This document shows, piece by piece, positions 1 through 35,658 of a stretch of DNA of 35,658 nucleotides; position 1 is the stretch's first letter, and the number at the start of each line of letters is the position of its first letter. A program made the position numbers and the translations under genes. The notes beneath the pieces were generated by a model. The model saw only the letters and a program-made list of their open reading frames with translations, had not been told where the DNA came from and made no database searches. The stretch comes from Deltaproteobacteria bacterium (GTDB taxonomy: Bacteria > Myxococcota > Myxococcia > Myxococcales > JAHFDP01). The stretch is taken from positions 68,304 to 103,961 of the forward strand of contig JAHFDP010000003.1 of assembly GCA_023248955.1 (NCBI GenBank), given 5' to 3'.

Positions 1-161
1 CCGACGCTGTTTTGCGAAACGGCGTGCTTGCAAGCGAAGGAGAAACAGAGAGCGAGGATGCGCGCGCGACGAGTGGCCATGCGGGCGACGTAGCAGGGTG
101 CGTGTCGCCGGGTCAACGTCCGACACGGCGCACGCTTGCTGCATCAACAGCGACGAATAGG

Positions 162-800
162 ATGCGCGTGATGACCTTCGTCGAGCCGTCTGAAAAGTCC
201 GCGGTCGCGCAACCATGGCGACGCGTTGCGGTTGCTGCGCTTCCGGCGGTGGCGCTGGGGGGGGGTTCGGGGATCGCTCGGTTGATCGCGCCGCCCCCGA
301 TGGAGTCGGTCGAGGCGTGGCTCTGGAGTTGCGCGCTTGTCGGATTGGCCTTGGGAATTGCGTTCGCTGCAACGCGCGGCCGTCGGCGATTCGGATGGGC
401 CCTTTACGGTGCGGTTGCGCCGCTGATCGTCATCGGTTTATTTCACGTCGCTTTTGATCTCGGTCACGTCGGTATTTCGCGCTTGGCCAATCGCAAAGTC
501 GATCGCTGTCGAGCAGAGAAGACGCAGCCGATCTGCAGTTACCGCGAATTTCGAGCCGCTTGCGAATCGGCGTTACATGGTCAGCGCGCGGGAAGTGAAG
601 AAGGTCGTCTCTCGTCGCAACTCGGTACGCCGGATCGCAGCTGCTCGACCGACGGTTGCCGTTTGCGCTGGAGCTATGCCGGTCCGTGGGAAGCGGAGGC
701 CTGGTTTCCGGGGCCGGTGACTTGCGTCGTGAAAACGTCTCCGAGAGAACAGGCGCTGGTGGAGCGCGGGTACCTCGTTTTTCCGTCGCGACCCGATTGA
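162..800 (+). CDS. Hypothetical membrane protein
   Basis: A protein of about 212 residues that I do not recognise. From the ATG at 162 it has a short cytoplasm-like N-terminus, then three hydrophobic stretches (roughly residues 20-45, 50-68 and 75-98), followed by a soluble C-terminal domain of about 110 residues. That domain has several cysteines (the CRAEK, CSYREF, CES, CSTDGC and TCVV segments), consistent with disulfides and an extracytoplasmic location. The reading frame stays open upstream to position 12, but the extra residues are low-complexity and unlike a protein N-terminus, so the internal ATG at 162 or 171 is preferred. The gene is followed 18 bases later by a small secreted peptide gene on the same strand. 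No function is claimed. Confidence 0.55.
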   Translation: MRVMTFVEPSEKSAVAQPWRRVAVAALPAVALGGGSGIARLIAPPPMESVEAWLWSCALVGLALGIAFAATRGRRRFGWALYGAVAPLIVIGLFHVAFDLGHVGISRLANRKVDRCRAEKTQPICSYREFRAACESALHGQRAGSEEGRLSSQLGTPDRSCSTDGCRLRWSYAGPWEAEAWFPGPVTCVVKTSPREQALVERGYLVFPSRPD

Positions 801-818
801 CTTCGTCCGGAGGCTCAA

Positions 819-977
819 GTGAAACGCAATGTCCTGGCGCTGGTGATCGGTCTCGTACTCGGTGCTTCGGTGATGCGGATGACGAGTCCCGCACCAGCAT
901 GCGCGCATCCTCCCCGCAATCGAGTGAATTGGAGCATGAGCACTTGGTTGGTGGGCCCGGGAGTGGCGGCGGACTAA
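819..977 (+). CDS. Small secreted peptide (52 aa)
   Basis: A 52-residue ORF starting at GTG 819, preceded by a perfect GGAGG at 809-813 with a five-base spacer, which is the main reason to believe it. The product starts with a positively charged end (VKRN) and a hydrophobic core (LALVIGLVLGASV), then a short polar part ending WLVGPGVAAD. This looks like a signal peptide or single membrane anchor followed by a very small mature part. It lies directly behind the membrane protein at 162-800 and could be co-transcribed with it. It has no recognisable family. The alternative is a chance ORF, but the ribosome binding site and hydrophobic leader argue for a real gene. Confidence 0.45.
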   Translation: MKRNVLALVIGLVLGASVMRMTSPAPACAHPPRNRVNWSMSTWLVGPGVAAD

Positions 978-995
978 ATTAAATCTCGTCACCGT

Positions 996-1415
996 CTACA
1001 AAAACGGATTCTCAATCCTCACGCCGGCTATGCGCTGACCGTTGCCCATGTCTTCAGAGAGAATCCGCTGTGCCCCAGCTTCTTTCGCCGCCGCCACGAT
1101 CAGCGCGTCCCAAAAGGAGAGGCGATGTTTTTCCTCGATCTCCGAAGCGCGAGCGAGAAGAGGCGCGTCAGCCGTTTGGATGTTCCACACCGCGTAGTGC
1201 GCCAGGAGGTCCCGCGCCATGGCGCGCGAGAGCGGCTTAGGGATCTTTCGCGTAACGTTCACGTAAAACTCCTGCAACACCTGCACGCTGAGAACGCCGG
1301 TTCGACTGCTCCAAAGTTCACGCAGGAGCGCGGCAGCAATCCGATGCTTGGCGCCCGCGTCGTTGTCGTGCGCGTAGATGAGAACGTTCGTATCTACGAA
1401 GGTCTTATCGTTCAT
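996..1415 (-). CDS. PIN-domain ribonuclease toxin (VapC-type)
   Basis: A 139-residue PIN-domain protein, the toxin half of a type II toxin-antitoxin pair. The N-terminal FVDTNVLIYAHD carries the first metal-binding aspartate. A glutamate follows in the VQVLQEFYVNV segment, and LSFWDALIVAAA and LSEDMGNGQ carry the remaining acidic residues expected in PIN nucleases. VapC proteins are magnesium-dependent RNases that cleave tRNA or rRNA when freed from their antitoxin; the target here cannot be told from sequence. The open frame extends upstream to 1532, but the ATG at 1415 gives the canonical MNDKTFVDTNV start and an 11-base overlap with the antitoxin gene, typical of translational coupling. 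All catalytic positions appear intact, so it should be active. Confidence 0.88.
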   Translation of the reverse strand: MNDKTFVDTNVLIYAHDNDAGAKHRIAAALLRELWSSRTGVLSVQVLQEFYVNVTRKIPKPLSRAMARDLLAHYAVWNIQTADAPLLARASEIEEKHRLSFWDALIVAAAKEAGAQRILSEDMGNGQRIAGVRIENPFL

Positions 1416-1644
1416 GGAGCTCGTCGCGCGTGGCGCGCCTCTTGCCGCCGAGGTGATACCCCTTGTCCAGCGCAGCAAGCGCCCGGTCCTGGGCCGCGCT
1501 GTACGCTGCATCCTCCGCGACCAGCCGTTCAATCGTCTCCGTGACGAGCCGACTGACGCTCGATCCCTTTCCAGCCGCTAGAATTTTGGCTTGGCGGATA
1601 GTTTGAGCCGTGAGGCGGATGGTCAGATTTTGATCCCGTTTCAT
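1405..1644 (-). CDS. Antitoxin, ribbon-helix-helix-like (VapB-type)
   Basis: A 79-residue protein directly upstream of the PIN toxin and overlapping it by 11 bases. Its first half (MKRDQNLTIRLTAQ, then ILAAGKGSSVSRLVTETIERL) has the beta-strand plus two-helix pattern of ribbon-helix-helix DNA-binding antitoxins. The C-terminal half is rich in alanine and charged residues (ALAALDKGYHLGGKRR), as expected for the flexible segment that wraps and inhibits the toxin. It should neutralise the toxin and autorepress the pair by binding the operator array at 1662-1694 just upstream of its start codon. Confidence 0.82.
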   Translation of the reverse strand: MKRDQNLTIRLTAQTIRQAKILAAGKGSSVSRLVTETIERLVAEDAAYSAAQDRALAALDKGYHLGGKRRATRDELHER

Positions 1645-1661
1645 GCGTCTCCGAGTCGTTG

Positions 1662-1694
1662 CACGTGATTTACGTGTAGCACGTAAATTACGTG
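1662..1694. promoter_or_regulatory. Operator array of the toxin-antitoxin pair
   Basis: Four six-base boxes related to TACGTG/CACGTA start at 1662, 1671, 1680 and 1689, an exact 9-base period. They read cacgtg, tacgtg, cacgta and tacgtg. The middle two form a perfect 9-bp inverted repeat (1668-1676 and 1680-1688, three-base loop). The array ends 18 bases upstream of the antitoxin start at 1644, where its promoter must lie. Ribbon-helix-helix antitoxins bind such short tandem boxes cooperatively, so this is probably the autoregulatory operator. The pattern is directly visible; the binding is inferred. Confidence 0.6.
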
Positions 1695-1719
1695 TCCGGC
1701 AAGGATGAGCCGCCGCGAA

Positions 1720-2457
1720 CTAAATCTTCGCCACCGCTGCCGCGTCGACCCAGCCCTCGAGCCCATTCGGCAACCGCACGTGCACAAACGCGCCTTCGTG
1801 ATCGACCACGCGCAACGTCAGCCCTTCGTGAATTTCAAATGTTGACTTGAATTCTTCCGATGGGCCCTCGTGAACTTTGGCGGCTTGGGCGATGACCACC
1901 GAGCGTCCGGCGCCATCCTGAACGTAGGCCGCCGCGGCGAGCGCGAGTCCCGACAAGCACGCGACAACGAGCAGAAGCGCCATCGGTAGCGCCATTCGCC
2001 CAGCGTGTTTCGAAAAAATCCGCCGCGCGAAAAACAGCAGAAACCCGGCCAGCCACGCGCCCAGCGCCAACGCTGCCGCGTTATCCACGGGCACCCGTTC
2101 TGCGGCGCGCTCCCAAAGCGGCTCGGATTCCGCACCGACGATCTTATCGACGCTGCCGATTTTGGCGCGTTGCAAATTCGCGCGCGCATCGGCATCCGAC
2201 GGATCGAGTCGCAGCGCCCGCTCGAAGGCTAACACCGCAAGTCCGCGATGGCCCTGGTTCAGCTCGGCGTTGCCAAGGTTGAATTCGAGGTCGGCAGAAT
2301 CGTAATCGGCATCGAGCAGCCGCTTGTACCCAACGACCGCGCCCGCGGCATCGCCTGCCAAAAATGCGTCATTGGCAATTTTGAGAAACGCATCCGGATC
2401 GGTTAGCGCGGCGGTTTGCGGCGAAACGGTGGCGGCGAGAACGAGTAGTGTGATCAT
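1720..2457 (-). CDS. TPR and SH3-domain membrane protein (BatE-like)
   Basis: A 245-residue membrane protein. It begins with a cleavable-looking signal (MITLLVLAATVSP), then a tetratricopeptide region (about residues 22-100), including LEFNLGNAELNQGHRGLAVL and ALRLDPSDADARANL. Two transmembrane helices follow (around 127-145 and 152-175), and then a bacterial SH3-like domain (about 185-245) ending in LPNGLEGWVDAAAV. The order TPR, two helices, SH3 is that of BatE-type proteins, which normally sit in Bat operons with MoxR ATPases and von Willebrand proteins and are linked to envelope stress. No other Bat gene is nearby, so the pathway assignment is loose. It is divergent from the dioxygenase gene, its start lying 65 bases away. 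Confidence 0.7.
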   Translation of the reverse strand: MITLLVLAATVSPQTAALTDPDAFLKIANDAFLAGDAAGAVVGYKRLLDADYDSADLEFNLGNAELNQGHRGLAVLAFERALRLDPSDADARANLQRAKIGSVDKIVGAESEPLWERAAERVPVDNAAALALGAWLAGFLLFFARRIFSKHAGRMALPMALLLVVACLSGLALAAAAYVQDGAGRSVVIAQAAKVHEGPSEEFKSTFEIHEGLTLRVVDHEGAFVHVRLPNGLEGWVDAAAVAKI

Positions 2458-2522
2458 TGGCGCAGGATATTAACGCGGATCCTTTGCGTGCATTCCCGAA
2501 ACTCCATTGCTACGCTCCGCCA

Positions 2523-3212
2523 ATGCCGAACTGGACGCCCAGTAATCCGCACGATTCTGATTACGCGCGCTACGTGCGCACACGCGAGCTCTTCGCGTTG
2601 CAAAAAACGCCCGCTGATCGCGCCAATCCCGATGAGCTCCTCTTCCAAGTGATGCACCAGTCGGCGGAGCTTTGGATGCAGGAAATCCTCTCCTGCCTTT
2701 CGCGAGCCCAGTCGGCGATGCCGGACGATGGTCTCACTGCCGTGCGCATGTTCGTCCGCGCGCGACTTGTGCTCGACCATCTTGCCGCGAGTCTTCCGAT
2801 TCTGGAAACGATGCCGCCTGCGCGTTATCACGAAGTGCGCGTGACGCTTGGTCGCGGCAGTGGCCAAGATTCTCCGGGGTTTAATTCCATCTTGGCCGCG
2901 CCGGCCGGGCTTTGGGGTTCATTCCATCCGATGCTTAAGAAGACCGGCGTTTCCTTGATTGAGCTGCACCGCGCGCCGCAAAAACATCCACTCTTGTTCG
3001 AGGTGGTGCAATCGATGATGGCCTTTGACGAGTCGTTTCAGAAATGGCGCTACGGCCATTTTCAGCTCGTGCGACGCGAAATCGGCGATCAGGTGCGTTC
3101 GCTCAAAGGCGTCCCCGCCGCGAAGCTCGTCCACGGCACCACCGAGTCGCTTTTCCCTGAATTATGGGACGTCATTAACGAGCTGACGCGCGAGACGTCG
3201 GCCGAATATTGA
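2523..3212 (+). CDS. Tryptophan 2,3-dioxygenase family protein
   Basis: A heme-dependent dioxygenase-family protein of 229 residues from the ATG at 2523; an upstream in-frame ATG at 2457 adds 22 unlikely residues and overlaps the neighbouring start. Tryptophan 2,3-dioxygenase opens the indole ring to give N-formylkynurenine, the first step of tryptophan catabolism. The substrate-side helix ELLFQVMHQSAELWMQEIL matches the family's LFIVIHQTYELWFKQIL block, and YGHFQLVRREIG matches the region that carries the proximal heme histidine. The usual SGFQSxQFR block is divergent here (GSGQDSPGFNSI), and the family's GTGGSSGY substrate loop near the C-terminus is not visible. No kynureninase or formamidase gene is next to it. 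It may therefore act on another indole compound. Confidence 0.75.
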   Translation: MPNWTPSNPHDSDYARYVRTRELFALQKTPADRANPDELLFQVMHQSAELWMQEILSCLSRAQSAMPDDGLTAVRMFVRARLVLDHLAASLPILETMPPARYHEVRVTLGRGSGQDSPGFNSILAAPAGLWGSFHPMLKKTGVSLIELHRAPQKHPLLFEVVQSMMAFDESFQKWRYGHFQLVRREIGDQVRSLKGVPAAKLVHGTTESLFPELWDVINELTRETSAEY

Positions 3213-3253
3213 AAACGAATTTGATCGCAGGGAAATCGCGGTAGTATCCGCGC

Positions 3254-3838
3254 ATGCGTTTTCCACTCTTTCTCGCCGGTCTTCTTTTTTTCACGTCCGT
3301 GCGCGCCGAAGTCCCCGCTACGCCCGCCGACGATTTCAATTTTCTCGAGACCACCAAACCGGACGCCGCCGCGCTCGCGCACCAAGCGCAAGTAGAGCGG
3401 GAGATCGCTCGGCGCCGTGGGATGTTGCAGCTCCATCAGGTGCTTGGCATTGCCACGCTGGCGTCGCTAGGCACGACCGTTATTCTCGGGCAATTGAATT
3501 ATCAGGACCGTTATTTGGGCGGTGGTGACAAGGGAACTTTTTATAAATGGCACGTTGGTTTTTCGATTGGGACGAGCGCGTTGTTTGCGACCACCGGCCT
3601 CTTGGGCCTGCTGGCGCCGGTTCCCTTCGAAAAAAAATTGCAGCTCGACACCGCGACTTTGCATAGATCGGCGATGGCGCTCGCCACGTTGGGAATGGCC
3701 GCCGAGCTTGTTCTTGGCGTGACGACCGCGCGGCACGAGGGGTTTATGTCGCAACGCGATTTTGCGTTGACGCATCAGATTATCGGTTTCACCGCGTTCG
3801 GTGCGATGGCTGCGGGATTTTCCATTCTCTTTTTCTAA
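3254..3838 (+). CDS. Four-helix membrane protein, cytochrome b561-like
   Basis: A 194-residue protein with an N-terminal signal peptide (cleavage near VRA-EV, residue 19), a short charged linker, and four transmembrane helices (about 60-80, 98-121, 136-156 and 173-194). A histidine stands at the start of each helix: His61, His100, His137 and His174. Because the helices alternate direction, His61/His137 fall on one side of the membrane and His100/His174 on the other. That is the arrangement expected for two b-type hemes in b561-like proteins. No close family is recognised. The Rieske protein gene starts 26 bases downstream, so the pair probably forms a small membrane redox module. Heme binding is inferred from geometry only. 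Confidence 0.6.
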   Translation: MRFPLFLAGLLFFTSVRAEVPATPADDFNFLETTKPDAAALAHQAQVEREIARRRGMLQLHQVLGIATLASLGTTVILGQLNYQDRYLGGGDKGTFYKWHVGFSIGTSALFATTGLLGLLAPVPFEKKLQLDTATLHRSAMALATLGMAAELVLGVTTARHEGFMSQRDFALTHQIIGFTAFGAMAAGFSILFF

Positions 3839-3863
3839 TTTGATTTGGCGAGCGGAGATATCC

Positions 3864-4673
3864 ATGGACGAACTTACGCGTCGTGAACTTCTTCGCCGTG
3901 CGGCCCTTCTCGCCGGCGCCCCGATTGCGCTCCGCAGTTTGAGCGGTTGCCAGACTTTCATTGATCCCGCGGGCGAATTTTCCGTTCCCGCGCCAACCAA
4001 TGGTGTGATTACGATCGATCCGCGGCACTATCCAGCGCTTACGAAACAGGGCGGCGCGATCTTTTTGCGTCCGGAACCAGCGACGGCGGGCAGCACGGCC
4101 ATTTCGCCCATTCTTTTGGTCCAGCAGAGTGGGACCTATTTCGCGGTCGGCGGAATTTGTCCCCATTCGAGTTGCGAGCTGACCTACGTTCCGTCGGACA
4201 AGCAGGTGGAGTGCCCGTGTCACGGATCGCGTTTTGCGAGTGACGGGACGTTGATGCAGGGGCCGGCGGCGACGGGTGTTCCTTCGTACAAAGTGACCGT
4301 CGACAGCGCTGGACACGTGCTGATCACGCTCAGCGATAACGTGCTTCAAATCGTCGGCGGAAAAATCACGTTCCCAATCAGCCAATTCCCCAGTCTCGAG
4401 ACCGTTGGCGGATTTCAACGCGCTTCCGCTTCGGATGGGACGCTCCTTCTCCTGACGCGGGGGAATCAGGCCACGGTGAGTGCGATGGATGCGCATTGCA
4501 CGCATGCGGCCTGCACCGACAATTGGGGTGTGGTTGACCAGCAACTTGTTTGTGCATGCCACGGATCGGCCTTCAAGCTGGATGGGCATTATTTATCGGG
4601 CCCCGCGCCTGCCGGTCTGCGCAGTTATTCGACGACATTCGACGGAACGACTGTCGTGATTACCCTGGCCTGA
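3864..4673 (+). CDS. Tandem Rieske iron-sulfur lipoprotein
   Basis: A 269-residue protein carrying two complete Rieske [2Fe-2S] sites. Domain 1 has Cys99-x-His101 and Cys117-x2-His120, with Cys104 and Cys119 placed for the stabilising disulfide. Domain 2 has Cys212-x-His214 and Cys230-x2-His233, with Cys217 and Cys232. The N-terminus has paired arginines (RRELLRRAALLAG) and a hydrophobic run ending SLSGC, consistent with Tat export and lipid anchoring at Cys29. Single-domain versions are electron carriers in cytochrome bc complexes or dioxygenase ferredoxins; a two-site version outside a dioxygenase is unusual. The ATG at 3864 is chosen because it follows a purine-rich GCGGAG and yields the export signal. 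It is probably co-transcribed with the upstream b561-like gene and may exchange electrons with it. Confidence 0.85.
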   Translation: MDELTRRELLRRAALLAGAPIALRSLSGCQTFIDPAGEFSVPAPTNGVITIDPRHYPALTKQGGAIFLRPEPATAGSTAISPILLVQQSGTYFAVGGICPHSSCELTYVPSDKQVECPCHGSRFASDGTLMQGPAATGVPSYKVTVDSAGHVLITLSDNVLQIVGGKITFPISQFPSLETVGGFQRASASDGTLLLLTRGNQATVSAMDAHCTHAACTDNWGVVDQQLVCACHGSAFKLDGHYLSGPAPAGLRSYSTTFDGTTVVITLA

Positions 4674-4792
4674 TTAAAGGTCCATTACCGGCCATTTCTC
4701 GTTAATCGACGCTTCGGCGCCGTGTCATTTGCAATTCATTCAATATTGCTTAGGATGCCGCGGTTCCATTCACTTTAAACGAGAGGGTGCTC

Positions 4793-5206
4793 ATGCCGCG
4801 TGGTCGTCCAAGAAAAGAAAATGCCGTTCTTCAGCGATTTACCAGCCTCGCCTCTGGATTCGCGGCACAGATTGAACGCGAAGTGCGGGCCCAGATTGCG
4901 CGTGCGGTGCAGAGCGAAATCGCCGAAATGTCGCGGCGCCTCTTTCAGGGCGGCAAGACCAGCGGCGCGGTCAAGGTCGAGCGCACGGCCACGGGCCGTC
5001 CTCGCCGAAAACTGGTCATGGAGTGCCCGGTGGCTGGTTGCAAGAACCAGAGCCGCGGTCCGCGCTTCTCTTTCTTTTGCCAAGAGCACGGTGAATCGCT
5101 GAGCGCCGCCGATAAGAAGGCCGCGCTGGAAGCGCGCAAGGCACGTTTGTCGGGCGCTAAAACGAGCGGAAAAGGTCGTCGCGGTCGCAAGCGCAAGTCC
5201 GCCTAA
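4793..5206 (+). CDS. AT-hook and zinc-binding DNA-binding protein
   Basis: A small basic protein of 137 residues. The N-terminus PRGRPRKE and a central TGRPRRK are AT-hook-like cores (GRP flanked by Arg/Lys), which bind the minor groove of AT-rich DNA. A helical acidic-basic region lies between them. A metal-site candidate follows, CPVAGC then FFCQEH (C-x4-C, C-x2-H). The tail is a lysine/arginine-rich histone-H1-like stretch (GKGRRGRKRKSA). The start is ATG 4793, with GAGAGGG at 4781-4787 as ribosome binding site. It is probably a nucleoid-associated or regulatory protein; the specific target is unknown. It is monocistronic, with a hairpin directly after the stop. Confidence 0.65.
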   Translation: MPRGRPRKENAVLQRFTSLASGFAAQIEREVRAQIARAVQSEIAEMSRRLFQGGKTSGAVKVERTATGRPRRKLVMECPVAGCKNQSRGPRFSFFCQEHGESLSAADKKAALEARKARLSGAKTSGKGRRGRKRKSA

Positions 5207-5230
5207 ATTATTCCCGCTTCAATGAACCGC

Positions 5231-5263
5231 GCGTCGGCTTTGGTTTCATCCAAAGACCGACGC
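5231..5263 (+). terminator. Hairpin after the AT-hook gene
   Basis: Inverted repeat with arms 5231-5243 and 5250-5263: 13 paired bases, one bulged A, six-base loop TTTCAT. It lies 25 bases after the stop of the AT-hook gene. There is no T-run, so it may be a weak intrinsic terminator or an RNA 3'-end stabiliser. Confidence 0.5.
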
Positions 5264-5283
5264 CGGCCCTACGTCGCCCTGCA

Positions 5284-6579
5284 ATGGTGCGCCTCACCCA
5301 CCTCACCGGAACGCGCAAAGGAAGTTGGTTCGAATCGCCCAATGCGGTGATTCGAATTGGGCGCGCGCGTGAATGCGACGTTTGTTTTGATCGAAATATC
5401 GACACGCCGGTTTCGGCACGCCATGCGGAAATTCGATTTGAGGATGGTGCCTATTTCGTTGTCGACACCCATTCCACGCAGGGAACATCGGTGAATGGGA
5501 CACCGCTTCGCCCCGGACAACGTCGGCCGTTGGTCCAGGGGGATCGAATCGTTTTCGGTCCACCCCGCGGTCCAGCCGCGCGTTTTGAGCCGCGTTTGTT
5601 CGCGCCACCGAATGCTGCGCGTCAATCGAGTCCACAAAAGACGCCGCGCTTTTATTTTTCGCTCCTGGTGATTGGTGTTCTCTTGAGCTGTTGTGTTGGC
5701 GGGCTCTTGTTGAAGGCACATCTGCAACGTCGTTTGCTCGCCGACATCGAAGACAAAGAAACGTCAACCGAATTGGAAATCAGGCGCGTGCAACTCGCGA
5801 TGCAAGTGGAGAGCGATCCCCAAAAGCTTCAGGCGTTAATGGATCGACTCGACCTGCTCCAAGGCCATGCTGCCGAGGCACAGCGCGCGCTTTGGGTGGC
5901 CGATGCTCCGGCCGCGGAAAAATTCGAGCAGCAAAAAACCGCCGCCGATGATTGGCTCGATGGCGAGCTGCGCGCGCTTCTGCACCGATTCGAGGCGGAT
6001 ACAACCTATTTGCCGCCGCTTTTTAAATCGCGTGTGTCCTATTATCTCGACGATTCGAAGAGGCATCCGGCCACACTCCATGCGATTTGGGCGCGGCGCA
6101 AACTCTATTGGCCGGCGGTGGAGAACGCTTTTCGCACGCGCGGTTTGCCGGAAGAACTGGCGTCCGTTGCTTGGGTGGAGAGTGGATTCGATCCGCTCGC
6201 TTTGTCGTCCGCTGGCGCGCGCGGGCTCTGGCAATTCATGCCACAAACCGCGCGCAATTATGGTTTGCGCGTGGAGCCGAACATTGATGAGCGCATTGAT
6301 CCCGAGCGGGCAGCCAGTGCTGCCGCGCACTATTTGCAAGATCTACTCAGTCAATTTGGAGAGGAGTCGTTCATGTTGGCCATCGCCAGCTACAACGAAG
6401 GGGAAGACGGAGTGCGCAGGGTCCTGATGAAGAATGGTCTCTGGCATAAAAAGGACCGCGATTTTTGGCGGCTCTATCAATTAAAACTCTTGCCGGCCGA
6501 AACCATGGAATATGTACCGCGCATTGTTGCCGCCGGAATCATTGGTCGCAATCCGGCCCGTTTTGGATTGGTGCCATGA
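5284..6579 (+). CDS. FHA domain-transmembrane-lytic transglycosylase fusion
   Basis: A 431-residue protein joining a phosphothreonine-reading domain to a peptidoglycan enzyme. Residues 22-95 form an FHA domain with the expected landmarks: IRIGRARECDV (Gly26, Arg27), VSARHAEI (Ser44, Arg46, His47) and SVNG (Asn71). A single transmembrane helix spans about 123-145, followed by a coiled-coil linker (about 148-225). The C-terminal lysozyme-like SLT domain (about 288-400) has catalytic Glu299 in AWVESGFDP, then SAGARGLWQFMP and IASYNEGED. Topology implied: FHA in the cytoplasm, transglycosylase in the periplasm, cleaving peptidoglycan to 1,6-anhydro sugars. It is probably steered by a Ser/Thr kinase system; no kinase gene is in the window. 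The downstream lipoprotein overlaps by ATGA, so they are translationally coupled. Confidence 0.88.
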   Translation: MVRLTHLTGTRKGSWFESPNAVIRIGRARECDVCFDRNIDTPVSARHAEIRFEDGAYFVVDTHSTQGTSVNGTPLRPGQRRPLVQGDRIVFGPPRGPAARFEPRLFAPPNAARQSSPQKTPRFYFSLLVIGVLLSCCVGGLLLKAHLQRRLLADIEDKETSTELEIRRVQLAMQVESDPQKLQALMDRLDLLQGHAAEAQRALWVADAPAAEKFEQQKTAADDWLDGELRALLHRFEADTTYLPPLFKSRVSYYLDDSKRHPATLHAIWARRKLYWPAVENAFRTRGLPEELASVAWVESGFDPLALSSAGARGLWQFMPQTARNYGLRVEPNIDERIDPERAASAAAHYLQDLLSQFGEESFMLAIASYNEGEDGVRRVLMKNGLWHKKDRDFWRLYQLKLLPAETMEYVPRIVAAGIIGRNPARFGLVP

Positions 6580-7889
6580 AGCGAATTCTTTTGATCGTCG
6601 GCGTGTGGATGTCGGCGTGCGCGAGTCAGAGCATCAACCTGCGCGCCTCGGCGGTCCCGACTGCGTTGGGTCGTTTTCTGTCGGGCGAAATTGATCCCGA
6701 CCACGATCGCTGGACTGAGTGCCGGCGGGTCGAGGTGCCCGACGAGGGCGCCTTGATTGTGAACCTGCGGCAATCGAATCCGCAAGCGCAATTGGAATTG
6801 CGCGTTTATGGAGATGGAACGGTTCCGCTAACGACGGGAGATTCCGCCAAGGGTGCGCGCGTGGACGATGTGCACCACGGCTCTTATTGGGTCGCGGTCA
6901 TCGGGAAAAATTCGGAAGCAACGCGATTTGAAGAATCGATTGTTTACAAACCCGCCGATCCGGAAAAGGGAGGCGGGCCAGAAAGAACGCAGGCGGGCGC
7001 GCGAGAAGTGGCGGAGCTAGATGGTGCGCGGTTGGCCGGAACGGTCGATTACTCAGCGATGAAGCGCACGCAGTGGTGGAAACTCCGCCGTGTGGCGGGC
7101 GGCGCGTTGTCGTTGCGCTTTGCGAAAGACGCGCCAGCGGGCGTAACCGCCGAGGTGTTTATGCCCGGCGTGGCCTCGGAAAAGGTAGATCCGCTTGCGG
7201 GTTGGAAACGGGATGTTTCTCCACCTGGCGACTACTACGTTCGCGTGACGGCCAATGAAGCCGGTGATCGCGGCGATTACACTCTGTCGGTGACCTATTC
7301 GCTTGGCGATCTTTGCGCCAATGGCGGCGAAGCCTGCCGCGGTGAGGCGCCCGAGGAGCTCAAGGTGCCGAGCGACAATCGCACCAGTGAAGTCGATGCC
7401 AGCAAAGGGAACGCCTTCCATTGGTACAAACTTCAGGCGCCGCAGAAAGGCAAAGTGCTGATCGCTTTTCGCGTCTTGGGAAAGGCCGGAAAATTAAGAG
7501 CGGAAGTGATGAGCGGCCCCGACGCCGAGGAAGGCGAACGAATCGCTGGGACGCTGACGCGCGACATCGGCGCCAGTGGGGTGTTGTTTGTCAGAATCAG
7601 CGCGCCACTCAAGGGAGCAGGCGGCAAATATGCAATCGCGGAAACGTTTCAACCGGCGACGGTGATTGCCGCGAAAATCGTGGAGGATGATCGGCGGTGC
7701 CAACTTTCGGTCGGCGCTGGATCGGTTCAGGGCGTTCATGCGGGAATGGCGGCCACCATTGTCAGCATCTCCGGAACGATTTTGGGGCAAGCCGTTGTCG
7801 ACGAATCATTTTCGCAACTTTCGAAAGTGCGGATGCTCGGCAATTGCACGGCGGTTGGAAAAGATGCTGCGCAGATAGAGACCCCTTAG
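6576..7889 (+). CDS. Lipoprotein with PPC-like beta-sandwich repeats
   Basis: A 437-residue secreted protein. The start at 6576 overlaps the transglycosylase stop (ATGA) and gives a lipoprotein signal, MKRILLIVGVWMSAC. After it come at least three repeats with the rhythm of pre-peptidase C-terminal (PPC) beta-sandwich domains: DHDRWTECRRVEVP, MKRTQWWKLRRVAGG with GDYYVRVTANEAGDRGDYTL, and GNAFHWYKLQAPQKG. The C-terminal 75 residues (CQLSVGAGSVQGVHAGMAA onward) form a separate small beta domain. PPC-type domains are usually binding modules of secreted proteins with no catalysis of their own. Coupling to the FHA-transglycosylase gene suggests a periplasmic or outer-membrane partner for it. The exact role is unknown. 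Confidence 0.65.
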   Translation: MKRILLIVGVWMSACASQSINLRASAVPTALGRFLSGEIDPDHDRWTECRRVEVPDEGALIVNLRQSNPQAQLELRVYGDGTVPLTTGDSAKGARVDDVHHGSYWVAVIGKNSEATRFEESIVYKPADPEKGGGPERTQAGAREVAELDGARLAGTVDYSAMKRTQWWKLRRVAGGALSLRFAKDAPAGVTAEVFMPGVASEKVDPLAGWKRDVSPPGDYYVRVTANEAGDRGDYTLSVTYSLGDLCANGGEACRGEAPEELKVPSDNRTSEVDASKGNAFHWYKLQAPQKGKVLIAFRVLGKAGKLRAEVMSGPDAEEGERIAGTLTRDIGASGVLFVRISAPLKGAGGKYAIAETFQPATVIAAKIVEDDRRCQLSVGAGSVQGVHAGMAATIVSISGTILGQAVVDESFSQLSKVRMLGNCTAVGKDAAQIETP

Positions 7890-7965
7890 AAGCGCCTGAA
7901 CGGTCGCATAAAGACGATTGATTCAATGACGCGCATTTCGCGCCCATCGTGACTATTCGTGATGT

Positions 7966-8745
7966 ATGCGGCGGCGTCGTGGCGAAGCGGGATTCCGATC
8001 TTCCGTCCGCGATCCCCCAGGCCGTGCGGCGGCTTTGCGAGCGCTCAATCGCGCGGACGTTCCCTACGTTGTCGCCGGCGCGTATGCGATGCGCGAATAC
8101 GCTGGCATTGTGCGTGACACCAAAGACCTCGACGTTTTCGTTCGCCCGCGCGATGTCGCCGCGACCCTGGCTGCGCTGCGTGCCGCGCATTTTCGAACCG
8201 AGCTGACCGATCCGGTTTGGCTGGCCAAGGGATTTTCGCGCGGCGGTGAATACGTGGACGTGATTTTTGCCTCGGGCAACGGCCTCGCGCTGGTGGACGA
8301 TCTCTGGTTTTCGCGTGCGCGGGAAGCGGAAGTCCTCGGCGAACCTTCGCGCGTCGCGCCGCCCGAGGAGATCATCTGGAGCAAAGCTTTCGTCCTGGAA
8401 CGCGAGCGATTCGACGGCGCGGACATCGCGCACCTCTTGCGTTTTTGCGCGCACCTCATCGACTGGGATCATCTCTGCCAGCGCTTCGACGCTTATCCCG
8501 ACATTCTCCTCGTGCACCTCTTGCTCTTTCGTTTTGCGTTTCCCGGCGAGCGTCACAAGGTTCCGCTGGCCTTGCTCGATCGGCTCTTCGCGCAGTGCCG
8601 GAAGGAGGCCCGCGCCGCGGAGGAGTCGTTGTGCCGCGGAACCTTGCTGTCGCGATCACAGTACGACCTCGATGTGCTGATGGGGCTTACTGACGCGCGG
8701 TTGGTCGAGGTCGCGCAGTGGCGCGACAACGCCACGGTGCACTGA
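7966..8745 (+). CDS. Nucleotidyltransferase-like protein
   Basis: A 259-residue protein with the signature of the minimal nucleotidyltransferase superfamily near the N-terminus. PYVVAGAYAMREYAG supplies the G-G/A loop and helix, and RDTKDLDVFVRPRD (Asp54, Asp56) the metal-binding acidic pair. The rest (FRTELTDP, EYVDVIFASGNGLAL, VAPPEEIIWSKAFVLERERFDGADIAHL) resembles the AbiEii/DUF-type nucleotidyltransferases that read kin to toxin or tRNA-modifying enzymes. No partner antitoxin gene lies beside it. The metallophosphoesterase follows ten bases after its stop, so the two are probably one operon and may act on related nucleotides. The N-terminal start is uncertain; the first 25 residues are arginine-rich and could be untranslated. 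Confidence 0.65.
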   Translation: MRRRRGEAGFRSSVRDPPGRAAALRALNRADVPYVVAGAYAMREYAGIVRDTKDLDVFVRPRDVAATLAALRAAHFRTELTDPVWLAKGFSRGGEYVDVIFASGNGLALVDDLWFSRAREAEVLGEPSRVAPPEEIIWSKAFVLERERFDGADIAHLLRFCAHLIDWDHLCQRFDAYPDILLVHLLLFRFAFPGERHKVPLALLDRLFAQCRKEARAAEESLCRGTLLSRSQYDLDVLMGLTDARLVEVAQWRDNATVH

Positions 8746-8755
8746 GGAGGCACGC

Positions 8756-9538
8756 ATGCGCAATGCAACCGTTCGTGTAGCCGCCGCCGCGGATCTGCAC
8801 TGCCGCGTCGATGCGCCCGGGCGAATTCGACGGCTTCTCGGTCCCGCGGCTGACGAAGCCGACGTGCTCGCGCTCCCTGGCGACTTGACCGATCACGGCC
8901 TTCCGGAAGAGGCGCGCGTGTTGGCGGACGATTTGGCGGCGATTGAGATTCCTAAAGTTGCGGTTTTGGGAAATCACGATCACGAATCGGGCAAAGCCGA
9001 GGAGGTCGCGCACATTCTCTCCACGCACGCGGGCGTTCATCTGCTCAATGGCGGAACGTGGATTTTCGACAAGCGCCTCGGCTTCGCCGGAACCAAGGGA
9101 TTCGCGGGCGGCTTTGGCGACTGCGCGCTGCAGGCTTGGGGCGAGGAGACGCTCAAGCGCTTCGTTTACGAAGTGATCGAGGAGTCGATGAAGTTGGAAA
9201 CCGCGCTGGCCAAGCTCGAAGCGCTCGGCCTGCACACGAAGATCGTTCTCACGCACTATGCGCCCGTGCACGCCACGCTCGTTGGCGAGAAAGTGGAGCT
9301 CTTTCCCTTTTTGGGATCATCGCGCCTCGCCGACGCCATCGACCGCCAGACGGTCGCCGCTGTTTTTCACGGCCATGCGCATCACGGCTCACCGCGCGGC
9401 GCGACCGTCGGCGGCGCTCCGGTCTTCAACGTGGCCATGCCGCTCTTGCGTGCGAAACTCGATCGCCGCTACGTGATCGTCGAGGTGGAGGCCATGCGGC
9501 CCGGCGAAGCGAGCCATGCGCAAGAGCAACCAATGTAG
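8756..9538 (+). CDS. Calcineurin-like metallophosphoesterase
   Basis: A 260-residue phosphoesterase with all five metal motifs in order: AADLHC (Asp13, His15), PGDLTDHG (Asp43), LGNHDHE (Asn73, His74), VLTHYAPV, and FHGHAHHG. Members hydrolyse phosphodiesters or phosphomonoesters with a two-metal centre. The substrate cannot be given; the family includes cAMP phosphodiesterases, nucleases and protein phosphatases. The start codon at 8756 has a strong ribosome binding site (GAGGAGG, a few bases upstream). It follows the nucleotidyltransferase-like gene by ten bases, which suggests joint action. Its stop abuts the stop of the convergent gene at 9539. Confidence 0.82.
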   Translation: MRNATVRVAAAADLHCRVDAPGRIRRLLGPAADEADVLALPGDLTDHGLPEEARVLADDLAAIEIPKVAVLGNHDHESGKAEEVAHILSTHAGVHLLNGGTWIFDKRLGFAGTKGFAGGFGDCALQAWGEETLKRFVYEVIEESMKLETALAKLEALGLHTKIVLTHYAPVHATLVGEKVELFPFLGSSRLADAIDRQTVAAVFHGHAHHGSPRGATVGGAPVFNVAMPLLRAKLDRRYVIVEVEAMRPGEASHAQEQPM

Positions 9539-9940
9539 CTACCAGCGAACAGGTGGCGTCCCGTAGAGCCGAACATGAGAGAGGTCACTTCGCTCGGACA
9601 CCGAAAAATCGCGCAAGGAAGTCAGTCGATCACTTACCACGTGATCTCTACTCGTGGCCGCATCAACCAATCCATAAACGGCTCCGCTCAAAATTCCGAT
9701 GCCGGTCGAAAACGACAATGTGCGTCCCCAGTTATATCCAGAGCCGGTGTTGAAGCCGCCGTTCTGGACGAGGACGATGCCGCTGCCGATGAGCGCGCCG
9801 GCCACGCCACCGTAGAGCGCGTCGGTGGCGACGTACGAAAGGGTGGTCCGGCCGCTCGTCGTCTCCACGCGTTCGGTCGCGTGGGATGCGGAGGGAAGCA
9901 CGATCAGCGCGAGCAGAATCGCAAAAGGGATGCGTTGCAT
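9539..9940 (-). CDS. Secreted protein with glycine-rich membrane segments
   Basis: A 133-residue protein. From the ATG at 9940 it starts with a clear signal peptide (MQRIPFAILLALIVLPSASHA). A GGAG lies a few bases upstream, so I prefer this over the longer open frame. The mature part has two glycine-rich hydrophobic segments, ALYGGVAGALIGSGIVLV and STGIGILSGAVYGLV, resembling glycine-zipper outer-membrane proteins. No family is recognised. It stands alone on the minus strand, with its stop directly against the metallophosphoesterase stop. Confidence 0.6.
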   Translation of the reverse strand: MQRIPFAILLALIVLPSASHATERVETTSGRTTLSYVATDALYGGVAGALIGSGIVLVQNGGFNTGSGYNWGRTLSFSTGIGILSGAVYGLVDAATSRDHVVSDRLTSLRDFSVSERSDLSHVRLYGTPPVRW

Positions 9941-10039
9941 GCTTCCGTCTCCGTAGTCGGTGGAAAGAGGAACGCTTGTTTCCCTGAAAAAGCTGGGGAC
10001 GGGTCCCTTCGTAGACAACCTTGAGCGAGCACCTGGCCG

Positions 10040-10962
10040 CTACGGTGCTGACGGATCGGGCGTGCCGGCATCGAACGCGGGCACCTCTTCACGTTCGGCG
10101 CACGTACCCACACACTGCGCGTCGCCGTGGCAGCTCGGAACGATGGTGCGGCGAAGCGTGGCCCGCGAAGCTCCGTCGTCAACGCTCACGTCTAACCAGA
10201 GCAGGCGATCGAGCAGCGCATGGCCGTGCGGCGGGCAGGCGGGAACGTTGGCGAAATCGGTTTGGCCCACCAGGTCTGGCTCCGCCCAACCCGCGTTGCG
10301 TTGCGAAAGCCGAACGGTGCGATCTTCCTGCGCGATCAGCAGGCCGCCATCGGGGTCGCGAATCGTCGCGCGCAAATCGACGTGGCAAGGTGCGACGTTG
10401 CGGACACGCACACCCACGAAAAAAACGTCGCCACCTTGGCCTGGTCGAAAAAGATCAAGTTGGCCGCCGTCGGTAATTTCATCGAGCGCGGACTCGCGTT
10501 CACGAAGTGGACCTGAAGCATCAGCAGCTCGTGCGGCGCGAAGTGCTGCGCCACGCCATCGGGGAGCGTCCAATCGGTCACGTTACGGCCCGGTGAGCTG
10601 TCTTGCTGGTTGGTGACCAGTGGCCAGTCGGCCCAGTTGGGGCTCTTGAAGCACTCGCCATTGACCACCACGTCGCCCGGTTTTCCCGAAAGGCCGACGA
10701 GGGTGCGCACGCGAAAAAGGTTCATGTGATGGCTGCCCGGATTCACGGCGGTCACGATGCGGTTCACCCAGGTTTCATCGGCGGGCGCTTCAAAAAAAAT
10801 GCAGCGCTGATCTTCGGTTCCCGCGGCCACGTCGTAGGCCGGGGTGGCGAGTTGAAATCCCCGCCCGACCGGCGGCGGATCGAGCTGGACGTCGGCGGGC
10901 AAAGGATGCGGCGGCTTCGGACAGGCCGCAAGGAGGAGCGCACACGCGAGTCGAATCTTCAT
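10040..10962 (-). pseudogene. Frameshifted copper-monooxygenase-like lipoprotein
   Basis: Two minus-strand reading frames together make one protein of about 308 residues. The upstream frame starts at ATG 10962 with a lipoprotein signal (MKIRLACALLLAAC) and runs through PGSHHMNLFRV and LMLQVHFVNAS. These match the HHM and H-x-(N) copper sites of type II ascorbate-dependent monooxygenase-like proteins. The downstream frame continues with VFFVGVRVRNVAPCHVDLR and LWLDVSVDDG to the stop at 10040. The frames meet around 10429-10450, where a run of seven A (10429-10435; T on the coding strand) makes a one-base slip likely. The lesion could be a true mutation, slippage-based control, or a sequencing error. 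The upstream frame alone ends near residue 207, lacking its C-terminal third. Confidence 0.6.
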
Positions 10963-10985
10963 GAACACTTAGTATACTTCGCCCC

Positions 10986-11780
10986 ATGCGCCCACTGACA
11001 ATCGCCACCTGGAACGTCAATTCCGTCCGTGCCCGCGAAGCGCGGCTCACCGCTTGGTTGCGCGAGCGGCAACCCGACGTGGTCTGCCTGCAGGAACTGA
11101 AATGTGAGGAGGCCACATTTCCATGGGATCCCATACGTTTCGCGGGTTACGAAGCCTGCATCGCTGGCCAGAAGACCTACAACGGCGTGGCCATCCTGGC
11201 GCGCGCGGAGCTTTCACTGACCGATGTTCAGCGCGGCCTCGACGATGGCGAGCCCGATCCGCACGCGCGGCTCATCGCGGCGACCGTCGGCGGCGTGCGG
11301 GTGGTCAGCGTCTATGCGCCAAATGGTCAGTCGGTAGGCTCCGACAAGTGGAACTACAAGCTGGCTTGGTACGATCGGTTGCGTGGTTTTCTAGAAACGC
11401 GTTGTCGCGCGGGCGAACCGCTGGCGCTGTGCGGCGATTTCAACGTGGCTCCCGAAGCGCGCGACGTGCACGACCCCGCGCGTTGGGAGGCGGAGACGCT
11501 CTACCATCCTCGGGCGCGCCAGGCGCTCGCCGACGTGACGAGCTGGGGGCTCACCGACACCTTCCGTCAGCACGTGGACGACGGCGGCTTTTACTCGTGG
11601 TGGGACTACCGCGCGGGATCGTTTCACAAGAACATGGGCCTGCGCATCGATCACATCTTCGCCACCGCGCCCCTGGCCCAGCGCTGCCTGGCCGCGTCGA
11701 TCGATCGCGAAGCACGCAAGGGAAAAGATCCCAGCGACCATACGCCGGTCGTTGCGTCCTTCGAATATCTTGATGCGTGA
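10986..11780 (+). CDS. xth: Exodeoxyribonuclease III
   Basis: A 264-residue member of the exonuclease-endonuclease-phosphatase superfamily with full exonuclease III landmarks: IATWNVNSVRAR (Asn10), CLQELKC (Glu37), SVYAPNGQ, LCGDFNVAP, GLRIDHIFAT and SDHTPVVA, which carries the catalytic His. It acts in base-excision repair as the apurinic/apyrimidinic endonuclease and 3' repair exonuclease, in the cytoplasm. The length matches the family. It is divergent from the copper-monooxygenase-like gene, with 23 bases between starts, so their promoters overlap. It converges with the PDZ lipoprotein gene, their stops being two bases apart. Confidence 0.95.
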   Translation: MRPLTIATWNVNSVRAREARLTAWLRERQPDVVCLQELKCEEATFPWDPIRFAGYEACIAGQKTYNGVAILARAELSLTDVQRGLDDGEPDPHARLIAATVGGVRVVSVYAPNGQSVGSDKWNYKLAWYDRLRGFLETRCRAGEPLALCGDFNVAPEARDVHDPARWEAETLYHPRARQALADVTSWGLTDTFRQHVDDGGFYSWWDYRAGSFHKNMGLRIDHIFATAPLAQRCLAASIDREARKGKDPSDHTPVVASFEYLDA

Positions 11781-11782
11781 AG

Positions 11783-12805
11783 CTACTTGACGGGCAACGC
11801 TATCTCCGCGTTGCCGTCGGTGCGCGCCACCGTCAGCTTCAGCGTCGGCCCACCCGCCAAGACTCGCCGCGTCAGCACGTGCGCCCCCACTGCCGGCTCA
11901 CCATCCACCGTCAGAATGAGATCGCCGGCCTGAAGCCCCGCGCCTTTGGCCACCGGCCCCGGTTCCGACACGTAAAGCCCTGGTGGATGGTCGTCGTAAA
12001 ATTGAACCCGCGCATCGTCGGCCGCTGGGTCGAGCGCATGGTAACGGTCCGTCTTCGCCACCAGCTGGTCGAGCACATCCATCTTGGCCAGCGTGTCCGC
12101 GTAGGCGGGATGGTTTGGTGTGGTCATGTCAAACCCGGGGCGCGCGCTCTGGGCCATTTTGAAATCGATCGCCGTGCGCATCGATTTGGGCATGTCCAGC
12201 CGCGGCTCCAGCGCGTCGAATGCCTTCTTCACCAGCGCCGGCAGCATCTCGGTTAGCTCGGGCAGCGGGTCCACCGTGCCGCGATCGATGAGGGGGTCGA
12301 GCTCGCGCGTCAGCTCCATCTCGAGAAGCACGCGGTAGGTGGCGGGATGCAGAACCTCGAGGTGCGCCACCAGCGTGATCTGATCGTTGTGCGCCGTCCC
12401 GAGTGGATTTCCCTGCAGATCGTAGAGCTGCTCGGACTGGCTGGCCACGCGCTCTTCCGCCCAGGCGCGCAACGCCAGCTGCTCGGAAATGGCAATGCCC
12501 TTGTTGTGCAGCGTGGCGGCGATGTTGGTCTTCTGCAGAACGTCAATGGAGTCGGCGTCTTGAATTTTGAATTCAGTCGGCCCCAGCACGACGAGCTGGT
12601 GCATGGCGTCCACCGCGTTCACCAGCGTCATGGCGCGCTCGTAGGCGAGGTAAGGCGGAACGTCCCAGCGGTAGGCAACGGGGAAGATGGCGATGCCGCG
12701 AACGCGCACCACATCGTCGCCCGGTGTAACGTGAATCTTGGGCTTGATACCGGAGCAGGCCGAGAGCAACGCAGCGACGAGGATGGCGGATTTTTTTGAG
12801 CGCAC
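11783..12805 (-). CDS. PDZ-domain lipoprotein
   Basis: A 340-residue lipoprotein beginning at GTG 12805 with lipobox ILVAALLSAC. A mixed alpha/beta region (about 30-210; GIAIFPVAYRWDV, LVVLGPTEFKIQDA) follows. A C-terminal PDZ domain (about 260-340) has the carboxylate-loop-like GLYVSEPGPVAKGAGLQAGD and LILTVDGEPAVGAHVL. There is no protease domain, so the PDZ probably binds protein C-termini or acts as a scaffold in the outer membrane or periplasm. It is divergent from rnz. A plausible sigma-70 type promoter on this strand reads TTGTTC (12844-12839) and TGTAAT (12822-12817) with a 16-base spacer, which would leave a very short leader. Confidence 0.7.
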   Translation of the reverse strand: MRSKKSAILVAALLSACSGIKPKIHVTPGDDVVRVRGIAIFPVAYRWDVPPYLAYERAMTLVNAVDAMHQLVVLGPTEFKIQDADSIDVLQKTNIAATLHNKGIAISEQLALRAWAEERVASQSEQLYDLQGNPLGTAHNDQITLVAHLEVLHPATYRVLLEMELTRELDPLIDRGTVDPLPELTEMLPALVKKAFDALEPRLDMPKSMRTAIDFKMAQSARPGFDMTTPNHPAYADTLAKMDVLDQLVAKTDRYHALDPAADDARVQFYDDHPPGLYVSEPGPVAKGAGLQAGDLILTVDGEPAVGAHVLTRRVLAGGPTLKLTVARTDGNAEIALPVK

Positions 12806-12861
12806 GATCAGCGAAATTACACCAAGTTAACAATGTTGAACAAGGGACAATGCGGCTCTAG

Positions 12862-13770
12862 ATGATTCCCCTTCGGCTCACCATGCTCGGCACCGGAAGC
12901 GGGCGGCCCACGTTGGCGCGGAACGTCTCTTCGGTAGCGGTCGAGCGCGACGGGCGGCTGGTCCTCCTCGATTGCGGCGAAGCCGCGCAGCTTCAGATCT
13001 TGCGCGCCGGTCTGCGCACATCGCGCATCGATGCCATCCTGCTCACGCATCTTCACGGCGATCATGTGAACGGTTTGCCGGGCCTGGTTGGCACGCTGGG
13101 TCTCGAAGGGCGCGATCGATCGCTTCAAGTGGTCGGACCGCGCGGTCTGGCCGACTATTACGCCGCGCTCTGTCGCGCCGGCGCGCTCGCCGTGCCGTTT
13201 CCCGTCGAGATCCACGAGCTCTCGGCGCCGCGCGAACACTTCCGCATCGGCCCCTTCAGCGTGGAAGCCTTGCCGCTCGATCACCGCATCTCTACCTATG
13301 GTTTCGCGCTCACCGAGCCCAACCGCCCAGGGTCGCTCGATGTGGCGCGCGCCATCGCGGCGGGGATTGCGTCAGGTCCATTACTGGGGAGGCTCAAGGC
13401 CGGCGAGGTCATTACGCTTCCCGATGGACGAACGCTGCGCCCAGACGAATTTGTTGGCGCGCCACAGCGGGGTCGGCGCATCGCCTACGTTAGCGACACG
13501 CGCCCGTGTGACAACGGCGTGCAGCTCGGCGCGGGCGCGACGCTGCTCGTGCACGAGGCGACTTACCCGCATTCGCGTGCCGAAGACGCCGCCGCCCGCG
13601 GCCACTCCACCGCGCTGCAGGCCGCGCAAATTGCGGTCCGCGCGGCGCCGAATCGCCTGGTGCTCACGCATCTTTCCCCGAGCGTAGATCCCGCCGAAAT
13701 GCTCGCCGAAGCGCGCGGGGCCTTTTTGGAAACGCTCCTCGCCGAGGATCTCCGCGTGTTCGACGCGTAA
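12862..13770 (+). CDS. rnz: Ribonuclease Z
   Basis: A 302-residue metallo-beta-lactamase-fold enzyme, the tRNA 3'-end endonuclease. The zinc motif THLHGDH is at residues 62-68 (His63, His65, Asp67, His68). It is followed by PLDHRISTYGF, IAYVSDTRP with the bridging Asp, and HEATY, and ends with GHSTALQAAQIA and LVLTHLSP. This is the short RNase Z form of usual length. It removes 3' trailers from tRNA precursors that lack an encoded CCA. The one tRNA in the window does encode CCA. The strong hairpin at 13771-13810 begins on the base after its stop. Confidence 0.92.
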   Translation: MIPLRLTMLGTGSGRPTLARNVSSVAVERDGRLVLLDCGEAAQLQILRAGLRTSRIDAILLTHLHGDHVNGLPGLVGTLGLEGRDRSLQVVGPRGLADYYAALCRAGALAVPFPVEIHELSAPREHFRIGPFSVEALPLDHRISTYGFALTEPNRPGSLDVARAIAAGIASGPLLGRLKAGEVITLPDGRTLRPDEFVGAPQRGRRIAYVSDTRPCDNGVQLGAGATLLVHEATYPHSRAEDAAARGHSTALQAAQIAVRAAPNRLVLTHLSPSVDPAEMLAEARGAFLETLLAEDLRVFDA

Positions 13771-13810
13771 TCCTCAGAGGTTGTGAAAAAATCCTCACAA
13801 CCTCTGAGGA
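13771..13810. terminator. Perfect 16-bp inverted repeat after rnz
   Basis: Arms 13771-13786 and 13795-13810 are exact reverse complements with an 8-base loop (AAAAATCC). The repeat starts immediately after the TAA of rnz. There is no T-run on the plus side, so termination is possible but not proven. A second small hairpin (13844-13850/13856-13862, 7 bp) follows in the same 208-base gap before the OmpA-like gene; otherwise I see no gene there. Confidence 0.6.
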
Positions 13811-13978
13811 ATGTTGAAGGGTCGGGCCGCCGCCCGCCCCTCTGCGCCGAGTGAATCGGCGCATTCACCCCACCCGCCGCCGCGTCTTTCGACGCGACGC
13901 TGCGAGCGGAAAATGAATTTTCCACAGGCTCTCTGTTAGCATCCACGCTTTCGCTGGAGCGTTTGATCCGGAGACACC

Positions 13979-16075
13979 ATGCGCATTCTTGCTCTCATCA
14001 CCGCGCTCTTTTTTGCCGCGCCGGCCTTGGCGGACGAGCCGGTCGATCCCGAAATCCAGAAGCTCTTGGACGGGGACAAGCCCGAAACCGAGCCAGCCGC
14101 GGCACCGGTGCCCGAGGTTTCGTCAGAGAAACCAGCCGCACCCAAGGCGTCGCCCTCCGCCACGCCGCCGTTTACGCTCGACCATCCAGCTTCCAATATT
14201 TCCGGCGAAATCGGTCTCGGCCGAACGCCATTTGCGCTGGTCGGCGATGCGGGCGGCGTTCGCGCGGTTGTGCACGGGACCTTCTTCTCCGGCAATTTCC
14301 CGTTGGCCGACGCGACCGATCGGCAGTGGTTCGGAGAGTTCGCACTGGGATTCACGCCGGTGGATCACGTCGAGCTTTTTCTCGCTTACCGCAACAGCTC
14401 CAACTTCAATCCCGCTTCTGATCCGCCGCTCGTGCAGGTGCAGGGCGACATCGCCTTTGGCTTGAAGACTTCGTTTCGCATTCGCCCAGGCCTCTTTGTT
14501 GGCGGCGACGTGCGCGTGGAGCCGCACAACACCGTTGGGCAAGACGTCGTCGATTTTTCCTCGACGACGTTCCTGGTGCGCGGCCTGGTGTCGATGTTGT
14601 GGCCGCACGCGCAGTTTCACGGGGCGCTCGGCGCGACCGTTGGCCACCTCGATGGGCTAACCAATGCATCGGCGCTTCCGGCTGCGTCGCAGTTCGGCGT
14701 GGGGCTGTCCGGCTACAACCGAATTCTGGCCAACGCGGCGTTGATCATTCCCTTCTCCTTCGTGAGCCCATTTCTCGAGCTGTCGACCGATTTTCCAATC
14801 GGTGTCGACGATGCCGCGCTGAACGGCGCCTCGATTTTTCAAGTTGCGGCGACTCGCTTCACACCCGGTCTGCGTGTTTCGCCCGGAAAACTCGTGGTCA
14901 TCGATTTGGCTTTGGAGCTCTCTCCGGGCGGCGCGGTCGTTCCAGGATTTTCCAGTGCGGCGCCTTATGCCGCATTTGTGGGATTTACGTTTCACTTCGA
15001 TCCGTCGCGCTACGACGCGGGCAGTCGCCCAGTGGTGGTGAACGCGCCGCCGCCGCCTCCTCCGTTGCCGCCGATGGTAGCGTTGCCGGTCGCGGCGCCC
15101 AAACAGGTGCCGACCACCGGCAAGCTCCTCGGAACGGTAACCGATGCGGGTGGATCGCCCGTGGCCGGCGCTGTGGTGACGCTCGGCGTGGGGCTGCCGC
15201 CGGTTGCCACCGATGGTTTGGGAACGTTCGTCGGCTACGAATTGCCGCCGGGACCGCTGCACGTGTCTGCCGCCAAGCCTGGTTTTACGAGCGGAAGCGG
15301 CGCGGCCACGGTCGTTGCCGGGCAGGAGGCACGGGTTGCGCTGACCATCATGGCCGAGGCGGAGGGCGCGAGTCTTTTCGGATTGGTGCGCGACGTCAGT
15401 GGCTCGCCGCTGTCCGCCAAGCTGGTTTTGCGTGCGGGCACCATGGTGCGCGATGGCCAGTCGTCCGGCGATGGTTCGTTCGATCTGAAAGTTCCCGCGG
15501 CCAACTATGACGTTTTGGCCACGGCACCCGGACATCTCGCGGCGTGGCGGAAAGCGCGTTTGAGTGTTGGTGCGCACGCGCTGCTCACGTTTGTGCTGCC
15601 CAAGCGCGCGGCGAAGGCGGCGATTACATTGAGTGGAAACAACGTCGCTTTGGTGAATCCGTGGCCACTCGACCCAGAGGAGCCGGTGCCACCGCGGGAA
15701 GCTTCGCAGGCCTTGGACGAGCTCGCCGATCTTTTGGCCACCCGTCCCGACGTGCGGTTGCGTGTTCTCGCTGCCAGCGAACCGCTTTCCACGCCGGACG
15801 CGGCGCAGACCGCCACGCAAGATCAGGCCGATGCCCTGAAGGCGGCGTTGGTGGCGCGCGGTGTTCCCGCTGAACGCGTCGATGCCATCGGCGATGGGTC
15901 CGCACATCCCCTGGCACCCAATGTCACCCAGCGCAACAAGCTGAAGAATCGTCGCCTCGAATTGTCGATCGTGAAGGGAAATGAGAGCGGAAAAGGGACG
16001 TTGTCCGCCCCAATTGGCGTTCCGTTGCCGCCCCCGTTGCCGCAGCTTCCGATTGCGCCGATGAGGAAAAAGTAG
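13979..16075 (+). CDS. Large surface protein: beta-barrel, carboxypeptidase-regulatory-like repeats, OmpA-like C-terminus
   Basis: A 698-residue secreted protein. A signal peptide ([18 protein letters not shown]) is followed by a Pro/Ala/Glu linker (about 20-65). A region of alternating hydrophobic strands (about 70-345; e.g. [18 protein letters not shown]) has the look of an outer-membrane beta-barrel, ending in [13 protein letters not shown] proline-rich hinge (PPPPPPLPP, about 361-369) leads to two carboxypeptidase-regulatory-like beta domains ([18 protein letters not shown] and [17 protein letters not shown]). The C-terminal domain (about 540-665) is a divergent OmpA/MotB-type peptidoglycan-binding fold, with [27 protein letters not shown] and [12 protein letters not shown]. 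It probably anchors the outer membrane to peptidoglycan. The architecture recalls myxobacterial cell-surface proteins. Confidence 0.75.
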
Positions 16076-16170
16076 AGGTTACATTCACCGTGGCATGGGA
16101 TGGATGTCGCACTTTCTACGCCTTGCAGCTTGCAGCATGTCTAAACAACGTGTTAGCGGGCAAACACCGA

Positions 16171-16539
16171 ATGCGCAGCGAATTTCCAACCGGATCAGCC
16201 AAAGGCAGCGGCCTTGTCGACGTGCTCGATCGCGTCCTCGACAAGGGACTCGTGATCGCCGGCGACATCAAAGTCTCGCTGGCCGAAGTCGAGCTGCTGA
16301 CCATTCGCATTCGTCTATTGGTCTGCTCCATCGACAAGGCTCAGGAAATCGGTCTCGATTGGTGGCGCTACGATCATCATCTCTCTCCGGGGAAACAACC
16401 GGAAGCTTTGGAAAACGAAGAATTGCGCAAGCAGGTTCGCCTGCTCGAGCGCAAGGTGGCGTCTCTCACGGGACGGGGCGGGGGCCCTTTGCGCCAACGG
16501 AAAACAAGCGTGTTGGATGCGGTTCCGAGGAGCAAATAA
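16171..16539 (+). CDS. gvpJ: Gas vesicle protein GvpJ
   Basis: First gene of the gas-vesicle cluster, 122 residues from the ATG at 16171. Its core, [20 protein letters not shown] through [16 protein letters not shown] to [13 protein letters not shown], is the GvpJ form of the GvpA superfamily. The IAGD and DWW signatures separate it from structural GvpA. A helical, coiled-coil C-terminus follows ([18 protein letters not shown]), as in the Bacillus GvpJ, then a basic tail. GvpJ is a minor, essential protein thought to act in nucleating the vesicle shell at its conical tips. No strong ribosome binding site is seen, and the start is uncertain, with open frame to 16090. Its TAA overlaps the gvpA start. 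Confidence 0.85.
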
Positions 16540-16868
16540 TGGCCATTGAAAGAGCTTCAGGCGGCACAAGTCTTATCGACGTTCTCGACCGGGTTCTCGA
16601 CAAAGGCATCGTGATCGATGCTTGGGTTCGAGTCTCCCTGGTCGGCATCGACCTCATCACCGTTGAAGCGCGTGTCGTCGTCGCTTCCATCGATACGTAC
16701 CTCAAGTACTCGGAAGCGGTCGGGCAGGCTTCGCCGGCGTCGCGTCCGGGCATCGATGCCAAGGCACATGAAGAGGTCTTGGCCGAGAACGAGTCGTTGC
16801 GAGCGCAGCTCGCGGCGAAGGGCGTTCGTACGCCAGCATCCAAGCGCGGCAAGCAACTCCGGGCCTAG
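16539..16868 (+). CDS. gvpA: Gas vesicle structural protein GvpA with C-terminal extension
   Basis: The main shell protein of the gas vesicle, 109 residues. Residues 10-60 are nearly canonical: [20 protein letters not shown], then [20 protein letters not shown] and [12 protein letters not shown]. Canonical GvpA ends close to this point (about 70 residues). Here a further 40 residues continue, with a helical heptad-like stretch ([19 protein letters not shown]) and a basic tail (SKRGKQLRA). GvpA assembles into ribs that enclose a gas-filled, water-excluding chamber giving buoyancy. GAGGAG at 16527-16532 is a good ribosome binding site, six bases from the ATG, and the start shares bases with the gvpJ stop (TAATG). 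Confidence 0.93.
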
Positions 16869-16871
16869 GCC

Positions 16872-19034
16872 ATGGCCGCCCCAGCTCCGCGGCACCAAGC
16901 CACGTGGGCGAACGTGGCTGCTGGCGCCGAAGCGCGCCTCGGTCTCGCCGAATTTCTGCTGACCTGCGACGATCGGGAAACCTGCGCGCAGTCTGCTGTC
17001 GAATGGCTTGGCGATCACGCGGGCATGCGCCAAGCGGTCTGCCTCGTGGTGCAGGAAGGCGAGCCACGGCGGCTGGCGGGCATCGCGGGATTTGGCGTTC
17101 CGACGAGCAAGGTCAAGCAGTTCTCGATGGCCGTCGAGGACTCCGAGCATCCGCTGGTGCAGGCGCTGATGGGCTCGCAGCCGGTGAGCTTCCGCCCGGT
17201 CGGTGACGATCTTCCGTTGCGGCTCGGCGTTGGCACGGGCTACCGCGAATTTCGCGCCATCCCCTTGGCGCCGCTTGAGCTCGACGAGCAGCTCGGTGTC
17301 GGCGTTCTTCTCGCCAGCGCCGAAGATGCCACGCAAGTCACACGGGAAGTGCGCTGGGTGGCGCGCGTGCTCGGCGAAAAACTTTTGCGTCTTCGCGCAC
17401 GCGATGTTCTGGCCGACGCCGAGCACCGTTACCGTCGTGAGCGGACGCTGCTCTACAGCATCGTCAATGCGGTAACCGACCCGATTTTGCTCACCGATAC
17501 CGAGGGGAAACTAATCCTCGCCAACAACCGCGCCGAGAAACTCTTCGCCGCGCGTGAAGAAGAATCGGAAGGCCGCCGCCGCGCCGTCGCGCTCAACAAC
17601 ATGCTCTTCTCTTCGGCGCTTTCGTTCTCGGCTATTGAAGATAATCCATCTAGTGTACGGCGCGAGCTGCTGGTCGTCGATCCCACCGAAGGCAGCGATC
17701 TTTTGTTCGAGCTGATGTCCACGGTAGCCGCGGACGCGCGCGAGGGCACGGGCATCGTGTCGATTTTGCGCAACGTCACTGACCTTCGCCGCGCCACCGA
17801 GGAAATCGAGGAGAACTACCGCAAGCTGCGCGTGGCCGAGTCCGACATTCGCGCCGAGCGCGACCGCCTCGACCTCATCATCGACTCCATGGCCGATCCG
17901 GTGGTGGCGACCAACCCCTCGGGCGAAATCATGTTGATGAACACGCCCGCCGAGCGTCTGTTTACGGCAGGCACCAACGTCGGCAAAGACGCGCAGCGTG
18001 CGGTGCGCACCAACGACGCCGTTTTTTCGTCGTTCATCTCCAACCTCTTTGCCGCGCAGGGCTTGCGTTGGAAGGGCGAGCTCAACCTCACCGATCCACA
18101 GACCGGTGTGCTCGTTCCGGTGGAAGCGATCGCCGGTAAAGTGTTGTCCGAGCACGGCGAGCTCACCGCCATCGTCACCGTGCTTCACGATCGCACCGAC
18201 GCCATGGAGAAGGCGCAGCTTTACGATCAGGTCAAACGCGCCGCCGACGAGTTGGAAGCGAAAGTGCAAGCCGCGACCGGCGAGTTGGCGCAGCAGAACG
18301 AGCTGTTGCGACGCCAGGCCATCGCGCTCGAGCAGGCCAGCGCACTCAAATCGCAATTCCTCGCCAACATGTCGCACGAGTTCCGCACGCCGCTCAACGC
18401 CGTGCTCGGCTACACGCAGATGCTCTTGCAAGGCGTCTCGGGGGATCTCACAACGCCGCAGCTACGCAGCATGTCGCGCATCGAATCGAACGGCAAACAC
18501 TTGCTGGCCATCATCAACGACATCCTCGACATCTCGCGCATCGAAGCGGGCAAGATGCCGCTGCACCTCTCGGAGTTCGATCTCGATGTGCTGGTGGCCG
18601 AGGTGATGGCGGAGATGGAGCCGATCATCTCGCGTTCCAAGCTGGCCGTGACCACCGAGATCGCACCGCGCTTGCCGCGCATGCGCAGCGACCGACAAAA
18701 GGTCAAGCAGATCGTGCTTAACTTCTTGGCCAATGCGGTCAAGTTCACGCACCAAGGATCGATCAAGGTCAAAGCGGCATACTTGCCGGGCAAGATCGTT
18801 TCGATCTCCGTCTCTGACACGGGCATTGGCATTGCGGATCAGGATCGCGAAAAGGTCTTTCAGGATTTCCAGCAGGTCGACAGCTCGCCAACGCGCTTCT
18901 ACGGTGGCGCAGGACTCGGTCTTTCGATTTGCCGGCGGCTCTCCAACATGTTGGGCGGCGACATTTTCTTGGAAAGCAAACTGGGCAAAGGCTCGACGTT
19001 CGCGCTGCGCGTGCCCGCACGGCTGAGGCGATGA
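16872..19034 (+). CDS. GAF/PAS sensor histidine kinase in the gas-vesicle cluster
   Basis: A 720-residue hybrid-less sensor kinase without transmembrane helices, so cytoplasmic. Order: a GAF-like domain (about 20-180), a PAS domain (about 190-300, AVTDPILLTDTEGKLILANN), a second PAS (about 330-450, SMADPVVATNPSGEIMLMN) and a coiled coil (about 450-490). A HisKA dimerisation domain follows, with the phospho-acceptor His502 in NMSHEFRTPLN. The HATPase_c domain (about 600-720) has N box NFLANAVKFTH, G1 VSDTGIGIAD and G2 GGAGLGLSI. It lies three bases after gvpA, and the next ATG overlaps its stop. It probably senses a soluble or redox signal and phosphorylates the response regulator encoded next, controlling vesicle production; that link is inferred from position. 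Confidence 0.9.
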   Translation: MAAPAPRHQATWANVAAGAEARLGLAEFLLTCDDRETCAQSAVEWLGDHAGMRQAVCLVVQEGEPRRLAGIAGFGVPTSKVKQFSMAVEDSEHPLVQALMGSQPVSFRPVGDDLPLRLGVGTGYREFRAIPLAPLELDEQLGVGVLLASAEDATQVTREVRWVARVLGEKLLRLRARDVLADAEHRYRRERTLLYSIVNAVTDPILLTDTEGKLILANNRAEKLFAAREEESEGRRRAVALNNMLFSSALSFSAIEDNPSSVRRELLVVDPTEGSDLLFELMSTVAADAREGTGIVSILRNVTDLRRATEEIEENYRKLRVAESDIRAERDRLDLIIDSMADPVVATNPSGEIMLMNTPAERLFTAGTNVGKDAQRAVRTNDAVFSSFISNLFAAQGLRWKGELNLTDPQTGVLVPVEAIAGKVLSEHGELTAIVTVLHDRTDAMEKAQLYDQVKRAADELEAKVQAATGELAQQNELLRRQAIALEQASALKSQFLANMSHEFRTPLNAVLGYTQMLLQGVSGDLTTPQLRSMSRIESNGKHLLAIINDILDISRIEAGKMPLHLSEFDLDVLVAEVMAEMEPIISRSKLAVTTEIAPRLPRMRSDRQKVKQIVLNFLANAVKFTHQGSIKVKAAYLPGKIVSISVSDTGIGIADQDREKVFQDFQQVDSSPTRFYGGAGLGLSICRRLSNMLGGDIFLESKLGKGSTFALRVPARLRR

Positions 19035-19477
19035 TGGCCAAACGAATTGCGACGAACGGGAAAGCGAGCCGCGCGAAAGCGCCGTTGATTCTGGTGGTGG
19101 AAGATTTTCAAGACGCGCGCGAAATGTACGCCGAGTATTTGGAATTTTCGGGCTACCGCGTGGAGCAGGCGCGCGATGGCGAAGAAGCGCTCAAGAAGGC
19201 CAATCGTTTGCAGCCGAGCATCATTTTGATGGATTTGTCGTTGCCGAAAATCGATGGCTGGGAAGCGACGCGGCGGCTCAAGCGGGACGAGGCCACGCGG
19301 CAAATTCCAGTGGTGGCGCTGACTGGACACGCGCTGATTGGCCACTCCGAAGGTGCGCGCGAGGCGGGTTGCGATGCGTTCGTGGCCAAGCCGTGTCTGC
19401 CCGACGCGCTGGTGGCTGAAGTGCGGCGGGTGTTGGAGCTGATGGCGAAACCGAAGACGAAGCGGGCGAAGGCGTGA
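19031..19477 (+). CDS. Single-domain response regulator
   Basis: A 148-residue receiver-only protein, the likely partner of the upstream kinase. After a basic leader (MAKRIATNGKASRAKA) the receiver shows VVEDFQDARE (acidic pocket), LMDLSLPKIDGWE with phospho-Asp68, VVALTGHA (Thr switch) and DAFVAKPCLPDAL (conserved Lys). There is no output domain, so it probably acts by protein-protein contact, as CheY-like proteins do, or in a phosphorelay. Two ATGs, 19031 and 19034, both sit in the kinase stop region. Its own stop overlaps a possible GTG start at 19474, but gvpF more likely starts at 19507. Confidence 0.88.
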   Translation: MMAKRIATNGKASRAKAPLILVVEDFQDAREMYAEYLEFSGYRVEQARDGEEALKKANRLQPSIILMDLSLPKIDGWEATRRLKRDEATRQIPVVALTGHALIGHSEGAREAGCDAFVAKPCLPDALVAEVRRVLELMAKPKTKRAKA

Positions 19478-19506
19478 AAAAATTTGGGGGCAATTCAGGA
19501 GAAGGC

Positions 19507-20409
<903 letters not shown>

Positions 20410-20414
20410 TCCGC

Positions 20415-20711
20415 GTGATCGTCCTCGACAAGATGCTCATCGGGAGCATCAAGTTCGTCCTGGGCAAAGTAGTCGCTGCCGCCCAGGCCGAACTGGACGA
20501 CGATTCGCATCTGCGCGAGGAGCTCTTGGCCACGCAGATGCGATTCGAGCTCGGGGAGATCACGCAGGAAGAGTTTGGCGAGATCGAAACGCAGCTCCTG
20601 GCGCGGTTGCGGGAGATTCGCGAACGGCGCGAAGGACTAGGCGGGCCGAAGGTCGGAGACGAAGGTGTGAAGGTCGTCGGTGTCGACGCGAGCGTCGGCG
20701 GCGATGAGTAG
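20415..20711 (+). CDS. gvpG: Gas vesicle protein GvpG
   Basis: A 98-residue helical protein. Start GTG 20415 gives VIVLDKMLIGSIKFVLGKVV, then AAQAELDDDSHLREELLATQ and FELGEITQEEFGEIETQLLARL. This is the GvpG pattern (hydrophobic N-terminal helix, then LE-x-GEI-x-EEF-E-x-LL). GvpG is an accessory protein that works with GvpF and GvpL in early gas-vesicle assembly. It comes five bases after the gvpF stop. An acidic-glycine tail follows (GDEGVKVVGVDASVGGDE). The REP-like element begins five bases after its stop. Confidence 0.82.
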   Translation: MIVLDKMLIGSIKFVLGKVVAAAQAELDDDSHLREELLATQMRFELGEITQEEFGEIETQLLARLREIRERREGLGGPKVGDEGVKVVGVDASVGGDE

Positions 20712-20715
20712 CGTT

Positions 20716-20800
20716 CGTCATGGCCGGGCCTCGACCCGGCCATCCACGTGGATGCTCCGATCAATGGCCGTGGATGCCCGGGTCAAGCCCGGGCATGACG
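20716..20800. repeat. REP/BIME-like composite palindrome inside the gvp operon
   Basis: Two hairpins, 20720-20728/20735-20743 (ATGGCCGGG arms) and 20774-20782/20788-20796 (ATGCCCGGG arms), lie in the gap between gvpG and the ArsA-like gene. A perfect 14-bp palindrome, CATCCACGTGGATG, sits at 20741-20754. The outer halves (20716-20748 and 20769-20800) are themselves imperfect inverted copies. This is the arrangement of a REP-doublet (BIME). Similar CCCGGGCATGAC/GTGGATGCCCGGG elements are familiar from proteobacterial genomes. It could stabilise or separate the upstream and downstream halves of the operon transcript. Confidence 0.7.
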
Positions 20801-20804
20801 GATA

Positions 20805-22763
20805 GTGGTGGTGGTGAATTCGCTTTTCCATTTTTTCGGCGGGAAGGGTGGCGTCGGAAAAACGACGTGCGCCGCCGCCGCTGCGATTGCCTCCGCTGAA
20901 GCTGGTTCGCGAACGCTCATCGTCTCCACGGATCCCGCCCATTCGCTCGGCGACGCGCTGACAAAAAAGCTCTCCGCAAAACCGCAACGAATCACCGTGC
21001 ACCGCGGTGAGCTCTTTGCGACGGAGCTCGATGCGACCAGCGCGCTCAAACGTTGGCTCACGCCGCGGCGAAAAACGCTGCGCACCATTGCCGAGCGCGG
21101 CACGGTGCTCGATGACGAGGACATCGATCGGTTGCTGCAACTTTCGCTGCCGGGCGTCGATGAGCTGATTGGCCTTTTGGAGTTGGTGCGGCTGGCGCGC
21201 GCGGGCGATTACGAAACGATCGTGGTGGACACCGCGCCGACTGGGCACACGCTGCGGTTTTTGGAAATGCCGGAGACGCTGCACCGGATCGCGGTGGTGC
21301 TCGACGAAATGCAGGAGCGGCACCGGTTTGTGCGCGAAAGTCTCGGGGGCGCGCCGCGCGCGGATGCGGCGGACGCGCTCATCGACGAGTTGGAGAGCGA
21401 TGCGCAGGAGCTGGCTGCGATTCTGCGCAATCGCACACGGACGACGGTGACGTGGGTTCTGTTGCCGGAAGCGCTCGCCGTGGCCGAGTCGCAAGATGCG
21501 CTGGCGGCGCTGCAACGCGACAGCATCGCGGTGAACGAAGTGATCGTGAATCGCGTGACCGCGAGACCGCGAACCCCGTGCGCGCTCTGCGATGGACGGC
21601 GTTCTGCGGAGCGCGTGGCGATCGGCGACGCCGTGAAAACGCTGACGGTTGCACAGCGAGCACTGCGGCAAATCGAGTCGATGGAAGCGGAGCCGCGCGG
21701 TGTTGCTGCGCTGCGAAGGGTGGCGACCAAGATCCGCGATGTGGAAGTCACGGCATCGCGAACCAAGACGAACGGTCGAACGAAGGCCGCGCGAACGAAA
21801 ACAATTCCGCTGCTTGGGGCGGGGCTCGAGATCCCGTCCTCGGTGCAGCTTCTTTTTTTGGGTGGAAAGGGCGGCGTTGGCAAAACGACCTGCGCCGCGG
21901 CAACCGCGTTGGCACAGGCTGAGCACGATCCGCAGCGAAAGATTCTTCTGCTCTCCACGGACCCCGCGCATTCGCTCGGCGATGCGCTCGGAATTCCACT
22001 CGGTGACGACGAGCGAAACGTTCCCGGCGTAGCGAATCTTTTTGCACGCGAGCTCGACGCGGCGCGTGCCTTCGACGCGCGTCGCGAACGCTACCGCGAC
22101 GCCATCGATGGGTTTTTCGATCGCCTCCGAGGCGAATCGCGCTTCGACGCTTCGCACGACCGCAACGTGATGCAGGATCTTTTCGATCTGGCGCCACCGG
22201 GACTCGACGAGCTCTTTGCCGTCGTTTCGGTTTGTGACGCGCTCGTCCCGGCGGTCGGCAAAACCGCGCCGGGCGCATTCGATCGCGTGATCATCGACAC
22301 CGCGCCAACAGGCCACGCGCTGCGTCTCCTCGAGATGCCGGAGCTCGCGCTGACGTGGTCGCGCACGCTGTTGTCGCTGCTCCTCAAGTACCGAGGTGCG
22401 ATGCCGCTGGGCGATCTGGCGCGCGAGCTCACCGACCTGACGCGCGGACTGCGCGAGGTCGGCGTGCTGCTTCGCGATAGCGCGCGGACGCAGTTTGTGC
22501 CGGTGATGCGCGCGGCGGAACTTCCGCGCGTGGAAACCGAACGCCTGCTTCGTGCGCTCAAGAAGCTGCACATCCCGGTACCGTTGGTCATCGTGAACGC
22601 GCTAACGCCGCCCGGTTGCGCGCGCTGCGATCGGCTGGCCGTCCTCGAGGAGAAACTGCTCACGCGGTTTCCGGCTACACTCATCCGTGCGCCGGCGATC
22701 GTGCCACCCCCCATTGGGCTTGCCGTGTTGCGGAACTGGGAAATGACTTGGAAAACGGACTGA
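20805..22763 (+). CDS. Tandem ArsA/Get3-type ATPase in the gas-vesicle cluster
   Basis: A 652-residue protein made of two full ArsA/Get3-family ATPase halves. Each half has the deviant Walker A GGKGGVGKTTCAAA (about residues 12-25 and 353-366), switch I TDPAHSLGDAL, and the conserved DTAPTGH-LR-LEMP block. Each half also keeps a CxxC pair, TPCALCDG and PGCARCDR, like the zinc pair of the Get3 dimer. The repeats are joined by a basic linker (about 315-345). Arsenite pumps and tail-anchored-protein targeting are the known roles of the family. No arsenic genes are near, so a chaperone or targeting role for hydrophobic Gvp proteins is suggested by context. The start is one of several adjacent GTG codons from 20805. 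Confidence 0.88.
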   Translation: MVVVNSLFHFFGGKGGVGKTTCAAAAAIASAEAGSRTLIVSTDPAHSLGDALTKKLSAKPQRITVHRGELFATELDATSALKRWLTPRRKTLRTIAERGTVLDDEDIDRLLQLSLPGVDELIGLLELVRLARAGDYETIVVDTAPTGHTLRFLEMPETLHRIAVVLDEMQERHRFVRESLGGAPRADAADALIDELESDAQELAAILRNRTRTTVTWVLLPEALAVAESQDALAALQRDSIAVNEVIVNRVTARPRTPCALCDGRRSAERVAIGDAVKTLTVAQRALRQIESMEAEPRGVAALRRVATKIRDVEVTASRTKTNGRTKAARTKTIPLLGAGLEIPSSVQLLFLGGKGGVGKTTCAAATALAQAEHDPQRKILLLSTDPAHSLGDALGIPLGDDERNVPGVANLFARELDAARAFDARRERYRDAIDGFFDRLRGESRFDASHDRNVMQDLFDLAPPGLDELFAVVSVCDALVPAVGKTAPGAFDRVIIDTAPTGHALRLLEMPELALTWSRTLLSLLLKYRGAMPLGDLARELTDLTRGLREVGVLLRDSARTQFVPVMRAAELPRVETERLLRALKKLHIPVPLVIVNALTPPGCARCDRLAVLEEKLLTRFPATLIRAPAIVPPPIGLAVLRNWEMTWKTD

Positions 22764-23533
22764 ACAAAAACGCAACTTATGTTTACTGCCTGGTGCGCTC
22801 GGAAAAGGCGCCGTCGCTCGCACGTGTGCCTTCGGGATTGGCGCGTGCGGCAAAGCTGCGTGGACTCGATGCCGGAGGCGGACGCTGGCTCATCGTGGCC
22901 GACGTACCGCTCGCGCACTACGGCGAAGCCGCGCTGGCGTTGGGTTTGCGCGATCTCGATTGGGTTTCGGCTTGCGCGTTGGCGCACGAAGCCGTGATTG
23001 AAAACTTCCTTTTCGCGGATGCGTTATTGCCGATGAAGCTCTTCACACTTTTTGGCAACGACGATCGGGCGTTGGCACATGTGCGTCGTTCGCGTGCGCG
23101 GATTGATCGATTGCTATCACGCGTGGCGGGCCGCGAAGAGTGGGGCCTGCGTGTGGTTCTAGATGAAGTGAAAGCGCGGAGCCTGGCCGCGGCGAAGCGA
23201 ACGCCCGCGGGACCGGCCACCGGCGCGGCTTTTCTCTTGCGCAAAAAACGTGATCAGGATTTCGCGCGCGAAGCGCTCGCCGGGGCACGCGCGCAGGCGG
23301 ATCGACTTTTCGTGCAGTTGAAACGGAGCGCGGTTCAGGCCCAACGCCGAACACCGACGGCAGAGCAGGGTGGTCGGCTGGTGTTGCACGCCGCCTTTCT
23401 GGTGGAGAACAAAGACGGCGCTAAATTTTCGGCGCACGCGCGTGCCGGGCTCTCGGCGCTCACGGAACGCGGCTGCGACGCCGCTCTGAGCGGGCCGTGG
23501 CCCGCTTATCATTTTGTCGGATCGGCGCGATGA
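22748..23533 (+). CDS. gvpL: Gas vesicle protein GvpL (second GvpF/L)
   Basis: The second GvpF/L homologue, about 261 residues. The domain starts KNATYVYCLVRSEKAPS and ends ALSGPWPAYHFVGSA, the family signature. Middle elements also fit: VIENFLFADALLPMKLFTLF (compare the VMRKHTVIPMSFGTVF block of the first copy) and EEWGLRVVLDEVKA. No ATG lies in a suitable place; the TTG at 22748, with GGAACTGGG upstream, is the best start, overlapping the 3' end of the ATPase gene. Position after the inserted ATPase and before gvpS matches GvpL of the Bacillus order. It ends with an ATGA overlap into gvpS. Confidence 0.85.
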   Translation: MENGLNKNATYVYCLVRSEKAPSLARVPSGLARAAKLRGLDAGGGRWLIVADVPLAHYGEAALALGLRDLDWVSACALAHEAVIENFLFADALLPMKLFTLFGNDDRALAHVRRSRARIDRLLSRVAGREEWGLRVVLDEVKARSLAAAKRTPAGPATGAAFLLRKKRDQDFAREALAGARAQADRLFVQLKRSAVQAQRRTPTAEQGGRLVLHAAFLVENKDGAKFSAHARAGLSALTERGCDAALSGPWPAYHFVGSAR

Positions 23534-23769
23534 GCATCGTGAAAAACGAGGCTGCGGAGATCGTCGAGACAGCGGAAGCGTCATTGCTCGAGATCATCGA
23601 TCACGTCCTCAACAAAGGCGTGGTGATCACCGGCGAAGTGATGCTGGGCGTGGCTGGCGTCGATCTCGTCTACCTGCGCATTTCGGCGATTCTCTGCGCC
23701 GCCGACCGTGTCGATCCGTGGAATCGGGCCGAGGGCCAGCATCGCCTCACCACGCGCAAGAAGGGCTAG
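23530..23769 (+). CDS. gvpS: Gas vesicle protein GvpS (GvpA-superfamily)
   Basis: A 79-residue minor GvpA-family protein. The core ASLLEIIDHVLNKGVVITGE with VMLGVAGVDLVYLRISAIL resembles the Bacillus GvpS form (VAGVDLVYL), not structural GvpA or GvpJ. It starts at ATG 23530, overlapping the gvpL stop (ATGA), and is followed after five bases by the third F/L gene. It is a non-structural assembly factor, probably acting in nucleation. Confidence 0.82.
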   Translation: MSIVKNEAAEIVETAEASLLEIIDHVLNKGVVITGEVMLGVAGVDLVYLRISAILCAADRVDPWNRAEGQHRLTTRKKG

Positions 23770-23774
23770 CCGCG

Positions 23775-24425
23775 ATGATTTCGCTCTACGCATTGACGGA
23801 CGCGCGCGTTGCACTGCCTCCTGGACTGCGCGCGGTAGCGTGCGAGTCCTTCCTCGCGATCGTCGCCGACGTCGAGCAGGTTCCAGTGATCACCGAAACC
23901 GCGCTGCGCAATCACGATGCCAATGTTCGCGCACTGTCGGCGATTTCCGAGGCGATTCTTCCGGCGCGTTTTGGATCGGTCGTGGCGGACGAACCGGAGC
24001 TCGTCGACGCGCTCGAAGCGCGGACCGCGACGCTTGTGGACGCGTTGCGGCTCGTGAAGGGAATGGATCAGATGACGTTGCGTGTTTTCGGACCGTCCGT
24101 CTCCGAACCGCTCACCAATCCAGCGGCCGCCGATCGTTCTGGAACGGACTACATGCTTGAACGGCAGCGTGCGTTGCAAACGGAGACCGAGGTGGACGAG
24201 ATCGCGCAGCTGCGCGCGTTGCTCGCGCCACTGATCCACGGGGAGCGAACCGAGCGCCATGCCGCGCCGCCACTGATCGGGAGCGTGTATCACCTTGTCA
24301 TACGCGGACAATCCAAAGCATACGGAACAGTTGTGCGTGAAGCTGCGAGTCAGTTGGCGCCCATCCGCGTCGCAGTTAGCGGACCGTGGCCGCCTTACGC
24401 GTTCGCGCCGGAGGCGATTCGATGA
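23775..24425 (+). CDS. Third GvpF/L homologue, shortened
   Basis: A 216-residue GvpF/L-family protein, the shortest of the three. It starts directly at the domain (MISLYALTDARVALPPGLRA) with no N-terminal extension. Family blocks include SEAILPARFGSVVADEPEL and KGMDQMTLRVF, ending in VAVSGPWPPYAFAPE. It sits between gvpS and gvpK, where the classical order has no F/L gene. It may be a specialised partner that recognises a different GvpA-like subunit, such as GvpS or GvpJ; this is inferred. ATG 23775 is preceded by a short GGCTAGCCGCG; its stop overlaps the gvpK start. Confidence 0.85.
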   Translation: MISLYALTDARVALPPGLRAVACESFLAIVADVEQVPVITETALRNHDANVRALSAISEAILPARFGSVVADEPELVDALEARTATLVDALRLVKGMDQMTLRVFGPSVSEPLTNPAAADRSGTDYMLERQRALQTETEVDEIAQLRALLAPLIHGERTERHAAPPLIGSVYHLVIRGQSKAYGTVVREAASQLAPIRVAVSGPWPPYAFAPEAIR

Positions 24426-24784
24426 AGCATCTTGAAAATAAACCCGAGGCCGTTCCGCTCTTGAAGCGCGAGCTCGAATCGCTTCGCACCGAGCTGGCCC
24501 GCCGCGCCGCCAAAACCGTGGTCCCGCGCTGGAACGCCGATCCCAAGGACGTGCAACGCTCAGTGGTGAAGCTGGTGCTCTCGCTCATCGAATTCTTGCG
24601 CCGCCTCCTCGAGAAACAGGCCATTCGCCGCATGGAGAACGAAACGCTCTCGCCAGAAGAGGTCGAAGCAGTGGGTAGCGCGTTGATGAAGCTGGAAGAG
24701 ACGGTGCTCGAGCTAGCAAAGCGTTTCGACATTCCGCCGTCGGAACTGAATTTAGATTTAGGGCCACTCGGGAAGTTGATTTAA
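24422..24784 (+). CDS. gvpK: Gas vesicle protein GvpK
   Basis: The last gene of the cluster, 120 residues from ATG 24422, overlapping the previous stop (ATGA). The GvpK signature is clear: WNADPKDVQRSVVKLVLSLI, EFLRRLLEKQAIRRMENETL, ALMKLEETVLELAKRFDI and the C-terminal LNLDLGPLGKL. GvpK is an accessory protein required for gas-vesicle formation in most systems. The mainly helical fold probably interacts with GvpF/L and GvpA. The transcript runs into an AT-rich hairpin with a T-run (24773-24800). Confidence 0.88.
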   Translation: MKHLENKPEAVPLLKRELESLRTELARRAAKTVVPRWNADPKDVQRSVVKLVLSLIEFLRRLLEKQAIRRMENETLSPEEVEAVGSALMKLEETVLELAKRFDIPPSELNLDLGPLGKLI

Positions 24785-24800
24785 TATCAACTTGAGTTTT
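24773..24800 (+). terminator. Probable terminator after gvpK
   Basis: Arms AAGTTGAT (24773-24780) and ATCAACTT (24786-24793) with a five-base loop are followed by GAGTTTTT. The hairpin covers the gvpK stop and the end of the convergent yihY-like gene. The stem is AT-rich, so termination may be partial. Confidence 0.45.
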
Positions 24801-25674
24801 TCGCAAGTTCGGCATTGAGCTCGCCGCCCACCAGAACCGTCAATGCCGAGAGGTAGAACCAGCTGAGCAACACGATGACTCCACCGAGAGATCCGTAGGT
24901 GGCGTTGTCATTTCCGAACGTCGCGACGTAGTGCGAAAAGCTCCAGGTGACGATGAGCCAAGTCAGCGTGCCAAAGATTGCGCCCGGCAAGACTTCGCGA
25001 AAGGGCCTGCGCACGTCGGGAAGAAAAAAGTACAAGAGCGAGACGCCGAGCACCGCTACCAGCGCGGTGACCGGCCAGCGCGCCCACGACCAGACGAAGA
25101 CGTAGATCGGTTCGATGTGAAGGTGCGCGGCCACCCAGAGGCCAATGCGGCCCCCCGCGGCCAGCAGCAGGAGCACCAGCGGTATCAGGAGCGCGCTGGC
25201 GATCGTAAAGAGGAGCGCCAGGCCTTGCGTGCGCCAGAAGGGACGCGATTCGCGGGCGTCGTGAGCAATATTGAGTGTAGTTCGAAACGCATCGATGGCG
25301 CGCGAGGCGCTCCACAATGAGACGAGGAGTCCGGCGGTGAGCAGATGCGGACGCGGATGATTGAGCAGATCGAAGAGATGCGCGCGCAGAACGGCGGTGG
25401 CCTCGGCGGGAAGGAGGGGATCGAAGCGGGCCAAGAGCGCGCCTGCGGGATTTCCGAGCGGCAAGTAAGCGGTGAGCGTGATTAGGAAAAGCAGAAACGG
25501 AAAGATCGCAAAGAGCGCGTAGTAGGCGACCTGGGCGGCGTTGCCGGTGGTGGCGTGGGCGTCGAGGCGATCGTAGAAGCGGCGGAGGTTGATCGGCAAC
25601 GCCGGCATGCGTGAAAGATAAGCAGCGCCGCGCGATCTGTTTCTGCCTGTTTCCGTACGCTCGTAATGTTGCAT
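24787..25674 (-). CDS. YihY/BrkB-family integral membrane protein
   Basis: A 295-residue inner-membrane protein with about six transmembrane helices. The family pattern is plain: AQVAYYALFAIFPFLLFLIT, LLVSLWSASRAIDAF with LNIAHDARESRPFW, FFLPDVRRPFREVLPGAIFG, and the C-terminal FGNDNATYGSLGGVIVLLSW, FYLSALTVLVGGELNAEL. The family was once called ribonuclease BN but is now seen as a membrane transporter or scaffold of uncertain role. A start at 25608 (MPALPINLRRFYDRL) is better than 25674, as the first 22 residues are poorly structured. It converges with gvpK and diverges from the efflux operon. Confidence 0.85.
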   Translation of the reverse strand: MQHYERTETGRNRSRGAAYLSRMPALPINLRRFYDRLDAHATTGNAAQVAYYALFAIFPFLLFLITLTAYLPLGNPAGALLARFDPLLPAEATAVLRAHLFDLLNHPRPHLLTAGLLVSLWSASRAIDAFRTTLNIAHDARESRPFWRTQGLALLFTIASALLIPLVLLLLAAGGRIGLWVAAHLHIEPIYVFVWSWARWPVTALVAVLGVSLLYFFLPDVRRPFREVLPGAIFGTLTWLIVTWSFSHYVATFGNDNATYGSLGGVIVLLSWFYLSALTVLVGGELNAELAKNSS

Positions 25675-25703
25675 TCGCTACCAACTCACTCTAGGAAACC
25701 TCC

Positions 25704-26840
25704 GTGGCTCGTCGCTTTCTTCTCTCGGTGTTTCTTCTCGCCGCCGCGTCATGCGCCAAAAATGGCAGCGCGAAGCCACCGGAGCGGCCGCCACCGCTCG
25801 TGGCGTCGAGTCCCGTCGAAGTGCGCGACGTCGCCGTGGAAGTTCACGCGCCGATCGATCTACGTCCGCTCGAGCAGACTGACGTTGGATCAAAAACGCT
25901 CGGCTATCTCGACGCCGTGCTGGTCGATCGCGGCGATCGCGTGCACCGCGGGCAGCTCGTGGCCATCGTGCGGCCGAGCGATCTGCCCGATCAGTTAGCT
26001 GCTGCGCGAGGTGCGTTGGCGCAAGCACGGGCCTCCGCAACGCTCGCGCGCGCCAATGCGGAACGCGCGCATCAACTCGCGCCGCGCGGCGTCGTTTCGC
26101 AGCAGGAGTTGCAACAGTCCGATGCCGCGCACGCTGCGGCTGAAGCTGCGGAGACCGGCGCGCGTGCGCAGCTCGATGTGCTCGCCGTTCGTCTCGGTGA
26201 AACGCGGATCGTTTCGCCGATGGATGGCGTCGTTGCCGTCCGCCGTCTCGATCCCGGCGCGCTGGTTGGTCCGCCTGGCGGCGGCGCGATCGTCACCGTC
26301 GTGCGCATCGACGCGCTTCGCGTCTTCGTCACCATTAACGAGCAAGACGCGCGCGGCGTGACCGTCGGCAAAGAGGCGCACGTCGAGCTAGATGCGTTGC
26401 CGGGGCGCAGCGCGCACGGTCACGTGGTCCGCATGGCGCCGACGTTCGATCCGACCACGCGCACGTTGGAAGCTGAAGTGCAGTTGCCGAACAAGGGTAC
26501 CGAACTGTTACCCGGGATGTACGGCCGCGGATCGATCGTTGTGGAAATGCATCCGAAAGCGATCGTGGTGCCGGCGTCAGCGGTGCAGATATCCGAGGGG
26601 AAACGCTACCTCTTCGTGGTCGACGGCGCGGCGGGAAAAGACGCCTTCAAAGTGCAGCGACGCGCGATCGAAACGGGCGTTGACGGTGGCAATTGGCTTG
26701 AAGTGACGTGCGGCCTTCAGGTCAATGACGAGATCATCACCGCCGGCGCGGACGCGCTTTCGGATGGCGCGGTTGTTCGCCTCTCGCGCGCGGGTGCTGC
26801 TTCGCCGCCGAAGCGCGAGAGCACGCCGCTCCACGAGTAG
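25704..26840 (+). CDS. RND efflux periplasmic adaptor (membrane fusion protein)
   Basis: A 378-residue HlyD/AcrA-type adaptor, first gene of a three-gene efflux operon. GTG 25704, preceded by AGGAAAC, gives a lipoprotein signal (FLLSVFLLAAASCAK, lipidated near Cys17). The half-lipoyl motif (DVGSKTLGYLDAVLVDRGDR), a helical hairpin (about 95-150, ALAQARASATLARANAERAH), the returning half-lipoyl (SPMDGVVAVRRLDPGALV) and the beta-barrel region follow. It bridges the pump to TolC across the periplasm. No regulator gene is beside it. Confidence 0.88.
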   Translation: MARRFLLSVFLLAAASCAKNGSAKPPERPPPLVASSPVEVRDVAVEVHAPIDLRPLEQTDVGSKTLGYLDAVLVDRGDRVHRGQLVAIVRPSDLPDQLAAARGALAQARASATLARANAERAHQLAPRGVVSQQELQQSDAAHAAAEAAETGARAQLDVLAVRLGETRIVSPMDGVVAVRRLDPGALVGPPGGGAIVTVVRIDALRVFVTINEQDARGVTVGKEAHVELDALPGRSAHGHVVRMAPTFDPTTRTLEAEVQLPNKGTELLPGMYGRGSIVVEMHPKAIVVPASAVQISEGKRYLFVVDGAAGKDAFKVQRRAIETGVDGGNWLEVTCGLQVNDEIITAGADALSDGAVVRLSRAGAASPPKRESTPLHE

Positions 26841-26846
26841 ACATCG

Positions 26847-29800
26847 ATGTGGCTCACTCGTTTAGCGCTGCGCAATCCCGTCCTCATCCTGATGTTGTCG
26901 TTGATGACGATCGTCCTTGGCGGTGTTTCGCTGCAGCGGCTATCGGTCGATCTTTTCCCCGACATCACGATTCCGATTATCCGCATCGCGACTTTCTACA
27001 CGGGCGCAGGACCGGCCGACGTCGAGAAGACCATCACGCAGGCTATCGAGCGCGCGGTGAGTGCGGCGCCCGGCGTCGATCGCGTGGAGAGCACGTCGAA
27101 GCAGGGACTGTCGCTGGTGAGTGCATGGTTCGCGTACGGGACCAACCTCGACAATGCGCAATTCGAAGTGTCGCAGCGCGTGGCGCAAATTCTCAACACG
27201 TTACCGCCGGGCATTCAGCAGCCGTTCGTGCTCAAGTTCGACATCACCAACATTCCGGTGGCGCAGGTCGCGGTGAGCGGCGAGGGTCTCGACGAGCGGC
27301 AGCTCTACGACATCGCTTACAACACCATCGAGCCGCAGCTTGAACGTTTACCGGGCGTAGCCAACGCAACGGTCGGCGGCGGCAAGACGCGCGAAATCGA
27401 AGTGAAGGTGCAGGCCGATGCGTTGCGCGCGCGCGGGCTTGGCATTCTCGATGTAGTCGACGCGGTGCGCACCTCGAACCTGCTGTTGCCGAGTGGGCAC
27501 ATCAAATCGGGCGATCGCGACTACAACGTTTTCTCCAACACGCAGTTCAACGAAGCGCGGCCGATTAGCGATGTCATCGTGCGGCCCGGTGCGCGCGCGG
27601 CAACGGCGGCCACCGAGCCGACCAGCGCGCCGATTCGAATTTCCGATATCGCGAAAGTCGAAGATGGTTCCGCGGAGCAGAGCGAAATCGTGCGCATCAA
27701 CGGTGCGCGCGGCGTCTATCTGCGCGTGCTCAAACAGCCCGGCGCCAACACCATCGCGGTGGTGGATTCGCTTCGCGAAGCGATGCAGCACCTGCGTGGT
27801 GTGCCGTCGAACGTGAAGATGGCCATTTCGTTCGATCAATCTTCCTACATCCGCAATGCCGTAAAAGCGCTGGAGCACGAAGCGTTGCAAGGCGGCCTGC
27901 TGGCGGTAGCGGTGATTCTCGTTTTCTTGGCCAGTCTCTCGGCCACCGGCATCGTTGCGGTGGCGATTCCGCTCTCGATCGTGGCCACGTTCGTGCTGCT
28001 CTACTTTACCGGCCAATCGCTCAACGTCTTCACGCTCGGTGGTCTCGCGCTCGGCGTGGGGCGGCTCGTGGACGATTCGATCGTCGAACTGGAAAACATT
28101 CACCGCCATCTCGCGCTCGGACAAGATCGCCGCTCCGCCGTGCTCAACGCCGCGCAGGAGGTGGCGATGCCGATTCTGGTGTCGACCATCACCACCATCG
28201 TCGTTTTCTTTCCGGTTCTTTTTCTCGCTGGCGTTGCGCGCAACCTCTTTATGCCGCTGGCGCTGACGATTTCTTTCGCGCTGATCATGAGCTTTTTCGT
28301 CTCGCGCACGGTGACGCCGCTCTTGTGTCTGCGCATGCTCAAGGCCACGCCGCACGAAGAAGCACGCGGCATCGCCGGAAAAATTTTGCGCGGCCTCGAA
28401 AAAATGGATCACGCCTACGCGCGCATGCTGACGGTCGTGCTTCGGCACCGTGGGCTCACCATCGCCATCGTGCTCTCGATCTTCGCCGCGTCGCTTTTGC
28501 TCAAGAGCCGCATTGGCACGGAGTTTTTTCCCGACACCGACGAGGGACAATTTCAGATCACGTACAAAACGCCCATCGGCACGCGTGTGGAGAAGACGGA
28601 ACAGGCCGCGGTTCAGCTCGAAAATCTGGTGCAACACACGCTCGCCAAAACGGTGAGCACAATGATCTCCGACAGCGGTCTTCCGCTCGGCCGCACCGCG
28701 CTCTTCACGCAAAACACCGGACCGCACGTCGGTAATCTCAACGTGAACTTGGCGCCGCGTGCCGAGCGAGCGCAGTCGGATGTGCAAAACGCCGAGCGTG
28801 TGCGCACGGCGCTCAAAGATCAGATGCCCGGAACGCAATTCTTTTTCTTCACCGGCGGCATCGTGAAGCGCATCTTGAATTTCGGAGCCGCCGCGCCGAT
28901 CGACGTGGAAATTCTTGGCTACGATTTGCAGCAAGGTGGCGAGTACGCCGCGCGGCTGGCGGCGAAGATGCGGACGCTCGCGGACAAAAACGGACAGCCG
29001 TTGCTCACCGACGTGCAGGTCTCGCGCGAGGAAAATTATCCCGAGCTCGATGTGGTGCTCGATCGCGAGAAGGCCGGCGTGCTCGGCGTTACCGAGCAGC
29101 AGGTGGCGCAGACGGTTCTCGCGGGCCTGGTCGGCAACACGCAGTTCGCGCCGATCCCCTTCACCGATCGTGTGACCGGCAACGAGTACTTCGTCAATGT
29201 GCGACTCGACGATGCCTCGCGATCGCACGTGTCTGATCTCGGCGACATGCCGCTGCGCACGCCGGCGGGACGCGTCGTCTCGCTCGGTAATGTGGCCAGC
29301 ATCCAGCGCCAGAGCGGACCCGTGACCATCTCGCGAAAATATCTGCAGCGCATTATCGATGTCGGCGCCAACGTGGCACCCGGAAAGGATCTCGGCGCAG
29401 TCAGCGCGGCGATGCAACAGCTGCTGGGCGAACTCCCCGCTCCCGAGGGATTTTCGGCGACGCTCGGCGGACAGACCGAAGCGCAAAAGCAAGCCTTCGC
29501 CGGTCTCGGCTTCGCCGCGCTGCTCGCGCTGGTGCTCGTCTACATGGTGCTGGCCTCGCAGTTCGGTTCGCTCGTTGATCCACTGGTCATCATGTTCAGC
29601 GTTCCACTTGGTGTGACCGGCGTCTTCCTGATGCTCTATCTGACCGGAACTACACTCAGTGTAAACAGCTTCATGGGTATCATCATGATGGTCGGGATCG
29701 TGGTGTCGAACGGCGTGCTGCTCGTAGATTTCGCGAACGTGCTGCGCGAGCGCGGCAAACCGATCTTGGAAGCCACCGTCGAAGCAGGGCGCACGCGTCT

Positions 29801-30008
29801 GCGCCCAATTCTCATGACCACCATCGCGACGATCGTGGGCCTGGTCCCGATGGCGCTCGGCATCGGCGAAGGCAGCGAAACGAATTTGCCGCTCGCGCGC
29901 GCCGTGATCGGCGGCCTCGCCGTGTCGACCTTCTTCACGCTCTTTCTGGTGCCTAGCCTCTACACGCTGCTCGACCGATTCGCTCGTCGGACCAAGGCCG
30001 AAGTATGA
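26847..30008 (+). CDS. RND efflux transporter (HAE1/AcrB family)
   Basis: A 1053-residue inner-membrane pump of the AcrB type, with the usual pattern of twelve helices and two large periplasmic loops. It has the N-terminal NPVLILMLSLMTIVLGGVSL, the helix-4 proton-relay pair in GRLVDDSIVELENIH (two consecutive Asp), the PVLFLAGVARNLFMPLA segment, and the second half LVYMVLASQFGSLVDPLVIM. The full length and both relay aspartates indicate a functional pump. Substrates cannot be predicted. It starts six bases after the adaptor gene, and its stop overlaps the TolC gene (ATGA). Confidence 0.94.
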   Translation: MWLTRLALRNPVLILMLSLMTIVLGGVSLQRLSVDLFPDITIPIIRIATFYTGAGPADVEKTITQAIERAVSAAPGVDRVESTSKQGLSLVSAWFAYGTNLDNAQFEVSQRVAQILNTLPPGIQQPFVLKFDITNIPVAQVAVSGEGLDERQLYDIAYNTIEPQLERLPGVANATVGGGKTREIEVKVQADALRARGLGILDVVDAVRTSNLLLPSGHIKSGDRDYNVFSNTQFNEARPISDVIVRPGARAATAATEPTSAPIRISDIAKVEDGSAEQSEIVRINGARGVYLRVLKQPGANTIAVVDSLREAMQHLRGVPSNVKMAISFDQSSYIRNAVKALEHEALQGGLLAVAVILVFLASLSATGIVAVAIPLSIVATFVLLYFTGQSLNVFTLGGLALGVGRLVDDSIVELENIHRHLALGQDRRSAVLNAAQEVAMPILVSTITTIVVFFPVLFLAGVARNLFMPLALTISFALIMSFFVSRTVTPLLCLRMLKATPHEEARGIAGKILRGLEKMDHAYARMLTVVLRHRGLTIAIVLSIFAASLLLKSRIGTEFFPDTDEGQFQITYKTPIGTRVEKTEQAAVQLENLVQHTLAKTVSTMISDSGLPLGRTALFTQNTGPHVGNLNVNLAPRAERAQSDVQNAERVRTALKDQMPGTQFFFFTGGIVKRILNFGAAAPIDVEILGYDLQQGGEYAARLAAKMRTLADKNGQPLLTDVQVSREENYPELDVVLDREKAGVLGVTEQQVAQTVLAGLVGNTQFAPIPFTDRVTGNEYFVNVRLDDASRSHVSDLGDMPLRTPAGRVVSLGNVASIQRQSGPVTISRKYLQRIIDVGANVAPGKDLGAVSAAMQQLLGELPAPEGFSATLGGQTEAQKQAFAGLGFAALLALVLVYMVLASQFGSLVDPLVIMFSVPLGVTGVFLMLYLTGTTLSVNSFMGIIMMVGIVVSNGVLLVDFANVLRERGKPILEATVEAGRTRLRPILMTTIATIVGLVPMALGIGEGSETNLPLARAVIGGLAVSTFFTLFLVPSLYTLLDRFARRTKAEV

Positions 30009-31255
30009 CCTTATCTGTCATTGCCGTCGCAGTTGCCGCGGTCGGAGCTTCCTCAGAGCCTCCTCGGATCACCTTCTCCAACGCAATCCAACAAGCACTC
30101 GCAAAAAATCCAACCGTCACGTCCGCGCTCGAAGACATCGCGCGCGCTAAGGCGCTGGTTGAGCAAACCCGCGCCCCGTCGCTCCCGTCGCTGACAGGAA
30201 CCGGCAGCTACACCCGCCTCGACGCCGATCGAAAACTCGCCGATCGCGTCATCGTCTCCGCCAATTCAATTTCCGCCAACATGCAGCTGGCGCTCCCACT
30301 CGTTCAGCCTCCGCGCTGGGTGCAATGGTCGCACGCCGCGAAAGATGTCGACGTCGCGCGCCTCAGCGTCGAGGACGTTCGCCGCCAACTCGCGCTCGCC
30401 GTTGCCCGCGCCTACCTCACCACGGTTTCTCAGCGACGAACCGCGGACGTCCTTTCCCGCGCGCGCGACACAGCGCAGGCGCATCACGCGTTTGCGAACG
30501 AGCGTCTCACCGGTGGCGTCGGCAATCGTCTCGACGAAGTGCGCGCCGCACAAGCGCTTGCCGCCGACGAGGTGCAAGTGCAGCTCGCGCTAACGAATCT
30601 CTGGCGTGCCCAAGAAGCGCTCGGCGTTCTCGTCGGCACCGATGGTCCACTCGACGCGTCGGAAGATCCGTCGCTCGGCGATCTTCCCTCTGCTGAACTT
30701 GCGCTGGACGAAGCGCGCGACCGCCGCAGCGATGTGCGCGCACAGCGTGCGCGTCTGGACTCCGCCGAGCGCGCGGTCGACGATGGTTGGACCGATTACG
30801 CGCCATCGGTGCTGGCTCTTCTGCAACCCTTTTTCCAAAACCCGGCTAGCCTCACGCAGCCCCAAAATGGTTGGCAAGCTCAGCTGATCTTGACGCTGCC
30901 GTTTTACGACGGCGGCTTGCGTTCGGCGCAGAGTCACGATCGCGCCGCCGTCGCCGCAAAAACGCGCGCGGCGCTCGAGGGAACGCTCTTGCAAGCGCGG
31001 TCGGAAGTACGATCCGCCTTCGAAGAAGTTCGCCGTGCCGACGTTGCGTTGCGCGCCGCACGTGACGCCGCCAAGCTCGCCGCGGAAAGTTTCGACCTCG
31101 CGAAATTCGCCTACGAACGCGGTGCCGTAAATAACTTGGAAGTCGTGGACGCTGAGCGAACCGCGCGCGATGCCGACGCCGCCGTGGCCAGCGCGGAAGA
31201 CGGTGCTCGTCAAGCCCGGGTGGATCTGCTCGCAGCGAGCGGTCGATTTCCATGA
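30005..31255 (+). CDS. TolC-family outer-membrane efflux channel
   Basis: A 416-residue outer-membrane efflux protein, the third component of the pump. It starts with a weak signal sequence (MTLSVIAVAVAAVGASS) and shows the two-fold repeat of the TolC family: SNAIQQALAKNPTVTSALED, then long helical hairpins (VRRQLALAVARAYLTTVSQR, RFTG-like LTGGVGNRLDEVRAAQA), and again SEVRSAFEEVRRADVALRAA with YERGAVNNLEVVDAERTARD. The ATGA overlap with the pump gene shows coupling. The insertion sequence lies 14-15 bases after its stop; the target duplication starts inside the stop codon (31254). Confidence 0.9.
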   Translation: MTLSVIAVAVAAVGASSEPPRITFSNAIQQALAKNPTVTSALEDIARAKALVEQTRAPSLPSLTGTGSYTRLDADRKLADRVIVSANSISANMQLALPLVQPPRWVQWSHAAKDVDVARLSVEDVRRQLALAVARAYLTTVSQRRTADVLSRARDTAQAHHAFANERLTGGVGNRLDEVRAAQALAADEVQVQLALTNLWRAQEALGVLVGTDGPLDASEDPSLGDLPSAELALDEARDRRSDVRAQRARLDSAERAVDDGWTDYAPSVLALLQPFFQNPASLTQPQNGWQAQLILTLPFYDGGLRSAQSHDRAAVAAKTRAALEGTLLQARSEVRSAFEEVRRADVALRAARDAAKLAAESFDLAKFAYERGAVNNLEVVDAERTARDADAAVASAEDGARQARVDLLAASGRFP

Positions 31256-31269
31256 GCGCGGCGTTTCGC
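31254..31269. repeat. Target duplication, left copy
   Basis: GAGCGCGGCGTTTCGC at 31254-31269 is repeated exactly at 32681-32696; one further T (31270, 32697) also matches, so the duplication is 16 or 17 bp. It begins with the last two bases of the tolC stop codon. Confidence 0.9.
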
Positions 31270-32680
31270 TGTTGTAGGTCAGCGATAATGTCCGCCTAAC
31301 AGCTCAGGGAAAATGTCCGCTCTCGAATGTCGTGAGACCAAAGGGAATGGACAAGATGAGCGAGCAGCAATGGAAGAGGTTGGACTTGGTGAAGCGGCTC
31401 GATAGAGGGTTGCTGACCGTAGCCGAGGCGGGAGTGATTGCTGGAATCACGGAGCGACAAATGCGACGGGTCCGGGAGAAAGTGCACGAGCGTGGCAAGG
31501 CGGCTCTGGTGCATGGAAACAAGGGACGTCCGCCTCCCAATCGCATCGAAGAGAAAACGCGAAGCCTGGTCATCGAATTGTTCCGGACGAAGTACGCCGG
31601 CTTCAATGATCAGCACTTCACGGAGAAGCTGGCCGAGGAAGAAAATATCGTCGCCTCGCGGCCGAGCATTCGGCGCTGGCTGCGCGCAGCCGGTCTGGCG
31701 GCGGCGCGCAAACACCGGCCACCTAAGCACCGTGCGCGGCGAGATCGCAAAGCGCAAGCGGGACTGATGCTGCTCTGGGACGGCAGCCGGCACGACTGGC
31801 TGGAAGGGCGCGGTCCGCTCATGACGCTGATGGGCGCGGTGGACGACGCGACGAGCGAGCTCTTGCCGGGTGCGCACTTCGTCGAGCAGGAGTGCACGGT
31901 CGGCTATCTGCGGGTGCTGCGCGACGTGGTGCGCGAGCGCGGCGTTCCCTACAGCATCTACATGGACATGCACGGGACGCTCAAACGCAACGACGCTCAC
32001 TGGACAGTGCAGGAGGAATTGAGTGGCAAGCAGATCCCGACGCATGTTGGCCGCGCGTTGGAGATATTAAATATCGAGGCAATTTTCGCGCTGTCGTCGC
32101 AAGCCAAAGGCCGTGTCGAGCGGCAATGGAATACGCAGGACCGCCTGGTGAGCGAGCTACGACTCGCGAAAGTGTGCACACTCGAGAAGGCGAATGGGCT
32201 CTTGGCGCGGCTTTTGCCAAAGTCGGGAAGGCGTTTCGCCATCGCTGCTCGAGATGAAAAACCGGCTTGGCGAAAACTCCTTCGCGAAATCGATCTCGAT
32301 CGCGTTTGCAGTTTTTTTTACGAGACAACCGTGCTCAACGACAACACGGTGCGAATCGCTGGCCTGCTGATCGATATTCCACCGGGCCCGCAACGACGGA
32401 GCTATGCGCAAGCACGTGTCGAAGTGCGGCAGCTGCTCGATGGGAGCTGGCGTGTCTATTTCCAGAATCAAGAAATTGCGCGAGCGGCGTCGACTGCAAC
32501 GACGGAACTTCGGGCGCTGAAGAGACGCAAACTGGGGGCGACTTCGAAAGCGTTTCGCAAGGCCATACGGCAGCTCACGGGGTAGCTTCTTAAAGATAAC
32601 GAATAGATTCTTTTCATTGGACACAAAGCGGACATTTTCCCTGAGCTGTTACAGGCGGACATTTTCCCTGACCCTTGACA
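31270..32680 (+). mobile_element. Intact insertion sequence, ISNCY/IS1202 type
   Basis: A 1.41-kb element with one transposase gene. Its ends are long imperfect inverted repeats: 31278-31321 against 32627-32672, agreeing at nearly all positions with one two-base indel, and the outermost bases read TGT...ACA. Each end contains two copies of a GGGAAAATGTCCGC-like motif, probably transposase binding sites. It is flanked by a direct repeat of 16-17 bases. Long target duplications of this size are known for part of the IS1202/ISNCY group. The element appears complete and recently inserted. Confidence 0.85.
31356..32585 (+). CDS. DDE transposase, ISNCY/IS1202 type
   Basis: The transposase of the element, 409 residues from ATG 31356. 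An AAGGGA at 31341-31346 favours this start over the GTG at 31332. The N-terminal helix-turn-helix (KRLDRGLLTVAEAGVIAGIT, ERQMRRVREK) is followed by a second helical region (SRPSIRRWLRAAGLAAARKH). The DDE core has Asp142 (LLWDGSRHDWL), Asp204 (IYMDMHGTL) and Glu255 (KGRVERQW). The C-terminal part (YAQARVEVRQLLDGSWRVYF) is the beta-rich domain often seen after the core in integrase-type transposases. No frameshift is seen, so it should be active. Confidence 0.85.
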   Translation: MSEQQWKRLDLVKRLDRGLLTVAEAGVIAGITERQMRRVREKVHERGKAALVHGNKGRPPPNRIEEKTRSLVIELFRTKYAGFNDQHFTEKLAEEENIVASRPSIRRWLRAAGLAAARKHRPPKHRARRDRKAQAGLMLLWDGSRHDWLEGRGPLMTLMGAVDDATSELLPGAHFVEQECTVGYLRVLRDVVRERGVPYSIYMDMHGTLKRNDAHWTVQEELSGKQIPTHVGRALEILNIEAIFALSSQAKGRVERQWNTQDRLVSELRLAKVCTLEKANGLLARLLPKSGRRFAIAARDEKPAWRKLLREIDLDRVCSFFYETTVLNDNTVRIAGLLIDIPPGPQRRSYAQARVEVRQLLDGSWRVYFQNQEIARAASTATTELRALKRRKLGATSKAFRKAIRQLTG

Positions 32681-32696
32681 GAGCGCGGCGTTTCGC
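32681..32696. repeat. Target duplication, right copy
   Basis: Second copy of the 16-17 bp repeat; it ends directly at the -35 box of the tRNA-Asn promoter. Confidence 0.9.
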
Positions 32697-32725
32697 TTGA
32701 CGCTTCCGAGGAGCCCACGTTACAA
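32697..32725 (+). promoter_or_regulatory. Promoter of the tRNA-Asn gene
   Basis: TTGACG (32697-32702), a 17-base spacer and TTACAA (32720-32725) form a good sigma-70 type promoter, 12 bases before the tRNA. The upstream insertion sequence ends at its -35, so any UP element has been replaced by IS sequence. No other promoter is visible for the tRNA. Confidence 0.6.
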
Positions 32726-32737
32726 AACCAGCACCGT

Positions 32738-32813
32738 TCCTTGGTAGCTCAGTTGGCAGAGCAGCGGACTGTTAATCCGCGGGTCGCAGGTTCGAGTCCT
32801 GCCCAAGGAGCCA
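32738..32813 (+). tRNA. tRNA-Asn (GTT anticodon)
   Basis: A complete 76-base cloverleaf with encoded CCA. The acceptor arm TCCTTGG pairs with CCAAGGA (32803-32809), with discriminator G. The D arm is GCTC...GAGC. The anticodon stem GCGGA/TCCGC encloses loop CTGTTAA with anticodon GTT at 32771-32773. The T arm is GCAGG-TTCGAGT-CCTGC. The gene is also the attachment site of the integrative element: the integrase gene on the opposite strand ends inside it. Confidence 0.96.
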
Positions 32814-33948
32814 TCCCTCCCGAGAATTCAGACACTTGCGAGGTGGCGGTCTGTCCGCCGCGTCCACCGAATCCGCGGTTTTCCACTGCGTTTGACACAC
32901 CGGTGTCACAGTCTTTTGCCGCCATCGCGCCCAGCGCTGCGCGAATGCGGGACCGCAGATCCGCGAGTGGCAGCCGAGCGTAAACGCGCTCCAACATGCG
33001 GCTGTCCTTGTGGCCCATCACCGGAGCGATGAGGTCCAACGGGACGCCAGCCATGCGCATCCAGGTCGCGTGCGTGCGACGCAGGTCATTCGGAGAGCAG
33101 CGGTCGATGCTGGCTTTCGTGCAGCCGAGGCGCAAGTCGCGGTTCACTTTGCCCCAAGGCGAAAACAGATTGCCGTCCATGCCTTCGGCGTACTTGAGCG
33201 CGTAATCGAGCAACTCGCGCTGAAACTCGGCGGCGACGGGCACGCTGCGCAAGCGCGTCGCGCGCTTGGTGCCACGGATGAACACGGAGGACTTGTCGGG
33301 AGCTACGTCCTCACGGCGGGCACGTTCGGTTTCGCCCCAGCATGCGGAGGTCGCGACGATGAAGGCGACGCGAGCGGCGTGGTCGGGCGTGAGCTTGGCG
33401 AGCAGTTTTTGGAGTTCTTCTGGTGCGAGCCAACGTTCACGCGGCTTGTACTCGGGGGCGAAACCGATAGGGAGCACGGCTGCCGGGTCGGCCATCCAGA
33501 GCCCGCGGCGCCGTGCGAGTTTCAACGCCGTCCGGAGCGTAACCAACTCCTTTGCGATGGTCGTTTCGTGGGCTCCCTCCGCGCGCCGCGTCGAAATGAA
33601 CGCGTCAACAACCCGCGCGCCCGCAGGCGGTAGGAGTTTTGCGAGGGGTGTCGTGCCGCCGAGTACCCGGATGAGGTGACCGGCTTTTTGTCGATAGAAG
33701 CGCACCGTTTCAGCGCTGCCACGGCCGGAGCGCGCGCGTTCATCGCGCTCGGCAACCATCATGGCAAGCGCGGCTTCGACAGTGGTCGCGTTCGCGGCTG
33801 CGTGATCGGGATCAGCGGCGTCACGTTCCCACTGGCGGACGAGAGCTTCAGCGGCCTTCTTGTCGTGGCAGTTCGTGGATCGGCGGACACGATCGCCGTT
33901 TTCGTAGTAGGTGCCCCACCAGACCTCGCCGCGTTTGTAGAGTCGCAT
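32749..33948 (-). CDS. Tyrosine-recombinase integrase with altered active-site residues
   Basis: A phage-type integrase of 399 residues from ATG 33948 (MRLYKRGEVWWGTYYENGDR). It has an N-terminal arm-binding region, a SAM-like core-binding domain (about 60-150) and a C-terminal catalytic domain. The TSACWGETERARREDV segment lines up with the family's TGLRxxE block, putting Cys204 where the first catalytic Arg is expected. SPNDLRRTHATW has Asn for the usual first His but keeps the Arg. MGHKDS and the tyrosine in LERVYARL are present. The C-terminus APWAGLEPATRGLTV RCSAN and its stop are encoded by the antisense strand of the tRNA, typical for tRNA-targeting integrases. It is intact in frame; activity is uncertain. 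Confidence 0.85.
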   Translation of the reverse strand: MRLYKRGEVWWGTYYENGDRVRRSTNCHDKKAAEALVRQWERDAADPDHAAANATTVEAALAMMVAERDERARSGRGSAETVRFYRQKAGHLIRVLGGTTPLAKLLPPAGARVVDAFISTRRAEGAHETTIAKELVTLRTALKLARRRGLWMADPAAVLPIGFAPEYKPRERWLAPEELQKLLAKLTPDHAARVAFIVATSACWGETERARREDVAPDKSSVFIRGTKRATRLRSVPVAAEFQRELLDYALKYAEGMDGNLFSPWGKVNRDLRLGCTKASIDRCSPNDLRRTHATWMRMAGVPLDLIAPVMGHKDSRMLERVYARLPLADLRSRIRAALGAMAAKDCDTGVSNAVENRGFGGRGGQTATSQVSEFSGGMAPWAGLEPATRGLTVRCSAN

Positions 33949-34142
33949 CCGAACGTCTCCTCTGCGTATCGTTCCCAAACGTGAGCTTGAACCCTGAGCA
34001 GGCCCCGTCCGTCAATCCGTCCCGCGGCGCGACGCAGGTGCTCGTAGGCAATCGAACGGCTGCACGCGAGGGCGCGCATGACGTCCTTCGCGTTCACCCA
34101 GATCGTGAGCGGGACGACGCGATCAGCTGTGAGGGAATCCAT
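33759..34142 (-). CDS. Excisionase-like helix-turn-helix protein
   Basis: A 127-residue ORF upstream of and overlapping the integrase by about 190 bases. The N-terminal 65 residues look like a small DNA-binding protein: PLTIWVNAKDVMRALACSRS (helix-turn-helix) then IAYEHLRRAAG and LLRVQAHVWERYAEETF. That suits an excisionase or recombination directionality factor encoded next to an integrase. The C-terminal part runs through the integrase N-terminus in another frame and looks unstructured, so the functional part is probably the first half. An inverted repeat at 34171-34196 lies just upstream of its start. Confidence 0.55.
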   Translation of the reverse strand: MDSLTADRVVPLTIWVNAKDVMRALACSRSIAYEHLRRAAGRIDGRGLLRVQAHVWERYAEETFGCDSTNAARSGGAPTTKTAIVSADPRTATTRRPLKLSSASGNVTPLIPITQPRTRPLSKPRLP

Positions 34143-34170
34143 GCCGCGCTCCTTGCTTGACTACGAAACA

Positions 34171-34196
34171 AAGTAGATTTCATTTACAATCTACTT
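34171..34196. promoter_or_regulatory. Inverted repeat upstream of the excisionase-like gene
   Basis: AAGTAGATT (34171-34179) and AATCTACTT (34188-34196) are perfect 9-bp arms around an 8-base spacer, 29 bases before the start at 34142. The spacing suits an operator for a dimeric regulator; it may also be part of the terminator of the gene ending at 34244. Confidence 0.5.
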
Positions 34197-34243
34197 CGAT
34201 TTGTGTCAACACCAAGGAGCGAAGGAGCTTGCGATGCTGGCGG

Positions 34244-34582
34244 CTATTTCTTCTTCCCGCCCGAAGGGGTGGCCTGCGTCGGAAGGGCAAGACCTGGTCC
34301 TGCCGCGCCAAGGCCGCTTTGCAGGACAACACGGTAACGGTGGTCGAGGAGCTCTTTGAAATAGGTTTCTCGATCCATGCGGAGTGCCTTTCTGTCGGCG
34401 TCCAGAACCTCGACCTGCGATCTCGGCAGACCGTAGAGCGTCGCATGGTTCTCGACGATGCGGCGGAGGACGTGCCCGATGGGCTTGCCCTCGGCTTTCG
34501 CTTCGGTTTCGACCACATCGGCGGCCTTTGGGTTTACGCGGAGCTGGAGAAAACGAACTTCTTCGGAAGGTCCTTGGCCCAT
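34244..34582 (-). CDS. Small element-borne protein
   Basis: A 112-residue protein with a good ribosome binding site (AAAGGA, seven bases before the ATG at 34582). The first part (VRFLQLRVNPKAADVVETEA with KPIGHVLRRIVENH) has a beta-strand plus helix pattern that could be ribbon-helix-helix-like. A helical middle (QVEVLDADRKALRMDRETYF) and a basic tail (SGGKKK) follow. Its name and role are not recognised. Lying upstream of the excisionase-like gene on the same strand, it may regulate or assist transfer of the element. Confidence 0.5.
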   Translation of the reverse strand: MGQGPSEEVRFLQLRVNPKAADVVETEAKAEGKPIGHVLRRIVENHATLYGLPRSQVEVLDADRKALRMDRETYFKELLDHRYRVVLQSGLGAAGPGLALPTQATPSGGKKK

Positions 34583-34970
34583 TTTTGAGTCCTTTCGTTT
34601 GGATCACGAGGACTATAAATAGAATCAAATTTTCTGACAACGCCGTGCCAACGGAGAGATCGGCGACGGAAGGCCGAACACGTTACTCGCTCTGCCTGCC
34701 CGCATTTTTCCAGCGCTCTCTTATGACGCCATCGGCCATGAAAAACCGGACGAAATTGCTTCGTCGTCTCGAGTTCTGCTTTTGGGTTTTGCAGTTTGCT
34801 TTGGCCGTTACTGTTGCTCTGCTTTTGAATTTTTGGACCCCTACCATCACCACTTATCCACACTCGTCACACCTTTTTTTTCTTAAATAGATTGGTAATA
34901 AAATTAATATTCTCTGACTTTCCCCCATTGACCTATGCTGGTTCAATCCGTTCATAAAAAAACCTGATCT
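34583..34970. other. Long intergenic region, AT-richer, no convincing gene
   Basis: This stretch is noticeably richer in A and T than the rest of the window, especially 34880-34970. A possible 50-residue ORF starts at ATG 34738 (MKNRTKLLRRLEFCFWVLQF, one membrane helix), but it has no ribosome binding site. I see no other gene in it. Confidence 0.5.
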
Positions 34971-35034
34971 GGGATGTGTTTCCCCTGACCCCTCCACCAT
35001 CGTTGGGGGGGAGGGGTCAGGGGAAACGCATCCC
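34971..35034. repeat. Long hairpin, 25-bp arms
   Basis: Arms 34971-34995 and 35010-35034 match at 24 of 25 positions, with a 14-base loop containing a G-run. On the minus strand a T-run follows about ten bases beyond the hairpin (34955-34962), so it could terminate transcription from the transposase fragment to its right. It could also be a mobile-element end. Confidence 0.6.
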
Positions 35035-35195
35035 ACGAAGACCTCGGCGAGCAGGTTTCGGAGGGGACCAGAAACGCTGGCAACGTGAGCAGTTGGCACG
35101 GGCGAGATGATCGTTCGCTTGTTCTTCAACCCGATCGCGAAGGTGATCGTCTGATCGCACCGGGTCGCCGATCACGTTCTCGATCATGCTGCCGA
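35035..35195. other. Short gap between hairpin and transposase fragment
   Basis: No gene is supported. A minus-strand open frame of 60 residues crosses it (35017-35199) but lacks a ribosome binding site and any recognisable motif. Several GATCG-like repeats are present near 35150-35210. Confidence 0.35.
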
Positions 35196-35421
35196 TCATG
35201 TTGACGATCGACTAGCGACAACGTCGTCGTTGGTGGAACGCTCTGCGGGGCGATACACCTCCGCTGGCGTCTTCCCTCCGAGCGCGGCGTGCGGGCGAAC
35301 GTGATTAAAATCCGTTAACCACCGCTCGCATTCGCGTTGCTGCGCCGCTTTGGTCTTGGCTGGCCTGAGCTGGAGCTCGCTCAGGTCTCGATGCATGCGC
35401 TCGTGGCCGCCATTGTCCTTG
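35196..35421 (-). pseudogene. C-terminal fragment of an IS481-like transposase
   Basis: The minus-strand frame reads KDNGGHERMHRDLSELQLRP, then QQRECERWLTDFNHVRPHAA, then LGGKTPAEVYRPAERS. This is the end of an integrase-core transposase, with the NG-HERMH segment carrying the catalytic Glu and the RPH-AL-TPAE-Y block of IS481-like enzymes. The rest of the gene is missing: homology stops at about 35421, where a different transposase sequence starts on the other strand. No inverted repeat end is recognised. Confidence 0.7.
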
Positions 35422-35422
35422 C

Positions 35423-35658
35423 CTGATCCCTCCGCAGCTACACCACCTGGTCCGCTTTCACGGCGTCTTCGGACCCAACGCTGCCTGGAGATCCCAGGTT
35501 GTCCCGGCCGTCGAAACGCCAGCAGTTGCGAACGATGCGCTACCAGCGGCCCGTCTCACCATTCCATCGCGTATCCCCTGGCCAGAGCTACTCCAGCGCG
35601 TCTTTCGCGCCGACGTCCTGCGCTGTGACCGCTGCGGCGGCAGAATGAAGATCCTGGC
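35423..35658 (+). pseudogene. Fragment of an IS91-family transposase, running off the window
   Basis: The plus-strand frame from about 35423 reads LIPPQLHHLVRFHGVFGPNA, AWRSQVVPAVETP and later IPWPELLQRVFRADVLRCDR with CGGRMKIL. This matches the C-terminal part of IS91-family Y2 (HUH) transposases, including the CxxCGG zinc-ribbon-like end. The N-terminal catalytic part is absent; the sequence before 35423 belongs to the IS481-like fragment. The ORF continues past the window end. Confidence 0.7.

Follow-up and report, generated by a model that had tools for sequence, protein, structure and literature searches.

Two overlapping frames beside an A7 run probably mark a deletion remnant of two neighbouring genes in a Myxococcales genome

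Does a lipoprotein frame that breaks beside a homopolymer reflect one gene with a slipped base, or the remains of something larger? The question is raised by a locus within a 35,658-nucleotide stretch of Deltaproteobacteria bacterium DNA (hereafter, the window), in which a 210-aa and a 177-aa open reading frame (ORF) on the minus strand overlap by about 240 nt (Table 1). A sequence-only reading had proposed that the two frames jointly cover one copper-monooxygenase-like lipoprotein, that they meet near a run of seven A residues, and that a one-base change would restore a full ORF. The A7 run, which that reading placed ten bases away (at 10429–10435), does sit within the overlap of both ORFs. 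This is weak evidence, because A7 words are commoner than chance in the window (14 matches on both strands, versus a mean of 5.15 in dinucleotide shuffles).

Table 1. Coordinates of the overlapping frames and of the features assigned to them (positions in the window).
Feature	Position	Strand	Description
Upstream ORF	10968->10336	-	210 aa; signal/lipobox-like start
Downstream ORF	10573->10040	-	177 aa
A7 run	10419-10425	+	T7 in gene sense; ordinary codons inside the gene B homology
A'	10492..10968	-	First ~159 residues of gene A (A profile, alignment, order search)
Junction zone	10485..10498	-	A homology gives way to B homology, which lies in a different frame
Out-of-frame tail of A' ORF	10336..10491	-	51 codons + stop, overlapping B read in another frame
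'B	10040..10498	-	Gene B without about its first 41 profile positions; stop codon 10040-10042

Both frames were compared by tblastn with 25 loci of named Myxococcota/Deltaproteobacteria genomes, and with loci of the same order. For the upstream frame the match is to the N-terminal half of one gene (gene A); for the downstream frame it is to a separate gene further along (gene B). The frames thus do not jointly cover one lipoprotein; each matches a different gene, and the two genes are neighbours in relatives. A profile built from 26 A homologues matches the upstream frame at 189 bits (residues 8–175, confident to about residue 161), bearing out the copper-monooxygenase-like lipoprotein identity for the upstream part. 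A B profile from 11 homologues matches the downstream frame at 110 bits, the match beginning at the codon at 10498. The A' part carries a lipoprotein-like start together with the motifs GSHHMN and HFVN, which by analogy with peptidylglycine alpha-hydroxylating monooxygenase (PHM) may supply first-domain copper ligands. The 'B part corresponds to positions 42–183 of the B4 profile, and lacks the start and signal/lipobox of gene B.

The position at which one homology gives way to the other was examined closely. Homology changes over at about 10492–10498, ~70 nt before the A7 in the direction of the genes, and B homology crosses the A7 without a gap; indeed, the A7 codons form part of a hydrophobic V-F-F stretch that is usual in B. 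Inclusion of the segment between junction and A7 raises the B score from 80.0 to 111.9 bits (a gain of ~31 bits), a value reached by none of 1000 shuffles of this pre-A7 segment (best shuffle 90.3). With a B profile of 16 homologues from which the window row had been removed, the scores are 107.9 versus 77.3 bits (best shuffle 87.8). Extension of the A segment past residue 159, on the other hand, moves its score from 186.7 to 189.2, an outcome equalled by 253 of 1000 shuffles. Codon usage was also tried as a locator of the switch and was set aside: the scan gives 95.99 at 10430–10432, 95.54 at 10421–10426 and 95.45 at 10496–10498, so that it cannot separate 10430 from 10497 and slightly favours the A7 side. 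Two further values count against an early changeover, namely local codon scores that mildly favour the upstream (A) frame from ~10460 to 10410, and a low GC3 (0.48) in the first 25 'B codons. Homology is much stronger than codon usage, and we take it to set the position of the changeover. On this basis the A7 is placed inside gene B, away from the frame break; the frames do not meet there, as the earlier reading had it, even though the run lies within their overlap.

The arrangement of the two genes in relatives was then counted by profile, across 31 non-redundant loci with gene A outside the window's genome (the paralogues L004 and L006 and a contig-end fragment, L003, were left out). The A-B pair is not universal among these loci: in 23, B comes after A and shares its strand; in one (L008), the two genes are on opposite strands; and in the fetched flank of the remaining seven (L013, L019, L020, L022, L024, L025 and L026) no B was found. 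Gene A is 326–375 aa long in Myxococcota relatives (L002, L005 and L012, with ends uncertain or cut, were not counted), and gene B 197–244 aa as aligned. Homologues in the form of two separate proteins, of the lengths of the two frames, had been named as counter-evidence to the single-gene proposal; two proteins are what the relatives contain, both of them longer than the frames. A homologue with a short A fused directly to B in one frame was not seen among the 31 loci, and none of four proteins flanking the locus in the window was found in the fetched homologous loci (extent about 1.5–3 kb). In the window the locus is bordered by an exonuclease-III-like gene (10986–11780) and by a gene at 9539–10018. 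One of the excluded paralogues, L006 (G000:C19:81586-82215), belongs to the window's own genome; it is distantly related to gene A, its open frame spans 313 aa, and the flank fetched for it showed no B.

A survey of 145 genomes of the order, with no other member of the window's own family among them, yielded eight that match A (E<=1e-10) and nine that match B (E<=1e-5). Five carry a full-length A with B directly after it. In another (G047), A is divided between two contigs and B comes after its second piece; G019 shows a weak A-like match only, and G099 and G144 have B without an A match. Overlapping A and B matches occur in the window's own genome alone among the 145. In four genomes of the order, a read-through B match contains a single stop codon; if frames are taken from stop to stop, the match in these four begins at profile position 15–20. 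A class-level search (147 genomes) covered essentially the same order again. The A copy at L005 (G047:C292, from a 61%-complete draft) leaves its frame before an EHCN motif, and is hence also broken or misassembled.

How much sequence separates the two genes in relatives was measured between two landmarks: the Asn codon of the H(F/Y)VN motif of A, and the PxQGG motif of B. The distance is 56 nt in the window versus 586–898 nt in relatives (18 of 27 loci show both patterns), or 671–898 nt once L005, itself a broken copy, is removed. Therefore, about 0.5–0.85 kb is absent. The absent part comprises (i) the second domain of A, including its GHFH and EHCN motifs, and (ii) about 41 profile positions of B; in homologues, GHFH lies ~200 nt beyond the point at which A homology stops in the window (residue ~159). 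When the missing half of A from two homologues was used to query the window's own genome, the search returned the remnant, a weak paralogue on contig C19 and chance-level matches only. The locus occurs once in that genome.

What the intact genes encode was approached through predicted structures. The model of an intact A (L011; pLDDT 89.0) aligns with PHM chain 6ala_C at Z 22.6 (rmsd 3.2 over 266 residues); PHM chains match it at Z 17–22.6, with the next unrelated family at 9.2, and Foldseek matches it to 4zel_A at E 6.8e-13. Intact A is thus predicted to adopt a two-domain PHM fold, and this modelled fold makes it resemble PHM and dopamine beta-hydroxylase. The likeness extends to the motifs GSHHM, H(Y/F)VN and GHFH, which are ordered like the PHM copper ligands and which we take to correspond to them (ligand numbers being partly from PDB titles). 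Gene A differs from PHM and dopamine beta-hydroxylase in that it encodes a bacterial lipoprotein, shares 15–18% identity with them, and is followed by gene B. Intact A is accordingly predicted to be a copper type II ascorbate-dependent monooxygenase-like (PHM-like) lipoprotein and putative enzyme. The window copy has the first domain only: its final A residue pairs with residue 173 of L011, which lies between strands 162–171 and 183–189. The first domain is thus retained in the remnant and the second lost, consistent with the absence of GHFH. Family libraries returned little. Pfam Cu2_monoox_C stayed below its gathering score in the two A homologues tested (18.6 and 21.7 versus 23 bits), Pfam gave no family above cut-off for either window frame, and NCBIfam returned a single sub-threshold match and otherwise nothing for A, B or the window frames; a sequence search of the PDB found no match for A at E<=1 and chance-level matches for B. 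Gene B is predicted to form a beta-sandwich (pLDDT 87.5). Its fold gave weak matches only (the best to RhoGDI, E 5.9e-4, TM about 0.4), and no function was drawn from them.

How, then, might the overlap have arisen? One reading is a lone lipoprotein gene, broken by a one-base homopolymer error or switched by replication slippage or phase variation at the A7; it would agree with the run lying in the overlap and with codon usage, which alone permits a switch there. The downstream frame is, however, a different gene, with homology that starts before the A7 and crosses it ungapped, and a substantial stretch of the relatives' sequence is missing; we consider a single gene extremely improbable. These same observations speak against both the sequencing error and the slippage switch that had been suggested, and a one-base change that closed the frame would create an A/B chimera instead of restoring a gene. 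Programmed frameshifting or transcriptional slippage, producing an A'-'B fusion protein, could in principle use the sense-strand T7 as a slippery run, and seven nt was the minimum poly-A/T length adopted in a screen for prokaryotic frameshifts (PMC3711429). The same proposal must accommodate about 24 wrong-frame residues that a slip at T7 would put at the junction, and an arrangement that recurs in no homologue (31 loci; 145 genomes of the order), with A intact in homologues. A study of many genomes finds selection against A/T runs evident at about nine nt (PMC1088944), which counts further against slippage. The probability of such a mechanism here is negligible.

Alternatively, the organism may possess intact A and B, with the assembler having joined across them or picked up a minority variant. 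The genome was assembled in 116 contigs at 95.57% completeness, both A' and 'B look coding, and a broken A occurs in another draft genome (G047/L005), all of which would suit an artefact. Conversely, the junction lies well inside a contig (at about C11:78795), the junction locus is present once, and the missing half of A is on no other contig at the sensitivity used. Neither does any long direct repeat able to mislead an assembler span the locus, the only pair being one of 14 nt and 86% identity that is unrelated to the junction. We therefore hold an assembly artefact to be unlikely. The junction was also searched for direct repeats, and none of use emerged. An inverted repeat of 22 nt (10478–10499 / 10944–10965), complementary at 73% and perfect over a 9-nt core, connects the junction with the start of gene A, probably by chance.

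The explanation that we favour, and regard as likely, is that an internal deletion joined A' to 'B out of frame and left a dead two-gene remnant. The ancestral state would have been that of relatives: a gene for a secreted, PHM-like two-domain lipoprotein (A), followed on the same strand by one for a small, secreted beta-sandwich protein (B). A deletion of the size estimated above would have taken the second half of A, the intergenic gap and the start of B, fusing the parts within the changeover interval. Translation from the start of A would now yield a 210-aa lipoprotein with the first copper half-site and 51 meaningless residues at its end, while B would be deprived of its own start and export signal. 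With A truncated and B so deprived, the locus is most likely a recent, non-functional remnant.

Each part is homologous to a different gene, an interval is missing between them, and the frame changes in the junction zone; from this we infer a genuine deletion in the organism, its recent date and the loss of function. The locus resembles an internal-deletion pseudogene of two adjacent genes in that both are truncated at one junction, out of frame, with the interval between them missing and a second copy absent; the counterparts in relatives are intact and adjacent. No specific difference from such a pseudogene was seen in the locus as known here from the assembly. As the sequence-only reading had noted, both parts keep protein-like sequence: they are otherwise stop-free and of coding-like composition and show no long decay, a point against the remnant reading. 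Its suggestion of a recent break is likewise supported, with recency itself deduced. The 'B part lacks one Cys of a CxCxC motif and a C-terminal GxxC motif, both common in homologues, and this loss of conserved cysteines fits relaxed constraint.

Elsewhere in the window, positions 19474–24425 hold three GvpL/GvpF gas-vesicle genes (PF06386), between which lies a gene for a double ArsA-family ATPase. A tRNA-Asn gene (32738–32813, plus strand) shares sequence with the 3' end of an ORF for a phage-type integrase (32749–33978, minus strand), and this overlap is likely the attachment site of a mobile element.

A broader and rather doubtful reading is that the conserved, intact A-B pair forms a so far unreported copper monooxygenase module of Myxococcota made of two secreted proteins, in which B would be a Cys-rich beta-sandwich partner of the PHM-like lipoprotein; this genome would be losing the module, and A' might persist on its own as a lipoprotein that binds copper through its first domain. 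A literature search on the A-B pair returned nothing on bacteria of this group. What the window holds here is most likely an ordinary deletion remnant of two genes and no genetic switch. The locus illustrates that a frame break beside a homopolymer can pass for slippage, and that homologues alone reveal a deletion joining two genes. A further outcome is a conserved A-B pair without a name in the family libraries searched (Pfam, NCBIfam).

Follow-up and report, generated by a model that had tools for sequence, protein, structure and literature searches.

A tandem ArsA/Get3-type ATPase with a conserved place beside gvpF and gvpG in gas-vesicle gene clusters, with and without gvpN

How gas vesicles, which find use in ultrasound imaging, are assembled is an open question. 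GvpF binds monomeric GvpA, GvpG contacts only F and L, and GvpN is required for elongation in B. megaterium and Haloferax (PMC9501494; PMC11223475). In the gas-vesicle literature searched, the ATPase that is treated is GvpN; a Get3-fold ATPase that is fixed beside gvpF and gvpG across many phyla is a second. Castillo & Saier (2010, PMC2963123) described two-domain ArsA homologues encoded among the gvp genes of Bacteroidetes/Chlorobi, Geobacter, cyanobacteria and one acidobacterium, both with and without gvpN. These authors proposed that the ArsA homologues supply energy to one of the steps by which vesicles are made, and considered the functions driven by GvpN and by ArsA to be probably distinct; for the acidobacterial member of their Cluster 6, gvpN is not among the gvp genes that they list. 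The association of such an ATPase with gvp genes is not new, having been reported in 2010. We found no further discussion of the link in the other gas-vesicle literature searched, and no experiments on any member of the gvp-type ATPase group in the literature searched.

The DNA analysed here, referred to as the window, is a stretch of 35,658 nucleotides from a 3.83-Mb Myxococcota MAG that is 95.6% complete. A sequence-only reading of it had placed a tandem ArsA/Get3 ATPase at 20805-22763, co-directional with its neighbours between gvpG and gvpL, in an operon without gvpN. These observations were confirmed: the position and reading frame hold, and family matches identify the ATPase and its neighbours (gvpG, PF05120, upstream and a GvpL/F protein, PF06386, downstream, all on the + strand). 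The operon runs, all on the + strand, from a gvpA-like gene through gvpA, a histidine kinase, a response regulator, gvpF, gvpG, the ATPase, gvpL, a minor gvpA-type gene and a third gvpF/L to gvpK:

16090-16539, + strand, GvpA-family protein, the first of two (PF00741, 6.6e-17, domain at about 16213-16326; 64 bits in the genome search)
16533-16868, + strand, GvpA, candidate for the major shell protein (NCBIfam GvpA subfamily above cut-off, 114 bits)
16872-19034, + strand, PAS-containing soluble histidine kinase (Pfam PAS, HisKA and HATPase_c)
19031-19477, + strand, single-domain response regulator (Response_reg, 7.7e-25)
19474-20409, + strand, gvpF/L paralogue 1, in the gvpF position (PF06386, 4e-76)
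20433-20711, + strand, gvpG (PF05120, 1e-15)
20712-20804, + strand, intergenic palindromic element that fills the gap between gvpG and the ATPase and can fold as one long hairpin
20805-22763, + strand, two-half ArsA/Get3-type ATPase (652 codons, GTG start at 20805, TGA stop at 22763)
22748-23533, + strand, gvpF/L paralogue 2, gvpL (PF06386, 5e-39; its start overlaps the ATPase stop)
23530-23769, + strand, minor GvpA-family protein of gvpJ/M/S type (PF00741, 6e-14; 4-base overlap with gvpL)
23514-24425 (ORF limits), + strand, gvpF/L paralogue 3 (PF06386, 3.8e-24 over residues 105-298; true start probably near 23770)
24386-24784 (ORF limits), + strand, gvpK (PF05121, 5.9e-30; probable ATG near 24422)

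Neither ars genes, as judged from the ORF list and Pfam families, nor a gene for a Get1/Get2-like receptor were seen in this operon. About 7 kb downstream of it lies an ORF at 31332-32585 that by eye, from its translation only, resembles an integrase-core transposase; a further ORF at 32749-33978, on the opposite strand to the first, looks by the same means like a tyrosine recombinase. The kinase and regulator genes (16872-19477) lie between gvpA and gvpF. Clusters without gvpN from Myxococcota, Rokubacteria, Acidobacteria and Planctomycetes have close homologues of both at this position, the kinase homologues in related clusters scoring 720-880 bits. Homologues of the pair are kept even in gvpN-less clusters that have no ATPase. 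The element in the gap before the ATPase is a near-perfect palindrome with a folding energy of -60 kcal/mol (z = -5.95) and contains an exact GTCATGCCCGGGCTTGACCCGGGCATCCAC. It was not found in the other gvp loci and clusters retrieved, and we take it to resemble a dispersed palindromic repeat.

The ATPase matches Pfam ArsA_ATPase (PF02374) with E=1e-107, in two stretches, and NCBIfam TIGR00345 (GET3/ArsA/TRC40) with 362 bits. Since the sense ORF gives such strong matches, an antisense ORF of 617 codons over the same gene is ruled out as a mere high-GC shadow. The Walker A, DTAPTGH and CxxC motifs that the sequence-only reading had assigned to both halves were all found:

Residues ~12-21 and 353-362, P-loops
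D43 and D386, switch I
Residues 142-148 and 498-504, DTAPTGH
Residues 259-262 (C259/C262) and 605-608 (C605/C608), CxxC, one per half

Each half retains GKGGVGKT, STDPAHS and DTAPTGH, and across 49 diverse sequences the P-loop, switch I and DTAPTGH of both halves are near-invariant. In an alignment, the half 1 CxxC falls on the CxxC-xx-RR of archaeal Get3. In 48 of the 49 sequences the four CxxC cysteines are kept or lost jointly, a broken pair being counted as lost, which is consistent with one shared four-cysteine site, a putative metal site. By contrast with ArsA, none of the As(III)-ligand cysteines (about C113, C172 and C422) is present in any of 30 gvp-type sequences, all three positions being replaced. 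The score against the ArsA equivalog TIGR04291 is below threshold (218 bits against a cut-off of 650), and the GvpN family model TIGR02640 is absent from the NCBIfam matches of the protein. The ATPase thus combines an ArsA-like build with the cysteine motif of Get3 and, as every sequence checked has lost the arsenite ligands of ArsA, is unlikely to sense arsenite.

An AlphaFold model of the ATPase (pLDDT 89.2, pTM 0.89) was compared with known structures using Foldseek. The best match of the full-length model is closed ArsA (9nbo/9nbw; target TM 0.75-0.77). Taken singly, the halves match archaeal Get3 3zq6 (target TM 0.80-0.84) and are structurally closest to Get3/TRC40, including complexes with transmembrane segments. 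The segment that corresponds to the client groove of Get3 is reduced to 75 and 66 residues in the two halves, against 83-85 in Get3, and is poorer in methionine, with 3.3 and 1.5 methionines in gvp-type ATPases against 8-10 in Get3. In the model it forms two helices rather than three and has no separate middle helix. These differences suggest caution in equating the ATPase with Get3.

A single scan of 84,980 species genomes for the closest relatives of the ATPase yielded 79 loci. Nearly all of these are gvp clusters, from many phyla; where, in a few, no gvp gene is visible, the contig is short. The concern that the ATPase might occur mostly in gvp-less contexts can therefore be set aside for its close relatives, which are overwhelmingly found in gvp contexts; a more distant sister clade in Myxococcaceae is gvp-independent. 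Over all sets, gvpG lies directly before the ATPase on the same strand in 87 of 105 copies, with gvpF ahead of gvpG in 85 of those 87, and the median gap between gvpG and the ATPase is 67 bp. The gvpF-gvpG-ATPase triad also occurs with no other gvp gene in the retrieved flanks (G218 (L240), G221 and G296). Two of these are split clusters, in which the gvpL-J-L-K genes lie on a contig apart from the triad (L180/L195 in G221; L238/L198 in G296). That the triad stands apart from other gvp genes in these three genomes marks gvpF, gvpG and the ATPase as a module. A gas-vesicle role for the ATPase is well supported by the conservation of this order across many phyla. In the ATPase tree the window protein falls within a 26-row set of gvp-linked sequences (SH-aLRT 99), with the ArsA pair outside; three rows (L120, L148 and L163) are badly filled and their placements are not usable.

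The absence of gvpN extends beyond the operon. A search of the whole window genome found no gvpN anywhere: the best TIGR02640 match reaches 28 bits against a cut-off of 267, lies at loci other than the ATPase and is of a background AAA+ kind that was also met in 12 of 14 control genomes. In the ATPase tree, one large clade comes from gvpN-bearing clusters, with L128 and a second copy in L108 as exceptions, and a second clade (clade II), which includes the window protein, comes from clusters without gvpN. Genome-wide searches were likewise negative for gvpN in all 28 further gvpN-less genomes examined (L128 and L108 included), most of which carry a clade II protein, and in additional window-type Acidobacteria and window-type Myxococcota. 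Two basal ATPase loci turned out to have gvpN. For L224 and L222, gvpN lies just beyond the retrieved stretch or on another contig, and for L209 it is elsewhere in the genome.

Co-occurrence of the ATPase and gvpN was then tabulated from a survey of GvpK-bearing genomes (195 Myxococcota, 347 Acidobacteriota and 345 Thermodesulfobacteriota genomes searched), the ATPase loci and a few annotated plasmid clusters. Both genes are present in 38 clusters, the ATPase alone in 33, gvpN alone in 21 and neither gene in 18. Because 79 loci were found via the ATPase, clusters bearing it are over-represented by design, and hence the table shows that all four states exist and does not give natural frequencies. 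Annotated examples are a gvp cluster on a Nostoc plasmid, which has gvpN and the ATPase together, and one on a Streptomyces plasmid, which has neither. The cultured vesicle formers Lamprobacter modestohalophilus and Desulfocicer vacuolatum carry the ATPase along with gvpN. The ATPase is an accessory and not a core gas-vesicle factor, since many gvp clusters exist or work without it (the 21 with gvpN only and the 18 with neither).

A tree of GvpF, GvpG and GvpK places the window-type clusters in one group of 34 rows (SH-aLRT 100). This gvpN-less lineage spans at least five phyla (Rokubacteria, Acidobacteria, Myxococcota, Gemmatimonadetes and Planctomycetes). Within the group, three clusters lack both the ATPase and gvpN: L056, whose genome is 69% complete, L196 and L204, the last on a 6.47-Mb single-contig chromosome without gvpN and without a gvp-type ATPase, having only a distant tandem homologue. 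Within the gvpN-less lineage the cluster has thus also lost its ATPase on three or more occasions. Phylogenetically independent pairs of clusters that differ in gvpN showed no opposite change in the ATPase (1.9 in the same direction against 1.4 in the other; the pairs are few and their power is low).

At the level of genomes, an apparently strong trade-off between gvpN and the ATPase (p=0.001) was rejected. It had arisen from counting a universal Myxococcaceae homologue as the gvp ATPase; 95 of the 96 genomes of that family have this copy, which is unlinked to gvp, and most of them gave no GvpK match. A further ground for the rejection was that the tandem proteins of G552 and G047 proved distant (260-274 bits). 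With Myxococcaceae left out, the gvp-type ATPase is present in 16 of 22 gvpN-less and 11 of 24 gvpN-bearing genomes (p=0.08, not corrected for descent). What correlation there is belongs to essentially one lineage. In the ATPase tree the Myxococcaceae homologue forms, on a long branch, the sister of the window group. Since this sister clade is near-universal in the family and gvp-unlinked, the fold family also has a role outside gas vesicles there. One copy of the homologue is at 8595-10670 of L191; in one complete genome the gene has a sigma-54 regulator, accA and an aminotransferase around it. Large-genome myxobacteria of this family also have gvp clusters with neither gvpN nor a linked ATPase (L041-L046, L050, L051, L053, L060, L062 and L064).

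The sequence-only reading had suggested that the ATPase may chaperone or target Gvp subunits in place of GvpN. The gas-vesicle role stands, on conserved order in many phyla. The part about GvpN is not supported, given the 38 clusters with both genes and the 18 with neither; the two genes also vary independently on the tree. In its full form the proposal is that the ATPase supplies ATP-driven elongation and so allowed gvpN to be lost in the lineage of the window. It draws on the genome-wide absence of gvpN from the window genome and the checked clade II genomes of all five phyla, on the grouping of the gvpN-less type as one clade of the ATPase tree and on the somewhat greater frequency of the ATPase in gvpN-less genomes. 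Against this, both genes coexist in many clusters and are both missing from others, three of window type among them; the independent pairs reveal no trade-off, the fold class and neighbours are unlike those of GvpN, and the pattern depends on essentially one lineage. On these grounds replacement of GvpN is neither the simplest reading nor supported by distribution, and we consider it unlikely. That the ATPase often adjoins gvpN also argues that it is probably not a stand-in for GvpN. A related idea, to which we likewise give a low probability, is that the ATPase was already a partner of GvpF and GvpG in gvpN-bearing ancestors and in the gvpN-less lineage also took over ATP-driven shell growth; if so, a Get3-class rather than an AAA+ machine would power vesicle elongation there.

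Other roles can be weighed on the same data. The ATPase might be a targeting factor that brings hydrophobic Gvp proteins to the membrane, as Get3 does with tail-anchored proteins. The structural closeness of each half to Get3/TRC40, transmembrane-segment complexes included, and the Get3-like CxxC would fit such a role, but gas vesicles are cytosolic, the operon shows no Get1/Get2-like receptor gene and the client-groove segment is reduced to two helices in the model, so that we regard targeting as highly unlikely. A switch for the histidine kinase and response regulator of the operon, rather than an assembly factor, is suggested by the conservation of both in the same cluster type. However, most ATPase-bearing clusters of the gvpN-containing clade have no kinase-regulator pair, and gvpN-less clusters without the ATPase still keep it; we give this reading very little credence. 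Scarcely any is due to the view that an arsenical or metal-driven ATPase sits in the operon by chance. Its family and tandem architecture are those of ArsA, and distant relatives are often auto-annotated as 'arsenical pump-driving ATPase', yet the protein falls outside the ArsA pair in the tree and no ars genes accompany it; as an arsenic gene it was rejected, the As(III) cysteine positions being replaced in 30/30.

The preferred reading is an assembly role in which GvpF and GvpG are the partners, and we judge it about as likely as not; any detail of it is less probable. What the data show is the sequence of the ATPase with its motifs, its predicted fold, its gene order and how it is distributed, whereas the partner, the client and the step are inferred. 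The two Get3-like halves would form a pseudo-dimer within one molecule, opening and closing with ATP. The partners of the ATPase would be its fixed neighbours GvpF and GvpG, and it would most likely bind or release either shell subunits of the GvpA family or complexes of GvpF/GvpG in which these are held. It may act at vesicle nucleation or loading, upstream of GvpN elongation and independently of it; the entire cluster type of the window may have lost gvpN, if it ever had it. A Get3-like, chaperone-type mechanism is plausible from the predicted fold and the CxxC pairs, which fit it, while the groove segment is shorter and Met-poor. The distribution predicts that the ATPase partners GvpF and GvpG and acts at a step other than that of GvpN. 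Whatever its mechanism, the ATPase is a real, conserved, widespread and understudied gas-vesicle gene.

Compared with known systems, the gvp ATPase resembles the ArsA arsenite pump in its tandem pseudo-dimer, its two P-loops and its best full-length fold match. It differs in lacking the arsenite-binding cysteines and ars neighbours and in having CxxC pairs, which are missing from ArsA. With archaeal and eukaryotic Get3/TRC40 it shares the fold of each half, matched by archaeal Get3, and the CxxC, a zinc motif at the Get3 dimer interface, which is present in both halves and in half 1 aligned to archaeal Get3. However, Get3 is a homodimer of single-domain subunits with a Met-rich client groove, whereas the gvp ATPase is a tandem fusion in one polypeptide with a shorter, Met-poor segment and no known receptor partner. 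GvpN is also an ATPase encoded in gvp clusters, but it is of the AAA+ class and occupies another gene slot, and the ArsA/Get3-class protein is often found alongside it. The closest likeness is to Clusters 4/6 of Castillo & Saier (PMC2963123), which have two ArsA halves and ~640 residues and lie inside gvp operons of several phyla; the window protein has 652 aa and is set among gvpA, A, F, G, L, J, F/L and K, with no ars family in the operon. Their Cluster 6 joins a gvp-linked acidobacterial member and an unlinked Myxococcus xanthus member, as does the present tree. The window protein extends this kind by one member, from a different myxococcotal lineage, and relative to the excerpts consulted our analysis adds the precise order gvpF-gvpG-ATPase, the joint conservation of the CxxC pairs, the gvpN counts and the conserved kinase and regulator.
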